From: Bradyrhizobium sacchari
GTDB lineage: Bacteria; Pseudomonadota; Alphaproteobacteria; Rhizobiales; Xanthobacteraceae
NCBI RefSeq assembly: GCF_002068095.1
Contig: NZ_LWIG01000001.1
Span: forward strand, 7,749 to 71,748
DNA: 64,000 bases
Direction of reading: 5' to 3'
In this document: positions 1 to 64,000 of the stretch, in pieces
How the letters are laid out: every line of letters starts with the position of its first letter
How positions within the stretch are numbered: position 1 is the first letter of the stretch
Position numbers and translations under genes: made by a program
The notes under the pieces: generated by a model
Seen by the model: only the letters and a program-made list of their open reading frames with translations
What the model was told of the DNA's origin: nothing
Databases searched by the model: none

Positions 1-1
1 G

Positions 2-643
2 GTTCCCGCCGCAGATGGCACGACTGACTTCTCGGTCCTACAGAACGAACTGAAAGGCAGGTCGACCAGCATTGTACTGGTCGCCTTCGATCTTCTGTAC
101 CTGAACGGCCGCGACCTCCGGAAGCTGCCGCTTTTCCAGCGCAAGACCGAACTCAAGAAGATCATCGACGGCACCGAGATCCAATTCAGCGAAAGCTTCG
201 AGATTGAAGGCCGCGAGATGTTCGAGCACGCCTGCAAGATCGGACTGGAAGGCGTTGTCTCGAAGGTACGCGACAGCGCGTACGCCAGCGGCCGCAGCAA
301 CAACTGGGTCAAGAAAACCTGCGCGCAGCGGGAGACCCTGGCGATCGCCGGTTTCGCGCTCGACGAAGGCAAGTGGGACGGCATCTATCTCGGTCGGCGC
401 AAGGGGGACGACCTGGTCTACGCCGGCAAGGTCGACCACGGCTTCGATAAGGTCTCCGCAGCCGACCTGCAAAGGCGACTGAAGCCGCTAATCCGGAAGA
501 CGCAGCCGTACGCGAAGCGGATCGCCCACAAGGGCATCTGGGTGGAGCCGAAGCTGCTCGCGGAGGTCGAGTACCGCGCGAAGTCCGCCGAGGGGAAGGT
601 CCGGCACCCTTTCTTCAAGGGACTGCGGGAAGACATGCAGTAG
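2..643 (+). CDS. ligD: ATP-dependent DNA ligase, LigD-type, 3' part only (gene starts before the window)
   Basis: The frame is open from the window edge to a TAG stop and gives about 213 residues. It matches the C-terminal half of the nucleotidyltransferase/OB-fold ligase domain of bacterial NHEJ ligases: a DLLYLNGRDLRKLPL stretch, the EGVVSK motif, a NNWVKKTC motif V-like segment, and an OB-fold ending in VEYRAKSAEGKVRHPFFKG. The family joins DNA ends with Ku. The lysine active-site motif lies upstream of the window, so it cannot be said whether polymerase or phosphoesterase domains are present. A second, stand-alone ligase of the same family lies at 11289-12236. Confidence 0.92.
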   Translation, partial: VPAADGTTDFSVLQNELKGRSTSIVLVAFDLLYLNGRDLRKLPLFQRKTELKKIIDGTEIQFSESFEIEGREMFEHACKIGLEGVVSKVRDSAYASGRSNNWVKKTCAQRETLAIAGFALDEGKWDGIYLGRRKGDDLVYAGKVDHGFDKVSAADLQRRLKPLIRKTQPYAKRIAHKGIWVEPKLLAEVEYRAKSAEGKVRHPFFKGLREDMQ

Positions 644-1017
644 CATCCTTCGGGCTTTCGCTGCGGCGAATCCTCATGGATAGCTTTCGCCGTGCGAATG
701 GTGGAGCCGCCGAACCTGCCAAGCCTCGGCGTCCTCGCGCAAACGTGTATCGAAGTTCCGGACAGGATCGCGAAAATGATCATGCCTACTTGAGCGCGAA
801 CGAAGAAACGATGCATGTGCGATGATCCTTCGAGGTGCGCCGATCGCTTGCAACGAGGACGCGCGGCCTTCGATCAGCCCCGCGCCGAGTCCAGCGATCG
901 TACTGGCCGAAGACATGCTCGCTCTATCACGTTATCGATAGCGCCCGCGCTTCACGCAGCTTCAAAACGGGCCACGTCGCTTACGGGTTTTTCGACGCAC
1001 AGGCGACACGCTGTGAA
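644..1017. other. Intergenic stretch, no gene recognised
   Basis: About 370 bases lie between the ligase stop and the convergent YeaQ-like gene. Short overlapping frames occur on both strands but none has a convincing ribosome site or a recognisable family. No clear terminator hairpin with a T-run was seen. Confidence 0.5.
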
Positions 1018-1281
1018 CTAGATAGCCCGACGGCTTCTGCCTGTGACCAGCCCGTAAACGAACAGTACGATAATCGCACCGAGGACGGCGCCGACTAGCC
1101 CCGCTCCTTCGCCGGGCCGATACCAGCCGAGCGCCTGACCGAGATAGGTGGCCACGAACGCTCCTACGATTCCGAGGATCGTGGTCAGAATGAAACCAGT
1201 CGGCTCGTTATCGCCGGGCATGATGAATTTCGCGATGACCCCTGCGATGAAACCAATGATGATCGTCCAGATGATGCCCAT
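1018..1281 (-). CDS. GlsB/YeaQ/YmgE-family stress-response membrane protein
   Basis: A small (87 aa) glycine-rich hydrophobic protein with three membrane segments and the family pattern GFIAGVIAKFIMPG followed by a second GIVGAFVATYLG helix and a final AVLGAIIVLFVYG helix. The family (transglycosylase-associated proteins) is general-stress associated; its biochemical role is not settled. The ATG at 1281 is preferred over an in-frame TTG four codons upstream because a GGGGGA ribosome site sits just before it. It lies 24 bases downstream of the YidB-like gene and is probably co-transcribed with it. Confidence 0.85.
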   Translation of the reverse strand: MGIIWTIIIGFIAGVIAKFIMPGDNEPTGFILTTILGIVGAFVATYLGQALGWYRPGEGAGLVGAVLGAIIVLFVYGLVTGRSRRAI

Positions 1282-1305
1282 GTTTTCCCCCAAGTGCGCG
1301 TTGCG

Positions 1306-1767
1306 TTAGCCAGCCGTCGAAGAAGGAAGCCGTCCGTCGGGCGTGTATTTGTCCACGGCTGTCGGCAGCTCGCGGGACAAGCGGTCGAGTATCTCCTGCT
1401 GCGACAGTCCGGTCTGCTGTTCCAGCTTCTGCAGGACATCCGGACCGATCGCCTGCTTAAGTTCGGGCGGCGTGACCTCCCGGTTCGGCCCGTGATCGAC
1501 CCAGGACTGCGCGGCGTCACCCTGACCGTTCTGTTTGAAGTGCTCGAGAAGTTCGCCGATCCCGCCGTTGAGCAGCGAACCCACGCCACCGCCGCCGACG
1601 AGGCCGCCCAAGTTGCCGAGCATGCCGCTTAGCGAGTCCTTGTTGCCTGCCGCCGGCTGCCCGGCGGTCGCGTTGCGAAACATCTCCGTCAGCTTGTCTC
1701 GATTCTGGTACCCGGCGATAGCGAGCATGCCCAAGAGGGCAGTCATCGATGGCATGCCGCGGCTCAT
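1306..1767 (-). CDS. YidB-family (DUF937) protein
   Basis: 153 aa. The N-terminal half is glycine-rich (LGNLGGLVGGGGVGSLLNGG), and the C-terminal half carries the YidB hallmark GDAAQSWVDHGPNREV with a following PPELKQAIGPDVLQKL segment. The family function is unknown; such proteins are common in rhizobial stress gene clusters. It lies between a terminator-bearing YflT-like gene upstream and the YeaQ-like gene downstream, all on the minus strand. Confidence 0.85.
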   Translation of the reverse strand: MSRGMPSMTALLGMLAIAGYQNRDKLTEMFRNATAGQPAAGNKDSLSGMLGNLGGLVGGGGVGSLLNGGIGELLEHFKQNGQGDAAQSWVDHGPNREVTPPELKQAIGPDVLQKLEQQTGLSQQEILDRLSRELPTAVDKYTPDGRLPSSTAG

Positions 1768-1799
1768 TTTCCGCTCCTGTATTCGATTGTTGTCGCGTG

Positions 1800-1830
1800 A
1801 AAAAAAAGCGACCCGCCTTGGAGGCGGGTC
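1800..1830 (-). terminator. Rho-independent terminator of the YflT-like gene
   Basis: Read on the minus strand there is a perfect 8-bp stem gacccgcc / ggcgggtc with a 5-base loop (1810-1830), followed after two bases by eight T residues (1800-1807). It sits 12 bases after the stop codon of the gene ending at 1843. Confidence 0.92.
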
Positions 1831-1842
1831 ACCGACTGTGCC

Positions 1843-2463
1843 TTACCGTACGCCTGCACCGTAGAGTTGGCGCTCGCGGCGGACCTCGTCCGCCCCGTAA
1901 GGTTGCGCCGCCGGATCGTAGCTCTTCCAACCCGACTTCTGCCAAGCCGCGCTGCGGTCGCGCAGATTGACGGCGGATTGGTCGAGGATCGCTTCGTACC
2001 GCGCACGATCGCCGTCAGGAACGCGGGCCGAAACCATCGTGCCGCCGCGCCTTACGCCTTCGGCATAGAGAGGTGCTTCTTCCTCGGAAACGCCCGCTTG
2101 CGTTAGCGCACCGACCACTCCGCCCGTTGCGCCGCCCGCGACCGCGCCCAGCGCCGTCGAGGCGAGCCATCCGGCCGCGACCACCGGGCCCAGGCCCGGT
2201 ATCGCCAGTAGCCCGAGGCCCGCGAGCAGACCGGCAGCGCCGCCGAGACCCGCGCCGACGCCGGCACCCGTGGCGGCGCCTTCGGCACGGTCGTCGACAC
2301 CATCGCGGTCGCGGTCAACCTTCTTGTCGCTGCTGTACCAGTTGTCGGAATTGTTCGCGACGATGCTCAAGTCCGAATGCGGCAGACCCGCTGCTTCGAG
2401 GTTCGTCACCGCGCGCTGCGCGTCGGAGTAGTTGTCGTAGAGACGTGTAATCGTAACGGTCAT
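1843..2463 (-). CDS. General stress protein of the YflT/GsiB-17M-like type
   Basis: 206 aa. The N-terminus TVTITRLYDNYSDAQRAV and LEAAGLPHSDLSIVANN form the YflT-like alpha/beta domain, a long Gly/Ala-rich hydrophobic hairpin follows (about residues 63-125), and the C-terminal part (EEAPLYAEGVRRGGTMVSARV) completes the domain. Family members respond to heat and general stress in Firmicutes; here the role is inferred. It lies 35 bases downstream of the secreted PepSY-like gene and so is probably expressed from the EcfG-type promoter at 2846-2870, ending at the terminator at 1800-1830. Confidence 0.75.
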   Translation of the reverse strand: MTVTITRLYDNYSDAQRAVTNLEAAGLPHSDLSIVANNSDNWYSSDKKVDRDRDGVDDRAEGAATGAGVGAGLGGAAGLLAGLGLLAIPGLGPVVAAGWLASTALGAVAGGATGGVVGALTQAGVSEEEAPLYAEGVRRGGTMVSARVPDGDRARYEAILDQSAVNLRDRSAAWQKSGWKSYDPAAQPYGADEVRRERQLYGAGVR

Positions 2464-2498
2464 TTTGAGTCCTTGTCTGTGTTAGCTGCTGCGCTCGG

Positions 2499-2819
2499 TT
2501 ACTTCGCCGCGTTGACGTTGCCCTGGAAGTCAAGGCTAACGTTCGTCGATGTGCCGCCCTTGCTCGCCTTGCCGCGCCACACGCCGTTGTCGTCCTTCTT
2601 CAGGCCCGTGACATCGGTGTAACCCGCCTGCTCGATCTTCGATTTGGCCTGGCCCTCGGTGAAGCTGTTGGCCCCCGAAACCGGTTTGTCGGAATTGTTC
2701 TGGCCGGAACTGTTGACCGCGTTGTTGTTCGGGCGGTCGGTCGCCGGCGGATTTTGCGCGAACGACGGACCCGTCAGAAGCGAAGCGGCCGTCAGCAGCA
2801 GAAGAAGTTTCTTGTTCAT
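2499..2819 (-). CDS. Small secreted protein, PepSY-like
   Basis: 106 aa. There is a clear Sec signal peptide (MNKKLLLLLTAASLLTGPSFAQ), an Asn/Ser-rich linker, and a C-terminal module FTEGQAKSKIEQAGYTDVTG plus a short beta region (GVWRGKA) resembling one PepSY/YpeB-like repeat. It is expected in the periplasm. The function is unknown. It is the first gene after an EcfG-type promoter. Confidence 0.75.
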   Translation of the reverse strand: MNKKLLLLLTAASLLTGPSFAQNPPATDRPNNNAVNSSGQNNSDKPVSGANSFTEGQAKSKIEQAGYTDVTGLKKDDNGVWRGKASKGGTSTNVSLDFQGNVNAAK

Positions 2820-2845
2820 GTCGTCCTCCAGTATTGGCCCGGCAC

Positions 2846-2870
2846 AACAGGTGCTGCGCCCAGAGGTTCC
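2846..2870 (-). promoter_or_regulatory. EcfG-type (general stress) promoter
   Basis: On the minus strand GGAAC (2870-2866), 16 bases, then TGTT (2849-2846). This fits the alphaproteobacterial EcfG consensus GGAAC-N16/17-cGTT with one deviation. It lies 27 bases before the start of the PepSY-like gene. Confidence 0.55.
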
Positions 2871-2972
2871 AAGTTTTCTCGGTTCGGATTGACGCAGCCC
2901 TCAGCCCGGGATGCCGGCGCCGCGAAGCCGCCGCCGCTCCGGCATCGGAGAATGAGATCCATGGCTGCTGAT

Positions 2973-2997
2973 CGAACCATGAGGGGTAGCCGGCGTT
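2973..2997 (+). promoter_or_regulatory. Possible EcfG-type promoter before the polX unit
   Basis: CGAAC (2973-2977), 16 bases, then CGTT (2994-2997). The -35 box deviates from GGAAC by one base. It lies just before the ATG at 3008. Weak on its own, but the same motif recurs at several neighbouring genes. Confidence 0.3.
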
Positions 2998-3007
2998 TGC
3001 TGACATC

Positions 3008-3286
3008 ATGTCAGACGCATTCGACTACTTCCGCGCCTGCGCCGTCCGAGCTCTTTGCAAGGCGCGATCGATGCCGCGGGGCCGGATGAAGCATCTGCAG
3101 CTGGTGGCCGGTCGGATCTACAATCTCCTCAAAAAAGAAGCTGTTTACGGCCCCAATATCCAGCAACTAGACGACTTTCGCGCAGCTCAGAAGCTCGAGA
3201 GCTCACTCGATCGCCGGTCGAGTGACCGGTCCGGCGGTCGCCTTGCTCCGTCGGCCCCGCAAAGCGCGGACCGGGAGGCTCGCTGA
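3008..3286 (+). CDS. Small conserved-type hypothetical protein upstream of polX
   Basis: 92 aa. The N-terminal two thirds are helical and basic (DYFRACAVRALCKARSMPRGRMKH and a GRIYNLLKKEAVYGPNIQQLDDFR stretch), and the C-terminal end is Ser/Arg-rich. The stop TGA abuts the ATG of polX with no gap, suggesting translational coupling. The function is unknown. Confidence 0.55.
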   Translation: MSDAFDYFRACAVRALCKARSMPRGRMKHLQLVAGRIYNLLKKEAVYGPNIQQLDDFRAAQKLESSLDRRSSDRSGGRLAPSAPQSADREAR

Positions 3287-4969
3287 ATGCCTTCGCTCGG
3301 CGCTCGCGGTGTGGCAAGTCTCCTGCGAGAGTACGCACAGCGCACAGCCTTGCGGGGCGGCAATCCCTACCGGGCGAAAGCCTACTCTCGGGCCGCCGAC
3401 AGCCTGGCGGCCCTTGCCGTCCCTCTGGACGTGCTCATCGCCGAAGACCGGCTGACGGAGATCCCCGAGGTGGGTGATGCGATCGCTGACATCATCACCA
3501 AGCTCCACAAGACTGGCAGCCATCCGAGCCTCGAAAAGCTGCGGAAGGAGATCCCCGAGAGCGTGCTTGAGATGCTCGCTGTGCCCGGCCTTCGTCCGGA
3601 GAAGCTGCTGCGCCTGTATAAGGATCTCGGCATCGCCTCCCTCGCCGAACTGGAGGCCGCCGCCAAGGACAACCGCATCAAGAAGGTGAAAGGACTGGGC
3701 GCCGCGCTGCAGACCAAGATCCTCCAGAACCTGGCCATCGCGAAGAGCGGAGAAGGCCGCCTCCATCTGCATCGTGCCGCCGCCCTGCTCGCGCACGCGA
3801 AGGACTCGATCCGGAAGGCTCGCCCCGAACTCAAGCGCGTGACGATCGCCGGCGATTTCCGTCGAGGCTGCGAACTCGTCGGTGATCTCGCCATCGTTGC
3901 GGAGGCTCCGGAGGCCGCCAAGGCACCGAAGCCGTCACCCGCCGAGGGACTGCAGATTCGGCTGACAGATCGCAAACACTTCGGCGCCACGCTTCTGTTC
4001 GCGACCGGCTCCGCCGCTCATGTCGAGCAGCTCCGGACGCTGGCCGCCGAGAAAGAGATGCGGTTGGAAGCCGACGGCCTGCACAAGGGGCGGACCCTGA
4101 TCGCGGGCGACGAGGCCGAGATTTATCGCGCTCTTGGTTTGCCCTTCATCGATCCCGAACTCCGGGAGGGCCGCTGCGAGGTCGAACTGGCCCAGAAGGG
4201 TAAGCTGCCGAAGCTCGTCACCGACGAGGACCTCCGCGGAATCCTTCATTGCCACACCGATGGCTCCGACGGAGCGGAGACCCTAGAGACTATGGCGAAG
4301 GCGACGCGCCAGCGCGGCTTCGAGTATTTCGGGGTCGCCGACCATTCGAAGTCTGCTCACTATGCCGGTGGTCTCACCGTGGAGGACATTGAGCAGCAGC
4401 ACCGTGAAGCCGACCGGTTGAACAAACGCTTCCGCAAGGATTTCCGGATCCTGAAAGGCATCGAGTCCGACATTCTGGCGGACGGGTCGCTCGACTACGA
4501 CGACGAGGTGCTTGGACGTTTCGATTTCGTCGTCGCCAGCATCCACGGCCGTTTCAAGCTGGACCGCAAGGCGCAGACGCAGCGCCTGCTTCGGGCCATT
4601 TCCGATCCTCACACGGCCATCATCGGGCACATGACCGGGCGGCAGCTCCAGCGGCGGCCGGGCTATGAGATCGACATCGAGAAGGTGCTTCGGGCCTGTG
4701 CGAAGCATGACGTCGCCGTCGAAATCAACGCACATCCCTGGCGGCTCGATCTGGATTGGCGCTGGCACCAGGCGGCGCTTGAGTTCGGCTGCATGTTAAG
4801 CATCAATCCGGATGTGCACTCGATTCCAGAGCTCGACCACATGCACTGGGGCGTCGAGATGGCTCGCAAGGGCGGCGTCCCGGCCGACCGGGTCCTGAAC
4901 GCGATGAAGTTGCCGGAAATCACGCGATATCTCCGCCAGAAGAGGCGCTTGCTCGCCTGCGCCGCCTGA
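3287..4969 (+). CDS. polX: PolX-family protein: HhH and polymerase X-like domains plus C-terminal PHP nuclease
   Basis: 560 aa. It has N-terminal helix-hairpin-helix motifs (PEVGDAIADIITKLHKTG and a VKGLGAALQTKIL segment), then a polymerase X palm region and a C-terminal PHP phosphoesterase domain. The PHP metal motifs are intact: HCHTDGSDG (His321, His323), VADHS, KGIESDI, ASIH, GHMTGR, EINAHPWRLDLD and NPDVHS. The palm looks degenerate: the usual D-x-D after GDFRRG reads D200-L-A202, and the third aspartate position reads Arg225 (GLQIRLT where VDLR is usual). I infer that 3'-5' exonuclease/phosphoesterase activity is kept but nucleotidyl transfer is doubtful. The family works in base-excision and end repair. 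The stop overlaps the next ATG (TGATG). Confidence 0.9.
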   Translation: MPSLGARGVASLLREYAQRTALRGGNPYRAKAYSRAADSLAALAVPLDVLIAEDRLTEIPEVGDAIADIITKLHKTGSHPSLEKLRKEIPESVLEMLAVPGLRPEKLLRLYKDLGIASLAELEAAAKDNRIKKVKGLGAALQTKILQNLAIAKSGEGRLHLHRAAALLAHAKDSIRKARPELKRVTIAGDFRRGCELVGDLAIVAEAPEAAKAPKPSPAEGLQIRLTDRKHFGATLLFATGSAAHVEQLRTLAAEKEMRLEADGLHKGRTLIAGDEAEIYRALGLPFIDPELREGRCEVELAQKGKLPKLVTDEDLRGILHCHTDGSDGAETLETMAKATRQRGFEYFGVADHSKSAHYAGGLTVEDIEQQHREADRLNKRFRKDFRILKGIESDILADGSLDYDDEVLGRFDFVVASIHGRFKLDRKAQTQRLLRAISDPHTAIIGHMTGRQLQRRPGYEIDIEKVLRACAKHDVAVEINAHPWRLDLDWRWHQAALEFGCMLSINPDVHSIPELDHMHWGVEMARKGGVPADRVLNAMKLPEITRYLRQKRRLLACAA

Positions 4970-5227
4970 TGTCGCCTGTGCACGACGTCTCGCTCGAGGG
5001 AAAGGTGATTGCGGTAGCCGCTGATCGCGGCCACCAGTTCAGCAAGCCGCCACGGGATCAGATCGTTTTGGTGGAAGGCAAAGGTGTCGATTGTGATGCC
5101 CACGCCGGCCCGTTTGTCCGGCACCGATACCTCGCCCATCGCCAGCCCCGGCTTCCCAATCTACGGCAGGTTCACCTGATCCAATCCGAGCGATTTGCGC
5201 ACCTCCGAGAAGCTGGCTTCGCGGTCG
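4969..5227 (+). pseudogene. MOSC-domain protein, 3' end deleted
   Basis: The start is coupled to polX (TGATG). About 86 residues match the N-terminal half of a MOSC domain: VIAVAADRGHQFSKPP, GVDCDAHAG and LRQVHLIQSERF. After residue ~86 the frame runs into the antisense of a DUF3618 gene and ends at 5364 without the rest of the domain, including the region with the sulfur-carrier cysteine. MOSC proteins handle molybdenum-cofactor sulfur or related metal-sulfur chemistry; this copy cannot fold as a full domain. Confidence 0.7.
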
Positions 5228-5385
5228 CAGCCCGACATTTCCGATTTAACGTGTTGAGGCGAGACCATGTACCGCAGATCCCGCGTCGTGTCCGATATCC
5301 CCTGCTTGAGACGTTCGACCGTGGCCGCCAATTCCGCCCGGTTACGCTCGGACTCCCGTCGTAGCTCCTCCACCGATCGTGTCAT
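5161..5385 (-). pseudogene. DUF3618 protein, truncated by the MOSC junction
   Basis: 74 codons. The N-terminus SVEELRRESERNRAELAATV and ERLKQGISDTTRDLRYMVSP with QHVKSEMSG is typical of DUF3618 proteins. From about residue 52 the sequence becomes antisense of the MOSC gene and no longer fits the family. The gene is therefore a 5' fragment with a foreign tail. The start at 5385 lies two bases from the stop of the small minus-strand frame at 5387. Confidence 0.65.
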
Positions 5386-5386
5386 C

Positions 5387-5620
5387 TCATCCTCTTGTCT
5401 TCTTGGATTGTGCTTCGAGGACGAACTCCCCCTCTATTGGATGATTCCTAGTAGCCTTGGAGCGCCTTCCGCCGCATCGCCGCGCGTCGACGCGGCCGGT
5501 GCGTTCTCCCGCCGGCCGCCGCAGGACCGACTGCGGGGCGGTCTCGACGGCCGCGCTCGTTCGAAATCTGCTCGTCAGAGAATCCCAAGCCGCAGCGGTC
5601 GCTTTCTCGAAGGAGGACAA
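5387..5620 (-). CDS. Short hypothetical frame upstream of the DUF3618 remnant
   Basis: 77 aa. The N-terminus SSFEKATAAAWDSLTSRFR looks like a protein; the rest is Arg-rich and unlike any family I know. Its stop is adjacent to the DUF3618 start, so it may be the residue of an upstream partner gene. It may equally be non-coding. Confidence 0.3.
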   Translation of the reverse strand: MSSFEKATAAAWDSLTSRFRTSAAVETAPQSVLRRPAGERTGRVDARRCGGRRSKATRNHPIEGEFVLEAQSKKTRG

Positions 5621-5708
5621 GCCGCGGGTATCCCCTTGAGTTTGCCGTTAGAGCGTGTCCCAATACTCCCGACCCGACGGAGAATCTTGGTGTGCGGCTC
5701 GATTGAAA

Positions 5709-7103
5709 ATGTCCCTTAGAGGCCTGACGCTGGCAGTCCTTCTGACGGGTCTTCTCGAAGGCTCCCACGCATTCGCGCAGGAGGACAAGAAGACCGACGA
5801 CGACAAGCCCGCCGATCCCGACACCGGCGAGAGCACCGTCGAGGAGAAGACGCTCGGGCTTCTGCCAAACCCACTCCAAAAGTACGGGATCAAGTTCGCC
5901 GCGACCTACATCGGTGAGACGCTGGGGAATGTGTCCGGCGGACTGAAGCAGGGAGCGATCTACGAAGGCCGGTTAAACCTTGCGGTCGATATCGACCTGC
6001 AGAAGCTCGTCGGCATCGACAAGCTCACCTTCCACGCCAACATGTTCCAGATCCATGGCGACGGGCTGTCTCGAAGCTATCTCGACAATTTCTTCGTCGT
6101 CAGCGGCATCGAAGCGTTGCCCTCGACCCGCCTCTACGAGGCCTACTTTGAAAAGCAGTGGGGCGACAAGAAGGTCTCTCTGAAGTTCGGACAGCTCGCC
6201 GCCGACAGCGAGTTCTTCAATACGAAATACACCGACGTCTTCACGAACGCGTCGATGGGCTGGCCGGCGATCACGTCGCTCGACCTGCCCAGCGGCGGTC
6301 CGTCGCCGCCGTTGGCCGCGATGGGCACCCGACTGCTGGTCAACATCACCGATCAGCTGTCCATGCTTGGAGGCATCTTTGACGGCAATCAGGCGGGCCC
6401 TGGATCGGGCGACCCGCAAGAACGCAACCGATATGGCGTCAACTTTCGGATCAACGATCCGCCTCTGCTGCTAGGGCAGATCCAGTACGCTTGGAACAAC
6501 AAGAAGGGCGATCCCAATCTGACCGGCCAGGTCAAGTTCGGCGGATGGCGTCACTTCGGGCAATTCTCAGATCTTCAACTCGCAAGCAACGGCGTTTCGC
6601 TTTCGGCGCCGAGCAGCAGCGGCACCCCACTCATGTTGGGGGGCGACATCGGCGGCTGGGCGGTCTTCGAGCAGCAGCTTTATCGCGTGCCCAAAAGCGA
6701 TGACCGCGGAATCGGCATCTTCGCTCGCGTCTCCGGAGCTCCTGCCGATCGCAATCTGATCGATCTCTACGCCGACGCGGGGTTCGAATTCATCGGTCTC
6801 AGCGACAAACGGCCGGACGACAAGTTTGGGATCGCGGCCGGCTACGCACACGTCTCGAAGCGAGCCCAGGCGCTCGACTTCGACTATCGCGCACTTGCCG
6901 GTCCCGCCTGGCCGGTGCGCAGCTTCGAAGGACTCCTCACGGCGGTGTATCAGTATCAGGTGAGGGACGGCTGGACCCTCCAGCCCAATTTCCAATACAT
7001 CATCCGGCCGGGCGGCGGAGCGACGGACCCGACGGGCCCGATGCCGGGTCGAGCGCTGAAAAACGCGGCGGTCTTCGGCCTGCGCACGACGTTGAAATTC
7101 TAG
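5709..7103 (+). CDS. OprB-type carbohydrate-selective porin
   Basis: 464 aa from the preferred ATG at 5709, which starts a clean signal peptide (MSLRGLTLAVLLTGLL, cleavage near AFAQ); an upstream in-frame start adds 18 residues that would spoil it. An acidic linker follows, then the OprB features: an early IKFAATYIGETLGNVSGG strand, YEAYFEKQWGDKKVSLKFGQ, DSEFFNTKY, repeated amphipathic strands such as FGQFSDLQ, GIGIFARVSGAP and FDYRALAG, and a terminal strand ending in aromatic Phe (GLRTTLKF), the usual outer-membrane assembly signal. It should form an outer-membrane sugar channel. It follows the scarred 5.0-5.6 kb segment and seems monocistronic. Confidence 0.88.
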   Translation: MSLRGLTLAVLLTGLLEGSHAFAQEDKKTDDDKPADPDTGESTVEEKTLGLLPNPLQKYGIKFAATYIGETLGNVSGGLKQGAIYEGRLNLAVDIDLQKLVGIDKLTFHANMFQIHGDGLSRSYLDNFFVVSGIEALPSTRLYEAYFEKQWGDKKVSLKFGQLAADSEFFNTKYTDVFTNASMGWPAITSLDLPSGGPSPPLAAMGTRLLVNITDQLSMLGGIFDGNQAGPGSGDPQERNRYGVNFRINDPPLLLGQIQYAWNNKKGDPNLTGQVKFGGWRHFGQFSDLQLASNGVSLSAPSSSGTPLMLGGDIGGWAVFEQQLYRVPKSDDRGIGIFARVSGAPADRNLIDLYADAGFEFIGLSDKRPDDKFGIAAGYAHVSKRAQALDFDYRALAGPAWPVRSFEGLLTAVYQYQVRDGWTLQPNFQYIIRPGGGATDPTGPMPGRALKNAAVFGLRTTLKF

Positions 7104-7197
7104 GAAGCTTCAGTTCCGTGAACCGGATGTTCAAGATGAAGAGCTCATCTCGCCTTCTCCTAGACTGCGTCTCATTCCCCCTCCTGCCGGATGGGCA

Positions 7198-7400
7198 GAC
7201 AAAAGAACGGCCAGCTTCCGAATGCCGACGGATCGTCCTCCAGACGCCTCGAAATCCGCCGAGATTGATGGCCGATGGCGAAAGCGACGCGTCAGCGTTG
7301 TTTCGAGTATTTCGGCGTCGCGGACCTTTCAAGTCGAGCACTGTGTGGCCGGCCTGTCAGCCGAGCGGATCGGCTGTCCAGGTGGCGAGGGCATTGACGA
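7198..7400 (+). pseudogene. Decayed fragment of a second polX (PHP domain)
   Basis: From the ATG at 7275 the translation MAKATRQRCFEYFGVADLSS repeats polX residues starting at position 336 (MAKATRQRGFEYFGVADHS) at both protein and DNA level. The similarity resumes after a frameshift (HCVAGLSAERI versus polX HYAGGLTVEDI). Upstream bases around 7198-7270 also resemble the polX segment before the PHP domain, with deletions. It has no start, no full domain and at least two frame breaks. Confidence 0.65.
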
Positions 7401-7512
7401 GAAGCGGACCGAGTTTCAAGCCGAACCATGTCCTTCCGGACAGTCAGGCGAAAGCCCGTCCTGCGACGCGAGCCGCTTGAGAAGACTATCGGAAGCGGTC
7501 TGACAAGCGCTC

Positions 7513-7538
7513 GGAACATCGAGCCTGGAACGCACGTT
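7513..7538 (+). promoter_or_regulatory. EcfG-type promoter of the HWE kinase gene
   Basis: GGAAC (7513-7517), exactly 17 bases, then CGTT (7535-7538). This matches the EcfG consensus fully. The -10 ends only 8 bases before the ATG at 7547, so the message would be leaderless or nearly so. Confidence 0.7.
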
Positions 7539-7546
7539 CCTCCCAA

Positions 7547-8506
7547 ATGGAAGCCTTTCTGCACCGCCTCTTCACGGCCAGGTCGGACTTTCCGGTCTGG
7601 GCGCGCTACACCTTGACGCTCGGCCTGGTCGGCATCGCGTTCTTCGCCCGGGTGATGCTGGACGATCACCTGCGCTCCTACCCCGTTCTGCTCTTCATCC
7701 CGGCCATCTTCCTGTCCTCCGTCCTCTTCGACCGCGGCAGTGGTATCATGGCCACCGCGGCAGCGGCCGCGCTTGCTGCCGCCTACTTCATCCCGGGACC
7801 TCCATCATCCGCTGCGATCCCGCTCGTCTTGTTCGTCTTGACCGGCATTTGCATCGCAACCGTCACCGAGCTTCTGCGGCACACTCTGCAGAACCTTGCC
7901 GAAGCCAAACGGTATTCGGAAGTTCTGCTGCAGGAGCTCGCGCATAGAACGCGGAACGACCTCGCCACCATAGTCTCCGTCCTTAGACTTCAGGCCCGCT
8001 CGGCGACCGACCCTGCGGTCCAGGCGGCGATTACGTCAGCGGTGAGCCGGGTGGACGTGGTCGCCAAGGTCCACGACCGTTTGCGCGATACGGCAGACAG
8101 CAGCCGCATCGACCTCGCGCCGTACATCGAAGCCCTATGCGGGAGCCTCGCTGATTTTCATCGCGGGGTGCGCACGATCTCGATCGGTGTCCGCTGCGAG
8201 CATATCGAGGTGCGGAGCTCGCAGGCCGCGTCGATCGGGCTGATCGTGAACGAACTGGTGACGAACTGCTTCAAGTACGCCTTCCCCGAGGGTCGCCGCG
8301 GCGCGGTGGAGGTAGACGTGCGCGCCAAGGACGACCGCATCCTCGTGACCGTACAGGACAACGGCGTCGGCTGTCCGGTCGAAGTCAAGAGCGGGCTCGG
8401 CACGCGGTTGATCAGCCTGCTGGCGTCCCAGATGAAGGGGGCAGTGACGAGAAGGCCTCTTTCGGAAGGCTGCGAGGTGCAGGTTTCACTCGCGCGTGAT
8501 GCATGA
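7547..8506 (+). CDS. HisKA_2/HWE-type membrane sensor histidine kinase
   Basis: 319 aa. Four hydrophobic segments at about residues 21-110 form a DUF4118-like membrane region without a periplasmic sensor domain. The kinase core follows: the H-box ELAHRTRNDLATIVSVL with phospho-accepting His133, the N-box NELVTNCFKYAF (Asn235), DNGVGCP (Asp271) and the glycine motif GLGTRLI. Kinases of this type feed the PhyR-NepR-EcfG general stress response in alphaproteobacteria; here an EcfG-type promoter directly before the gene fits that link, as inference. No response regulator is adjacent. Confidence 0.88.
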   Translation: MEAFLHRLFTARSDFPVWARYTLTLGLVGIAFFARVMLDDHLRSYPVLLFIPAIFLSSVLFDRGSGIMATAAAAALAAAYFIPGPPSSAAIPLVLFVLTGICIATVTELLRHTLQNLAEAKRYSEVLLQELAHRTRNDLATIVSVLRLQARSATDPAVQAAITSAVSRVDVVAKVHDRLRDTADSSRIDLAPYIEALCGSLADFHRGVRTISIGVRCEHIEVRSSQAASIGLIVNELVTNCFKYAFPEGRRGAVEVDVRAKDDRILVTVQDNGVGCPVEVKSGLGTRLISLLASQMKGAVTRRPLSEGCEVQVSLARDA

Positions 8507-8811
8507 GCGTCGGAGGCGGTGAATTTCCTCGAAGCTGGCTGCAACCGAAGACAGGTTCTGGCGTAGACAGGTCGGAGTTTCGGACCATGGTGTCCTAGTC
8601 TACACTGCGGTCATCATGTTGCGTTCGATCCCGATCATTGGCCGGACCAGATGCGGCTGTCCGACCTGGAGTCTGAATATGTGTGTCAGGCTTGCGGTAG
8701 TCGCGGCGCCGATATTCTGGCGGGGGGACTTCGAGCGAGGTGACCCGCGCTTTGCGATCATGGGTCATCGAGCGCGACGGACTCCGTGAGAGGGCGACAA
8801 CTGAGGCCGTC
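8507..8811. other. Intergenic stretch, nothing recognised
   Basis: About 300 bases between two convergent genes (kinase on plus, DUF6894-type on minus). No gene, repeat or strong terminator was seen. Confidence 0.5.
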
Positions 8812-9042
8812 TTACTTTGGCTTGTCGGCCTTGATGTGCAAGACGTACAGCGTGTTTTGAGATTCGTCCGTGACTTCCATCCGCCATCTGTGGTCCGGCG
8901 TTAGCCTCTCGTCGAGGCCTTGGAGTATCTGGCCAGCCGTCAGTGTGGCCTCATGCCAAGCGGCGTGCTTGTCCGGCAATCCCTCCCCTTCAAGGTCAGG
9001 TTCGTAGCGTTTGTGGGTCACGTGGAAGAAATAGCGCGGCAT
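8812..9042 (-). CDS. DUF6894-type small protein
   Basis: 76 aa from the ATG at 9042, where the family start MPRYFFHVTH begins; a longer in-frame start at 9126 adds unrelated residues. It has the family pattern EGEGLPDKHAAWHEATLTAG and WRMEVTDESQNTLYVLHI. Such proteins are abundant in Bradyrhizobium and related genera; their function is unknown. Confidence 0.75.
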   Translation of the reverse strand: MPRYFFHVTHKRYEPDLEGEGLPDKHAAWHEATLTAGQILQGLDERLTPDHRWRMEVTDESQNTLYVLHIKADKPK

Positions 9043-9147
9043 ACGCCAGTAATGCTGACAAGCGAGTGCACGTTCCAGACTGGGCGACGGCTCAAGATCA
9101 ACCCGGACCACTACGCTCGCAGACAAGAGGCGCCAAACCGGGCAGCC

Positions 9148-9333
9148 TTACTCTTTGTCCTCAGTCCAAGAGCGCTCGCCACACCGGCACTCGAACATGC
9201 GCACGGTCAGGCCGCGCACTGGGTCCATCATCGTATGAGCTAGTCGGGGCTGCGCGCCGCATTTGCAGCGCTGCTCTTCCCGCGTCTTCGGTCCAGAGAA
9301 TTTGTCGCCACTGAAAAAGTGCACGGGAATCAC
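9148..9333 (-). CDS. Small zinc-ribbon-like protein
   Basis: 61 aa with a GTG start at 9333. Two paired-cysteine motifs, C-K-C-G near residue 23 and C-R-C-G near residue 50, frame a basic segment (MDPVRGLTVRMFEC), suggesting a treble-clef or zinc-ribbon fold. It resembles small conserved rhizobial proteins of unknown function. It is the second of four small minus-strand genes between 8.8 and 9.8 kb. Confidence 0.6.
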   Translation of the reverse strand: MIPVHFFSGDKFSGPKTREEQRCKCGAQPRLAHTMMDPVRGLTVRMFECRCGERSWTEDKE

Positions 9334-9394
9334 CCTGCCAAAGGCGACTCAATAAGTCCAAAGTGGACAATTGTTCCTAGAGCCCGATCTTAGT

Positions 9395-9571
9395 CTACTG
9401 CTCGGGAGGGCTAGGCTCCGGCAAGCCGAGCATCTTGGCTCGCTTCGCGGCCATCTTACGATAAGCCTTCGCTTGGCTCGCCATCGCCGCTTTCAACTTA
9501 GAGTCCGATTCTTCGGCCGCCATCCGTTCGAACTGGAGGGCGTGTTCGAGATACTCGCCGAGCAGCTTCAC
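9395..9571 (-). CDS. Small helical protein, too short for ordinary gene calls
   Basis: 58 aa with a GTG start at 9571 preceded by a near-perfect AGGGGGGAC ribosome site. The sequence starts VKLLGEYLEHALQFERMAAE and continues with a Lys/Ala-rich helix (QAKAYRKMAAKRAKMLGLP) ending in a proline tail PEPSPPEQ. The codon choice is GC-rich at third positions like the neighbours. Related short proteins exist in Bradyrhizobium as far as I recall; the function is unknown. Confidence 0.65.
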   Translation of the reverse strand: MKLLGEYLEHALQFERMAAEESDSKLKAAMASQAKAYRKMAAKRAKMLGLPEPSPPEQ

Positions 9572-9610
9572 GTCCCCCCTTCAGGACAGCCAGCATTGAT
9601 TAGTGGAGAT

Positions 9611-9814
9611 TCATTCGGGCGGCAGTAGGCCGGGCGAACGAAGCCAATCACTCAGATGCGCGCCGGTCTGCGCAATCCTGGCTCGTTTCAGCAAGGCCTC
9701 GCGCTCGGCTCCAGCGGGTAACTGGCTGGCCTGTTCTTTTAGCTTTGCCGCCTGTTCTGCCATTCGTTCTTCGAGGGAGCGGGTCTGTACGACCCTACGA
9801 CGATGCTGCGTCAT
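9611..9814 (-). CDS. Small conserved-type helical protein
   Basis: 67 aa. The ATG at 9814 (MTQHRRRVVQTRSLEERMAE) is favoured over the frame start at 9850 by a GGAAGG ribosome site. It is a charged helix (LKEQASQLPAGAEREALLKRA) ending SDWLRSPGLLPPE, a pattern seen in short Bradyrhizobium proteins of unknown function. An EcfG-type promoter at 9851-9875 lies 37 bases upstream. Confidence 0.7.
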   Translation of the reverse strand: MTQHRRRVVQTRSLEERMAEQAAKLKEQASQLPAGAEREALLKRARIAQTGAHLSDWLRSPGLLPPE

Positions 9815-9850
9815 GGTGCCTTCCCAAGAAATGATTTCAAACGACTCCAA

Positions 9851-9875
9851 AACGGAGATGGCCGGCTTCGGTTCC
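9851..9875 (-). promoter_or_regulatory. EcfG-type promoter of the 9611-9814 gene
   Basis: On the minus strand GGAAC (9875-9871), 16 bases, then CGTT (9854-9851), a full match to the EcfG consensus. It is well placed, with about 30 bases of leader to the ATG at 9814. Confidence 0.75.
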
Positions 9876-10379
9876 GTGAATGAACTAGGCCTTTAGTAAA
9901 ATCGGGAAGCTTAGCGCACGTGCCCCGGGCAGTTTCAGGAGCAAAGGCTGCCGGACAAGCTTGGGACTTTCGCTGGCTTGCCGCCGAGCTGGCGGAGCAC
10001 CCCAAACGCCCTGTGAGGTCGGGGCCGCGTCTTCGCAAGCATACTCGCGAACTTGATCAACCTTGATGACCAGCAGGATGTTCTCCGTCGATCAGGCTCG
10101 AGCTTCTTGATTCAGGCCGGCTCTTCTCGGCCGTCAGTCGCCCGAGAAAAGCCAGGTACGAACTGGGTTATCCGTGTCAGCCGGAAAGCGGGCGTCAGCA
10201 CGCTTTTGCGCGGACGCGCTCGCGTGACGCGCGGCGGCGCTGGATCGGGCTTCGGCCGGACCATCTGGTGGCCAGAGCAGGGGACGCCGCCGGCGCTGAA
10301 GCCGGAGGCCCCACGGCGGGCGCGGCGCTCTCTGTCCGCGCCTCCCGTATCGCCGGGGCGGCGGCTACACTACAACCTA
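9876..10379. other. Non-coding or decayed stretch
   Basis: About 500 bases without a supportable gene. The minus-strand reading downstream of the AI-2E fragment (from 10379 leftwards) is Arg/Pro-rich and does not continue that protein, consistent with a deletion that removed its C-terminal part. Confidence 0.45.
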
Positions 10380-10610
10380 CTACACTGTGGCGAATGCCAG
10401 ATAAAGAGGCCACAGGGCGACTGCCATAATGGCGGCCCATATGAGAGCAGGCAAGAAGCTCGCGGCGGTCCATAGTCCAAGGACGACCAACACTAGTGCC
10501 AGGACAATTCTGGCCTTCATGCGGGCCCCCGCCCCCAGAGGGAGCGGCTTTTGTTCGGCGGCGAGGCTGCCGAATGAAGTCTCTTCTGTCCCGTTGGCTG
10601 TGGCGGTCAT
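10380..10610 (-). pseudogene. AI-2E/PerM-family transporter, N-terminal fragment
   Basis: 76 codons. After a polar N-terminus, residues ~31-72 (RIVLALVLVVLGLWTAASFL and PALIWAAIMAVALWPLY) match the first two membrane helices of AI-2E family exporters, which are normally around 350 aa. A stop follows at 10380 and the rest is missing. It lies 30 bases after the small gene ending at 10641 and is probably on the same transcript. Confidence 0.6.
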
Positions 10611-10640
10611 GCGACCTTCCGGCTTTTCTCGGCTGCGCCG

Positions 10641-10841
10641 CTACGGCCTTGCGGTAGCTGACGTTTGGTCCGCTGACGGACCGGACTGCGGGACCACACG
10701 CTTGGAGATACGGACCACATGCACTTTGCCTGTCGTGGTCCCTCGTCTCTGGATCCGTCCGCTACGCCAGCTAGCGACCTCGTTTTCCAAGCGCGATACT
10801 TCGTCCTCGACTTCGCCGCCTCGTTCGTTGGCCGCGCGCAT
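10641..10841 (-). CDS. Small hypothetical protein with an EcfG-type promoter
   Basis: 66 aa from the ATG at 10841, with an AGGAAAG ribosome site. The N-terminal half is an acidic coiled-coil-like helix (NERGGEVEDEVSRLENEVAS), and the middle carries GKVHVVRISKRVV. No family is recognised. The EcfG-type promoter at 10876-10900 supports expression. Confidence 0.55.
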   Translation of the reverse strand: MRAANERGGEVEDEVSRLENEVASWRSGRIQRRGTTTGKVHVVRISKRVVPQSGPSADQTSATARP

Positions 10842-10875
10842 CTAGTCTTTCCTCCTCTGGCCCTGCACGCCTTAA

Positions 10876-10900
10876 AACGAGACAAGGCGACGTATGTTCC
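10876..10900 (-). promoter_or_regulatory. EcfG-type promoter, leftward member of a divergent pair
   Basis: On the minus strand GGAAC (10900-10896), 16 bases, CGTT (10879-10876). It serves the small gene starting at 10841. It lies back to back with the plus-strand promoter at 10908, with only 7 bases between the two -35 boxes. Confidence 0.75.
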
Positions 10901-10907
10901 GTTGCCA

Positions 10908-10933
10908 GGAACAACCGGCAGGATGCCCTCGTT
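10908..10933 (+). promoter_or_regulatory. EcfG-type promoter, rightward member of a divergent pair
   Basis: GGAAC (10908-10912), 17 bases, CGTT (10930-10933). It precedes the membrane protein gene at 10954 and, by overlap, the ligase at 11289. The leader is short, with the GGAGGAG ribosome site starting at about 10941. Confidence 0.75.
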
Positions 10934-10953
10934 CTTCCCCGGAGGAGCATTGC

Positions 10954-11292
10954 ATGAGCTTAAGAAAGTCGATCGAAGGACTCGGCCCCTACCCGTCGCT
11001 CTTCTTGCTGGCTCTACCGGCGGCTACCGTAGAGCCTCTGAAGCTCGTCGCGGTAGCCGTGGCAGGAGAGGGCCATTGGATTACCGGGACGGCGATGATC
11101 GTGGCGTGCTACGCATTTAGCCTTCTGGTTGTCGAACGGCTTTTCGTCATCGTGAAGCCTAAGCTTCTCACGATCCCCTGGTTCGCAAAGATCTGGAAAG
11201 CCCTCGTTTTTGTTCGGACGCGCATGATCGGCACATTCCGTGGGAGCCGAACCGAGAATGCGATTCGCGATACGCCGTCAGCTTCGAAATGA
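10954..11292 (+). CDS. Small inner-membrane protein upstream of the ligase
   Basis: 112 aa from the ATG at 10954, preceded by GGAGGAG; the longer frame from 10894 overlaps the promoter and is not used. Two hydrophobic segments (about residues 12-35 and 46-66: LFLLALPAATVEPLKLVAVAVAG and MIVACYAFSLLVVERLFVIV) suggest a two-helix membrane protein with a basic C-terminus. No family is recognised. The stop overlaps the ligase start (ATGA). Confidence 0.65.
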   Translation: MSLRKSIEGLGPYPSLFLLALPAATVEPLKLVAVAVAGEGHWITGTAMIVACYAFSLLVVERLFVIVKPKLLTIPWFAKIWKALVFVRTRMIGTFRGSRTENAIRDTPSASK

Positions 11293-12236
11293 GCCGAAAA
11301 TCAACGCTGCCTAAGCGGCTGCAGCCTATGCTGGCCACGCTGACCGATACTCCCTTCGACGATGCCCATTGGGTGTTTGAGGACAAGTACGACGGCTTCC
11401 GGATGGTCTCCGAGATCCGCGGAGGCAGAGTGGCCTTGTACAGCCGCAACGGCAAGATCATCAGTCATTCGTATGTGGAGGTTGCACAGGCCCTGGAAAG
11501 CGTGAAGGGCGACGCTGTGATCGATGGCGAGCTCGTCGCCCTCGGCAAGGACGGCGTTTCGCACTTCCAATTGCTGCAGAACGCGTTTAGACACGAAGCC
11601 AAGCTCCTTTACTGTGTGTTCGATCTCATGTTCGCCGAGGGCGAAGACCTCCGGAAGCTTCCTCTGCTCGCGCGCAAGGAAAGGCTGAAGGCCATCCTGC
11701 CGCGCCACAAGCTGATTGCATTCAGCAAGCACCGTAAAGGCAACGGCACAAAATTCTTTGCAGAAGCCGAGCGAAGACATCTCGAAGGCATCATGGCCAA
11801 GCGCGCCGACAGCCCGTACGCGTGGGGACGCCGGACCGCGGACTGGCTGAAGGTGAAGACCGCGCAGCGGCAGGAGGTCGTTATCGCCGGATTCACGGCG
11901 CCCAGGCGAACCCGGCCTTTCTTCGGCGCGCTCGTCCTAGCGGTGCGCGAAGATGATGGATGGCAGTACATCGGCCACGTTGGCACCGGCTTCAGCCACC
12001 AAGTTCTCGAAGAGCTCCACGGAAAGCTCATGAGGCTCAAGACTTCCAGGTCGCCCTTTCCTGCCAAGGTGAAGGACGAGCGAGTCACGACCTGGGTGCG
12101 TCAGACATTGGTCGCGGAAGTGAAGTTCGCGGAGTGGACCAGCAAGGGCGAGCTGCGCCAGCCGGTCTATCTCGGGCTGCGGTCCGACAAAACCGCGAAG
12201 GACGTTGTTCGCGAAAAGAACTGGTCGCGAAAATAG
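11289..12236 (+). CDS. Stand-alone ATP-dependent DNA ligase (LigD ligase-domain type)
   Basis: 315 aa, just the ligase core with no polymerase or phosphoesterase domain. Motif I is EDKYDGFR with Lys33 as the adenylated residue. YSRNGK, DGELVAL, the EGIMAKR motif and WLKVKT follow, then an OB-fold with GHVGTGF and VAEVKFAEWTSKGELRQPVYLGLR. Such ligases (LigC/LigD-like) seal nicks and ends in NHEJ and repair in rhizobia. It is co-transcribed with the membrane protein upstream and EcfG-linked by its promoter. No Ku gene is in the window. Confidence 0.92.
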   Translation: MSRKSTLPKRLQPMLATLTDTPFDDAHWVFEDKYDGFRMVSEIRGGRVALYSRNGKIISHSYVEVAQALESVKGDAVIDGELVALGKDGVSHFQLLQNAFRHEAKLLYCVFDLMFAEGEDLRKLPLLARKERLKAILPRHKLIAFSKHRKGNGTKFFAEAERRHLEGIMAKRADSPYAWGRRTADWLKVKTAQRQEVVIAGFTAPRRTRPFFGALVLAVREDDGWQYIGHVGTGFSHQVLEELHGKLMRLKTSRSPFPAKVKDERVTTWVRQTLVAEVKFAEWTSKGELRQPVYLGLRSDKTAKDVVREKNWSRK

Positions 12237-12264
12237 CGCCGCCGAGACGAAGCGTACGATGTGT

Positions 12265-13089
12265 TCAGCCCGCTTCGCGCTCAGCTGCCGAAGGCCATGG
12301 CGGGAGGGGCGGCAACCCAAGAGCCTTACGGACTGGTCCGAACGATCGCCGGTGAGCTGCGCATGCGCCAAGCCTTGCGAGCGCCTCATAATGAGCCGGC
12401 ACCGGGTAGCCCTTGTGATCCGCGAATCCGTAGCCGGGGTGACGCACGTCGAGAGTGCGCATGATTTCGTCGCGCTCGACTTTCGCGAGGATGGATGCGG
12501 CGGCGATGCTGGCGGACTTGGCGTCGCCTTTGATGATCGCCTGCTGAGGTATGTCCATTTCCTTCAACCGCTTCGCATCGATCAGCAAGTGCTGCGGCGT
12601 CAATCCCAGCCCCCGGACCGCACGCTGCATGGCCTGGATGCCCGCCCAATAGATATTGATCGCGTCGATCTCCTCGACCTCGACGAACGCCACACACCAA
12701 GTCTCTGCCTTTTCCTTGATCTCTTTCGCGAGTTCTTCGCGAGCCGCGGCATCGAGCTTTTTCGAATCGTCGATGCCGACTATCCGCGTGCCGGGCTTCA
12801 GGATCACGGCACCGGCGGAGACCGGCCCGGCAAGAGGGCTCATTCCGGCCTCGTCCACGCCAGCCACCGCATGATGGCCGCTTAACCAGAGAGAGGTCTC
12901 AAAGCGGAGCATCTTGCGGAGGCGCTGCCCTTCGGACCTATTTTCGAAGCGGCGTTTATCGATCGAAGTCAGGATCGCACGGGCTCCGGCGCGGGTGTCG
13001 GCCCGCAAGATGTGCTCGACAGTGGCCTCGAGCGGTCTTTTCTCGACGACGTAGCGCTGACGCAATACATCAAGCGAATATTGGGACAT
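12265..13089 (-). CDS. rnhB: Ribonuclease HII with a variant GRG motif
   Basis: 274 aa from the ATG at 13089; the open frame runs further upstream but without family similarity. The catalytic core is clear: AGVDEAG (Asp79, Glu80), DDSKKL, LLIDAKRL and GDAKSASIAAASILAKVERD. The usual GRGPLAGPV reads GMSPLAGPV (Met83, Ser84), so the GRG motif that contacts the ribose 2'-OH is altered. There is also an N-terminal extension of about 70 residues (DTRAGARAILTSIDKRRFEN). The family removes ribonucleotides from DNA. It lies convergent to the ligase and divergent from topoisomerase IB. Confidence 0.9.
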   Translation of the reverse strand: MSQYSLDVLRQRYVVEKRPLEATVEHILRADTRAGARAILTSIDKRRFENRSEGQRLRKMLRFETSLWLSGHHAVAGVDEAGMSPLAGPVSAGAVILKPGTRIVGIDDSKKLDAAAREELAKEIKEKAETWCVAFVEVEEIDAINIYWAGIQAMQRAVRGLGLTPQHLLIDAKRLKEMDIPQQAIIKGDAKSASIAAASILAKVERDEIMRTLDVRHPGYGFADHKGYPVPAHYEALARLGACAAHRRSFGPVRKALGLPPLPPWPSAAEREAG

Positions 13090-13348
13090 AGCGGCCTTCG
13101 CAAAGACTGGCTGGGGGGAGCGTCTCGGTGAACTTTGTGGCGATTGTCTGAAATCGCCATCCGCCTCTTCAACTGCGCAACGCCCTCGAAAGGAACCCGG
13201 CCAATTCTCATCTAAGATCCGGGATCTTCCGCTACCACCGAATTTAGACATCGGGTCCACGAGCTTACAAGGAACAACAGGTGTCTTCATCCCTTGCTTT
13301 AGAGGGAGCGGAGCCTGGATCCCCGGGGTGCTTCCGAGGGACAGGCCC

Positions 13349-14449
13349 ATGCTCCGACAGACCAGCAACGAAGAGATTCTTGACCGCACGGCCGAGGTCA
13401 CGGCCGCCAGCGCGGAAGAAGGCCTTCGCTACGTCAGCGACTCCGCGCCGGGGTACACGCGCAAGCGGACCGGAACCACGTTTAGCTACTACGACACGGG
13501 CGGCAAACGCATCACCGATGCCACGATCATCCAACGCATCAAATCAATCGGCATCCCGCCGGCCTACGAATCCGTCTGGATCTGCCCGTCGCCGAACGGC
13601 CACATCCAGGCAACCGGGCTCGATGCGCGGGGCCGCAAGCAATATCGCTACCATCCGAAGTGTCGGGAGATCCGGGACCAGAACAAGTATGAGCATATCA
13701 TCCAGTTCGCGGCCGCCCTGCCCGCGTTGCGGGAGCGGGTCGCCGCCGACATGAAACGGGACGGACTTCCCCGCGAGAAGGTGCTGGCTACAATCGTTAG
13801 CCTTCTGGAGAAGACATTGATCCGGGTCGGCAACGTCGAGTATGCCGAGAAAAACAAGTCCTACGGGCTCACCACCATGCGACGCAAGCACGTCGCGATC
13901 GGCCGTGGTATCCTGCGGTTCGAATTCACGGGAAAGTCGGGGAAGCAATGGAAGCTGCGGGTTGAGGACAAGCGCATTGCCTCGATCGTGAAGCGCTGTG
14001 CCGATATTCCAGGTCATGAACTCTTCAAGTACCTGGACGATGACGGAGAGCCGCGCACGGTGGATTCGGGCGACGTCAACGCCTACATTAAGGACATCAC
14101 GGGCGAGGACTTCAGCGCCAAGGATTTCCGGACATGGGCGGGGACGGTTCTGGCGGCGTTGGCGCTGGCCGAATTAAAGAAGTATGACAACCAGGCAGAG
14201 GCGAAGCGCAACGTCGTCGCCGCGATTGAGAGCGTCTCGAAGCAGCTCGGCAATACGCCGGCCATCTGCCGCAAGTGCTACGTGCACCCGGAAGTCCTGA
14301 ACGCCTACATGTCCGGCGACCTGGTGAGGATGATCGAAGCCAAGATCGCGCAGAAGTTCAAGCGCCAGTATGCCAAGCTCACATCCGACGAGATCATGGT
14401 GCTGGCATTTCTCCGCAAGCGTCTCGATTCTCTGGAGTCTCGCGCCTAG
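13349..14449 (+). CDS. DNA topoisomerase IB (poxvirus-like bacterial type)
   Basis: 366 aa from the ATG at 13349 with a GAGGGAC ribosome site; an in-frame GTG at 13328 is less likely. It has the bacterial TopIB N-terminal domain (GLRYVSDSAPGYTRKRTG, WICPSPNGHIQATG, GRKQYRYHP) and catalytic domain (RVGNVEYA, YGLTTMRRKHV, FTGKSGKQWKL, KDFRTWAGT). The likely nucleophile is Tyr311 in CRKCYVHPEV. It relaxes supercoils through a 3'-phosphotyrosine. It is adjacent and divergent to rnhB in a repair-themed cluster. Confidence 0.92.
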   Translation: MLRQTSNEEILDRTAEVTAASAEEGLRYVSDSAPGYTRKRTGTTFSYYDTGGKRITDATIIQRIKSIGIPPAYESVWICPSPNGHIQATGLDARGRKQYRYHPKCREIRDQNKYEHIIQFAAALPALRERVAADMKRDGLPREKVLATIVSLLEKTLIRVGNVEYAEKNKSYGLTTMRRKHVAIGRGILRFEFTGKSGKQWKLRVEDKRIASIVKRCADIPGHELFKYLDDDGEPRTVDSGDVNAYIKDITGEDFSAKDFRTWAGTVLAALALAELKKYDNQAEAKRNVVAAIESVSKQLGNTPAICRKCYVHPEVLNAYMSGDLVRMIEAKIAQKFKRQYAKLTSDEIMVLAFLRKRLDSLESRA

Positions 14450-14785
14450 CCTCGCGACGCGTATCCAGACGCTTGCGCCCTCCTCGACGCTTCCGAGCGG
14501 GCCTCAATGGCGGGGCTCTCGTCGGCGGAAGCGGGCCTCCATTCAAGGTGTGGGGTGCTGGGCGTGGCGCGGGTCGGGGGGACGGTGGTGGCCGCGATAC
14601 CGTGCGGGTTCGGCTCCCGTCCGCCTCCTCTCGGGCCCTACCGGCGCTGTAAGACCCCGGTGCACAACTGGGCCGCCTGATGGCGGAATCGAAAAGCGGG
14701 CGGTAGATCGGCTTGGCATGGCCGCGAACAAGGTAACGGCGGTACGCTTGGGGCTGGGGATTCGATCAACGGTCCGGGACTATCA
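14450..14785. other. GC-rich intergenic stretch
   Basis: About 340 bases after the topoisomerase gene. Short frames exist, such as a 33-codon one from 14718, but none is supportable. The stretch ends in a terminator-like hairpin. Confidence 0.45.
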
Positions 14786-14817
14786 AGCCGTCCAGCTTCG
14801 CTGGCGGCTTTTTCTTT
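14786..14817 (+). terminator. Rho-independent terminator-like hairpin
   Basis: The stem agccg(t)ccagc / gctggcggct has a 3-base loop and one bulged T and is followed by TTTTTCTTT. It lies between the topoisomerase gene and the convergent gene ending at 14820. Confidence 0.6.
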
Positions 14818-14819
14818 GA

Positions 14820-15239
14820 CTAGGAGGCGTTCGCCCTCGCTCGTTCGCGCGCTTCGCGGCGGCGTTCTCGACGCTCGCGCCGCCGCTTCGCACGGTCGGC
14901 AGGCTGCCGCAACGGAGGAACCGGCACTTGTTCGCTAACCGGTAGCGCGATCTCGTTGACCGCCGTCCCCCGAATTGGCCCCGGCGCCGGTTGGGCTTCC
15001 ATGAACGCGAGCACTTCCCGTCCCTTGGAAGTCAGCCTCCACCCGCCGCTGATGCGTTCGACGAGCCCTTGTGACCAGATGTCGAGATCCGGGACCCGCG
15101 CCGCGAGGCGCCAGGTCCGATCGGCCCAATCACGCCCGCTCGTCGCCAGGATGGCCATATCCCTCTTGAGGTCTTCCATCACGGCGAATCCGTCCGGATA
15201 TGCCACCAGGATCTTTAGGACTGTCACCTGGAAGTTCAC
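14820..15239 (-). CDS. Conserved-type hypothetical protein, winged-helix-like
   Basis: 139 aa. The N-terminal 80 residues (TVLKILVAYPDGFAVMEDLK to WSQGLVERISGGWRLTSKGR) resemble a winged-helix domain with a LTSKGREVL wing. The C-terminal tail is very basic and Arg-rich. This type occurs in Bradyrhizobium; no function is known. It lies directly downstream of the 66-aa gene at 15255 on the same strand. Confidence 0.65.
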   Translation of the reverse strand: MNFQVTVLKILVAYPDGFAVMEDLKRDMAILATSGRDWADRTWRLAARVPDLDIWSQGLVERISGGWRLTSKGREVLAFMEAQPAPGPIRGTAVNEIALPVSEQVPVPPLRQPADRAKRRRERRERRREARERARANAS

Positions 15240-15254
15240 GCCCCACCCTCTGGA

Positions 15255-15455
15255 TCAGCGCCACAACGTGGGCGCGTGCGAGAGGGCATCGCGACCGACC
15301 TGCTTGAGAGCCTCTGGAGAAACCTCGCCCCTGGTCGCGGCCTCCAGGATCTTCGAGGCGACGTGGGTACGCGCTCCGATTTCGCGCTGCGAGATGCTTT
15401 CACAGACTTCGTCGAGGACCGCGCGCAATAGCGCGGTGGTGGCAGTATCTAACAT
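15255..15455 (-). CDS. Small conserved protein, paralogue of 44521-44718
   Basis: 66 aa, helical: TALLRAVLDEVCESISQREI, then GARTHVASKILEAATRGE and a final LSHAPTLWR. The second copy in this window (44521-44718) shares the core VLxEVCE, GARTHVASKILEAA and ...LWR/MWR end, which shows real selection on the protein. The function is unknown; a short regulatory or scaffolding helix bundle is possible. Confidence 0.75.
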   Translation of the reverse strand: MLDTATTALLRAVLDEVCESISQREIGARTHVASKILEAATRGEVSPEALKQVGRDALSHAPTLWR

Positions 15456-15861
15456 GAGATGCCCCCATACGGGAAAATCTCAAGTTAGCGCGGCTTTGTC
15501 GCCAATGGGATGCAGGAAAGTTGACTTTCCGAAAAAATATGGAGCCCTTGTGCCTTGGCTTGGCGACCAATGCTGGAGCGAGGAGCGCGCTGGGTGCAAC
15601 TAGGCTGCCGCCGCGAGCTCTTGGTCAACGCTGACAGCCTTGACCAAGGCGCGCGCCAATGATCTGAGACGCCGACGCAGAGAAGATCGTTTGCGGAACA
15701 GATCATGTCGCGGACAAACGCCTGGAGCTTTCCGCCGCATCTTCGATGCGCTGATTGGCTCGAAGGCGCTCCCGACCCAGGGGGCGCCTCGTCGGCCTCA
15801 CGTACCCTCTCGTCGACCGCGCAACCACCGATTCATAGAGGATGGCTCTTTGCGCGCAGGC
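15456..15861. other. Intergenic stretch, nothing recognised
   Basis: About 400 bases upstream of the 66-aa gene and downstream of the PEP-mutase remnant. Only short, unconvincing frames were seen. Confidence 0.45.
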
Positions 15862-16110
15862 TCAGGAAATCAATTTTGCCGCCTTCTCCCGAAGCGTGCT
15901 CATACATTCCACATACGGAATGGGGCCTAGCTGATGCGGGCGACGCCCAATCGCGCGAGTTCGTCGTTCGAGGGCACGCCCTCCATGACCATGACGTTGA
16001 CCGGGATAGGCACATCCGCGGCGATCCGACCGATCTGACCCGGAACAGCCAAACCCGGGATGAAGAAGCCGGACGCGCCGGCCGAGGCGTAGGCCTTTCC
16101 CCTTCGCAAG
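15862..16110 (-). pseudogene. Isocitrate lyase/PEP mutase-family protein, 3' fragment with frameshift
   Basis: The minus-strand translation KAYASAGASGFFIPGLAVPG, then PVNVMVMEGVPSNDELARLG and VARIS, matches the C-terminal third of this family. At about 15928 one base is missing in a Tyr codon. The next frame continues with GPIPYVECMSTLREKAAKL to a stop at 15862. The N-terminal two thirds are absent because the M16 gene ends at 16192. It is a non-functional relic of a C-C or P-C bond lyase gene. Confidence 0.7.
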
Positions 16111-16191
16111 GCAGACCCGCAATCTACAAGAGGATTGGGTTTTCTGGGTGTTGTGGTCTGACGTCCAGCTCGGCACTTGGCCGGGATGTAG

Positions 16192-17535
16192 TCATGGCAC
16201 TGGCGAACGGCCGACGAGAACGGTGAGCAAACCGTCGCCCCAGAGGCGCGCGGCTGCTCTCTTGGCATCCTGCAACGTCACCGCATCGACGACGGCGTCG
16301 TGTTTTTCGAGATAGTCGATCGGCAGCTTATCAAGCTGATGCTGCAACATCGTTCGCGCAAGCTTCGACGTTGTGCTGAGAGCTAGTATCTGCGAGCCCT
16401 TCAGGTAGGACTTTGCATCATCAAGTTCCTGCTGGGTCGGTCCTTTCTCGGCAAGCTGGCGGACCTGCCTCCCGATCTCTTCGACCGTCCCGCCGGCGCG
16501 GTCAGACCGCGTGCCGCTATAGCCGACGAACACGGCTGAATGATCCATCCAGACCAGCCGCTCGCTGGCGAAATAGGCCAACCCGCGCTTGTCGCGGACT
16601 TCGCGGAAGAGCCGCGAGGTCAAACCGCCGCCGCCAAGGATGTGGTTGACGACACAGGCTGCCATGAAATCCGGTTCGGTGCGCCGGACGCCAGGACCGC
16701 CGAATGTCACAAACGTCTGAGGTACATCGAGCGGAATGAAGATGCGCTGTGGCGGCTTTGCTGCGACCACGTCCGCAACCGGCGTCGAATTCGAGCTCGC
16801 CGGCAGGCCCCCAAAAGTCATGTCGAGCAATTTGCAGAGGACCTCTGGATCGATGTCGCCGACCACCGCGATCTTGAGTATGTCTTTTGCGATTACGCTT
16901 CGGAGATAGCTCCTGAGATCTGCGACGTCGATCTTCGGCACGCTCTCGAGGGTGCCCTCGGCCGGCCGAGCATAAGGATGATCCTTGAAGGCCACCTCGA
17001 AGAATTTGCGATTTGCGAGCGACGCCGGATTGGTCGAGTCATGCCGAAGGTTCGCAAGCACGCCCGCACGAATTCGTTCGACATCGGCCGGATCGAAACG
17101 TGGTGAGGTTAGCGCCATCCGTAAGAGGTCAAAGGCTTCCTCCTTGCAGTACTTAAGCGTGCGCAAGCTACCGCGGAAGTAGTCGCGATGCGATGCGAAG
17201 CTCAACTCAATGGCGCGGCCATCGAGCCGCTCATGAAACGTCTTGGAGTCAAGATCGCCAGAGCCTTCGTCGAGCAGGCTAGCCACCATGTGCCCAACAC
17301 CGGGTTTCTCGGTGGGATCCTGCGTCGAGCCGCCGCCGAAGGCATATTCCACGGCGATCAGCGGGACAGTCGCATCCTGCGCCAACGTTGCCTTTATACC
17401 GCAAGGCGAGACCAGACGTTTAATCTTGGTCGCGCCAAGCGTGCCGGTGGCAGCAAGCAAACTTGGTGATGCGAGCATTGCGATTGAAGCCGACGCCCCA
17501 GCGAGAACGTCGCGTCGTGTGCAAGACTGGGCCAC
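16192..17535 (-). CDS. M16-family peptidase-like protein, inactive-site partner, Tat-exported
   Basis: 447 aa with a GTG start at 17535 that overlaps the TAG of the upstream M16 gene by one base and has a GGAGGG ribosome site. The N-terminus has a twin-arginine signal (CTRRDVLAGASASIAML). The zinc site HxxEH is missing: the corresponding helix reads GHMVASLLDEG. The C-terminal half has the family R/Y-type region (LTSRLFREVRDKRGLAY). Two-gene M16 systems of this kind pair one catalytic and one non-catalytic subunit; I infer that arrangement here. Confidence 0.88.
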   Translation of the reverse strand: MAQSCTRRDVLAGASASIAMLASPSLLAATGTLGATKIKRLVSPCGIKATLAQDATVPLIAVEYAFGGGSTQDPTEKPGVGHMVASLLDEGSGDLDSKTFHERLDGRAIELSFASHRDYFRGSLRTLKYCKEEAFDLLRMALTSPRFDPADVERIRAGVLANLRHDSTNPASLANRKFFEVAFKDHPYARPAEGTLESVPKIDVADLRSYLRSVIAKDILKIAVVGDIDPEVLCKLLDMTFGGLPASSNSTPVADVVAAKPPQRIFIPLDVPQTFVTFGGPGVRRTEPDFMAACVVNHILGGGGLTSRLFREVRDKRGLAYFASERLVWMDHSAVFVGYSGTRSDRAGGTVEEIGRQVRQLAEKGPTQQELDDAKSYLKGSQILALSTTSKLARTMLQHQLDKLPIDYLEKHDAVVDAVTLQDAKRAAARLWGDGLLTVLVGRSPVP

Positions 17536-18920
17536 TATCGCCCCTCCGCGCGTCTTTGGGTGGGTTCCTTGACGAGATAGCCTGTCACCGAACGCTTTTT
17601 GTCGAGCCATTTGCCCGCGGCCGCGAGCACCTGCGCAGCACTGACTTGGCGGATGCCGTCCGGCCAGCCTAGGATCTCGTCGATGGACAGTCCTGCCGTG
17701 AGCCGGCTGCCGTACCAGGCCGCAAGCTTTACCTGGTCGTCCTGGGCGTAGATTGCTTGAGCGAGCAGCCGCGTCTTGACCAGCTCGATATCTTCTGTGC
17801 GCGCAGGATCCTGCGCAATACCGGCAATTACCCCGTCGATGGCGTTTTCGATCTGCTCGAACTCGATCCCGGGCTCTGGTGTAACAGAAACTGTGAGTAG
17901 CGATGAATCTAGCGCGGTTGGCTCGTAGCTCGCCGAGGCACCACTCGCGATCTTCTTGTCGATCACCAGCGCGCGATAGAGATATGAGTTGATGCCACCG
18001 CCCATCAATTGCGCGAGCACGTCAAGCACCGGACTCTCGCCTGCGACCGCAGTGCGCGCCGATGGCACCAGATAGTAGCGGTGCAGGACTGGCTGCTCAA
18101 CGCGGGGATCGGCCAGCGTCACCGTGCGTGGAGCGGCCGGAGTCGGCTCCTGAGGTCGCAAGCGTTCCGCCGGGATCCGTGGTTGAGGGGGGATGCCGCC
18201 AAAACTTGTCTGCACCAGCGGGCGGATCGCGCCCGCCTCTACGTCACCGGCGACGATCAGGATCGCGTTGTTTGGTGCATAGAATCGCTTGTAGAAGCCG
18301 AGCGCGTCTTCACGGCCAAGCTTTTCGATCTCATGCCGCCAGCCGATAATGAGGCGGCCGTAGGGGTGGTTAAGGTAAAGCGCCGCCAACATCTGCTCGA
18401 TGAGCCGCGCACCCGGATTGTTGGCGACGCCCATATTCAATTCTTCTAGCACGACGTCGCGCTCGGACAGCACGTCCTGGTCTTTAAGAACAAGATTGGT
18501 CATGCGATCAGCTTCAAATTCCAGCATCTTGCCGAGCTGCTCGCGCGGCATTTGCTGAAAATAGCTTGTACAGTCGGTGCCGGTGAAAGCGTTTTGGTAG
18601 CCGCCGACGCGCAGCAAGGCCTGGGCAAATTCGCCCGGCGGATGTTTTGATGTGCCCTTGAACATCAGATGTTCGAGGAAATGCGCCAGCCCCGATTTTC
18701 CGGATGGCTCGTCCGCGCAGCCGACCTTATACCAGATCGTCTGAGTTACGACGGGCGTCCGATGATCCGGTATCACCACAACCTCGAGCCCATTCTGAAG
18801 CGCAAAGCTGTCTGGTCGTTTCCACCTGGCCTGAGCAAGAACACTACCCTCGTGAGCGCCGTATTGGTTAGGAATGGTGCTATCCCTCGTTCTGTCTTCG
18901 ACTAGTGTAGTCCGTGTCAT
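17535..18920 (-). CDS. M16-family zinc metallopeptidase (pitrilysin/PqqL-like), catalytic subunit
   Basis: 461 aa from the ATG at 18920; the open frame runs to 19151 but the added residues look non-coding. It contains the inverted zinc motif HFLEH (His80, Glu83, His84) in GLAHFLEHLMFKGT, with downstream SERDVVLEEL supplying the third ligand. The C-terminal domain has the NSYLYRALVIDKKIASG segment. No signal peptide is seen at this start, although the partner has a Tat signal. It is translationally coupled to the inactive M16 gene. Confidence 0.87.
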   Translation of the reverse strand: MTRTTLVEDRTRDSTIPNQYGAHEGSVLAQARWKRPDSFALQNGLEVVVIPDHRTPVVTQTIWYKVGCADEPSGKSGLAHFLEHLMFKGTSKHPPGEFAQALLRVGGYQNAFTGTDCTSYFQQMPREQLGKMLEFEADRMTNLVLKDQDVLSERDVVLEELNMGVANNPGARLIEQMLAALYLNHPYGRLIIGWRHEIEKLGREDALGFYKRFYAPNNAILIVAGDVEAGAIRPLVQTSFGGIPPQPRIPAERLRPQEPTPAAPRTVTLADPRVEQPVLHRYYLVPSARTAVAGESPVLDVLAQLMGGGINSYLYRALVIDKKIASGASASYEPTALDSSLLTVSVTPEPGIEFEQIENAIDGVIAGIAQDPARTEDIELVKTRLLAQAIYAQDDQVKLAAWYGSRLTAGLSIDEILGWPDGIRQVSAAQVLAAAGKWLDKKRSVTGYLVKEPTQRRAEGR

Positions 18921-19667
18921 CGGAAGGCACCTGCAGCGGTCTCCTTCGTTCTGATGGTGATCGAACTCCGAACGCTCATGGTAACGCCTCTCGTTCCTTA
19001 TATATGCACCGACCGTGGCGGAGCAGAACAAGACTTGGCAGCCGCTCACCATCCGAAATGCAATAGAGCAAAGACTGGGCCATTTGCCATGGGATGCGCC
19101 AGGGCGCTCGCCACCTAGATATAAAGCAGAACCAACGCTCATCCTGTCCAAAGGGCCGCTGTCGCCACGTCGTGAACACGACGTGGCGCAAGGAGCCTTA
19201 CAATTTGGCGAGATCGTAGAGCGACAACTTACTCAGACAGATCGGGCTGAGACTTGATACGACAGCTTGACTTATTGCAGCTTGCCATTCCAAGTTTCGC
19301 TGCTGTGCCTTTTCCATATTCTGAAGCGACTACTCTGACCGTTGGTTCGTACCAAAACACGGTAGAGCCAACGAGCGCCAGCTCCTTCTGGCATTCAACG
19401 GTGTGGTCGCCCGCTGAAAGCGGCGCCGACGCTCTCAGGGATCGCGCCCAGCTTCGCGTTGAATTGCTTACTTCCGTCAATAGTGCCAGCATCCATCAAC
19501 GGCCAAGAACTTCTCATTCAATTTAGGGCTCAAGTTTTGCACGCCGGAGGAGACGTAGGCTAGACCGCGCCCAAACGCCCCTTCGATACTTCAAGCCAGT
19601 GCTCAAACAGAAAATGATGCGGCTCCGTGATCGTGACGTGAGACAACGACCCGCTTAAAATAGGGGG
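18921..19667. other. Long intergenic stretch with a perfect palindrome
   Basis: About 750 bases upstream of the M16 operon. Frames of up to ~90 codons occur on both strands but show no family features or ribosome sites. It contains the 26-bp palindrome at 19163-19188, and the M16 promoter should lie in its left part. Confidence 0.4.
19163..19188. repeat. 26-bp inverted repeat (12-bp perfect arms)
   Basis: The arms cgccacgtcgtg and cacgacgtggcg are separated by just AA. There is no T-run, so it is more likely an operator or a recombination/structure site than a terminator. Confidence 0.75.
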
Positions 19668-19780
19668 ACTTTTGTTTCGGCGGCCCCACCATGACGCTCG
19701 CCGCCATCGATCGCCTCGTTGACCAATTCACCATCGTTGAGGTGGACGTCAAGAGCCATCGCAGGCCCACCACGCCATTC
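19668..19780 (+). mobile_element. IS21-family istB remnant (3' end)
   Basis: The frame FGGPTMTLAAIDRLVDQF and TIVEVDVKSHRR resembles the extreme C-terminus of IstB ATPases of IS21 elements (PTMTLAAIDRLVHHATI-type). Only about 35 codons remain, and no istA or complete ends were seen. Confidence 0.55.
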
Positions 19781-20087
19781 GGTCGAGTGGAAGGACTCGC
19801 ACGCGCGCGTAAGGCGAACCGGCTCATTCCTGATTCGATTGCAGGTGGTCGAGCGCGGTTATCTGAAACTTCTACGCGGCCTGTGATCGGCCCCAATCCC
19901 TCAAAGCCATCGTCCCGATGAGTTAACACGCACCCGCTAGTAGCGCCTGGCTTCGCCTGGTTGCGACGATGGGGGGACACAAACGTACGTCAATTTTCGT
20001 CCACCCCCAATGCCTGAACTCTCCGCCACTCTGGCCCCGACATGCCGCGATTTGGCCGCGACGCTTCGAGCAAGACGGAGAACTCCC

Positions 20088-20300
20088 ATGCTCGACGGGC
20101 AACTCGCCCCCCTACGTGCGCACCCAGAGGCCGCGCGCCTCCTCGGCATCTCGCCGCGCACGCTGGAGAAATACCGCTGCCATGGCAATGGTCCGACGTT
20201 CCGCAAGCTCGGCGGCCGTGTCGTGTACGCCATCGGCGATCTCGAAGCTTGGGCCGATCAGGCGGCCTGCAGCTCAACGTCGGATCCTCGCTACGTCGAG
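20088..20300 (+). pseudogene. HTH (excisionase/MerR-like) regulator of an ICE, 3' end lost
   Basis: The ATG at 20088 has a GGAG ribosome site. Residues include HPEAARLLGISPRTLEKYRC, GNGPTFRKLGGRVVY and DLEAWADQAACSSTSDPRY, a helix-turn-helix protein typical of the start of rhizobial conjugative-element modules. After about 70 residues the DNA switches to trbE in another frame, so the natural C-terminus is gone. Confidence 0.7.
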
Positions 20301-20302
20301 GC

Positions 20303-21154
20303 CCGAGCCGCCGGCTATCCTCGCCAAGGAAGGGGTCACCATCGATCCGACCGTGAAGGAGCAGGTCTGGGCGGCGTTGACCTCGCTGGCTTCTTCGCCA
20401 GTCGAGGAACGCGCGATCACGGGCCTCACGGTTTTGTTGCAATCGACCGCGCTCAAGCAGGCGCTGCAACCTTATTGCGTCGGAGGCTCCTTCGGCCGCC
20501 TGCTCGATGCGGAAGCCGAGCAGCTCGGCTTTGCGTCGGTGCAGGTTTTCGAGACCGAGGGGTTGATTGGTGCTGGCGTGGCACCTGCCGTCCTTACCTG
20601 CTCTTCCATCGCATCGAGGGATGGCTCGACGGCCGGCCGACCCTCCTCATCATCGACGAGGGCTGGCTCGTCCTGGACGATCCGGCCCTCGCCCAGCAGC
20701 TTCGCGAATGGCTGAAGACGTTGAGGAAAAAGGACGCCTCAGTCGTCTTCGCCACCCAATCGCTCTCCGACAGCAGCAACATCGCACCGGCAATCGTCGA
20801 GAGCTGCCCGACGCGGATCTTCCTGCCGAACGAGCGCGCGATCGAACCGCAGATCACCGCCATCTACCAGCAGTTCGGTTTGAACGACCGCCAGATCGAG
20901 ATCATCGCGCGGGCGACGCCGAAGCGAGACTTTTACTGCCAGTCTCGCCGCGGCAACCGGCTCTTTGAGCTGGGCCCGGGCCTGTCGCACTCGCCTTCTG
21001 CGCTGCGTCCTCCAATGCCGACCATGCCGCCATCGAGCGGCTGCTTGCCGACCACAGCCGCGACGACTTCACGGCGGCCTGGCTCGCCGATCATGAACTG
21101 CTCTCGGCCGACGATCTCACCCCTGACCTGACAAACCTGGAGGTGCAATCATGA
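20303..21154 (+). pseudogene. trbE: trbE 3' part with two frameshifts
   Basis: The translation starts in frame with AILAKEGVTIDPTVKEQVWA and continues GLTVLLQSTALKQALQPY. A one-base loss near 20598 shifts it into HRIEGWLDGRPTLLIIDEGW (Walker B) and VVFATQSLSDSSNIAPAIVE. A second shift near 20980 restores ALAFCAASSNADHAAIERLL to a TGA at 21154. TrbE is the VirB4-like ATPase of conjugative type IV secretion, normally about 800 aa. The N-terminal two thirds, including Walker A, are missing. The stop overlaps an ATG as at a trbE-trbJ junction. Confidence 0.82.
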
Positions 21155-21201
21155 CGACTCTTGACGTGCGGCGCGCTGGCTTGGCCGCTGCGACGACCTA
21201 G
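21151..21201 (+). pseudogene. Likely trbJ 5' remnant
   Basis: An ATG overlapping the trbE stop (ATGA) opens a 16-codon frame (MTTLDVRRAGLAAATT) that ends in TAG. The position matches trbJ in trb operons; the sequence is too short to confirm. Confidence 0.35.
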
Positions 21202-21228
21202 GCACCGCTGACAGTCGGAGGCAAGCCG

Positions 21229-21408
21229 ATGCTGATGGATGGCCTGTACAAGGATGCATATGTGAAGCGTAATGCGCAATGGTTGACGTCTCGCGCTGAG
21301 CTCATTGTGAAGTTCGTTTCCGATTATCGGATCGGGTGGGCGGAAGAGCGGATTTCAAGTCGTGGCCGTGGACCCAAAAGTCTTGTGGAGGGCGGCAATG
21401 TCGCTTGA
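21229..21408 (+). pseudogene. Short SnoaL-like C-terminal fragment
   Basis: A 59-codon frame reading DGLYKDAYVKRNAQWLTSRA and ELIVKFVSDYRIGWAEERIS. The pattern Y-K-D-x-Y-V-K-R-N-x-x-W resembles the last strands of SnoaL/NTF2-like proteins. It overlaps the ribosome site and start of the intact SnoaL-like gene. It may be a remnant left by the junction with the conjugative relic. Confidence 0.4.
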
Positions 21409-21889
21409 GGCGCGCATCTCAAGGCTGGAGGATATTAAACGTCTTCGTGAGAGGGTCGTCGAGTTCTTCGAGCATTGTGACACCGGTGGTTCGACCGGCG
21501 AGGCTTACAATCCGAAAGCGCTTGCTTCGCTATTCTTCCCTAATGGTTGCTTTGAAAGCGGCGATCTCAGGTGCATTGGAAGGCCTGCAATGGAGGAGCT
21601 GTTCGCAGATTTGGCGCAGGCCTTCTGCCTTCACTATGCAGGCAATTATGTATTCGACGTGCGCCCCGGAAGTGATACGGCTTACGGTCACTGGAGCGCA
21701 TGGGAAACTCCCGTTCTATCAGGCAAGGCCGTTTGGGGCTGTTTCGTTCACCGACACTCTTATCGGAAGCGGGATGGTGAGTGGTATTGGTTAAATTGGG
21801 ATCAGGCGATCAAGTTCTTTGTTCCTGTATCTGACAGCTGGGAGCAGGCCGATCGCATCGTGGAGCAGCGCCTCTCACACGGAGCCTAG
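21398..21889 (+). CDS. SnoaL/NTF2-like protein
   Basis: 163 aa from the ATG at 21398 with GGAGGGC before it. It follows the SnoaL-4 layout: an N-terminal helix SRLEDIKRLRERVVEFFEHC, ALASLFFPNGCFESGD, the helix MEELFADLAQAF, and strands HYAGNYVFDV, AYGHWSAWE and WYWLNWDQAIKFF. The cone-shaped fold serves isomerases, dehydratases and dioxygenase subunits; the substrate cannot be told. It stands alone between the ICE relic and the GntR fragment. Confidence 0.75.
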   Translation: MSLEARISRLEDIKRLRERVVEFFEHCDTGGSTGEAYNPKALASLFFPNGCFESGDLRCIGRPAMEELFADLAQAFCLHYAGNYVFDVRPGSDTAYGHWSAWETPVLSGKAVWGCFVHRHSYRKRDGEWYWLNWDQAIKFFVPVSDSWEQADRIVEQRLSHGA

Positions 21890-22061
21890 TTGTCGGCCGA
21901 CAGCTACGGGTTGGGTTGGTAATTGCTGCCGCTTAGTTGGGAGCTGAACTGGTTCGTTGTGGTTTGACGAAATCGTTTCTCATTGAACCTGCCGCGGCTA
22001 CATCAACTTTGCCTGCAAAGTGTCTTCCCCGCAGGGAGCTGAATTGGCCGCCTTCTGTAAC

Positions 22062-22672
22062 GTCCATCAGGACAGCGGTCGCGGGCGGGGCGCCATTTCC
22101 GAATCGAGGATCAGTCGCCCGTCGATTCGGCTATCAACCGCTTCACATATTCTGAAGCTTCCTCCATATGCGCTTTCATGAGCGCGCGCACGCGCTCGCT
22201 GTCGCGCGCGCGGGCGGCCTTGGCGATCTCCGCGTGAATCTTGACGTTGGCGCATCCGAATCTTGTGTGCTCTTCAGGGGGCGTCTGGGTGCTGAAGACA
22301 ACCAGCCGACGAAGCATCTCGTTGATCAGGTCGCATGCGAAGCGCAGAAAAGGATTGGGGTTTGCGGCAGCCTGGATGTCGTGAAAGTCGAGATCCGCCT
22401 GGCGTTGACGAACCAGAAGAGACGGCTCCTGCGAGATAGGCTGGCACGTTTCGATGTTGTGCTCCAGCGCGTCGAGCTGCTCGTTCGACAGAAACGGCAC
22501 CGAGCCGGCAGCCAATTCGGGCTCCAGCAGGCGCCGCGCCGCATAGATGTCCTCCATGCTGACTTCTTTGAAGAACAGGTAGTTCTGCAACAGCTGAAAG
22601 GTGCGCTCGAGCGGGACCTCCATGATCGTTGCCCCGCCAGTCGGGCCGGTGCTGATGGTGATCAGTCCCTCT
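22062..22672. repeat. Direct repeat, left copy (of about 610 bp; right copy 29988-30596)
   Basis: The bases from acgtccatcagg to gatcagtccct are nearly the same as at 29988-30596 in the same orientation, with scattered differences and one indel. The match stops abruptly at 22672, inside the GntR gene. Weaker similarity may extend a little left of 22062. Confidence 0.9.
22111..22672 (-). pseudogene. GntR/FadR-type regulator, DNA-binding domain deleted
   Basis: It contains only the FCD effector domain: YAARRLLEPELAAGSVPFLS, LDFHDIQAAANPNPFLRFAC, then HAEIAKAARARDSERVRALM to a stop giving KRLIAESTGD. It is the truncated copy of the gene at 29992-30804; the first ~95 residues with the winged helix are missing. 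The open frame can start at an upstream codon in unrelated sequence (22689), but the product would lack DNA binding. Its C-terminus may keep the ancestral ending, since the full copy is shifted in frame there. Confidence 0.88.
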
Positions 22673-22685
22673 GATTTTCTATACC

Positions 22686-23483
22686 TCAAGTATGCCCGAG
22701 CGTTTCGTCCTCACTGTCCGCCTGAAGGATGGTTTCCGACAGGAGCACTGCGGCTCTTTGAAGTGGAGGGATGAAGCGGTCAAGCTCCGTAAAGCTGACT
22801 CGCGCCACCGGCACCGATACGCCGAGGCAGGCTATCAGGTCTCGGTCTGGAGAAACGATGGGAACAGCACAGCCGACGACGCCCTTTACGTATTCCTCAT
22901 TGGTCTTGGCCCAACCGCAACGGCGTGTCTCCGCGAGCAGCTTCAACAGAGTGTCGCAGTCCACGATAGTGTTATCCGTGTACTGCGTCAGAGTGAGCGA
23001 ACGGCACAATCTCTCGCGGGCTCTCTCGCGTAACCGGCTCATGTAGATCTTTCCAGTCGATGTACAGTGAAGTGGAGCAGCCTCGCCGGGATTGAATTGA
23101 AGTCCCTGTGGCTGAGACACGCGTACGCTGTCAACGTAGACGACGGCGTTGTCGCGAACGACGCCGATCTCGCACTGTTCGCCGATTTCGCCGGCAACCG
23201 CGCGGAGCACCGCATGCCGCCGCGCCGTACGAAAAGCCGCGCCGATGACTTTGGCGGACAGCGTGACCAACTGATTGCCTACCACGTAGCGCTTCGATCC
23301 CAGCGCCTTCTGAAGCAGGCCGCGTTCTTCCAGATTTCCGACAAGCCGATGGGCCGTCGGAATCGGCAATGCGAGCGCGTTCGCGATCTCCGCGACCGAG
23401 ACGGCTTTCGTCTGATTGGCGACATAACCCACGATGGCGAAGGTTCGGTCGAGAGGTCCAACGGACTTTTCTTGATCTGGCAT
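22686..23483 (-). CDS. IclR-family transcriptional regulator
   Basis: 265 aa. The N-terminal winged helix is FAIVGYVANQTKAVSVAEIA and LPIPTAHRLVGNLEERGLL. The C-terminal effector domain has VRDNAVVYVDSV, PLHCTSTGKIYMSRL and YVKGVVGCAVPIV. It starts just inside the end of the left GntR repeat and is divergent from the aminotransferase gene at 23697, so it probably controls the aminotransferase/ABC/amidohydrolase cassette. Confidence 0.92.
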   Translation of the reverse strand: MPDQEKSVGPLDRTFAIVGYVANQTKAVSVAEIANALALPIPTAHRLVGNLEERGLLQKALGSKRYVVGNQLVTLSAKVIGAAFRTARRHAVLRAVAGEIGEQCEIGVVRDNAVVYVDSVRVSQPQGLQFNPGEAAPLHCTSTGKIYMSRLRERARERLCRSLTLTQYTDNTIVDCDTLLKLLAETRRCGWAKTNEEYVKGVVGCAVPIVSPDRDLIACLGVSVPVARVSFTELDRFIPPLQRAAVLLSETILQADSEDETLGHT

Positions 23484-23696
23484 GTGAATCTTCCCAGGAA
23501 GCAGGTTAAAATATTATCATTTTTCGGAATAAATCCTACTGAAATACGACAATAATGTTTGAGCGTGTTGGCGAGTTGCTCATATCGTTGGCGTCACCGC
23601 CATCTGATCGGACTTTGTGCATTGCACCAGCCGAGCGTGGAGAGGGCGCGGCTAAACCCCGAATTCGGCCAGTGCGGACGACCAAGAGGAGATGGA

Positions 23697-24857
23697 ATGT
23701 CTCGTCATTACGACGTGGAAACTGTGCGCAAGGAATTCCCGGTAGCCGATAGGATGGTCTATCTCGACTCCGGCTTTCAAACGCCGTTGGCGCGGCCCGT
23801 AATGGCTGCGATCGAAACTTTCCTTCGTGAAGGTCTGGAGACGGCCGGACCGAAAAGCGTATGGCTCGATCGGGTCGAGCAAACGCGCGCCAAAGTCGCC
23901 CGTTTGCTTGGGGTGTCGGCCGACGAAATAGCCTTCACCAAGAACACGTCGGAAAGCATGAACATCGCGGCGAACGCGCTGCCTTTGCGATCCGGCGACA
24001 ATGTTCTGATGATCCATGGCGATCATCCGAACAACGCCTATGCCTTTCTCAATTTGAAGAAGAAGGGCGTCCAGATCGACTTCCTTCCGATGACGGATGT
24101 CGTAAACGCCGACACTTTCCTTCCTCACATCGACGAGAAGACCCGCGCGATCTCCCTGTCGTACGTTACTTTCCACGCCGGACATCGCTTCGACATCGAG
24201 AGCATCGGCGCTCTCTGCGCGGACAAGAAGCTCTACTTCGTCGTTGACGTCATGCAGGCGATCGGGGTCGTTCCGATCGACGCGAAAGCCATCCAGGCAA
24301 CCTTCGTTGGCTCCGGGAGTCACAAGGGATTGCTTGTCCCTCAAGGTCTCGGATTGCTCTATTGGGACAAGGCACGGAAGGAACTTGAGCCTGCCTATCT
24401 CGCCGCTGCCAGCCTCGCCGAGAGTCCTCAAGATTTCATCGCTCGTCCCGACCGCTTGGCGCCAGCTCCCAGCGCGCGACGCTTCGAACTCGGAAACTTC
24501 AACCTTCCTGCAGTTCACGCGCTCGGAGCCTCGCTCGATATGATCGAGCACATAGGCGTGAAGAATATCCAGAACCATTGCTTCGATCTCGGTGATCATC
24601 TCATCGCTCAGCTGGACGAACTCGACGTCAGTCTCGTCGGTCCGCGTCAGCGGCAACATCGCTCGCCTCATATCTACGTCGTTGGCCTGCCCGCGACAGA
24701 ATGGCTCAGCTACTTCGAGGAGAATGGCGTGCGTGTTTCCCCAGAGCGCGACGGCATCCGTGTGTCGTTCGGCATGTTCAACACGGTCGCCGATGTCGAT
24801 CGCCTGGTGCATCTCATCCGTAGACGCCGATCAAGAAAGTCATTCAGGGCCGCTTAG
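23697..24857 (+). CDS. Class V aminotransferase (cysteine desulfurase/kynureninase-like fold)
   Basis: 386 aa from the ATG at 23697 with a GAGGAG ribosome site; the frame is open further upstream without similarity. Fold-type I PLP features: VYLDSGFQTPLARPV, ITKNTSESMNIAAN-like segment (AFTKNTSESMNIAANAL), VVDVMQAIG (PLP Asp), and SHKGLLVPQGLG with Lys210 as the Schiff-base lysine. Substrate is unknown; members act as desulfurases, lyases or aminotransferases on amino acids. It heads a run of same-strand genes that import and presumably process a polar amino-acid-like compound. Confidence 0.85.
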   Translation: MSRHYDVETVRKEFPVADRMVYLDSGFQTPLARPVMAAIETFLREGLETAGPKSVWLDRVEQTRAKVARLLGVSADEIAFTKNTSESMNIAANALPLRSGDNVLMIHGDHPNNAYAFLNLKKKGVQIDFLPMTDVVNADTFLPHIDEKTRAISLSYVTFHAGHRFDIESIGALCADKKLYFVVDVMQAIGVVPIDAKAIQATFVGSGSHKGLLVPQGLGLLYWDKARKELEPAYLAAASLAESPQDFIARPDRLAPAPSARRFELGNFNLPAVHALGASLDMIEHIGVKNIQNHCFDLGDHLIAQLDELDVSLVGPRQRQHRSPHIYVVGLPATEWLSYFEENGVRVSPERDGIRVSFGMFNTVADVDRLVHLIRRRRSRKSFRAA

Positions 24858-25066
24858 GGCCTAGCAAGGGAGCAGTTCGAGTCAACGCGTGCGAAGCAGC
24901 GGCAAGATCCCGCCCAAGGGCGAAGACGTTGCCCTTCCGCTTACCGGCGTGTTGAAGGAGAGGATCGCGCGTTGAAATAGCGCGTTCGATGAGTGCCGGC
25001 ACAAACCGCGCGAGGACCCTGCGGAGCATGGTCCTCGAGCACACCCGCAATCGTGAGAGGTTCGCG

Positions 25067-25858
25067 ATGTTCGGAGTTCTTCTTGAAAAGACCATGGACG
25101 GCCAGCGATACATCGATTGGCTTCTTTCGGGTCTTGGTTGGACGTTGGCGCTTGCCTTTTTCGGTTGGTGGATTGCCTTCGCGATCGGGGTTGTCGTCGG
25201 CATAGGTCGAACCGTACGAAGTTCCTTCTTCGGGGGCTTGGCGCGACTGTACGTGGAGATCTTCCGGAACATCCCCGTCCTCGTGCAGATGTTCCTCTGG
25301 TACTTCGTCCTGCCCGAGCTTCTTCCGAGTGCCATGGGTGACTGGATAAAGCAGATACCCCCGCCCTGGGGATCTTTCTTTCCGGCCTTGTGGTGCCTGA
25401 GCCTGTACACCGCCGCGCGCATCGCAGAACAGGTTCGCGCAGGCATCGAAGCCTTGCCTAAGGGGCAACCTGAAGCGGCTGCCGCACTCGGACTAAGCAG
25501 ATATCTGACCTATCGCCACATCATCCTGCCGCAGGCACTCCGCCTCATCGTGCCAAGCCTGACGAGCGAGGTGATGGGCATCTACAAGAATACGTCCGTT
25601 GCCCTGACCATCGGCATGATGGAACTGACCGCCCAGGCGCGACAAATCAGCGACGCTACATTCCAAACCTTCACGGCATTCGGGGCCGCCACGCTGATCT
25701 ATCTCACTTTGGCTCTGATCGCCTACCAGACGATGATGCTCATTGACAGAGCGGTGCGCATTCCCGGTACCGCACCAGGCAGGGAAGCCGTGGGATTAGA
25801 TATCGACGATTCGATCCTCGAAAGTCCTCTGCCTGGCAATATGGAGGTCGTGAAATGA
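25067..25858 (+). CDS. Polar amino-acid ABC transporter, permease 1 (HisM/GltJ type)
   Basis: 263 aa from the ATG at 25067, which has a GAGAGG ribosome site; an upstream in-frame start at 24989 is less likely. It has the HisMQ fold with five or so membrane segments (GLGWTLALAFFGWWIAFAIG, FFPALWCLSLYTAARIAEQV) and the EAA loop EAAAALGLSRYLTYRHIILP that contacts the ATPase. Its stop overlaps the start of permease 2 (ATGA). Confidence 0.9.
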   Translation: MFGVLLEKTMDGQRYIDWLLSGLGWTLALAFFGWWIAFAIGVVVGIGRTVRSSFFGGLARLYVEIFRNIPVLVQMFLWYFVLPELLPSAMGDWIKQIPPPWGSFFPALWCLSLYTAARIAEQVRAGIEALPKGQPEAAAALGLSRYLTYRHIILPQALRLIVPSLTSEVMGIYKNTSVALTIGMMELTAQARQISDATFQTFTAFGAATLIYLTLALIAYQTMMLIDRAVRIPGTAPGREAVGLDIDDSILESPLPGNMEVVK

Positions 25859-26550
25859 ACAGCCTCGACTTCTCGATCGTCGCTCAGGCATGGCCCTATT
25901 TATGGTCAGGATTGCTGCTCTCGCTTTCTCTGACAGTAGCTGCGTTCCTAATCGGAATGCTTCTTGGAACGCTCTTCGCCCTCGTGCAGCACTTTGAGCT
26001 CCGCATTCTGAGCCAAGTTGTCCGTAGCTACGTCGCCCTGATGCGATCGATTCCGCTCATTCTAGTCCTGTTTTGGTTCTTCTTCCTCGTACCGATTGTT
26101 CTGGGTCACCTGTCAGGCAATGGTCGTCCGATTCCAACCGGTGCCACCTATACGGCGCTCATCACGTTCGGCCTGTTCGAGGCCGCCTACTATTCGGAGA
26201 TCATCCGCGTCGGGTTGCGCGCAGTGAACAAAGGACAATTCGAAGCTTGCCAGGCTCTCGCCTTGTCGACATTCGATACATATCACCATGTCGTCCTGCC
26301 GCAGGTGTTCCGGGTGGCCAGCCCGATCATACTCAGCCAGACAATTATTCTGTTTCAGGATACGTCCCTCGTCTACGTTCTATCGCTCACCGATCTCCTT
26401 GGTGCGGCTTCGAAGCTTGCGCAGCTTAACGGTCGGCTCGTCGAGATGTACCTCGCAGCAGCCGCTGTCTATCTCATCCTAAGTTCCGTCGCGTCTCAAT
26501 TCGTCGCCTCGCTCCGCAAGAGGTACGCGGTCGCGGGCACGTACCGATAG
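25855..26550 (+). CDS. Polar amino-acid ABC transporter, permease 2 (HisQ/GltK type)
   Basis: 231 aa. It has membrane segments [20 protein letters not shown] and [20 protein letters not shown], and the EAA loop [20 protein letters not shown] followed by [10 protein letters not shown]. It forms the channel heterodimer with the gene before it, whose stop it overlaps. Confidence 0.92.
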
Positions 26551-26594
26551 TCAATGGCCTGTCGTTCCTTAGTCTCTACAACCTGGAGATCAGC

Positions 26595-27362
26595 ATGCAG
26601 CAAGAGCGCGCAGTTAACCCATACGACCGGTTTCCGATGGTCATCGTAGAGCACCTCATCAAGCGGTTCGGCAGCTTCAACGCCCTGAGCGACGTAAACC
26701 TCACCGTCGCAAGGGGTGAAAAGATTGTGCTCTGCGGGCCGTCGGGCTCAGGGAAGTCGACACTGATCCGCTGCATCAACCACATCGAAAAGCACGATTA
26801 CGGTCGGATCGTCGTCGATGGAGTTGAACTGACAGATCGGATTCGGGACATCAACAGCGTTCGCTGCGAGGTCGGAATGGTCTTCCAGAGTTTCAACCTG
26901 TTTCCGCATCTCTCGGTGGTCGAAAATTGCATGCTGGCTCCGCTGAAAGTCAGGGGCCTTCCTCAGTCCGAGGCCCTTGACCGGGCAATGGCGCTGCTGA
27001 GGAAGGTCCGAATCCACGATCAAGCCAAGAAGTATCCAGCGCAATTGTCGGGCGGTCAGCAGCAGCGTGTCGCCATCGCTCGCGCCTTGTGCATGCAGCC
27101 AAAGATCATGCTGTTCGACGAGCCGACGTCTGCCCTCGATCCGGAAATGGTTAAGGAGGTGCTCGAAACCATGGTCGAACTCGCTAACGACGGCATGACG
27201 ATGGTTTGCGTCACTCACGAAATGGGCTTTGCGCGTGAAGTTGCGGATCGTGTGGTCTTCATGGATTGCGGCTCAATCGTGGAAGAGGGTGATCCGAGCA
27301 CCTTCTTCCGCGCGCCGAACACGGAACGGGCGAGGGTCTTCCTCAACCAGATTGTTCACTGA
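26595..27362 (+). CDS. Polar amino-acid ABC transporter, ATP-binding subunit (GlnQ/HisP type)
   Basis: 255 aa. Walker A is GPSGSGKST, the Q-loop is [13 protein letters not shown], the signature is [15 protein letters not shown], Walker B is [13 protein letters not shown], and the switch histidine is in CVTHEMGFA. Energises the two permeases upstream; 44 bases separate it from permease 2. Confidence 0.95.
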
Positions 27363-27438
27363 GGTCGTGCCTGGCCCGATCATCATCGTTTCAACCAACA
27401 AGATGCAAAGATGCGTCTCACTCGAACAGAGGGGTTCC

Positions 27439-28332
27439 ATGTATAGAATGCCTGCATTGCTTTCCGCGATTGCGATCGTTGTATTTTCGGTCTCGGCAGC
27501 TCAGGCCGGACCAACGCTCGACAACATCCGGTCGAAAAAGGCGATCACCATCGGCTACCGCGAAACTTCGATTCCCTTTTCCTATCTCGGTTCTGACCAG
27601 AAGCCTGTTGGTTTTTCCGTGGACCTGTGCGCGCACGTCGTCGATCGTCTGAAGGCCGATCTCGGCGCCCCAGATCTTCAGGTCAAGCTCACACCGGTCA
27701 ACTCGTCCAATCGTATCCCGCTGATCCTCAACGGCACGATCGACATCGAGTGCGGCGGCACTGCCAGCAGCAAGCAGCGACTGGAACAGGTCTCATTCAG
27801 CGTTTCAACCTTCGCCAGCCAAACGGCTTGGCTTACAAAGGTGTCGAGCGGGCTGAAGACCCCGAAGGACTTGAAGGGAAAAACTATTGTCGTCACACAG
27901 GGGTCCGATGCTCTCGGCATTGCCAAAGGCATTTCGCAGGATGACAATCTCAATCTTATTATCTTGCAAGCCAAGGACCATGCGGAATCATTGCTATTAC
28001 TGACCACGGGGCGTGCAGCGGCGTGGGTCGAAGCCGACATTCTCTTGGCCGGTATGAGGGCGGACTATTCCAATCCTGCTGACCTCACCTTCCTGAAAGC
28101 CAACTACGGCACGATCTATTATTACGGTCTGATGTTCTCGAAGGATGATCCCGACTTCAAGAAGGTGGTCGACGACGTTCTCTCGAAGCTCATGGCTTCC
28201 GGCGAGTTCACCAAAATCTACGACAAATGGTTCATGGCTGCGATCCCGCCGAAGAGCATCAATCTCGGCTTCCCGATGACTGACGCCCTTAAAGAACGCG
28301 TTGCCCATCCCAACGATCTCGTCAACAACTGA
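27439..28332 (+). CDS. Polar amino-acid ABC transporter, periplasmic binding protein (GltI type)
   Basis: 297 aa from the ATG at 27439 with a GAGGGG ribosome site. It has a Sec signal peptide (MPALLSAIAIVVFSVSAAQA), then KAITIGYRETSIPFSYLG and PVGFSVDLCAHVVDRLK. DIECGGTASSKQRLEQVSFS and KTIVVTQGSDALGIAKG follow. It resembles glutamate/aspartate binding proteins, so an acidic or small polar amino acid is a reasonable guess. Confidence 0.9.
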   Translation: MYRMPALLSAIAIVVFSVSAAQAGPTLDNIRSKKAITIGYRETSIPFSYLGSDQKPVGFSVDLCAHVVDRLKADLGAPDLQVKLTPVNSSNRIPLILNGTIDIECGGTASSKQRLEQVSFSVSTFASQTAWLTKVSSGLKTPKDLKGKTIVVTQGSDALGIAKGISQDDNLNLIILQAKDHAESLLLLTTGRAAAWVEADILLAGMRADYSNPADLTFLKANYGTIYYYGLMFSKDDPDFKKVVDDVLSKLMASGEFTKIYDKWFMAAIPPKSINLGFPMTDALKERVAHPNDLVNN

Positions 28333-28452
28333 TCTTGCCGCTCCGCGGTCAAGAAGGGGCGGCTGGCCAACACCAGACATGCACCATGATCTAACGCTTG
28401 GCGCGATCACATATGGAACGCAAGCGACTGTCTTACCTGAAGGGAGCCCAGA

Positions 28453-29805
28453 ATGAGTAGAGCGGCGGTCGGCTGGGAAACAATGACGGACTCCGATCGA
28501 AAGATCGCACAATGGGTCGAGGAGACCCCTTTTGTGGATACCCATGAGCATTTGATTGAGGAGAGTCAGCGGCTTTTCGGAGCGATCCATCCTCGAACAT
28601 TGCCATGCAACGACTGGGCCTATCTATTCAGGTCCTATACCGCCGAGGATCTGGTGGTTGCCGGCTTGCCAGCTGCCGACCTGCGAAGGTTTCTCGGACC
28701 AGATCTCACGAGCCAGGAAAAATATCGGTTGATCGCCCCCTATTGGGAGCGCATCCGCCACACCGGCTACGCACAGGCGCTGCGCCATACGTTTCGCGGC
28801 GTTTACGGTGAAGACGACCTGAACGCCGAGAGCCTGCCCCGCATCGCCGAGAAATACCGTGAAACCGTTCAGCCCGGTTTTTATGCACGCATTCTGGGCC
28901 TGGCAAACATCAAGGGCTGCCACGTCAATTCGCTACAGCGCATCTTCATGGAGACCGAGCAGCCGGACTTGCTCGATCACGACATTAGCATCCTTCAATT
29001 GTGCCGATGTAGCGCTGCTGACTTCGCGTGGGTGGAATCCGAGACAGGCAGGCGGCCGACGACTCTCGATGAGTGGCTCGAGGTCATCGACTTCTACTTC
29101 ACAACATATGGCGCCAAGGCGGTGGCTGTAAAATCGCAAATCGCCTATTCGCGCGCTCTAAATTTTGAGCCAGTCACAAAGGCTCATGCGGCCAGGCTAT
29201 TTCCACACCATGCTGACAGAATCGGCGCATTGCACGCGCTCGGTCCTGAGGACCTCAAGGCGCTGCAGGATTTTTTATTCCGCTATTGCATCGGCAAGGC
29301 CGGCGTGTACGGCTTGCCGGTCAAACTGCACACCGGCGTTTTGGCTGGCTACGGCGTGATGCAACTCGCCCGTACTCACAAAAATGCCTCAGACGTCTGC
29401 CGCCTGCTGCAGGATTTTCCTGAAACCCGTTTCGTCCTGATGCATATCGGATACCCATACGAGCACGAATTTATCGCGTTGGCTAAACATTATCCTAATG
29501 CTACGATCGACATGTGCTGGGCATGGATTATCAATCCAGTAGCGGGTGTTCGATTTCTAAAGGAATTTCTGGTCGCGGTTCCGTCGAATAAGATATTCAC
29601 TTTCGGCGGGGACTATGTCGCTGTTGAACCGATTTACGGCCATGCATTCGTTGCGCGTCGAGGCATCGCACAAGCTATCTCGGAATTGGTAGCTGAAGGC
29701 TGGATTGCTCTCGAGGACGCCCGTGACCTGATAGACCGGATCATGCGCGGCAACGCACTTCAGTTCTTTCGGAAGGGGCGTCGAGAGGATGCGACCCAGC
29801 CGTGA
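28453..29805 (+). CDS. Amidohydrolase-superfamily protein
   Basis: 450 aa. An N-terminal HxH motif sits in PFVDTHEHLIEES, a conserved Lys/His-containing KLHTGVLAGYG lies near residue 296, RFVLMHIGYPYEHEF supplies a further metal-site histidine, and FTFGGDYVAVEP carries the late aspartate. The layout fits the uronate-isomerase/ACMSD-like side of the superfamily. It is the last gene of the cassette; the product is probably a hydrolase or decarboxylase for the imported compound. Confidence 0.85.
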   Translation: MSRAAVGWETMTDSDRKIAQWVEETPFVDTHEHLIEESQRLFGAIHPRTLPCNDWAYLFRSYTAEDLVVAGLPAADLRRFLGPDLTSQEKYRLIAPYWERIRHTGYAQALRHTFRGVYGEDDLNAESLPRIAEKYRETVQPGFYARILGLANIKGCHVNSLQRIFMETEQPDLLDHDISILQLCRCSAADFAWVESETGRRPTTLDEWLEVIDFYFTTYGAKAVAVKSQIAYSRALNFEPVTKAHAARLFPHHADRIGALHALGPEDLKALQDFLFRYCIGKAGVYGLPVKLHTGVLAGYGVMQLARTHKNASDVCRLLQDFPETRFVLMHIGYPYEHEFIALAKHYPNATIDMCWAWIINPVAGVRFLKEFLVAVPSNKIFTFGGDYVAVEPIYGHAFVARRGIAQAISELVAEGWIALEDARDLIDRIMRGNALQFFRKGRREDATQP

Positions 29806-29987
29806 AAGGCGGACAATCGCTTTGAAAGTTTGCTGATGTTCTGCGTCGGGCAACCACTCAGAGCAACTGTGCGAAGTCACGCTTAGTCTTGGCGGCAGAT
29901 TCGTGCTCGGGAAACTGCGCTAGATTGACTCGCCGACAAAGTTGTCCGCCGGAAGGAGCAATTGATTGGCTCCTGCAAGTAGGAACG

Positions 29988-30596
29988 TCCATCAGGACAG
30001 CGGTCGCGGGCGGGGCGCCATTTCCGAATCGAGGATCAGTCGACCGTCGAGTCGGCCATCCAGCCGCTTCACGTATTCTGAAGCTTCCTCCATGTGCGCT
30101 TTCATGAGCGCGCGCACGCGCTCGCTGTCGCGCGCGCGAGCGGCCTTGGCGATCTCCGTGTGAATCTTGACGTTGGCGCATCCGAATCTCGTGTGCTCTT
30201 CAGGAGGCGTCTGGGTGCTGAAGACAACCAGCCGACGAAGCATCTCGTTGATGAGCTCGCATGCGAAGCGCAGAAAGGGATTGGGGTTTGCTGCAGCCAG
30301 AATGTCGTGAAAGTCGAGATCGGCCTGGCGTTGACGAACCAGAAGCGACGGCTCCTGCGAGGCAGGCTGACACGTCTGAATGTTCTGCTCCAGCGCCGCG
30401 AGCTGTTCGTCTGACAGAAATGGCACAGAGCCGGCAGCCAATTCCGGCTCCAGCAAACGCCGCGCCGCATAGATGTCCTCCATGCTGACCTCTTTGAAGA
30501 ACAGGTAGTTCTGCAGCAGCTGAAAGGTGCGCTCGAGCGGGACCTCCATGATTGTTGCCCCGCCGGTCGGGCCGGTGCTGATGGTGATCAGTCCCT
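29988..30596. repeat. Direct repeat, right copy (left copy 22062-22672)
   Basis: See the left copy. This copy lies within a complete GntR-family gene, so the left copy is the derived, truncated one. Confidence 0.9.
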
Positions 30597-30804
30597 GCAC
30601 CTCGAGGGACTTAAGAGCCTCGCGGATCGTGCTCTTGCTAACTGAAAATAGCCGCTGAAGCTCCTTCTCCATGGGAAGCTTGTCGCCCGGACGAAGGTTC
30701 TTCTGGGTGATCAGCTGCTTGATCTCTTCGGTAACGAGATCGGCCCGCTTTTGAATTTTCAGCCGCCCCACTGGCCGCGGCGATTTTTCCAGTTCGACCG
30801 TCAT
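29992..30804 (-). CDS. GntR/FadR-family transcriptional regulator
   Basis: 270 aa from the ATG at 30804 with a GGAG ribosome site. The winged helix is LRPGDKLPMEKELQRLFSVS and KSTIREALKSLEVQGLI; the FCD domain is LLEPELAAGSVPFLS to HMEEASEYVKRL. The last 20 residues (DGRLDGRLILDSEMAPRPRP) differ from the truncated copy because of a one-base shift near the end. It is divergent from the aldolase gene at 30980 and probably represses the aldolase/BMP-transporter/dehydrogenase unit. Confidence 0.92.
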   Translation of the reverse strand: MTVELEKSPRPVGRLKIQKRADLVTEEIKQLITQKNLRPGDKLPMEKELQRLFSVSKSTIREALKSLEVQGLITISTGPTGGATIMEVPLERTFQLLQNYLFFKEVSMEDIYAARRLLEPELAAGSVPFLSDEQLAALEQNIQTCQPASQEPSLLVRQRQADLDFHDILAAANPNPFLRFACELINEMLRRLVVFSTQTPPEEHTRFGCANVKIHTEIAKAARARDSERVRALMKAHMEEASEYVKRLDGRLDGRLILDSEMAPRPRPLS

Positions 30805-30930
30805 TCCCGAATTCTCCAAAGCGACCAATAGGATCCTGGGCCGGCTGCGGGGGCGAACTGGCTTGGGGCCAGGCCAAAGAACCGACTCATGGATTGACAC
30901 TTTTCCCATAATAGGCATATTCATGCAAAT

Positions 30931-30961
30931 CCGGTTTATAATGATAAATAGAATAGACCGG
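30931..30961. promoter_or_regulatory. Inverted repeat, likely GntR operator
   Basis: ccggtttat, 13 bases, atagaccgg: the arms match at 8 of 9 positions. It overlaps the AT-rich region (ataatgataaatag) just upstream of the aldolase gene, where a promoter -10 would lie, in the divergent intergenic region. Confidence 0.55.
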
Positions 30962-30979
30962 TCGGATGAGGGAGCGAGC

Positions 30980-31945
30980 ATGGCGATCGAGCGGAATATC
31001 CCGGAAATCTGGGCGGCAATTCACACGCCCTTCGATGCATCCGGTGCCATCGACGAGGCCGGAGTCCGCCGGAACGTCCGCCACTACATCGCGACCGGAT
31101 TGGCAGGGGTGTTCTGCAATGGGCTGATCGGCGAAGTCTGGTCGCTCACGCTGCTGGAGAGAAAGCGTGTCATCGAGGTCATTGCGGACGAGGCGGGGGG
31201 GCGCCTCGGGATTTCCGTGGTGATCTCGGGTCCCTCGGTGGAGGGAACCATCGATCTCGGCGAGCATGCGCGTCGGCTTGGCGTCAGCCACGCCGTGCTC
31301 ATGGTCCCAACGTCCGGGCCGCGATCCGCTGCGCAGCAGTTCGCCTATCTGAACCACGTCTGTGTCCGCTTGGAGATGCCGATCGTCATCTTCAACGCAC
31401 GCACCGCCGCGGGCAGCCCATTGGATCCCGGCGTTTTCACTCAGCTCTGCTCCCTACCCAATCTCAAGCTCTTGAAGACGACAGGCAATGCAGCCGAGAA
31501 CGCGGTGCTTCGCCAGGCCGCGCGAAACGGCGTGCTGGTGTCGGACCCGCTGGAAGAGAACTTCTTCGCCAACATGCAGGCCGAGGGGCAGTCGATCCTC
31601 TACGCCGACCCCGAGCCTTACCTCTACCAACGCGGCGAGTTTCGCCCGATCGCGGAATACGTGGCTCTGTTGGCGGCTGGACGGACGGAAGAAGCGGCAC
31701 GCATCTGTGCTTCACTCGCGCCGCAACGGATCATCTTCAACAAGTGGATCATGGACCCGCTGAAGCGCGGTCACATGCCGAACGCGGCGGTCAAGCATTG
31801 GTGCGATCTGATCGGCCTTGCCGGCGGCGCCGTGCGCTCGCCAGTCACGCCGCTGTCCGCTGCTGAAAAACGAGAGCTGGAAGCCGACCTCATTGCATGT
31901 GGTGCGCTTGGCCTACTGTCTGCTGCCGAACGAATGTCGTCGTGA
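30980..31945 (+). CDS. Dihydrodipicolinate synthase (DHDPS/NAL)-family aldolase or dehydratase
   Basis: 321 aa from the ATG at 30980 with a GAGGGAG ribosome site. TIM-barrel class I aldolase features: WAAIHTPFDASGAID, GLAGVFCNGLIGEVWSL, VSHAVLMVPTSG, and LKLLKTTGNAAEN with Lys166 as the Schiff-base lysine. The family's conserved Tyr (YNxP) reads Phe138 in VIFNART, which makes dihydrodipicolinate synthesis unlikely. It is a pyruvate- or keto-acid-dependent lyase or dehydratase in a catabolic pathway. Confidence 0.85.
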   Translation: MAIERNIPEIWAAIHTPFDASGAIDEAGVRRNVRHYIATGLAGVFCNGLIGEVWSLTLLERKRVIEVIADEAGGRLGISVVISGPSVEGTIDLGEHARRLGVSHAVLMVPTSGPRSAAQQFAYLNHVCVRLEMPIVIFNARTAAGSPLDPGVFTQLCSLPNLKLLKTTGNAAENAVLRQAARNGVLVSDPLEENFFANMQAEGQSILYADPEPYLYQRGEFRPIAEYVALLAAGRTEEAARICASLAPQRIIFNKWIMDPLKRGHMPNAAVKHWCDLIGLAGGAVRSPVTPLSAAEKRELEADLIACGALGLLSAAERMSS

Positions 31946-31977
31946 CTTGCTGATTGTAATCTTCAACGGAGGGGAAC

Positions 31978-33090
31978 ATGACTTTGAAGCCTGTTGACCG
32001 TCGCTCGGTGCTCCAGATGCTGGCCGCTGCCGGCTCCGCACCATTGGTTCTCAAGAGTACCGTTGCCCGTGCCGAGACGCCGCTGACCGTCGGAATCCTC
32101 TACTCCGGCTCCAAGCAGGATTATGGCTTCAACCAGTCCCACGCACAGGCCGCCGCGGCGCTGAAGAAGCTGCCCGGCATCAAGGTGATCGAGGAGGAGC
32201 GCGTTCCGGAAACGATCGCGGCCCAGCGCAGCATGGAAGGCATGATCCGTCAGGACGGCGCTCAACTCATCCTTGCGACCTCGTTTGGCTATTTCAAGCC
32301 GCACGTTCTGGAAATGGCGGCCAAGTATCCGGATGTCACCTTCGCTCACACCGGCGGCGTGTGGACGGCGGGCATGCCCGAGAACATCGGCACGTTCTAC
32401 GCCTACATCTTCGAGGCGCAGTACATTTCGGGAGTCGTCGCTGGCCACATGACGAAGAGCAAGAAGCTCGGCCTCGTCGCTGCAAAGCCGACGCCCAATC
32501 TTCTGCGCAGCATCAACGCGTTTGCGATCGGTGCGCGTTCAGTCGATCCGGCCATTCAGGTGCAGGTCATCTTTACTGGCGACTGGGTGCTTCCTGTGCG
32601 TGAGGCGGAGGCGACGAACACGCTGGTCGACCAGGGGGCCGACGTCATCGCCGCCCAGGTCGACAGCCCGAAAGTCGTGATCGAGACGGCGGAGAAGCGC
32701 GGCGTCATGTCGTGCGGCTACCACTCTAGTCAGGCCGATGTGGCTCCCAACGGCTATCTCACGGGGGCCGAGTGGAACTGGATCACGCCGTATCTTGTCT
32801 ATGCCGGCAGCGTGCGTGGCGGCAAGAAGCCCGAGCCCTACCTCCGTGCCGGCCTTGGCGATCATTTCGTCAAGAACAGTCCGTTTGGAAAACTCGTTAC
32901 AACTGAGGCGCGCGCGGCGGCTGAGACGGCGCGGGCAGACCTCATCGGCGGCACGCGCGTGATCTACAGCGGCCCGCTCAAGGACAACAAGGGTAACGTC
33001 GTCATCCCTGCCGGCGTCTTCCAGAGCAGCAACGACCGTGCGCTCGACGGCATCAATTATCTTGTCGAAGGCATCATTGGCCAAGTCTAG
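31978..33090 (+). CDS. BMP-family ABC transporter substrate-binding protein
   Basis: 370 aa with a GGAGGGG ribosome site. It starts with a Tat-like signal (DRRSVLQMLAAAGSAPLVL, cleavage near VARAE). The BMP fold follows: VGILYSGSKQDYGFNQSHAQ, EGMIRQDGAQLILATSFGY, YISGVVAGHMTKSKKLGLV and GADVIAAQVDSPKVV. The PnrA/BMP family binds nucleosides, purines or similar heterocycles. Three transporter genes for the same system follow. Confidence 0.9.
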   Translation: MTLKPVDRRSVLQMLAAAGSAPLVLKSTVARAETPLTVGILYSGSKQDYGFNQSHAQAAAALKKLPGIKVIEEERVPETIAAQRSMEGMIRQDGAQLILATSFGYFKPHVLEMAAKYPDVTFAHTGGVWTAGMPENIGTFYAYIFEAQYISGVVAGHMTKSKKLGLVAAKPTPNLLRSINAFAIGARSVDPAIQVQVIFTGDWVLPVREAEATNTLVDQGADVIAAQVDSPKVVIETAEKRGVMSCGYHSSQADVAPNGYLTGAEWNWITPYLVYAGSVRGGKKPEPYLRAGLGDHFVKNSPFGKLVTTEARAAAETARADLIGGTRVIYSGPLKDNKGNVVIPAGVFQSSNDRALDGINYLVEGIIGQV

Positions 33091-33099
33091 GAGGCGCTC

Positions 33100-34176
33100 T
33101 TGTCTTCGATTTCCGGAATCGAATCCGTGCCTTCGAAGCCGCTGGTAACCGCATCTCAACTGAGTGTGGCCTTGCCTGTCCTGGCGGTGCTGCTCGCCTC
33201 CGCCATCTTCGCGGCCTTCGTGGCCCTGTACGGGCAGAACCCCGCCACGGTGTTCGGTCTGATCGTCCAGGGCGGCTTCGGTAGCAGCTTCGCCTGGCAG
33301 GATACCTTGTCACGCGCAGCTCCTTTGGTCCTCGTGGGCCTCGCCGTTGCGATCCCCGCGCAAGCGGGGCTGGTGATTATCGGCGGCGAGGGGGCCTTGG
33401 TGCTCGGCGGGCTCGCGGGTGCCGTCGTGACGTTGCCGTTCGCAGGAGCGCACGCGCTTCCCATGCAACTCCTGATGTTGCTGGCCGGCGGCTTGATCGG
33501 AGGACTCTGGTTCGGTCTGGCGGGTGTGCTCCGTCAATTTCGCGGCGTCAATGAAACGATCTCGAGCCTGCTGCTGTCCTATATCGGAATCGCCGTCTTC
33601 CACCACCTGACCGAAGGTATGTTGCGCGATCCGGCAAGTCTCGACAAGCCGTCGACCCATCCTATCGATCCCTCCTACATGCTGCCGACGCTGCCAGGCG
33701 TGGGCGTCCACGCCGGCCTTGCCGTCAGTCTCTTGCTGGCGATCGCCGCACATGTCGTGCTCCGTTACACCCGCTGGGGGTTTGCGCTGCGAGTGGTGGG
33801 CGGAAGTGCGCGGGTCGCGAGGATGATTGGCCTTGCGGTGAATCGCTGGATCATCGGTGCCTCGGTTGTGGCAGGCGGCATGGCGGGAATTGCCGGCGCG
33901 ATCGAGGTGGCGGCAGTGCAGGGGACGGCCAACTCCTCGCTCATCGTTGGCTATGGCTATAGCGGAATCCTGGTCGCGTTCCTGGCGCGACATCAACCGC
34001 TTGCGATTGTTGCTGTCGCGCTGTTGATCGGCGGCATGCAGGCAAGCGCCAGCCTGTTGCAACGACGTCTCGGACTTCCGGATGCGACGATGCTGGTGTT
34101 TCAGGGTCTGATCTTCATCTGCGTCCTCGTCGCGGATGCAATCGCGCAACAACTCCGAGAAACGACGCGGAGGTAA
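33100..34176 (+). CDS. BMP-type ABC transporter permease 1 (YufP/NupB-like)
   Basis: 358 aa with a TTG start at 33100 supported by a strong AGGAGG ribosome site. About eight to ten membrane helices of the BPD_transp_2 family, with GLVIIGGEGALVLGGLAGAV and FRGVNETISSLLLSYIGIAV typical of the family, and RVARMIGLAVNRWIIGAS near the coupling region. Works with the second permease at 34181. Confidence 0.9.
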   Translation: MSSISGIESVPSKPLVTASQLSVALPVLAVLLASAIFAAFVALYGQNPATVFGLIVQGGFGSSFAWQDTLSRAAPLVLVGLAVAIPAQAGLVIIGGEGALVLGGLAGAVVTLPFAGAHALPMQLLMLLAGGLIGGLWFGLAGVLRQFRGVNETISSLLLSYIGIAVFHHLTEGMLRDPASLDKPSTHPIDPSYMLPTLPGVGVHAGLAVSLLLAIAAHVVLRYTRWGFALRVVGGSARVARMIGLAVNRWIIGASVVAGGMAGIAGAIEVAAVQGTANSSLIVGYGYSGILVAFLARHQPLAIVAVALLIGGMQASASLLQRRLGLPDATMLVFQGLIFICVLVADAIAQQLRETTRR

Positions 34177-34180
34177 AGAC

Positions 34181-35107
34181 ATGGACGCTGCATCAATCGG
34201 CTGGCTTGCGCTGCCGCTCGCGATCCTGGGTGGGGCGATCCGTGTGTCGACACCCTTCATTTTCGTGAGCATCGGTGAGCTGATCACCGAGAAGTCGGGC
34301 CGTATCAATCTTGGCCTCGAAGGTACGCTGATGCTCGGCGCAATGGCGGGATACGCGATCTCCTACCTCTCCGGCTCGCCCTGGCTCGGCGTGCTTTCCG
34401 CGGGACTTGCCGGAATGGCCTTCGGCCTCCTGCATGGCCTGCTGTGCAGTGTGAAGCGCGTCAACGACACCGCAATTGGCATCAGCCTGATAGTGCTGGG
34501 TACGGGCCTCGCGTTCTTCCTGGGCAAACCCTTGATCGAGCCCAAGGCGCCGCCGCTTCCCTCGATCGCACTCGGATTCTGGTCGAGCGTACCGCAGGTG
34601 CGAGCTGCGCTGGACGTCAACGCACTGTTCTTCGTCGGAATTGCATTGGCTTTCGCGGTCTACGTCTTCCTGAACAGGACCGGCTGGGGGCTGATGCTGC
34701 GCACGGTGGGAGACAGCGAGGATGCGGCACGCGCGCTTGGGTTTCCTGTATTGCGGGTGCGCATCGTTGCGACCATGGCGGGCGGCTTTCTCGCCGGCAT
34801 CGGCGGCAGCTTCCTATCGCTTTCGTATCCGGGGAGCTGGAGCGAAGGCCTGTCGAGTGGCCAAGGCATCATGGCCGTCGCGCTCGTCATCTTTGCCCGC
34901 TGGCGTTCGATCAACGCCCTCGGCGCATCGCTCCTGTTCGGTGGGGCCGGCGCTCTTGGTCCTGCGCTCCAGGGCGTTGGCGTGACCGGCTACTACTACC
35001 TGTTCAATGCGGCCCCCTACATTCTGACCCTCGCAATCATGGTGGCGTCGACGTCACGGGCTGCTCCGTTCGCCGATGCCCCGGGCGAGCTCAAACTTCA
35101 CCGGTGA
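34181..35107 (+). CDS. BMP-type ABC transporter permease 2 (YufQ/NupC-like)
   Basis: 308 aa from the ATG at 34181, directly after a GGAGGTAAAGAC ribosome site; upstream frame residues overlap permease 1 and are not used. It has family features KSGRINLGLEGTLMLGAMAG, VNDTAIGISLIVLGTGLAFF and SEDAARALGFPVLRVRIVAT. Confidence 0.9.
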   Translation: MDAASIGWLALPLAILGGAIRVSTPFIFVSIGELITEKSGRINLGLEGTLMLGAMAGYAISYLSGSPWLGVLSAGLAGMAFGLLHGLLCSVKRVNDTAIGISLIVLGTGLAFFLGKPLIEPKAPPLPSIALGFWSSVPQVRAALDVNALFFVGIALAFAVYVFLNRTGWGLMLRTVGDSEDAARALGFPVLRVRIVATMAGGFLAGIGGSFLSLSYPGSWSEGLSSGQGIMAVALVIFARWRSINALGASLLFGGAGALGPALQGVGVTGYYYLFNAAPYILTLAIMVASTSRAAPFADAPGELKLHR

Positions 35108-35147
35108 GAAGCGTCGTGACGAGAATTCATCCTCGGAGGATAGTCCG

Positions 35148-36662
35148 ATGAGCGTTCCGCAAGTCGAGCTCAAGAACATGACGAAGCGTTTCGGGGCGAA
35201 CCTCGCCCTGAACAATGTATCGCTGCTGATCGGCTCGGGCACCGTCCACGCGCTGCTCGGGGAGAACGGCGCTGGGAAGAGCACGTTGGTCAAATGCCTG
35301 GTGGGCTTTTACCATCCGGACGAGGGTCACATCCAGGTGGATGGGCGCGAGCACCGGCTGAACTCGCCGAAGGATGCCGATGCGCTCGGCATCGGCATGG
35401 TGTATCAGCATTTCACGCTCGTGCCGTCCATGACGGTGGCGCAGAATCTCGTGGTCAGCGGTGCGAGATTGCCGGCCTATATCAACTGGCAAAGCGAGCT
35501 GAGGCGGCTGGGCGAAGTCACCAGGAAGCTTCCTTTTCACGTACCACTCGACGTACGCGTCTCGCAGCTCTCTGCGGGCGAGAAGCAGAAGGCCGAGATC
35601 GTCAAGCAACTCTATCTCGGGCGCAAGCTCCTCATCCTGGACGAACCGACGTCAGTGCTGACGCCGGCAGAAGCCGATGAAGTGCTCGGCCATGTTCGCA
35701 GCCTGGCACGGACGGGCGAACTCAGCGCCATCCTGATCAGCCACAAGTTCCATGAAGTGCGCCGATTCGCCGACGACGTGACGGTATTGCGTCGAGGCGC
35801 GTCGGTGAGAACGGGCGCCGTCGCCGATTTGACTGATGACGCTCTGGCAGAAGCTATGATCGGAGAGCCCGTCAGCAAGATGGTGCAGCACGCGCCAAAA
35901 TCACAGCCGAAGTCCGATATTGTCCTCTCCATCAGTGACCTCCGCGTGAACGGCGACAATGGTCTTCCCGCTGTGAAAGATCTCTCGCTCGAAGTGCGGG
36001 CAGGCGAGATTGTCGGGATTGCCGGGGTATCCGGAAACGGTCAGTTGGAGTTGGTCGAGGCCCTGATGGGGCAGCGGGATCGGAGCGGTACGATGACCGT
36101 CTCCGGCTCATCGTTCAACGGTACGCGACAGGAAATCGCTCGCCTCGGCGTCTATGGACTGCCGCAAGAGCCCCTGAAGAACGCCTGCGTTGATCGCATG
36201 TCACTGGCCGAGAACCTTGCCCTGCGCAATTTCGATCGGGTGCCGCTCTGCCGTGGCATCGCGATGAACTACGGCGCGCTCGCAGACCAGGCCGAGAGGC
36301 TGGTCGCACAATTTCGTGTCAAGGCTCCTGGCCTGAACGCAAGCATGAGCGCGCTGTCCGGTGGCAATGTTCAACGCGCTGTCCTGGCGCGAGAGCTCAC
36401 GCAGGACGTTCGATTGCTGGTCGCGTCCAATCCGACATTCGGCCTTGATTTCGTTGCGTGCGAAGAAACGTACCGTCGGATCCTCGAGGCCCGGAACGGC
36501 GGAGCCGCAGTGCTGCTCATCTCGGAGGATCTCGACGAGTTGCTTGGCCTCGTCGACAGGGTCCTCGTCATGAGCGCGGGTCGCATCGTCCATGAAGTAT
36601 CAGCCGAGGGCGCCGACAAGCGCGTGATCGGCAAATACATGGCAGGACTGAAAGCGGCCTGA
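35148..36662 (+). CDS. BMP-type ABC transporter double ATPase (YufO/NupA-like)
   Basis: 504 aa from the ATG at 35148 with a GGAGGA ribosome site. The first ATPase domain is complete: GENGAGKST, VYQHFTLVPSMTV, LSAGEKQKAEIVKQL, LLILDEPTSVLTP and ISHKFHEV. The second has the usual degenerate Walker A (GVSGNGQLELVEAL) and signature LSGGNVQRAVLAREL. This matches ribose/nucleoside importers. Confidence 0.92.
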   Translation: MSVPQVELKNMTKRFGANLALNNVSLLIGSGTVHALLGENGAGKSTLVKCLVGFYHPDEGHIQVDGREHRLNSPKDADALGIGMVYQHFTLVPSMTVAQNLVVSGARLPAYINWQSELRRLGEVTRKLPFHVPLDVRVSQLSAGEKQKAEIVKQLYLGRKLLILDEPTSVLTPAEADEVLGHVRSLARTGELSAILISHKFHEVRRFADDVTVLRRGASVRTGAVADLTDDALAEAMIGEPVSKMVQHAPKSQPKSDIVLSISDLRVNGDNGLPAVKDLSLEVRAGEIVGIAGVSGNGQLELVEALMGQRDRSGTMTVSGSSFNGTRQEIARLGVYGLPQEPLKNACVDRMSLAENLALRNFDRVPLCRGIAMNYGALADQAERLVAQFRVKAPGLNASMSALSGGNVQRAVLARELTQDVRLLVASNPTFGLDFVACEETYRRILEARNGGAAVLLISEDLDELLGLVDRVLVMSAGRIVHEVSAEGADKRVIGKYMAGLKAA

Positions 36663-36703
36663 CTTGAGGCGCGGGTCTTATCAGAAACAAGAAGGAGACG
36701 TTC

Positions 36704-38203
36704 GTGGTCACGCAGATCAATCATTTCATCAATGGCAAGGAGGTCTCGGGGGGCACCGAACGTAGCTTTCCGGTCTTCAACCCGGCAACGGGCGAGCAAA
36801 CGGGCCGTGTTGTAGCCGCCAATGGGGCGGTGGTTGCGGACGCGGTGTCCGCCGCCAGCAAGGCAGCGCAGGGGTGGGCCGACACGACGCCTCTACGGCG
36901 TGCACGCGTGCTCAATCGATTTCTGCGGATTCTCGAGGATCGCGCAAGTCAGCTCGCCGACGTGATCGTCTCCGAGCATGGCAAGGTTCACTCCGACGCT
37001 CTCGGCGAAGTTCAGCGCGGAATGGAGGTTGTCGAGTTTGCCACGGCCGCTCCACAGCTCCTCAAGGGCGAGCTCACCGAGAATGTCGGTACCCGCGTCG
37101 ACAGCTATTCTACCCGCCAACCGCTCGGTGTTGTCGCCGGGATAACGCCCTTCAATTTCCCTGTCATGGTTCCGATGTGGATGTTCCCGGTCGCTCTCGC
37201 CTGCGGAAATGCGTTCATTCTGAAGCCATCTGAGCGCGCCCCATCGGCGTCGCTCATCATGGCGGAGTGGTTGAAGGAAGCCGGTCTGCCGGACGGTGTG
37301 TTCAACGTGGTGCAAGGCGACAAGGAAGCTGTCGATGCGTTGCTGCATCACCCGGATATTTCGGCGATCAGTTTCGTAGGCTCCACACCCATCGCGCAGA
37401 CCATCTATTCGACGGCCGCGAATACCGGGAAGCGCTGCCAGGCGCTCGGTGGCGCCAAGAACCACATGATCGTGATGCCCGATGCCGACATGGATCAGGC
37501 GGTCGATGCGTTGATGGGGGCCGCTTACGGTTCCGCCGGCGAACGCTGCATGGCGATTTCGGTTGCCGTGCCGGTCGGCGAGGGCACGGCGGACAAGCTG
37601 ATTTCCGCGCTCGAACCCAAGGTCCGAGGCCTGAGGATCGGGCCGGGTACCGACCGCGAAACGGAGATGGGGCCTCTCGTCACGAAGCAGCACCTGGAGA
37701 AGGTCCGGAGCTATATCGATGCCGGTGTCGCCGAGGGTGCAAAGTTGCTGGTCGACGGACGCAAGTTCAGGATGCAGGGTTATGAGAATGGTTTCTTCGT
37801 GGGCGGAAGCCTGTTCGACCATGTCAAGCCGAACATGAAGATCTACAAGGAAGAGATCTTCGGACCTGTGCTTTCAGTAGTTCGAGCGCCGGACTACGCG
37901 ACGGCCGCGCGCATGATCAATGAACACGAATTCGGCAATGGTACCGCCATCTTCACGCGTGATGGCGATGCCGCGCGTGAATTCGCGCATCAGATCAAAG
38001 TCGGAATGGTCGGCATCAACGTTCCGATTCCGGTGCCGATGGCCTTCCACTCGTTCGGTGGATGGAAAGCATCGATCTTCGGCGACCACCACATGCACGG
38101 CCCTGAAGGCGTCCGCTTCAATACGCGAATGAAGACGGTCACCAGCCGCTGGCCAACCGGAATACGAGCCGGTGCTGAATTTGTCATGCCGACCATGTCA
38201 TGA
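36704..38203 (+). CDS. mmsA: CoA-acylating methylmalonate/malonate-semialdehyde dehydrogenase
   Basis: 499 aa with a GTG start at 36704 after AAGGAG. Aldehyde dehydrogenase fold: [56 protein letters not shown], and GSAGERCMA with catalytic Cys282. The MMSDH subfamily signature [19 protein letters not shown] is present. It makes propionyl-CoA or acetyl-CoA from (methyl)malonate semialdehyde, the end of valine, inositol, beta-alanine or pyrimidine breakdown. It closes the operon begun by the aldolase and is followed by a terminator. Confidence 0.93.
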
Positions 38204-38243
38204 CGGCGTCTGAAGTTACATGTGTCTCTGTTCTCCCAAACTG

Positions 38244-38271
38244 CGAGGGCCCTCGGCCCTCGTTTCTTTTT
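38244..38271 (+). terminator. Rho-independent terminator after mmsA
   Basis: A perfect 8-bp stem cgagggcc / ggccctcg with a 3-base loop, followed by TTTCTTTTT. It is 40 bases after the mmsA stop. Confidence 0.92.
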
Positions 38272-38469
38272 CGGGCCGTTTCACTGGCGGGAGTCTCAGA
38301 GCGAGAATGCCGCAGACAGTTGTGCACCCGCAGTGCGGACGGACCTCATCTTTTTTCAGATTGCTTATTCGTTCGAATGAGGCGAAGCTGAAGTTTCGGT
38401 ACGGGCGCGATATCTCATTGTACAACACGGGAATTGTCGCACCCGACACCGGTCCTTAGTGCCCCCCGA

Positions 38470-38730
38470 CGATGCCGACGGATGCGAGAGCGCCGGCCTT
38501 CAGCGAACTGGTCACGAATACAGTCCGCGAGCAGCCTGGGATGAGCTTGGCCTCACGCCGCGACACGAGCGCTTGCCCAACCACCCTTGCGACGAGCCCT
38601 CCGCTTGCGGACGATGAGCCCTTCCTCGCGATATAGCCGGATAAGATTGTTCCCCGACGGCTCGTGCTCCGGCCTCGCGTCCCAGTAGAGACAAACAGCG
38701 GGCGGTACCTCAAAACCTAGCCGCTCGCTG
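38470..38730 (-). mobile_element. IS3-family transposase (orfB) remnant
   Basis: The minus-strand translation EHEPSGNNLIRLYREEGLIV and RKRRARRK matches the N-terminal HTH_21 region of IS3 orfB transposases (NRIYRLYREEGLTVRKRRAR-type). After frame breaks, DCIRDQFAEGRRSRI matches the start of the DDE domain (DFVxDQFAxGRRFRI). No intact frame and no terminal repeats were found. Confidence 0.65.
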
Positions 38731-38927
38731 GCGAACTCGCGCAGCCGACCACCGAGAGCCACGTCAGGAGGGGATGGAGTGATAGCGGATCATCTTCCGA
38801 TCCGCCCCCACCATGAGCACGCCCGCCGTTCCGACAGGCGCATGACCTAGCGCTACGCCCCTACCGAAACAGGTAGTCTAATGATTCTGACCAATGTTTT
38901 AACAACCTATGACCGAAAGGTGCGTCG

Positions 38928-39668
38928 GTGTTAAACGCAAAGGTATGCAGCAATGCAATGAAGAACGCGGTTGACCTACTACACATCGCGAGATTTATTC
39001 GGAAGTATGATGTCGACGCGTCTCAAAGGGGCATAAAGCTTTCGCTGGGCGTTGACTTTAGAGAATACGTCTCGATCACTGAGTCGACGCCGACAAAGGG
39101 GCGTACATCTCCAATTTTTAGACCTGACCGCTCGCCGATTGAATCCGAGGAAGGATTTTGGGTCGTTGGTCGTGACAAGCGCAACGAAGTTGCGGTTTTG
39201 GAGGCAGTTCGGCTTTACGAACTTTCAAGCAGTAACTTTGCAGAACACCTTGAAACTCTTAAGGCGTTTTACCGATCGCCGATGCAACATGCGCACCCGC
39301 ACGACAGATGCGCATGCATTGCAGAAGGTGCAAAGAGAATGTCCGGGAAAGTCGCCTACCACGGGGATGTGTGGGTGCGCCGAGACTACCGAGGCGCTGG
39401 GATGACAAGTATCTTGGCAGGAATCGCCTTTGCCGTGTCTTTTGCTATGTGGGCTCCTGATTTCGTGTGTGCACTCGTGGCGAACTGGGCGATCGAGAAG
39501 GGTGTCGTCTCACGATATGGATATGCGCATGAAGAGAGAGGCGGCTCAGCACTACGGCTCATGGAAGAAGGAATTGTCGACGACGATTGGCTAGTTTGGC
39601 TGACCGGGGAGGAGCTGAGAAGCCGCATCGTCTCCGAAGAGAAAGCCGATCTGGGGTTAGGGTGGTAG
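38928..39668 (+). CDS. Orphan protein of unknown function, possibly GNAT-like
   Basis: 246 aa from a GTG at 38928 (GAAAGG before it) or 236 aa from the ATG at 38958. The C-terminal half has GKVAYHGDVWVRRDYRGAGM, which resembles the acetyl-CoA loop region of GNAT acyltransferases (RxxGxG/A), and then FAVSFAMWAPDFVCALVANW. The base composition is visibly more AT-rich than the operons around it. It lies just downstream of an IS3 remnant, which fits horizontal gain. I do not recognise a named family. Confidence 0.6.
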   Translation: MLNAKVCSNAMKNAVDLLHIARFIRKYDVDASQRGIKLSLGVDFREYVSITESTPTKGRTSPIFRPDRSPIESEEGFWVVGRDKRNEVAVLEAVRLYELSSSNFAEHLETLKAFYRSPMQHAHPHDRCACIAEGAKRMSGKVAYHGDVWVRRDYRGAGMTSILAGIAFAVSFAMWAPDFVCALVANWAIEKGVVSRYGYAHEERGGSALRLMEEGIVDDDWLVWLTGEELRSRIVSEEKADLGLGW

Positions 39669-39887
39669 CCATGCCGATTTGGCTTGACTGTGCTACCGGC
39701 GACTGCAGTTGCCAGCGGGCGCGACGGATTGCCAATTGCGAGCATCAAATCAGCTCGAAGACGATCTCGGCGTCTACTGGACAACATACGAGTTGTCGAG
39801 TGCTCGATGGTTCCTTCCATGCGTGGCCGTACATCGCAACGGATAACCTTGATCTCCGCTATCTGACCAACGTGAGGATGAGAGAAT

Positions 39888-40544
39888 ATGTCAAAAACAC
39901 AAAGTCCGGGCACGCGCGAGATTCCGCTCGATCCGAAGAAGTCTGCCCTATTGTTCATCGACGTGCAAAACTTTTGCGTGCACCGTGATGGTGGTGAGTT
40001 CAAGAACGTGTCTAACATGGAGCTTGCAGCAAAGTATGGCTATTATTTCGACCGCCTGAGTACCATTGCGGTACCCAACATGCAGCGGTTGCAGGCGGCA
40101 TTTCGTAGAACTGGCATAGAAGTGCTCTACACAACCATCGAAAATCTGACCAGAGACGGTCGGGATCGTGGGCTGAACTACAAGATCCTGGGCTTTCACG
40201 TGCCGAAGGGAGCATGGGATGGGAAGGTTATTGATCAGATCGCCCCGGGCGATGATGAAATCATACTGCCGAAAACGTCATCGAGTGCGTTCGTGTCTAC
40301 CCAAATTGACTACTTGCTGCGCAATCTAGGGGTTAGGCAACTCGTGCTGGCGGGGGTCCTTACCGACGAGTGCGTCGAGTCCGCCGCGCGCGATGCCTGT
40401 GATCGCGGCTACCTGGTCACTCTCGTGCCAGATGCGTGTGCTACCTACAGCCAGGAGCGCCACGAGAACAGTTTGCGGGTCAGCTCAACTTATTGCCGTT
40501 TGGTCTCCACAGAAGCGCTGATTAAGGAGATTGGTGGCTTTTGA
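39888..40544 (+). CDS. Isochorismatase-family cysteine hydrolase
   Basis: 218 aa. The catalytic triad is visible: Asp25 (LLFIDVQNF), Lys129 (ILPKTSSSAF) and Cys162 (LTDECVESAARDA), with the cis-peptide loop VLAGVLTDECV. Related to N-carbamoyl and ureidoacrylate amidohydrolases (RutB, biuret hydrolase) rather than true isochorismatase; the substrate is not determinable. GAGGATG ribosome site. It stands alone on this strand. Confidence 0.88.
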   Translation: MSKTQSPGTREIPLDPKKSALLFIDVQNFCVHRDGGEFKNVSNMELAAKYGYYFDRLSTIAVPNMQRLQAAFRRTGIEVLYTTIENLTRDGRDRGLNYKILGFHVPKGAWDGKVIDQIAPGDDEIILPKTSSSAFVSTQIDYLLRNLGVRQLVLAGVLTDECVESAARDACDRGYLVTLVPDACATYSQERHENSLRVSSTYCRLVSTEALIKEIGGF

Positions 40545-41172
40545 TGACAGGCGCTTACCAATAAGTGCGGTCGATGAGGAATGTAGAGCGGCACCCATGC
40601 GGCTGCGTGTCCATCCGGCGTCGCGCGTCGCTGGCCCTGATCCGACTTTCGGGGCGGCCAGGACGCGAGGCGAAGCCGCGCCTGGTGGAGCGCTCAATCA
40701 TGACGCGGACCTAGCAACTTCAGCAGCGAGAACGGTGATCGAGCGGGTCGCGAAGAGAGGATCCTCGATCGCGGTTCAGCCGCAGTGCTGTTCAGGGCGC
40801 GTCTCGACTAGGATGGAAGCGCATTCTGCGAGACGCTGAAGGACGCTCGCGCTCGCTGCGGAAGGCTGACGATTCTTCAACACCGACGGAGCGCGTTAAC
40901 GGTGTCTCGCCAGTCATGGCCCGCCAACAGCATGTACGGCCGCGGCGCCTGGCGCGGCGTCAAATATGAGGCGGCCTATCTGCGCGCTGCGTTCGTCCCG
41001 TCGCGGTTGGCGCGCACGCTGGATCATATACAGACGCCGACTGATGAGATTATTCGCAAAAGAGCACCGCCAAATGGTCTGAGACGAGGCTCGAGCGTAA
41101 ATACAACAGACCGACCGCTGCTCGGCCATTGGGACCAGCAAGAGTTGCGACCTTACCGCGCCAAAGCACATG
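40545..41172. other. Intergenic stretch, probably decayed sequence
   Basis: About 630 bases with frames of about 100 codons on both strands that show no family features. Composition is uneven, suggesting remnants, but I could not name any. Confidence 0.4.
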
Positions 41173-41628
41173 TCAGCGTCGCCCCTTTGGCCGGTTCGCA
41201 AGTACGTTCCTAATGGAAAAGCTGGAATGAATACGTGAGATGCCCGGAAGCGTCGAGAGGATCTCCTTGTGAATGCGCTCGAACTCGACAGCATTGGCCG
41301 CTTCCACTCGCAGGAAGTAATCCGCCCCCCCGGTCATGAGATAGCACTCTTGAATCTCCGGATACTTGCGTACCGCAGCCTCAAATTTGTTGAGATACTC
41401 TACTGTCTGCCGTTCCAACGTGATGTTGATCAGCACGGCAAGACCTTGTGAGTCGGCGCCCGTCTCGACGAGCGCCGTGTACCCGCGAATGATGCCCGCA
41501 TTCTCGAGCAGCTTGATACGCCTCAGACACGCCGAAGGAGAAAGCCCAACTTCCTCCGCCAGATTTACATTGCTCACCCGGGCGTTCACGCGGAGCGCGC
41601 GCAAGATATTACGATCTATGCTGTCCAT
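41173..41628 (-). CDS. Lrp/AsnC-family regulator of alanine catabolism
   Basis: 151 aa from the ATG at 41628; the frame continues upstream through the operator and is not used. The HTH is VNLAEEVGLSPSACLRRIKL, followed by the RAM effector domain (ALVETGADSQGLAVLINITL, QECYLMTGGADYFLRVEA). It is divergent from alr-dadA and most probably activates that operon in response to alanine, as in other proteobacteria. Confidence 0.9.
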   Translation of the reverse strand: MDSIDRNILRALRVNARVSNVNLAEEVGLSPSACLRRIKLLENAGIIRGYTALVETGADSQGLAVLINITLERQTVEYLNKFEAAVRKYPEIQECYLMTGGADYFLRVEAANAVEFERIHKEILSTLPGISRIHSSFSIRNVLANRPKGRR

Positions 41629-41641
41629 AAGCGTCGTACGA

Positions 41642-41673
41642 ATATTCGAACAATTGGTAGATTGTTCGAATAT
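41642..41673. promoter_or_regulatory. Perfect 13-bp inverted repeat, Lrp-type operator
   Basis: atattcgaacaat, 6 bases (tggtag), attgttcgaatat. It lies 13 bases upstream of the lrp start in the lrp/alr intergenic region. A second shorter repeat, ctcga-ataa-tcgag (41683-41696), and a TTGCTCGAAT half-site near 41714 lie on the alr side, suggesting cooperative binding. Confidence 0.8.
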
Positions 41674-41743
41674 GTAGCAGTCCTCGAATAATCGAGCAAG
41701 GAACGCCCGGCACTTGCTCGAATCTTGCGCTAAACTTTTCCTT

Positions 41744-42883
41744 ATGGAAGACACATTGGACCGGACTGCTCCCGGTGCATTGCTAGCCGGGAAAGCGCAC
41801 GGCTTTCCCGGCTACATGACCGTCGATTTGGCCGCATTGCGCCGCAATTTTCAGCGCATTGCATCGATCGCGAATCCGGCTCGCGTGGCGGGAGTGGTGA
41901 AAGCCGATGCCTATGGCTTGGGCGCCATTCAAGTGGCGGGCACGTTGCTTGGCGCCGGCTGCAAGGACTTTTTCGTGGCGCATGCGGAGGAGGCCGTCGC
42001 ATTGCGGCCTCATCTTCCCAGCGGCGCGCAGCTCTTCGTGCTGAACGGCCTACTGCCCGGTGCGGAGGCTGTTTGCGCGTCTGCGGCGGTTACTCCCGTC
42101 ATCAACTCCTTAACCCAGCTTCACCGTTGGCGCGCTCGGGCCCGCGTAGAGCGGAGACGCCTTCCTGCTGTTCTGCAGTTTGATACCGGCATGTCACGGC
42201 TCGGATTTGCGCCAGCTGAGCGCGCTGCAGTGCGCATGGAAATTGCGCAATCGCCGGAGCTCGAGGTCCTCTACGTCATGAGCCATCTCGCATCCGCAGA
42301 TGAGCCCACTAGAGCCCAAAACGTTGCGCAGCTCGCAGAGATGGAGAAGGTGGCCAAGGAATTTGCGCCGCTGCCCGTCTGCTTCGCGAACTCTGGCGGC
42401 GTGCTGATGGGCAGCGACTATCACGGCTCTCTTGTTCGTCCAGGAATCGCACTCTATGGCGGCGCGCCGCAGCTAGGTGTAGCAAATCCGATGGAGCCTG
42501 TCGTCAGCCTCTCAATTGCGGTTGTGCAGACCCGCAGGGTCCCAAGCGGGACCATGGTCGGATACAGTGGAACGCACTTAACCAGCGACTGCACCCGGCT
42601 TGCTACACTTTGCGCCGGCTATGCCGACGGGCTCCCGCGCAGCCTGAGCGGTCGGGGAGCCGTCTACTTCCATGGTCATCGTCTGCCTATCGTGGGGCGA
42701 GTGTCGATGGACAGTATGACAGTCGACATCTCCGATCTGCCGGATGACGCACTCGATCTAGGAAGCCTCGTCGAAGTGATCGGCCCCCATCAGACCCTTG
42801 AAATGCTGGCGACTGACGCCGGCACGATTTCCTACGAGATCCTCACCGGCCTCGGTAGTCGCTTCTTCAAAAGCTATTGCTGA
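41744..42883 (+). CDS. alr: Alanine racemase (catabolic type)
   Basis: 379 aa from the ATG at 41744. PLP lysine Lys53 in VVKADAYGLG, FDTGMSRLGF, HLASADEPT, ANSGGVLMG, and the C-terminal AGYADGLPRSL and GRVSMDSMTVD motifs. Converts L- to D-alanine, which DadA then oxidises. No good ribosome site is seen; the leader (aaacttttcctt) is AT-rich. It is likely controlled by the Lrp operator. Confidence 0.93.
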   Translation: MEDTLDRTAPGALLAGKAHGFPGYMTVDLAALRRNFQRIASIANPARVAGVVKADAYGLGAIQVAGTLLGAGCKDFFVAHAEEAVALRPHLPSGAQLFVLNGLLPGAEAVCASAAVTPVINSLTQLHRWRARARVERRRLPAVLQFDTGMSRLGFAPAERAAVRMEIAQSPELEVLYVMSHLASADEPTRAQNVAQLAEMEKVAKEFAPLPVCFANSGGVLMGSDYHGSLVRPGIALYGGAPQLGVANPMEPVVSLSIAVVQTRRVPSGTMVGYSGTHLTSDCTRLATLCAGYADGLPRSLSGRGAVYFHGHRLPIVGRVSMDSMTVDISDLPDDALDLGSLVEVIGPHQTLEMLATDAGTISYEILTGLGSRFFKSYC

Positions 42884-42934
42884 ACGTTCACCGCAGACGA
42901 GCCGGCATCGTCAAGCAAGACATTGGATTAGATA

Positions 42935-44185
42935 ATGAAAGTCACGATTCTAGGCGCAGGCGTTATCGGCGTCACAACCGCATATCAGCTTGCAAAGCTC
43001 GGGCACGAAGTCGTTGTTCTCGATAGGCAGTCGGGTCCTGCGCTGGAAACGAGTTTCGCGAACGCGGGGGAAGTTTCCTTTGGTTACTGTTCGCCGTGGG
43101 CTGCCCCGGGAATCCCCATGAAGGCCGTCAAGTGGATGCTCATGCGGCATGCGCCGTTGATCCTTCGTCCGAAGCTTGATGCAGCGATGCTGACTTGGCT
43201 TGGTCGCATGCTATCCAACTGCACGGCCGCGCGATATGCAGTCAACAAAGGACGGATGCTGCGCTTGGCGGACTACAGTCGCACGGCACTTGCCGAGCTG
43301 AGGAGAGAGATCTCGTTGAGCTATGACGAGCGCATGCAGGGAACCCTGCAGCTGTTCCGAACACAGCAACAGCTCGATGCGTCGGCAAAGGACGTGAAGG
43401 CTCTTGCGGCAGACGGCGTTCCTTTCGAGGTACTCGATCGCGATGGTTGTGTTCGGGCCGAACCCGCATTGCGCTACGTGCGCCACCGAATAGCCGGAGG
43501 ACTTTTGACCCCGAAAGACGAGACCGGCGACTGCTTCAAGTTCACTGATGCGCTGGAGCAAAAAGCCGCGGCGTTGGGCGTCGACTTCCGTTACGGACAA
43601 TTCATCAATGGACTGAACATCGAAGCTGGCCAGGTGCGTGGTGTGATCACCGATCACGGGACTATTCGGTCGGACGCGGTAGTTGTCGCGCTCGGAAGCT
43701 ATTCACCTCTTCTCCTCAAGAAGGTTGGCATCAAGCTGCCAGTCTACCCTGTTAAAGGGTACTCGCTGACAATTCCGATCGCTGACACCTCGCGCGCTCC
43801 CGAGTCGACAGTCATGGATGAAACGTACAAGATCGCTATTACCCGTCTCGGCGATCGAATTCGCGTCGGCGGAATGGCCGAGATCTCGGGCTATACCAAT
43901 GATCTCGTCGAAGCGCGTCGGCGCACCCTGGAGTACTCCGTGATGGATCTGTTCCCCGGTGGAGATCCCAAGACCGCCTCCTTCTGGTCAGGCCTGCGAC
44001 CGATGACTCCGGACGGCCCCCCAATCATCGGCCGGACCAAGATCAGGAATCTATTCTTGAACACCGGGCATGGCACTCTCGGTTGGACGATGAGCTGCGG
44101 TTCTTCTCGGGTCATAGCGGATCTTGTCTCGGGACGAAAACCCGACATCGAAACAGAGGATCTCGGCCTAGGGCGCTACGGATAG
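42935..44185 (+). CDS. dadA: D-amino acid dehydrogenase, small subunit type
   Basis: 416 aa. The FAD-binding Rossmann motif is [20 protein letters not shown] with [26 protein letters not shown] is typical of DadA, and the C-terminal [14 protein letters not shown] and [14 protein letters not shown] are typical of the DAO family. It oxidises D-alanine to pyruvate and ammonia at the membrane, completing the alr-dadA pathway 51 bases downstream of alr. Confidence 0.95.
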
Positions 44186-44520
44186 TTCTGCGGCAAAAGA
44201 GCCCTTTGGTTATCGGCTGCGCCATTCGCGGCCGGTCCGCATGCGGCCGAGCAATCCAGCGGGCCGTAACGTGAGTGAAGCCTGAGCACGCCTCGAAAGA
44301 GCGGAGCCTGCCTTCCGCTTCTACGTGCTGTACGACAAGACTGCCCAGTCGCTCCCAATCAGCGCCGGGCCCCTGCGTTCTCGATCATAAACCATCCAAC
44401 CAGCGCCTCCAATCCGAATGAGGAATCTGCTCGCTGACGGTGCCCCTTCGCTCACCACGGCCTCCTGCTCGCTTGCGCGTTTCGGAAAAGGCCCGCCAGC
44501 GCGAACCGGCAGGCCTGGGA
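44186..44520. other. Intergenic stretch, nothing recognised
   Basis: About 335 bases between dadA and the convergent small gene. No clear terminator or gene was seen. Confidence 0.45.
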
Positions 44521-44718
44521 TCAACGCCACATCGTCGGGGGATTCAAGGCTTTGCGGCCCACCTTTCTCAATGCATCGGTCGAAAGTTGTCCCTGTGCCG
44601 CGGCCTCAAGGATCTTCGATGCAACATGCGTTCGGGCGCCAACTTCGCTGACGGGAATTTTCTCGCAAACTTCTTCAAGGACGGCTCTAAGGAGGGCAGT
44701 CGTTTCCGCACTGAACAT
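44521..44718 (-). CDS. Small conserved protein, paralogue of 15255-15455
   Basis: 65 aa: TALLRAVLEEVCEKIPVSEV, GARTHVASKILEAAAQGQ and an ending PPTMWR. It aligns end to end with the 66-aa product at 15255-15455 with conserved core and length. This copy stands alone. The function is unknown. Confidence 0.75.
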   Translation of the reverse strand: MFSAETTALLRAVLEEVCEKIPVSEVGARTHVASKILEAAAQGQLSTDALRKVGRKALNPPTMWR

Positions 44719-45417
44719 GCACCAACCTCAAAAATATGAGACCGTATGAACGCTGTGGTATGTTCGCTCGGCAGCGCTCGCAAATGCATTCCCGTCTCGG
44801 CGCTGAAATCCCAGCTCATCCACGGTGGCATAGGTCCGTCAAAGTTTTGTGACAGAAGCCGACGTGAGAACACTTGCGATTCACGTGTGTTGTGCCGGAA
44901 CAAGGCATCGGGAAATTCGGCAGACCGGGGCTGACCGCACAGTTCACGTAGTGGTTTTAATCGGTTCATTTACCAGCTGGCCGCCGCCGCCAACTCATTC
45001 GCTACGGGCTTCATGGTCTTCAGCGCTTCAGCCGCCACAACTGCCTATCGCAAGGAATAAAGGGTTGCGTGTTAGCTTCAGGGTCTCGTTGGCTTGCGGA
45101 CCGAGCTGGCGGAGGGGCCCCGGCCTATGCCCCCAAGCACCCTGCGAGCCTGGGCTGTCGCTCAAAACAGTACGAGGTCAAATTCAGAGCTCCCAAAGAT
45201 GCCATCGCTAGGCCAAGGGCTCGTCCCGCGGAGGCCCAGCCGCGCATCGCGCCAATGCCAGGCCGGTCCAGCAGCTCATGGCTGCAACACAATCCGAGGC
45301 TCTTGCCGCCAAGCTTCCGGCGAACCGCCAGATATCACGCTCCTTTGGCTCTACGGCTGACTTATTCGTGCTAAGGGGTATCGGCTGTTAAGAGTTGGCT
45401 TAGTTGCGACATGATCA
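44719..45417. other. Intergenic stretch, nothing recognised
   Basis: About 700 bases. Several overlapping frames of 80-130 codons occur but none has family features. Presumably eroded sequence. Confidence 0.4.
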
Positions 45418-46158
45418 TTGGGGACCACAAGGACCCCAGCATGCAACTGCATCATGCCAATACCTTGGAAAGGATCGAGAGGGTCGCGGATCGAGACAAT
45501 GTGGCCCATCACTCTCGACCAAACAGATTTCTTGGCCTCCAATCGAGATGAGATCCAGTCGCTCATGGAGCCAAGAGGCCATTCAAATCGCACCGTCTGG
45601 CTCGTGGTGGCCGCATTGGCCGGGGGCTTCTGATTGGGATGGGCGGCGGCTTGGTACGGTCCTGCAACAATCTCGACTTTCAAGCCAAGGTAGAAACGGC
45701 TTTGCCGCCGGGTGCCGGACACAAAGTCAGGCTGCAAGGCCGAAAGCGCGCGAAAGCTAGCATCAGCATCAGGCTCGCGAACATCGCCTCTTTTAGGTCA
45801 ACCTTCCACGGTGAGCGCTTGCCTCGTTCCGAAGCGTTTGGCCAAAGCATCGAGTGAGGCGCAATGGGCGGAAGCTCAGAACCCAGCTTCTTCGGCTATC
45901 GACCCAGACGTGTCGGTAACAGGATCGCTCGGGTCTGCGGGGCCGCTCCTGTCAATCCCCGAGACAAGGCCGACGACTATTGAGGGTTGGGCTGTGCTTG
46001 ACGTTCGCGGCGGAAAGGCGGCGCTCGAAGGGCCAGATGGGGTTCGAATGGCCGCACAGGGAGACGTGGCCGCTGGCATCGGGCGGATCGACTCTATCGT
46101 GCGTTGGGGTAACCGCTGGATCGTTGCAACAGCTCGTGCATTGATCTCGACTCCGTAA
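45418..46158 (+). pseudogene. Membrane-anchored protein gene with two in-frame stops
   Basis: One frame runs through the whole stretch, interrupted only by TGA at 45631 and TAG at 45691. Before the first stop a membrane helix begins (NRTVWLVVAALAGGF), and it continues after it (LGWAAAWYGP), which implies the stop was once a sense codon such as TGG. The C-terminal domain (TIEGWAVLDVRGGKAALEGP, DVAAGIGRIDSIVRWGNRWI) resembles a domain of Bradyrhizobium hypothetical proteins. The start may be the TTG at 45418, ATG at 45454 or ATG at 45499. Confidence 0.6.
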
Positions 46159-46675
46159 GAGTGCTGGTTGCGACGAGAACCTCCATCCATTCGTGCCGTC
46201 TCTCACCGGGTTGGCCAATGACGTCCCGGTACGATATCGGGATTTTCGAAGGTCTTTTTCAAGGAAGGCCGGGAGCTCTTTCTCTCGATCGGCTATCTGG
46301 TCATCTCTCTGCTCTTGCATTTCTTTCCGGCCTATCTTTAGGGGCGGCCGCCCCGATCTCAGCTGAACGGCCAACCACTGTTACAGGGTTATGGCTCGAA
46401 TCATGAAACCAATACGGCGCGATGCAGCCGAGATTTGCATCGTGGTCGCGGCGGCCGTGAAAGATTGGAATTGAGCGCTGCGGAGGGCCGTTCTCTTGTT
46501 GAAATGCTCTGTACCGGAGCGCAAGATGAGCAAGCACCGAGTTTTAAGGGAATGCCGTAGAGCTTAGACGGGCTGTCGCGCGGTTCAGCTCACATGGGCG
46601 CCACATGGCGAATAGGCGTGAAGCCGCCACGATTATGAACTGAAGAGGCGAATCAAAAAAGCCTGCGCGACTTTG
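46159..46675. other. Intergenic stretch, nothing recognised
   Basis: About 515 bases downstream of both flanking genes (convergent). No gene or clear hairpin was seen. Confidence 0.4.
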
Positions 46676-47581
46676 TTACCCCAGCCGCTCGTTTGCTGGA
46701 ATCGCGGACCGAGACGAGGCATAGGCGCCTGAAATGAGCTTGTAACAACAACACGCCCTTTGCTCGAGGCACTTGTGTTCATTAATCTGCAAGACACCGC
46801 GCATCTTGCGGATCAGCCCTTGTTCTTCGAATCGGCTTAGGGTCTGCGTTACTCCAGCGCGACGGAGTCCCAAGACAGACGAAAGGTAGTCATGGGTAAC
46901 TGGCAGCACTCCAGCGTCAACAGCATCACTCGCCAAACAAAGCCAGCTCGCGAGCCTCTGTTCACGATTGTGACGAACCCCGCATAGTCCCGTCTGAACG
47001 CACTGAAATGTCAGCGCTTGAACGTACTCAAGGAGATGCTCTCGGATCTCAGGACGCTGCTTTATCAGCCGACGCAATTCCTCGACACGAATCCTGTGCG
47101 CGCTTCCGGGGAAGAGCACCACAGATTGATGCGTCGAAAGATGTCCTCCCCACAAAAACGAAGCACCGACCACACCTCGATATCCTATGACGGCTGTTTC
47201 AAGCATGCTTCCCGCCGCGACAACCCTTAGCGAAACGAGGCCCGACTCTATGAAATAGACGTGCTCGACATTCCTTTTCGACTCTTGCAGAATCATACGT
47301 TCTTTCAGGACGATCGGTTCAAGGCACTCCCCTATTGCCCCGAGGCCTTCCAGAGAAATTCTGGCCAGGATCGCATTTTTGACAAGGGGCCGCTTATTAG
47401 GACGCAAGCTATCGCGCCGATGAAGCATCGGCTGTTCGCCGCACACTCCCTTGAGAGCCACGTCTCCCGAGCTGTCCAGCGCTTCAAGGACGGGTGGCAC
47501 TCGATCAGTCATAGTAGGGTTCGTCTCATAGCGCGCGGAAACCTGCTGAAACAACCTGTCGACTGTAACATATTTTTCCAT
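46676..47581 (-). CDS. Crp/Fnr-family transcriptional regulator
   Basis: 301 aa from the ATG at 47581 (alternatives at 47512 and further in). A cyclic-nucleotide-binding-type domain (GECLEPIVLKERMILQESKR, VYFIESGLVSLRVVAAGSML, GGHLSTHQSVVLFPGSAHRI) is followed by the Crp-type HTH THDYLSSVLGLRRAGVTQTL, SRFEEQGLIRKMRG. There is no N-terminal Cys cluster of Fnr type. The protein is longer than usual at the N-terminus by about 50 residues, so a later start is possible. The targets are unknown. Confidence 0.87.
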   Translation of the reverse strand: MEKYVTVDRLFQQVSARYETNPTMTDRVPPVLEALDSSGDVALKGVCGEQPMLHRRDSLRPNKRPLVKNAILARISLEGLGAIGECLEPIVLKERMILQESKRNVEHVYFIESGLVSLRVVAAGSMLETAVIGYRGVVGASFLWGGHLSTHQSVVLFPGSAHRIRVEELRRLIKQRPEIREHLLEYVQALTFQCVQTGLCGVRHNREQRLASWLCLASDAVDAGVLPVTHDYLSSVLGLRRAGVTQTLSRFEEQGLIRKMRGVLQINEHKCLEQRACCCYKLISGAYASSRSAIPANERLG

Positions 47582-48102
47582 ATTGATTACTGCAATGGAC
47601 CGCGCGTTGAGGGTTAAATCCCGCGCTTAGATGCTTTCTTTGATGAATTTCAGCGCCGCGACCGGGGCGGCGGTGTGTTGGACTCCGCCGCGTGAGCCAA
47701 ACACACCGCCCTTAAGGCAACCACGCCTCTCAGAGAACATTTCGGATATCACGTGAGCGTTTAATCATGCTCCCTCTGTGCCGGAGCTCATTATTAGCCA
47801 CGCGAATCGGTTCTGATGCCCTCCAGACAATCAAGCAATCTTCCCTCAACAGTTCATGCCAGAGGGAGCACTGTTTGTCTTGCCGTTGGGGCCACGGCGA
47901 TGACTGGCTTATTGCCCGCGCATCGCGAAAAGGGGACATGCTCCGCGGATAAAGCTGGCTTCCTGCCTCATGCCTCCAAGTTTCCTCAATATGATTGGAA
48001 CCGATGCTCAGAATTAAGATCAATCTGTGATAAGTGTCAGTAGTCCCGGACTCCGGCGGTCCGCGGATTTTTTGATTAGATTTAGCTTCAGTGGGGTTTG
48101 GA
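47582..48102. other. Intergenic stretch between regulator and cupredoxin
   Basis: About 520 bases holding the promoters of two divergent genes. Short frames only. I saw no convincing Fnr box (TTGAT-N4-ATCAA). Confidence 0.45.
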
Positions 48103-48462
48103 ATGAGGGCAAGGTTGATACCTTCGCGCACAGGCACGTTCGGTTTTCGGATAACAGCCATAATAGTGGGAGGGCTCCTCGCCGGCGCCACTCTAGGGGC
48201 CACCCCCCATGTAATCTCGCAAAAAGATCGAGAATTCAGACCCAAGGAAATCATAATAAAGCGCGGCGAGACTCTACGGTTCGTCAATGACGATGGCGAG
48301 CTCTTGCATCACGCCTATTTGAGCTCAGATACTTTTGAATTCGATTCCGGCGATCAACAGCCGGGCAGCCAGTTCGACGTCGTCTTTTCTGTGGCTGGAG
48401 ATTACACCGTGTTGTGCGGCATTCATCCCAAGATGAAACTTGGCGTGCATGTCACCAAGTAG
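48103..48462 (+). CDS. Type I copper protein (amicyanin/pseudoazurin-like cupredoxin)
   Basis: 119 aa from the ATG at 48103. It has an N-terminal signal or anchor (ITAIIVGGLLAGATLG), then EIIIKRGETLRFVNDDGELL with HH at 69-70, and the copper loop CGIHPKM (Cys105, His108, Met111), a C-x2-H-x2-M spacing as in amicyanin. It is expected to be a periplasmic electron carrier. It faces a membrane protein gene and a di-haem peroxidase gene, suggesting a redox role such as electron delivery to the peroxidase. Confidence 0.87.
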   Translation: MRARLIPSRTGTFGFRITAIIVGGLLAGATLGATPHVISQKDREFRPKEIIIKRGETLRFVNDDGELLHHAYLSSDTFEFDSGDQQPGSQFDVVFSVAGDYTVLCGIHPKMKLGVHVTK

Positions 48463-48467
48463 CGCGC

Positions 48468-49529
48468 CTACAGAATTGAGGTATTGAAGGTCGCGGCGTG
48501 GCCAACATAGTAGGCGAAGAGCGTGACCGTCAGGGCCGCACATAGTCCGGCCGGGGCGAGCCAGGGAGCGCGATAGTCGGCCTCCCTCGGCTGGTGATCG
48601 GAAAGTATCGCGATCAGGACGACGATGATCGCCGAGTGCCCGATCACATCAAGCTTGCCGAATTCGAAGCACGCGCTGACGAACATTCCAAGCAGCATGG
48701 CGGCCGCAACGCGCCGGACCAGTGGCGTCCAAGCCAGGGCAAACGCGAGCGTGAATTCGACCATACCGGCGGCGCGCATATAGAACTCACTGTCGAATCC
48801 GAGCGTCATGCCGGGGTGCTCTATCAGAAGTGGGAAGCTCCATTCCGGGTAGGCCCACTTTTCCACCGAGGCCCACATCAACGTTACGGCGGTTGCGTAG
48901 CGAACGACATCGAGTGGAGGAATGCCGAACAGATCTTTCTGCAAGCCAGTGAGCGCGAGGTAGGCCGCAAGGCCCAGAAAGATCGGATAATCCGCCAGAT
49001 GAAACGTTCCGTAGTCTCGAACGGCGAGCCCGAACAGCACCGCGATTCCCGCCGCGGAAAGGGGCATCGTGCGGCGCCACAGCAGGCCTGCGGCGATGGC
49101 GAGCTGCAAAGGCCCAACCATCGGCGAAGTCGTTTTCAGTTCAGGGGTCAGCAAGATACCGCCCACCGCCCAAAGCGAGACGAAGAAAAATCCGCAGACA
49201 GCACGGATGATTTCCTCAGTATGTAGTCGCAATCCATCCGTGAAGCGGTTGAGGGACCGGGCCGTCAGCTCACCCAAAGACGTCCGCTCAACCAGGCAGC
49301 CGGAAAAAAAACAGAACAGGGCAAGACCCAAGAGCAGCTCAAAATCCTGGCACAGCACGTTTTCGAGGCTTCGGGGCTGGCCGGCAGCGTCATACGCACA
49401 GAACCACTTGACATGGGCACTGGCAGCTTGTGTCCCCAAGAACCAGAAAGAGAGCCCCACGACGTACTTTGCATAGAGGGAGCTTCCCCGGAATGCCGCA
49501 ATGGCATCCCGCGTCAGAGACCTGAACAT
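48468..49529 (-). CDS. Polytopic membrane protein of unknown function
   Basis: 353 aa with about nine to ten hydrophobic segments. Notable features are an N-terminal ASAHVKWFCAYDAAG loop with a Cys and a His, an ENVLCQDFELLLGL segment with a second Cys, and a DoxX-like C-terminal half (LMWASVEKWAYPEWSFPLL, MRAAGMVEFTLAFALAWTPL). Its stop is five bases from that of the cupredoxin. A redox or metal-linked membrane role is possible from context only. Confidence 0.7.
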   Translation of the reverse strand: MFRSLTRDAIAAFRGSSLYAKYVVGLSFWFLGTQAASAHVKWFCAYDAAGQPRSLENVLCQDFELLLGLALFCFFSGCLVERTSLGELTARSLNRFTDGLRLHTEEIIRAVCGFFFVSLWAVGGILLTPELKTTSPMVGPLQLAIAAGLLWRRTMPLSAAGIAVLFGLAVRDYGTFHLADYPIFLGLAAYLALTGLQKDLFGIPPLDVVRYATAVTLMWASVEKWAYPEWSFPLLIEHPGMTLGFDSEFYMRAAGMVEFTLAFALAWTPLVRRVAAAMLLGMFVSACFEFGKLDVIGHSAIIVVLIAILSDHQPREADYRAPWLAPAGLCAALTVTLFAYYVGHAATFNTSIL

Positions 49530-49771
49530 AAAGAACCACCCCTCTTAGAAAGCGCCCACCTTTAACGGTCGTTTAACTTAGCATAAATCTTAAGGATGTG
49601 ACGGCGCCTTCATCCAAAGGTTGTTCGCTGGGTTAATTGGGGGCACACGGACAAGAATTTCTGCGGCCAGACTATCGCAACTCCCGCTCAAATTTTACAG
49701 ATTTCGGCAACAGGCCTTCAATGCAAGCGTCGTACTGAATGTCAGACAAAAGTGAATGTCTGGAGTACTCT

Positions 49772-49933
49772 ATGTTCGGTACGTTTCGTACGAAGAGTGT
49801 GCCCGTGGTCTCGGCGCTGGCGCGCACCGCAAAGCGGCTCGCAGCATGCAGTGAAACACTAGAGACGTGGACGGGCGGTTTCCTCGTCCTTGTGTTTGGC
49901 TTGCTGGGAGCGGCATTGCCGCACCTTCCCTGA
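49772..49933 (+). CDS. Possible small membrane peptide
   Basis: 53 aa from the ATG at 49772 with GGAG six bases before it. It is basic at the N-terminus and ends in a hydrophobic helix (GGFLVLVFGLLGAALPHLP). No family is recognised; it may be non-coding. Confidence 0.35.
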   Translation: MFGTFRTKSVPVVSALARTAKRLAACSETLETWTGGFLVLVFGLLGAALPHLP

Positions 49934-49965
49934 AAGCCTTCCCGACCGCGCGATCGCGGCACCGG

Positions 49966-50988
49966 TCATCGCGCAAGCTTGGGAAAAGTAGTATCCGTCG
50001 AGGATGCGGTGAGCGTCTGGAGAAAAGCGATCAGGTCCGCCTTTTCGCTTTCCGTAAGAGAGAGAGGCTTTATTGAAGGCGAGAGGCTCGGACGGTCAAT
50101 CCCACCCCTATCATAGAGTTCGATGACCTCTTCCAGGGTTGCGACCGATCCATCATGCATGTAGGGCGCGCGCCGCGCGACATCGCGCAATGTCGGCGTC
50201 TTGAATGCGTACCGCAGCTTTTGTGACCTCGGAAACAGCCGACCGCGACCAAGGTCGTCGTTCTTTGCGACGCCAATATCGTGAAACGACCCGTCGGTAA
50301 AAGATGGTCCAGCGTGGCATTTCGAGCAATGGGCTTTGCCGTTGAAAATCTCAAAACCGCGCTTTGCTGGCGCGCTGATGGCGGTTTCGTCTCCCATGAT
50401 CCATCGGTCGAATGGCGCTTCCCCAGCGACGATGGTTCGTTCAAAAGTCGCCAATGCGGCTTCGATCCTAGGTCGCGTGATTGCACCGTCTCCGAATGCG
50501 GCTGCGAATGCATCCTTATAGGCCGGAATGGCGGAGAGGCGTGCGATCAATTCTGCTTCCGTCAAATTCATGTTCGCCCGACCTGTGATAGGCCCGAACG
50601 TAACAGCTTCGAGAGTCTTGAACTTGCCGTCCCACCCCAACAGTTCAGTGAACGCCACATCGATCAGGGTCGGCGCACGGAATGGCAGGCCCTTCGGATC
50701 CTCGCCGATCGCCCGCGCAAGGCCATCACCCCAGGAAAGCGACGGATTGTGGCACGTCGCGCAGGAACGGGCGCGGGACTTCGAGAGCAGTGGATCGAAA
50801 AACAGTCTTTCCCCGAGGGCAGCTTTCGGAATCGTGTAGGGATTGTGATTGGGAAACGGCACCGCCGCCGGCCGACGATAGCTGGCGCGCTCCACGGCTT
50901 CGGCTGGTGTTTCCGCCGCGGCCGAAGCAAAAGGCTGGCTCAGCGGGAAAAACGCCGCGAGCAAAGCCAAGCTGACCCAGACCCTCAT
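49966..50988 (-). CDS. Di-haem cytochrome c peroxidase (CcpA/MauG family)
   Basis: 340 aa from the ATG at 50988 with GAGGAG before it. A Sec signal peptide (MRVWVSLALLAAFFPLSQPF) is followed by two haem c sites: CATCH (residues 76-80) and CSKCH (221-225). It has the family segments FDPLLSKSRARSCATCH, DVAFTELLGWDGK and RGFEIFNGKAHCSKCH, then TPTLRDVARRAPYMHDGS. It reduces hydrogen peroxide in the periplasm using a small carrier such as the nearby cupredoxin (inference). Confidence 0.9.
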   Translation of the reverse strand: MRVWVSLALLAAFFPLSQPFASAAAETPAEAVERASYRRPAAVPFPNHNPYTIPKAALGERLFFDPLLSKSRARSCATCHNPSLSWGDGLARAIGEDPKGLPFRAPTLIDVAFTELLGWDGKFKTLEAVTFGPITGRANMNLTEAELIARLSAIPAYKDAFAAAFGDGAITRPRIEAALATFERTIVAGEAPFDRWIMGDETAISAPAKRGFEIFNGKAHCSKCHAGPSFTDGSFHDIGVAKNDDLGRGRLFPRSQKLRYAFKTPTLRDVARRAPYMHDGSVATLEEVIELYDRGGIDRPSLSPSIKPLSLTESEKADLIAFLQTLTASSTDTTFPKLAR

Positions 50989-51850
50989 CGGCTCCTCGAC
51001 GATATACTGGCTCCTATATGGCATCCCTGGTCAAAAAAGCTTTAATAGCAAGTATGCGACGCTGCCGATAAAGCGGAATTTGTTTCAGAAGATTCTTGCG
51101 CCTTCGTAACTGAGCGTTGCGACGAAGCGAGCGCTACAGCTTGGACACGCCAACGACTCCTGTAGATGATCCGTGTAACACCACGGAAGCCGCTAATCAC
51201 TTCGATAGTAGTTTCATGTCACAGCGCTCAACAACACGCTAGGCTGGGCTTGCGACGCGCTGATACCGCCGAGACTTATCTTCGCACCCAACCATCAGAG
51301 CCTCTGTAGCATCGTTCACTAGTATGCCGACGCACAACGCGGATCCGGAACGAGCCAACAGCAGCAGTTCATCGAGGCGGTTGACCCAGTACTCCGCTCG
51401 ACCATGCGGGGGTGGGCGCGTCATGCAGATCGACGCAGGGCCCAACATTGCTTGCAGGTCTATGCTCCCCGCCGAACTATGCCGAGCGAGTTTGTTTTCC
51501 CGAACGTTCACCGTGAGCGACCTGTAATCGCCTCGGCTTCTGCCTCCGCTCTCAATCGCAGGGGCAAGGATACGTCTGAAGACCGATCCTTGACCAAGCT
51601 TCGACCGCCCGGCCTTATTCGACGCGATACTTCTCTGCAAAAATCACGATCGCCAGCGCCGCCACCTGCACCGATTCCGGCTGCTAACTGGCCAACCGAG
51701 CGGTTCACCGCGACCTTGCAGAGTGTGCGCCCATTTGTACGTTCCGTACAAAGTTTTCGCGCCACACCAAGCCGACTCTCGGATGAGATTCTGCCGGCTT
51801 TAACAAATTGCCGCTAACTCCTGAGCGCTAGACTCAGAAGGACATGCACC
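50989..51850. other. Long intergenic stretch, nothing recognised
   Basis: About 860 bases upstream of the peroxidase and the Flp pilin genes. Frames up to ~137 codons occur on both strands without family features. Contains gtacgttccgtac at 51738-51750, a short imperfect palindrome similar to one near 49783. Confidence 0.4.
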
Positions 51851-52012
51851 GTGAAGATGCTAGTTCACTTTCTACGCGATGAGTCCGGGGCTACCGGCAT
51901 AGAATATGGGCTGATAGCGCCGGGTGTCTCGCTTGCTATCATCGCAGCTGTGAATGGACTAGGCACTAAACTGAGTACGAAATTCGCTTCGATCAGCAAC
52001 TCTCTGAGATAA
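51851..52012 (+). CDS. Flp/Fap-type IVb pilin, orphan
   Basis: 53 aa with a GTG start at 51851 (GAAGGA ribosome site) or an ATG two codons later. The sequence has the Flp layout: a short leader (MLVHFLRDESG), the prepilin processing region ATGIEYGLIA with the Glu-Tyr pair, a hydrophobic helix PGVSLAIIAAVNGLG, and a polar tail TKLSTKFASISNSLR. Usual members read ATAIEYGLIAAGIS; here a Gly and a Pro replace two alanines. No cpa/tad assembly genes are in the window. Terminator 7 bases downstream. Confidence 0.87.
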   Translation: MKMLVHFLRDESGATGIEYGLIAPGVSLAIIAAVNGLGTKLSTKFASISNSLR

Positions 52013-52018
52013 TCAAAC

Positions 52019-52043
52019 GCCGCCTTAGGTCGGCGGCTTTTTT
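52019..52043 (+). terminator. Rho-independent terminator of the Flp pilin gene
   Basis: The 6-bp stem gccgcc / ggcggc has a 7-base loop and is followed by six T residues. It starts 7 bases after the pilin stop. Confidence 0.85.
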
Positions 52044-52194
52044 CCCGCCGCATGTGCAAGAATGGCCCAGTAACAGGCGAGCGGCGGCCGCTTGGAGTTG
52101 GCAGAACTTAAGAAAAAGTATGGCGAGGGGCTGAACAGATCGTCTCGATGCGACTGCTCGGAAATTTCTACTTTTTTTTACGAAAGACACCTGG

Positions 52195-55140
52195 ATGAGT
52201 CTTTTCGTCGGCAGGTTTGCCAGTCAATCGAAAGTGGTCCTTGAGGCTTTTCCGTCCGTGAAGGCCCGTTTTGCGCGCGTTGTCCGGGCGCGAGGGTCGC
52301 TTCGAATTGCGATCTTGTGCTTTTGTCTTGCAATGAGCGCGATTGCGGCGGGCCTCGGAGGGTATTCCGTCCTTGGCATCCAGCACGCAGGCGACTTGGT
52401 TGCCAGGACTTACGATGAATCTCTGATGTCGATTAATTACGCCCGCGCGGCTGGTGCCGATTTTGCCGCGATGCGCGTGGCGTCTTCACGCGTCACAAGG
52501 CATCCGTCTGCCCGTGCTCGACTAGATGATGAAATCGACAAGCTGGCAAAGACGCTTTCGGAAGATGTGACTATAGCGGCTGAACGGTCGCAATCAGCGC
52601 GAGCTGCGAAGGCAGCCGCCAAAGTTAAAGAGGCGGCAAGCGCCTGGGTCGCGCTTCATCGCCGTCCTCTTCAAGCGTCTACTGATGGCAGTGGGAACGA
52701 TGAAGCGAGCGCACGGGAAGTCGACGACGTTGACCAGCTTTCCAGTGTCGTAAATCAACAAATCGAATTGCTGGTCAACTATACGGCCGGGGATGGCTTT
52801 CTATTCCGTCAGCGGGCACTTGGCGCGATCAAACGGGATCTACAACTCAATGTGGCGGCGCTGACCGTTGCGCTTCTTCTATCCGGTTTTTTCTCGTGGC
52901 TATTGGCACGGCGGATTATAGGCCCTGTCGCCATTGCGTCCAAAGCGGCAAGGAGCATTGCCGATGGCGACTTGAACGCGGACATTCCCAGAGGCAGCAG
53001 TGACGAGCTTGGCTCGCTACTCGCGGCCATGAGGAAGATGCGGGACAACATCAGGCAGATGGTTGATCGAGAGGTGGCGCAACGGCGCTCCGCGCAAGCG
53101 CGGCTTTCCGATGCGCTTGAAAATTCTCGAGAAGGCTTCGTGCTCCTGGATGCGAACGGACAGATAGCATTGATCAATTCCCGAGCGAGCGAATTCATCG
53201 GCTGCTCGTCGCAGCTTATTCATTCCGATCTTTTGCGAGCCGAGAAGGTACCGGGCGATGAATCAACCGCAGCGGAAATTACCCAACGTGAGGTCTTTGA
53301 CGACGTCGATGGATTGGCGAGCGAGGCCCAACTCCCAGATGGACGGTGGCTACGAGTCAGCCGCAGCCCGACCCAAGAGGGGGGCGTTATCTTCGTTTAT
53401 AGCGATATCACCAGTTTGAAGCATCAGAAAGTCGAGTTGCATGCGACGAACCTGAGACTGGATGCGGCGCTGACGCACATGTCTCAGGGCCTCTGTCTCT
53501 ACGATAGTGGGGGACGGCTGCGGGTTGTAAACCGGCGCTTCTGTGAGATCTTTGATCTTTCGCCTGAGCTCGTTGTTCCGGGCATGACTTTCGAAGAAGT
53601 GCTCGGTCTGAGTGTTGCCGCTGGAAATCATGGCCGCCAGACGGTGCCCGATCTGCTGGCGGAGCGGGAGAACTTTTTGCTTCACAACGAGAGCGGCAAC
53701 TATCTTCAGTCCCTCAGCGACGGACGCGTCGTCTCTATCGGGCATCGCCCCACTTCTGACGGCGGCTGGCTCAACAGTTGTGAAGATGTGACCGAACAAC
53801 ACAGAGCCCAATCTCAAATTGCCTTTATGGCACGCCATGATGATCTGACCCGACTGCCAAATCGCTCATTGTTCGCCGAGCGCATTGAACGGGCCATCGC
53901 GGAGGCCGGCCGGGGGGCTGGCTTTGCGGTGCTCTGTCTGGATCTGGACAATTTCAAACAGGTCAATGACACCTTGGGCCACCCCGTGGGTGATGGGCTG
54001 CTTTGCGCGGTCGCTGATCGACTGAGCGCGTGCGTCCGGGAGATTGATACCGTTGCCCGTTTGGGTGGCGACGAGTTTGCGATCATACAATCTGATATTC
54101 GAAACGCTGAAGATGCCGAGCGTCTCGCCCGCCGCGTGGTGGACTGTATCGGTGCTCCCTATGAGGTAAATGGGCATCGCCTCATCGTCGGGTGCAGCGT
54201 CGGAATTGCGCTTGCGCCGGGTGACGGCACGACACGCGAAAAGCTCCTAAAAAATGCGGACATGGCGTTGTACCGATCCAAGATGGACGGCAGGGGAACA
54301 TGGCGTTTTTTTGAGCCAGCGATGGACGCAAGTTTGCAAAGCCGCCGCGCGCTCGAACTCGATCTTCGCGAGGCCATGGACAAGGACGAATTTGATCTGT
54401 TCTATCAACCCATTTATGACTTGCAGATGGACCGGATCAGCGGCTTCGAAGCATTATTGCGCTGGCCTCATCCGAAACGGGGGCTGGTGCCACCCGACCA
54501 ATTTATTCCTATTGCAGAAGACATTGGTCTCATCACCTTACTGGGTGAATGGGTTCTCAACCGCGCCTGCGAACAGGCGGCTAGTTGGCCAAGCGAGCTG
54601 AAGATTGCAGTCAATGTCTCGGCGACTCAGATTCGCGATCCGAGATTCGCAGAAGTTATCGCAAACGCGCTTGATGCTTCCAAACTGGACCCGCAACGGC
54701 TTGAATTGGAAATCACGGAGTCTGTTCTGCTTGGAAACAGCGCCGAGACGATTGCAACGCTGCACAAGCTGAAGGCGCACGGGCTGCGTATCGCTTTAGA
54801 CGATTTTGGTACTGGTTACTCCTCGTTGAGCTATCTGCGCAGCTTCCCCTTTGACAAGCTCAAGATTGATCAGTCATTCGTCCGTGACGCAATAGCGACA
54901 AAGGGATCTAAATTGATCGTAAGAGCCATTACCGGCCTCGGAAAAAGCCTCGGCATCACAACCACGGCGGAGGGAGTCGAGACGATTGAGCAGTTGAACC
55001 AGATACAGGCGGAAGGGTGCAACGAGGCGCAGGGATTTTTATTCAGCCGCCCGGTCCCCGCTACCGAGATCGCGCCAACGATCCTGAGTCTGAGAAATGG
55101 CCTGTCGAGATGTCGCTTGAGCAGTGCGATGTCCGACTAA
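52195..55140 (+). CDS. Membrane GGDEF-EAL protein with HAMP and PAS domains
   Basis: 981 aa. A membrane helix near 37-60, a periplasmic helical domain with coiled-coil character (~61-220), and a second helix (~222-240: LNVAALTVALLLSGFFSWLL) lead into HAMP (ARRIIGPVAIASKAARSIAD). Two PAS-like domains follow (~310-410 and ~425-545), then GGDEF (RLGGDEFA, 624-628) and EAL (GFEALLRW, 752-754; DDFGTGYSSLSYL; AEGVET). Both catalytic signatures are intact, so it may make and break cyclic di-GMP. DNLGHPVGDGLL-type substrate loops are normal. It lies just downstream of the orphan pilin, so a surface-attachment theme is possible. Confidence 0.93.
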   Translation: MSLFVGRFASQSKVVLEAFPSVKARFARVVRARGSLRIAILCFCLAMSAIAAGLGGYSVLGIQHAGDLVARTYDESLMSINYARAAGADFAAMRVASSRVTRHPSARARLDDEIDKLAKTLSEDVTIAAERSQSARAAKAAAKVKEAASAWVALHRRPLQASTDGSGNDEASAREVDDVDQLSSVVNQQIELLVNYTAGDGFLFRQRALGAIKRDLQLNVAALTVALLLSGFFSWLLARRIIGPVAIASKAARSIADGDLNADIPRGSSDELGSLLAAMRKMRDNIRQMVDREVAQRRSAQARLSDALENSREGFVLLDANGQIALINSRASEFIGCSSQLIHSDLLRAEKVPGDESTAAEITQREVFDDVDGLASEAQLPDGRWLRVSRSPTQEGGVIFVYSDITSLKHQKVELHATNLRLDAALTHMSQGLCLYDSGGRLRVVNRRFCEIFDLSPELVVPGMTFEEVLGLSVAAGNHGRQTVPDLLAERENFLLHNESGNYLQSLSDGRVVSIGHRPTSDGGWLNSCEDVTEQHRAQSQIAFMARHDDLTRLPNRSLFAERIERAIAEAGRGAGFAVLCLDLDNFKQVNDTLGHPVGDGLLCAVADRLSACVREIDTVARLGGDEFAIIQSDIRNAEDAERLARRVVDCIGAPYEVNGHRLIVGCSVGIALAPGDGTTREKLLKNADMALYRSKMDGRGTWRFFEPAMDASLQSRRALELDLREAMDKDEFDLFYQPIYDLQMDRISGFEALLRWPHPKRGLVPPDQFIPIAEDIGLITLLGEWVLNRACEQAASWPSELKIAVNVSATQIRDPRFAEVIANALDASKLDPQRLELEITESVLLGNSAETIATLHKLKAHGLRIALDDFGTGYSSLSYLRSFPFDKLKIDQSFVRDAIATKGSKLIVRAITGLGKSLGITTTAEGVETIEQLNQIQAEGCNEAQGFLFSRPVPATEIAPTILSLRNGLSRCRLSSAMSD

Positions 55141-55761
55141 GACGAATCAAGACTTTCCCAACTTTTATCCTGCTTCCGTACTTGGCTCCTTATTTTTCGG
55201 CACAAAGGCGCCCACGTGAATGGGTTGGAGGACTCACGGTTGCCAATGTCCCTTGACAGTCAAGCGCTTGCCCGCTGCTACTCCCGCCAGCAGCCGAATA
55301 TCAAACAAGCGTCCAGATGAGAACCTATTCCGACCCACATGATCAAGTTCCTTGCAAGTGCAAGAATCCGAGGCCAAGGCAGTGAATACTTAAGCGCTGG
55401 ACTGGGGCGAATGGCAGCCCCTTTGGTTTCAATCGTGTGTAGCTCAGTTCTGGAATGAACAGGTATCACTCGCTCGACAGCGCCGGAATGATTGCCAGGC
55501 AGAGCGCTGCCTCTGTTCAAACTATCGCGATGCACGCCTACACACCCTCGTTGTGTTTTAGATTGACGGCCGCGTTATAGAGTAGGCTCCTGAATCGCCG
55601 ATCTTGCGGGATGGCTCCCATAAAAGAAAATCGGAGCCCTGCCCTTATGGAGATAAGGAGGGGGCTGTTCCTTGCCCCCGGAGTGAGCCACGCTGCTAAG
55701 AACAGCGCGCTACGACGCAACGTTCGTTTCCCGCCGGGGCTGGCGTTCGGCAGCCAGAGAC
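55141..55761. other. Intergenic stretch, nothing recognised
   Basis: About 620 bases. A 77-codon plus-strand frame from 55611 has no family features and is not called. Confidence 0.4.
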
Positions 55762-55938
55762 TTACGCGCGTTCCTTTTGGTTCTCGGCGTCTCTTACTAC
55801 GTTGCGCAACACAATTGCAGAAAGGCGCACAACGAGGTGTTTGAGACGAGCAATCTCTTGCTTGCAGTGTTCCAGCTCGTGCTGTTCTTCCGTCATCATC
55901 GATACTTCATGGCGATTTCCGTTATCGTCATGATTCAT
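55762..55938 (-). CDS. Small coiled-coil protein
   Basis: 58 aa from the ATG at 55938 with an AAGAG site; the frame is open to 56040. The core EEQHELEHCKQEIARLKHLV, VRLSAIVLRNVV is a strong amphipathic coiled coil. Similar small proteins occur in Bradyrhizobium; the function is unknown. Confidence 0.6.
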   Translation of the reverse strand: MNHDDNGNRHEVSMMTEEQHELEHCKQEIARLKHLVVRLSAIVLRNVVRDAENQKERA

Positions 55939-56267
55939 ATCGCAACTCTTCTGACCAAGTGAGCCCGAACGAATAGTCTGCCTTGTGCCTGTCTCGCCAA
56001 CCATTAAGATCCAGATCAAGCGCGGCGCGTCGTCAGACAAGGTATAGAATGCACCAACAGTTCATTTGCGGCCCGAGCGTGTTGCTCCGGCCACAGATTC
56101 GAACGTTTCGTACAACGACGCCGGCAATCTACTTTAGAGATGTACTGCACCGAATTTGGATGCGGGTGCTGTCGGTGCTTTTATAGCGTTGGTGCTTCCA
56201 AGCGTTGACGACGGAGCAAGCAGATCTATTATGCTCCCCTATTTCAGACATTTTAGTGAGTCGTGTT

Positions 56268-56528
56268 ATGTCACCTGCGATGGAGTTGATTGTAGAGGGC
56301 TTTATTCGGTTGAAGGACCGTCAGTCGCTTGAAGATCTAATGATGCACCGACGTCGATTGGCAATGGATTTGAAGGCCAGGACGGGTTTCGACTGCAAGG
56401 CAACAATAGCTCAGATCGATCAAGACATCTCCATCATTGAAGCTGGATTGAATGCTCTTTCCAATCCGGTGTTAGGAGAGGAAGGCCTGCCGCAGATCCG
56501 GGCTGGGCAGTCGCCAAAGAACTTCTGA
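56268..56528 (+). CDS. Small hypothetical helical protein
   Basis: 86 aa from the ATG at 56268 (or 82 aa from 56280). It contains VEGFIRLKDRQSLEDLMMHR and FDCKATIAQIDQDISIIEAG. It looks like a conserved-type small rhizobial protein; the function is unknown. Confidence 0.55.
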   Translation: MSPAMELIVEGFIRLKDRQSLEDLMMHRRRLAMDLKARTGFDCKATIAQIDQDISIIEAGLNALSNPVLGEEGLPQIRAGQSPKNF

Positions 56529-56632
56529 GTAGGGGGCTGCAGCACAGCCTTTCAAGAATTGATGGCCTAGAGGTAGCCTATTTCAGCTATGCGATTCTTC
56601 AGCTCCGTCGATTGACTGCGGGATTGGCGGCT

Positions 56633-56672
56633 GCGAGGTCCGGTTGGGTTCGCCTCCATCGCCGGACCTCGC
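56633..56672. repeat. Inverted repeat (11-bp perfect arms, 18-base loop)
   Basis: gcgaggtccgg ... ccggacctcgc. It lies just left of the IS66 element, 20 bases before an ATG that the element interrupts. It may be a structured leader or an old terminator (followed by ttcttcg only). Confidence 0.6.
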
Positions 56673-56696
56673 TTCTTCGAACACTTGGCGCATGGC

Positions 56697-56704
56697 TGAA
56701 GAAC
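56697..56704. repeat. IS66 target-site duplication, left copy
   Basis: TGAAGAAC, identical to 59819-59826. Eight bases is the usual duplication length of IS66. Confidence 0.95.
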
Positions 56705-56730
56705 GTAAGCGTAGTTCTGCGGCCCTTTTG
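56705..56730 (+). repeat. IS66 left terminal inverted repeat
   Basis: GTAAGCGTAG followed by TTCTGCGGCCCTTTTG, the imperfect inverse of the right end. Confidence 0.93.
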
Positions 56731-56745
56731 AACGGCGCTTGACGC

Positions 56746-57348
56746 CTATTTTGAGCGCGTGGTGCGTCGCCGAGGCTTCCATATTTCCGACAATGCATTG
56801 ACGGCGGCCTCGAGCGCCTTCCGGTCGACGACGTTGGGATCGAACTGCTCGGGGCCCCAGAGGCGCATTTGTTCGTGCTCCGGATGGGTGGGGTCGCTGA
56901 TGGCGTCGAGGTATTCGGCATAGCCTGACGCACCACCGACATCTTCCGGAGGACAACGGCCGGCGGCCTCGAGCAGGAGGGGAAGTCCCTCCGTTGTCGT
57001 GTTGTCGAACCACTTTTCAAGCTTGATCACGTGATCCCAGCTGTCGCCGAAGTCGTAGAGATAATGGATCGTCTTGGCGCCGGTCTCTTGAACGATATTG
57101 GAGAGCCGCGTCTTGCGGGCATCGATGGGCTGAGGGTCAAAATCTCCATCGGGATCAGGGATACCCCAACGGCCGTCGCCGGCTAGGAACTCGAAGAGAT
57201 GGCTATTCGTCCAGCCAAACGCCGCCTGAAGCGTCAGATGCAGCCGATCAAGGCGCAGGGTGATGGGTACGACAAGACACCGCATCACCTCCGGTTTCAC
57301 GTCCTTGAGGGTTACCCTGATCCGGACGGCGGTCGTGTTAAGGCTCAT
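56746..57348 (-). CDS. pRiA4b ORF-3-family passenger protein in IS66
   Basis: 200 aa. Family features: VRIRVTLKDVKPEVMRCLVV, LHLTLQAAFGWTNSHLFEFL, IHYLYDFGDSWDHVIKLE and RCPPEDVGGASGYAEYLDAI. The function of the family is unknown. Its ATG overlaps the tnpC stop (ATGA) and its own stop lies 41 bases inside the left terminal repeat, so it is a coupled cargo gene of the element. Confidence 0.92.
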   Translation of the reverse strand: MSLNTTAVRIRVTLKDVKPEVMRCLVVPITLRLDRLHLTLQAAFGWTNSHLFEFLAGDGRWGIPDPDGDFDPQPIDARKTRLSNIVQETGAKTIHYLYDFGDSWDHVIKLEKWFDNTTTEGLPLLLEAAGRCPPEDVGGASGYAEYLDAISDPTHPEHEQMRLWGPEQFDPNVVDRKALEAAVNALSEIWKPRRRTTRSK

Positions 57349-58910
57349 GCTGCCAGTCTCGGATCGAGCGCATGCATCGTATAGGTCGATGCCCAGGGAA
57401 GCAGTTCGTCCAGTCGCGCCGCAGGCCAGCCATTAACGAGCTTCGCGAGAACATCAGCGAGCCAGTGCTCGGCACTGACGCCATTGAGCTTACAGGTCTC
57501 GATTAACGAAGCCAGAACTGCCCAATTCTCGGCGCCCTCGTCGCAGCCGGCAAAAAGGGAGTTCTTGGCGTTGAGCTTGATCGGCCGCATCGCTCGCTCG
57601 ACCGCATTGGTATCCATTTCGATGCGCCCGTCATCAAGGTACAGTGTCAGGCCGTTCCAATGCCGCAGCGCATAGCGCAAAGCCTTCGCCGTGTCGCTCT
57701 TCTGTGCAAGGTGATCAAGCTTGGCCTCAAACCACTGCTTCAAGGCTGCAGCCAGAGGCCTGGCATGCGCCTGCCTGCCGGCGTGGCGCTCGTCCGCAGA
57801 TCGGCCGCGGAGAGCCTTCTCGACCGCATAAAGCTGGGCGATACGCTCGAGAGCCTCGCGGGCAACCGGAGCTGGCGCTGGCGCCACCTCCCGTTCGATC
57901 TTCACAAACTGCCGCCGCAGATGCGACCAGCAGAAGGCGAGCGTCCCGGACAGGGCGTCCGCACGCGTCTCTCGGGTCATGGTCTTGTAGGCCTGATAGC
58001 CGTCGCAATGGATGATGCCGCGATAGCCCTCAAGCAGCCGCAAGCCATGAACGGCGCCGCGGCCCGGTGCATAGGCATAGACCACTCCAGGTGGATCAGG
58101 CCCGGCCCAGGGCCTGTCGTCGCGCGACAGCGCCCAGAAGTAGCCGGTTTTCGTTCTGCCGCGGCCCGGGTCCAACACCGGCGCCGGGGTCTCATCGACG
58201 CAGAGTTTCGAGGAGGCGAGCAGAAGCTGGCGCAGCCGATGCCACAACGGCTTCAGTTCCTGGGCGGCATAGCCGACCCAGAAGGCGAGCGTGGAACGGT
58301 CCACCGCTATTCCGTGCGTCGCCAGCATCTGCGCCTGGCGGTAAAGCGGCAAATGCCAATGATACTTCGCGTCGATCACATGCGCGACCAGCCGCTCGGT
58401 GGGCAATCCTCCCCTGATCAGTCGCTCGGGAGCAGCATGCTGGAGGACGACGCCATGACAGGCGCGGCAGGCGAGCTTAGGCCGGCGGGTGACGATGACG
58501 CGATACTGCGCCGGAACGACGTCCAGCCTCTGGCTCTCATCCCGACCAATCTCAAAGAGGTCGCCCGCACAAGACGGGCAACAGGTCTCGGCCGGCATCA
58601 GGGTTTCCACGATGCGCGGCAAATGCTCCGGCAGCTGACCACGGTTGGTTCTGCGCTCGGCCGTCCTCTTCTCGCAAACTCTGGGATTGGCGCGATCCTC
58701 GGTGGCTTCGAGGGCCGCGACGGCCTCTTCGATGTCCTCCAGAACAAGCTGCAGCTGATCAGCGTCCAGCTTTTCCGAGGATCGACCGAACTGCGCATCT
58801 TTCGCAAGCTTGAGTAACCGCTCGAGCCTGGCGCAGCGATCCAGCAGAGCCGCGGCAAAGACACGCAACTCGGCTGGATCGCTCGGCAGCTCATCGGGCA
58901 AATCACTCAT
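57345..58910 (-). CDS. tnpC: IS66 transposase TnpC
   Basis: 521 aa from the ATG at 58910 (MSDLPDELPSDPAELRVFAA); the frame is open upstream without similarity. An N-terminal leucine-rich helix (LDRCARLERLLKLAKDAQFG) and a zinc-finger region (CCPSCAGDL, CRACHG) are followed by the DDE core with CVDETPAPV, IHCDGYQAYK and MDTNAVERAMRPIKL. A C-terminal ALASLIETCKLNGV tail is typical. It should carry out cut and joining with TnpA and TnpB. Confidence 0.95.
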   Translation of the reverse strand: MSDLPDELPSDPAELRVFAAALLDRCARLERLLKLAKDAQFGRSSEKLDADQLQLVLEDIEEAVAALEATEDRANPRVCEKRTAERRTNRGQLPEHLPRIVETLMPAETCCPSCAGDLFEIGRDESQRLDVVPAQYRVIVTRRPKLACRACHGVVLQHAAPERLIRGGLPTERLVAHVIDAKYHWHLPLYRQAQMLATHGIAVDRSTLAFWVGYAAQELKPLWHRLRQLLLASSKLCVDETPAPVLDPGRGRTKTGYFWALSRDDRPWAGPDPPGVVYAYAPGRGAVHGLRLLEGYRGIIHCDGYQAYKTMTRETRADALSGTLAFCWSHLRRQFVKIEREVAPAPAPVAREALERIAQLYAVEKALRGRSADERHAGRQAHARPLAAALKQWFEAKLDHLAQKSDTAKALRYALRHWNGLTLYLDDGRIEMDTNAVERAMRPIKLNAKNSLFAGCDEGAENWAVLASLIETCKLNGVSAEHWLADVLAKLVNGWPAARLDELLPWASTYTMHALDPRLAA

Positions 58911-58960
58911 TGGCCCGAGCTTGCCATGCTTCGCGCCGTGATGCAGCGAAGATTTGTATT

Positions 58961-59314
58961 TTACGCAAGCGCTTTCGGCTGCGGGATTCGAGGCGCGTGC
59001 ATGCGTGTCCAATCCATGCCGGCCAGAAGCGCCGACAACTGCGCGGCGTTCATCCGCATCACGCCGGCCACGATGGGAGGCCATTTGAAGCCGCTGCCAT
59101 CGAGCCGCTTCCAATACATCACAAGGCCGCTGCCATCCCAGACGACAATCTTCACCCGATCGGCGCGCTTCGCACGGAACACCACCGCCACGCCCGTCAT
59201 AGGGTCATGGCCTAGCGTCTCCTTCGCCAACAGCGCCAAGCCCTCCGCACCTTTTCTGAAGTCCACAGGTTGCGTCGCCACGTAAATCATGAGGCTCGCG
59301 GGCATTGTCAGCAT
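58961..59314 (-). CDS. tnpB: IS66 accessory protein TnpB
   Basis: 117 aa. The family pattern is IYVATQPVDFRKGAEGLALL, VVFRAKRADRVKIVVWDGSG, LVMYWKRLDGSGFKWP. Its start overlaps the tnpA stop, and it is needed with TnpA for IS66 transposition. Confidence 0.95.
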   Translation of the reverse strand: MLTMPASLMIYVATQPVDFRKGAEGLALLAKETLGHDPMTGVAVVFRAKRADRVKIVVWDGSGLVMYWKRLDGSGFKWPPIVAGVMRMNAAQLSALLAGMDWTRMHAPRIPQPKALA

Positions 59315-59730
59315 GAACGTGTCCGTCGGAGCGCTAGAAAAACATCACTCAGCACAGCAAGGCCAGGCGCCCCGCGCACCTCTACGCGCGCCCCTTGGAA
59401 CTCGACCGTCACAACGGCGGCTTCCGGCGACCCGGAGGGTTCTGCGGTCGCCGGCAACGCCGATTCCGATACCACCGGCACGAACGACAGCGTGTCCGCC
59501 GACGCCGGAAGCACCAACTGGCCCAACCGCGCCCGGCGCCGCCAGTCATGCACCTGCTGGGGCCGGCAGCCATGACGACGGGCGACATCCGTGACAACCG
59601 CACCCGGCTCGAGGCTTTCGGCGGCAATCTGCGCCTTCAAATCGTCTGGCCAGCGCTTGCGACCTGCACCAGCATATACTTCGATACGTGGTGACAACGG
59701 TCGTCTCATGTCGTCAGAATGGTCGTCCAT
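59308..59730 (-). CDS. tnpA: IS66 accessory protein TnpA (HTH)
   Basis: 140 aa from the ATG at 59730 with AAGGG before it; a GTG at 59739 is possible. HTH region: RRWPDDLKAQIAAESLEPG-like (GRKRWPDDLKAQIAAESLEP), AVVTDVARRHGCRPQQVHDW, RRRARLGQL. The C-terminal part has VTVEFQGARVEVRG. The stop overlaps the tnpB start. Confidence 0.92.
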   Translation of the reverse strand: MDDHSDDMRRPLSPRIEVYAGAGRKRWPDDLKAQIAAESLEPGAVVTDVARRHGCRPQQVHDWRRRARLGQLVLPASADTLSFVPVVSESALPATAEPSGSPEAAVVTVEFQGARVEVRGAPGLAVLSDVFLALRRTRSC

Positions 59731-59792
59731 TATGAGCACCCTTGTAGAAGATCACTCTTCTAGCGGTGCTCTCAAGACTCCGCACAAACAAT

Positions 59793-59818
59793 CCAAAGGG
59801 CCTCGGCGCTACGCTTAC
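59793..59818 (-). repeat. IS66 right terminal inverted repeat
   Basis: Read on the minus strand from 59818: GTAAGCGTAGCGCCGAGG and CCCTTTGG. Confidence 0.93.
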
Positions 59819-59826
59819 TGAAGAAC
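59819..59826. repeat. IS66 target-site duplication, right copy
   Basis: TGAAGAAC, identical to 56697-56704. Confidence 0.95.
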
Positions 59827-60321
59827 CCCCACCAGAATCGATCTTACAGGACCTGCGGTCGAGGCATGAGCTTGGCCGCGTGCTGAATCCAAGCCGTGCA
59901 TCTGAGCTATTGCGGCCGACCGCCCCGCCCGGGTGAATGAACCTTCGGGACAACCAGAGCCGCCTCGCAAACAAAGCCGCCTCACTTGACCTGCGTCTTT
60001 CACTCGAGATCAGCTGTTGGCCGTAACCGGCATGAGGCCCGCACCTCGCCATCGCGAATTTCGCCAGCGATACAGCTTGGCATGAGCAGATCGGCGGAGG
60101 TGCAACGATGGCAAATGCCATGGTTGATGCGAGACAGGAAGCTAATTCCCATCCTTGCGTCGAGGTGATCACCGGACAACGCCCGGCGACGCGAGCGCGG
60201 TCCTGCTCGCGGCTGCAGCGTCAGCCAGGCAAGCAGAGACTCGCATTCTGGCCGCCGGTGCATAGATGCCGCCCTTGTCGAAGAAAACGCGGCCCGAGAT
60301 TATTACCTCGTGGAAAGACGA
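59827..60321. other. Stretch right of IS66, mostly unexplained
   Basis: About 500 bases. Removing the IS66 element joins an ATG at 56692 to a short frame here that ends in TGA at about 59937 (40 codons). Otherwise no family is recognised on either strand. Confidence 0.4.
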
Positions 60322-60558
60322 TTATGACCGCGCCCTCGTCACGGTGAGGTGAAGCTTCTGCCCGTCCTCCAAAAGAACAGATAGTAGCGGGCAGTCGCTG
60401 GTAGTCTTGCTGATGGAAACCGCGGCCTCGCGCTGCCCGATGCAGTAGTGCCTCAGGAGGGCTTCCTTGAAGTCCTCCGCAAGGATTTCCAGCGGGTCTG
60501 AAGGCATGGTGGTTGCCATGGCTTTAAGTTCCCTGCGCTCGTTATCTTCATTCAGCAT
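60322..60558 (-). CDS. Small hypothetical protein
   Basis: 78 aa from the ATG at 60558 with AAGAGAG before it; the frame is open upstream to 60705. It contains PLEILAEDFKEALLRHYCIG, QREAAVSISKTTSDCPLLSV and LLEDGQKLHLTV. No family is recognised. Confidence 0.5.
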   Translation of the reverse strand: MLNEDNERRELKAMATTMPSDPLEILAEDFKEALLRHYCIGQREAAVSISKTTSDCPLLSVLLEDGQKLHLTVTRARS

Positions 60559-60654
60559 ACTCTCTTGCCGTGAACCTATTTGCGGCGCCCTTTCGCGTAG
60601 TTTGGATGATTTCCCGCATCGTATAGGAATTTCGCGTCGAAATTCAGCGCAGGC

Positions 60655-61125
60655 GGGGTACTGATCAACGATCGGATAGACGCCCGCATCCTCGAGATTG
60701 TGCAAAAAAACAACCGCCTAACTTCCGAGGTGCTGGGCGAAATGGCCGGGCTTTCTGCTACTGCCTGCAACGACGACTGAAGAGGCTCCGCTCAGAGGGC
60801 AACATCGAAGCCGCCGTCTCAATCGTCTCACCGAGGGCTGTGGGAAGACCTATTCAAATGCTTGTGCTAGTCACCATCGAGCGGGAGCGTTCAGACATAA
60901 TCGATGGTTCAAGAAGGACCATCAATCGTCAGTTGAAGTCGTCTTTGGAGTTTACGTCACTGGCGATGCCAACTTTGTCCTATGCGTCACCGCGAATTGC
61001 ATCGAAGGCTATGAGCAGTTCACCCGGCGCTTCTTCTATACGAACCCCGACATTAAGGGCTTCAAGACGATGGGAACGGGGTATTGGATCGCGTAAAAGC
61101 GCGCTTTGCTATTCCCGTTGAGACT
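60655..61125 (+). pseudogene. Lrp/AsnC-family regulator, several frameshifts
   Basis: The frame begins INDRIDARILEIVQKNNRLT and GEMAGLSATAC, an AsnC-type HTH start, then breaks at TGA (60778). A second frame gives RLRSEGNIEAAVSIVSPRAV and GRPIQMLVLVTIERERSDII. After another break near 60910 a third gives SSVEVVFGVYVTGDANFVLC, VTANCIEGYEQFTRRFFYTN (RAM domain) and PDIKGFKTM. All domains are recognisable in order but no continuous frame remains. Confidence 0.85.
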
Positions 61126-61345
61126 CCGCGCGAGGATTGACCAAAACGCTGATGCGGTGTTTACACGCGGATCGATGCGTTTGCCCGTTTTTTCGTCGCT
61201 TAACCCGCATAGAACGTGAAAAAACTGCCCTCATCCTCCTCTGGTGTCACGTCTATTCCAAGCTGGTCATGATCCCTCGGGAAGAGGTATTGGCATCTGC
61301 GCCACCACGCTCAAAAAGGCCAGTCGGCTAATCTTTTGAGATAGT
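61126..61345. other. Intergenic stretch, nothing recognised
   Basis: About 220 bases between the AsnC pseudogene and the tRNA-like remnant. No gene seen. Confidence 0.4.
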
Positions 61346-61380
61346 TGGTGGTCCCGGGAGACTCGAACTTCCGACTTGCG
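61346..61380 (-). tRNA. tRNA 3'-end remnant (T arm, acceptor strand, CCA)
   Basis: On the minus strand ggaag-ttcgagt-ctccc forms a T arm, followed by gggacca and CCA. The preceding bases (taaccgcaagtc) may be part of an anticodon/variable region. No matching 5' acceptor strand (tggtccc) lies within tRNA distance to the right, so this is a partial tRNA, as left at integration sites. Confidence 0.5.
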
Positions 61381-61554
61381 GTTAAGGAAAACGAAAACGT
61401 AACCTTTTCATACCGTACGTGCTCTTTGGAGAGAAAGAAGAACGGGGCGCGGTCCTGAAGCTCGCAGGCCTGACATCGGCATCGGATAACAATCTGGGTA
61501 ACTTTGCGGGACCGAACTGAGATTAGCACGACTTCTCAAGGCGTTGGGGTACTG

Positions 61555-61688
61555 GTTCGACGCTGGCCAGGGTCAGCAGGTGATGAACAGATCGTCCTCG
61601 CGCTGTGCCGCCATCCAGCGTGGAGCGATTCCGAAGGCTGCGGATTGACGACATTGCTGATGATGTTGGTGTCCAGAAGATAGCGCAT
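61555..61688 (-). pseudogene. VapC-type PIN toxin, 5' fragment with frameshift
   Basis: The ATG at 61688 opens MRYLLDTNIISNVVNPQPSE, the typical PIN-domain start with the first catalytic Asp. A frameshift then gives WMAAQREDDLFIT and LTLASVE, after which homology ends. It overlaps the antitoxin stop (TGATG). Confidence 0.7.
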
Positions 61689-61819
61689 CACAGGTTCACC
61701 TTGCGGCCTTCTTCACGTAGACGCGTCACGTCGAGATCGGCGCCGACGAGGGGCGAGCGACGTAACGCGGTCACGATGTCACAAGGCTTTGGTGGCTCGT
61801 CAGACACGGCCTGCTGCAC
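61688..61819 (-). pseudogene. Antitoxin partner of the VapC relic, C-terminal part
   Basis: A 43-codon frame from a GTG at 61819 reads VSDEPPKPCDIVTALRRSPL, GADLDVTRLREEGRKVNL. This is the toxin-binding tail of Phd/VapB-like antitoxins. The N-terminal DNA-binding part is not visible upstream. Confidence 0.5.
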
Positions 61820-62054
61820 CGGGTCGTAGATGCCCCTTCTCTGTCAACCTACACGATGCGTCGTCCAACGTCGCGATCAACCAAATTGCAGGCCCCACAG
61901 TTGATCACGAAGATGTTTGTTGTGCGCTCGACTTTGCGATTTACCGATCCGTTACGCTACGCAGCTCGGATCAGCGCGCGACCACGATGCAACAGATTGA
62001 AATCGCCGCATATTCTGTCTTGCATTGCGGCCGCAAGTCATCATCTTTGCCACC

Positions 62055-62288
62055 ATGCGGAGCGATCCGCGCAGCAGCGAGGACGCCGCGGTGGCGCGAG
62101 CGAGAGAAACAACGGCAGAAAAGCTTCGCGTGGTCGCCGATGCGACGTGTGAAGCCACGGTTGCATTCGCAGCGTCCAAGCCTGATCTTCGCCTTATTAA
62201 TCTGGTCCGATTGCTCGCCCGACAAGCCGCGCGGGATTTTGTCAGAGCCGAAACCTACAGCCGGAAGCGTGACCGTCTCCCGGACTAA
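62055..62288 (+). CDS. Small protein upstream of the serine recombinase
   Basis: 77 aa from the ATG at 62055; an in-frame TTG start at 62025 is possible. It contains SEDAAVARARETTAEKLRVV, ATVAFAASKPDLRLINLVRL and LARQAARDFV. I recall similar small proteins directly before large serine recombinases in Bradyrhizobium; the role is unknown, perhaps a recombination directionality or accessory factor (guess). Confidence 0.6.
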   Translation: MRSDPRSSEDAAVARARETTAEKLRVVADATCEATVAFAASKPDLRLINLVRLLARQAARDFVRAETYSRKRDRLPD

Positions 62289-62297
62289 GGAGGCGTC

Positions 62298-63989
<1,692 letters not shown>

Positions 63990-64000
63990 TTAAACCGTTG

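Follow-up and report, generated by a model that had tools for sequence, protein, structure and literature searches.

The stretch of DNA analysed here, called the window below, comprises 64,000 nucleotides of the Bradyrhizobium sacchari genome. Pattern matching placed an EcfG-type promoter motif, GGAAC-N16-CGTT, on its minus strand at 10876-10900, directed leftward, and a second one, GGAAC-N17-CGTT, on its plus strand at 10908-10933, directed rightward. Their -35 boxes lie at 10896-10900 and 10908-10912 with 7 bases between them, and comparison with orthologues of the downstream gene TM112 delineated an inverted -35 dyad common to both promoters, GTTCC-N7-GGAAC (10896-10912). The coordinates proposed for this pair in an earlier, sequence-only reading were reproduced exactly. 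Both members are complete and face outward, each being followed by a gene start, and both have the boxes of EcfG promoters, GGAAC and [C/G]GTT at 16 or 17 bp, the -10 box being CGTT in each.

Genes on either side of the pair

The leftward promoter faces s66 (10641-10841, minus strand), a reading frame for a 66-aa protein with homologues in relatives and no Pfam match, followed by a 76-aa gene of the AI-2E transporter family (10380-10610, minus strand). The latter had been described as truncated, and longer frames in relatives bear this out: wherever the end is visible, the frame is open for 357 to 375 aa from the start of the match, except in one genome (57 aa), and four further frames extend past the available sequence. 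An AI-2E family transporter is also annotated at the matching position beside a TM112 homologue in a plasmid record.

On the other side, gene order and Pfam matches agree with the proposal of a small membrane protein followed by a stand-alone ligase. TM112 (10954-11292, plus strand) is a reading frame without Pfam match that most likely starts at 10954, giving 112 aa; we call it a small membrane protein because of the hydrophobicity of its predicted sequence. The stand-alone ATP-dependent DNA ligase gene of the LigD-ligase-domain type (11289-12236, plus strand) overlaps the stop codon of TM112 by ATGA. Its product has the adenylation and C-terminal domains (PF01068 and PF04679), its best match among solved structures is 1vs0 (E 3e-50), and its nearest counterparts in named genomes are from Bradyrhizobium. 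Unlike a non-homologous end-joining operon, the unit of the ligase has no Ku gene, all four Ku genes being on other contigs. A second LigD-type ligase gene (L031) lies just before the start of the window, where a full-consensus motif faces genes whose Pfam matches indicate a ribbon-helix-helix regulator and an esterase of the PHB-depolymerase type; a similar leftward motif is found at about -217 in twelve related ligase loci.

The genome encodes the PhyR-NepR-EcfG switch. NepR scored above the Pfam cut-off at a single locus, which also has PhyR, with its sigma-like and receiver domains, and an EcfG-like ECF sigma factor. Between phyR and nepR we found GGAAC-N16-GGTT toward nepR and GGAAC-N16-TGTT toward phyR; these two motifs overlap almost completely, each -35 box lying on the other's -10 box (L190:1251-1277).

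Motif counts in the window and the genome

The window contains four full GGAAC-N16/17-CGTT matches: the pair and the sites at 7513-7538 (plus strand) and 9851-9875 (minus strand), both of which had been listed earlier and were recovered by the pattern search. Shuffled versions of the window gave a mean of 0.99 matches and reached four or more in 1 of 100 shuffles, and 1.2 sites would be expected in 64 kb, a weak excess (Poisson P 0.03). Across the 8.70-Mb genome, 88 + 76 = 164 matches compare with 93 + 92 = 185 for the reversed control. The bare motif is thus not enriched genome-wide relative to this control, a weak test given that the pattern is short and that most matches are expected by chance. 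Six matches are clustered within 14.3 kb (C1:4339-18681), and when 164 sites were placed at random such a cluster arose anywhere in 0.15% of 20,000 simulations, a figure weakened by the choice of the interval after the data had been seen. A motif density above background is thus seen locally, in a post hoc test, but not for the genome as a whole.

Genome-wide density was accordingly discarded as proof of promoters, and the comparison with relatives becomes decisive, conservation being in our judgment stronger evidence than match counts. A genome-wide count no higher than that of the control would suit the view that the motifs match by chance, the genome being rich in GC, but their fixed spacing and position, with scrambled spacers, are conserved in many loci (below), and we regard this view as extremely unlikely.

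The pair upstream of TM112 in relatives

We searched for TM112 in 265 genomes of the genus and read the promoter regions without selecting for the motif. In 21 orthologues (L112-L127 and L195-L199) the alignment begins close to the start and identity is 69% or higher. All of them have GGAAC-N16/17-NGTT beginning 33 to 54 bp before the start codon, the -10 box being CGTT in 12, GGTT in 5, AGTT in 3 and TGTT in 1, and in all of them GTTCC is present upstream of GGAAC, at a gap of 7 (11 loci), 6 (9 loci) or 5 bp (1 locus). A further five copies above the same identity threshold, broken or incomplete (L277-L281), were added, and all five have both the motif and the inverted GTTCC. Altogether, GGAAC-N16/17-NGTT was found in 26/26 orthologous promoters (CGTT 14, GGTT 6, AGTT 5, TGTT 1), with the inverted GTTCC 5 to 7 bp upstream in 26/26. 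The spacer of the rightward promoter varies in sequence and length among these orthologues, and the boxes are kept.

The leftward promoter is less uniformly present. Its -10 box stands at exactly 16 bp in 17 of the 26 promoters (AACG or AACC, 14 + 3), or 16 of 25 without the window; AACG is at 15 in L196, the box is one mismatch away in L121, L122, L197, L277 and L281, and it is absent from L115, L118 and L120. Before homologues of s66, the leftward promoter occurs with CGTT in genomes G002 and G140 and with GGTT at L059; it was not found before the s66 homologue of L099. None of 20 more distant TM112 homologues has the same arrangement at the same place (G238 lies outside this set); at L138 something like the pair, with a gap of 12, is seen at a more upstream position, and GTTCC-N5-GGAAC is present without -10 boxes at L141.

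Under this comparison the leftward and the rightward promoter both behave like promoters of the EcfG type, as had been claimed: the boxes are kept, the spacers are scrambled and the spacing is held at 16 or 17. We conclude from these alignments that the window holds a genuine pair of general-stress-type promoters, a known kind of promoter.

At least nine loci (L118, L120-L123, L125-L127 and L198) have TM112 and its promoter with no ligase within about 1.5 kb, indicating that the pair is not selected for the ligase alone. In some relatives the leftward partner is a PRC-barrel gene, followed by the AI-2E transporter gene. TM112 homologues with the inverted -35 dyad are also found on Bradyrhizobium plasmids (L223-L226), two of the four typed as conjugative; the leftward -10 box is changed in 3/4 of these loci. 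As the TM112 promoter occurs without the ligase, on plasmids and with varied leftward partners, the pair belongs to TM112 and its leftward partner, and the ligase probably joined it in some lineages.

Promoters of related ligase genes

Among the best 80 of 138 related ligase loci, 78 had 500 bp of upstream sequence. A coding-strand GGAAC-N16/17-CGTT was found in 44 of these 78 (N16 in 12, N17 in 32), whereas the other 20 spacings from 8 to 29 gave one match in total. The 44 loci contain 28 different spacers; they do not represent 44 independent events, since many are close relatives or paralogues. Among the 34 loci without the motif, the ligase gene directly follows p131 or PolX on the same strand in 17, and 12 have only a leftward motif at about -217; the remainder comprise an AGTT variant (L036 and L047), CCTT (L086), a GGTT pair (L059) and one locus with nothing (L106). 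In four loci the motif coexists with an upstream p131 or PolX.

The gene order PolX-p131-ligase-RNase HII-topoisomerase IB is common in relatives. In the window, the genes for OprB, the HWE kinase and s67, the AI-2E remnant, s66 and TM112 lie between p131 and the ligase gene. At L213, in a relative, two copies of the HWE kinase gene with its promoter, one of them broken, and two copies of the ligase gene are found within 20 kb, which suggests a local duplication.

Other candidate promoters of the island

The sequence-only reading had extended EcfG control to the whole repair island, naming two near-consensus sites in addition to the full motifs. Both sites are present. The first, CGAAC-N16-CGTT (2973-2997, plus strand), precedes the polX operon, which consists of q92 (a 92-aa reading frame, 3008-3286), the gene for PolX, a family X DNA polymerase with a PHP domain identified by domain search (3287-4969), and p131 (4969-5364), which is directly upstream of the ligase gene in many relatives; all three are on the plus strand. 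NGAAC-N16-CGTT was found before q92 in 25/25 loci, our own included, with CGAAC in 23, TGAAC in 1, AGAAC in 1 and GGAAC in none. The spacing was 16 in all 25, with 19 different spacers, and the other spacings from 10 to 24 gave one match. A strict GGAAC site was also sought; none lies within 330 bp of PolX in the window copy, the conserved site being the one before q92. The -10 box is 8 to 11 nt from the ATG in 25/25 q92 copies, a distance that suggests a leaderless message.

Since the -35 box of polX is mostly CGAAC and never GGAAC, its sigma factor is less certain. This feature would fit the use of these promoters by another ECF sigma factor with similar taste rather than EcfG, and in Sinorhizobium meliloti 27 of 40 RpoE6 targets are also described as RpoE2 targets, with somewhat similar motifs (PMC6180224). 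However, GGAAC-N16/17-CGTT is the consensus of the EcfG group, and the Methylobacterium form of the motif, described as GAAC-N16,17-C/GGTT, also admits CGAAC (PMC4814048). We therefore think it quite improbable that a sigma factor other than EcfG is at work.

The second near-consensus site, GGAAC-N16-TGTT (2846-2870, minus strand), is an EcfG-like promoter, retained on the basis of conservation in relatives, before sec106 (2499-2819, minus strand), which encodes a small, putatively secreted protein, to judge from its N-terminus, with a Pfam match to PepSY_2. GGAAC-N16-[TG]GTT precedes sec106 in 7/9 other loci, and the two misses are from one genome.

The full motif at 7513-7538 (plus strand), an EcfG-type promoter, precedes an HWE/HisKA_2 histidine kinase gene identified by domain search (7547-8506, plus strand). 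Its -10 box is 8 nt from the ATG, which suggests that the kinase may be translated from a leaderless stress message. The distance from motif to ATG is the same in three further copies from two genomes, one copy being broken. At 7513-7540, motifs with CGTT and TGTT on opposite strands overlap almost fully, each -35 box lying on the other's -10 box. The remaining EcfG-type motif, at 9851-9875 on the minus strand, precedes s67, a reading frame for a 67-aa protein (9611-9814, minus strand); L214 (91% identity) retains the motif and L095 (84%) has it with GGTT, and homologues with 63% identity or less lack it.

No EcfG motif was found before the topoisomerase IB gene in the window or in any of 18 relatives scanned, nor before the RNase HII gene in the window. 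The notion that the entire island is wired to the stress response was thus supported for the polX operon, the HWE kinase, s67 and sec106, whose promoters are kept in relatives, but not for topoisomerase IB and RNase HII. Elsewhere in the genome, the four Ku genes have no full CGTT motif directed at them within about 1.5 kb. One of them, on G000:C2 (L192), is preceded by GGAAC-N16-GGTT, located approximately 38 bases ahead of the likely start; at another, on C13, a full motif is directed away from the gene.

A second back-to-back pair and the possible role of the inverted box

Among the matches listed, back-to-back pairs with a right-hand spacing of 16 and a gap of 0 to 30 occurred at least once in 83/146 genomes, compared with 13/146 for the reversed control; pairs with a right-hand spacing of 17 occurred in 20/146 genomes. 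In our own genome the commonest pair among these matches, located at L212:619-672 (G000:C69) with a 4-bp gap, is flanked by a DUF3175 gene on one side and a sugar-type transporter gene on the other. We had considered whether this conserved gap-4 pair was the phyR/ecfG locus, which was ruled out as it adjoins the DUF3175 and transporter genes and phyR-nepR-ecfG is elsewhere. Another close back-to-back pair, with one CGTT, one GGTT and a gap of 9, is present at L209 (G000:C43:22450-24500).

We read 50 DUF3175 promoters, taking the 30 best from a list of 90 and choosing another 20 among its lower ranks. GGAAC-N16-NGTT precedes the DUF3175 gene in all 50. GTTCC is 2 to 5 bases upstream in 33 and at 14 and 16 in two more, and all 35 of these promoters have AACG at 16; the other 15 have neither AACG nor GTTCC within 45 bp, the 30 best having been read to 12 bp only. 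In this set the inverted box is present or absent together with the divergent promoter. In contrast, the inverted GTTCC is kept in 8/8 TM112 promoters without an intact leftward -10 box.

This contrast would suit a different view of the locus, in which GTTCC-N5..7-GGAAC is mainly the site of a dimeric regulator or contains a second -35 box assisting the rightward promoter, and the leftward promoter arose incidentally and is put to use in some genomes. In six of the eight TM112 promoters, moreover, AYGTTCC has an identity of 0.92, and the sequences beyond it to the left are no more alike among these loci than chance would give (0.26). But the value of 0.26 was obtained between clades, and no locus was paired with its closest intact relative. 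Among the eight, the -10 box is one mismatch away in five, and at L120 the region further left is still similar to that of the intact L280, so that the loss may be recent in most; L115 and L118 are the only two without any trace of a leftward -10 box. Half-sites that are 5, 6 or 7 bp apart would also hardly be tolerable for a rigid dimer. On balance we find this view rather unlikely. There is a similarly small chance that AYGTTCC in itself contributes to the working of the rightward promoter, such that an EcfG polymerase bound in reverse, or another protein, would tune TM112 and the ligase even without a leftward transcript.

A general rule of inverted -35 boxes at EcfG promoters was also considered and found to be weak. 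In our own genome, GTTCC-N3..9-GGAAC followed by CGTT gave 22 matches versus 10 for the reversed control, 12 of the 22 at spacing 16 or 17, but several of these sites are inside reading frames or away from gene starts; a wider search with NGTT gave 40 versus 16. In 30 further genomes of the order the pattern gave 89 matches, 20 of them at spacing 16 or 17, and was rarer than the control (210 matches).

Discussion

The stretch at 10876-10933 is very probably a divergent promoter pair for the general stress sigma factor EcfG. We infer EcfG recognition, the start sites, co-induction and steric exclusion at the pair as follows. Under stress, PhyR would take NepR off EcfG, and the EcfG polymerase would then start leftward at about 10869, for s66 and the AI-2E remnant, and rightward at about 10940, for TM112 and then, through the ATGA that couples the two genes, for the ligase. 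With -35 boxes this close, joint occupancy by two polymerases is improbable, and the two would probably be unable to sit together at the pair. The footprint of the polymerase reaches some 55 bp upstream; with starts about 70 bp apart, two holoenzymes should thus exclude each other. The two directions would share one site, being co-induced by stress and used in turn.

Several known systems resemble parts of this arrangement. The pair has the same elements as the EcfG (ECF15) promoters described for the alphaproteobacterial general stress response (PMC4814048, PMC6599016), a GGAAC -35 box, 16 or 17 bp and a C/GGTT -10 box; it differs from them in that only 7 bp separate the -35 boxes and that one member drives a TM112-ligase operon. 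Like the genes at the pair, phyR and nepR-ecfG are described as diverging from each other in most Alphaproteobacteria, with an EcfG promoter for each unit (PMC4814048), whereas the candidate phyR/nepR motifs of this genome overlap rather than standing back to back. Bidirectional promoters of Escherichia coli are reported to contain symmetrical sequences that engage RNA polymerase both ways, one binding event preventing the other, with start sites most often 18 bp apart (PMC12825309). The two orientations and mutually preventing binding recall the window pair, but its starts would be about 70 bp apart, with adjacent -35 boxes and a sigma factor of the ECF type.

The RpoE2 stress response of S. 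meliloti controls end joining with ku and lig genes. It shares with the window the placing of DNA end repair under a general stress sigma factor; the window differs in having a stand-alone ligase and PolX, and in this genome the four Ku genes are not faced by a full CGTT motif within about 1.5 kb, although GGAAC-N16-GGTT precedes one of them. The EcfG regulon of Sphingomonas is described as including Ku, topoisomerase IB, PRC-barrel proteins, small secreted proteins and a sensor kinase (PMC6599016). As Ku and topoisomerase IB are EcfG dependent there, end repair under the stress response is not new in kind. Among the papers listed in the literature searches, the titles and opening lines of abstracts name neither this pair, nor the TM112-ligase operon, nor inverted -35 dyads of EcfG, and a term search for GGAAC gave no occurrence in PMC8092242 or PMC3420878.

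The pair would link a stand-alone ligase of the end-joining type to the general stress response of Bradyrhizobium, and the polX promoter would separately do so for PolX. Related ligase genes appear to have come under such a promoter by several routes: some are within the polX operon, some have a promoter of their own at about -85 or -55, and others follow TM112. The close back-to-back layout is found at two unrelated places and is kept in the genus, which would permit a direct test of whether ECF polymerases compete with or help each other.
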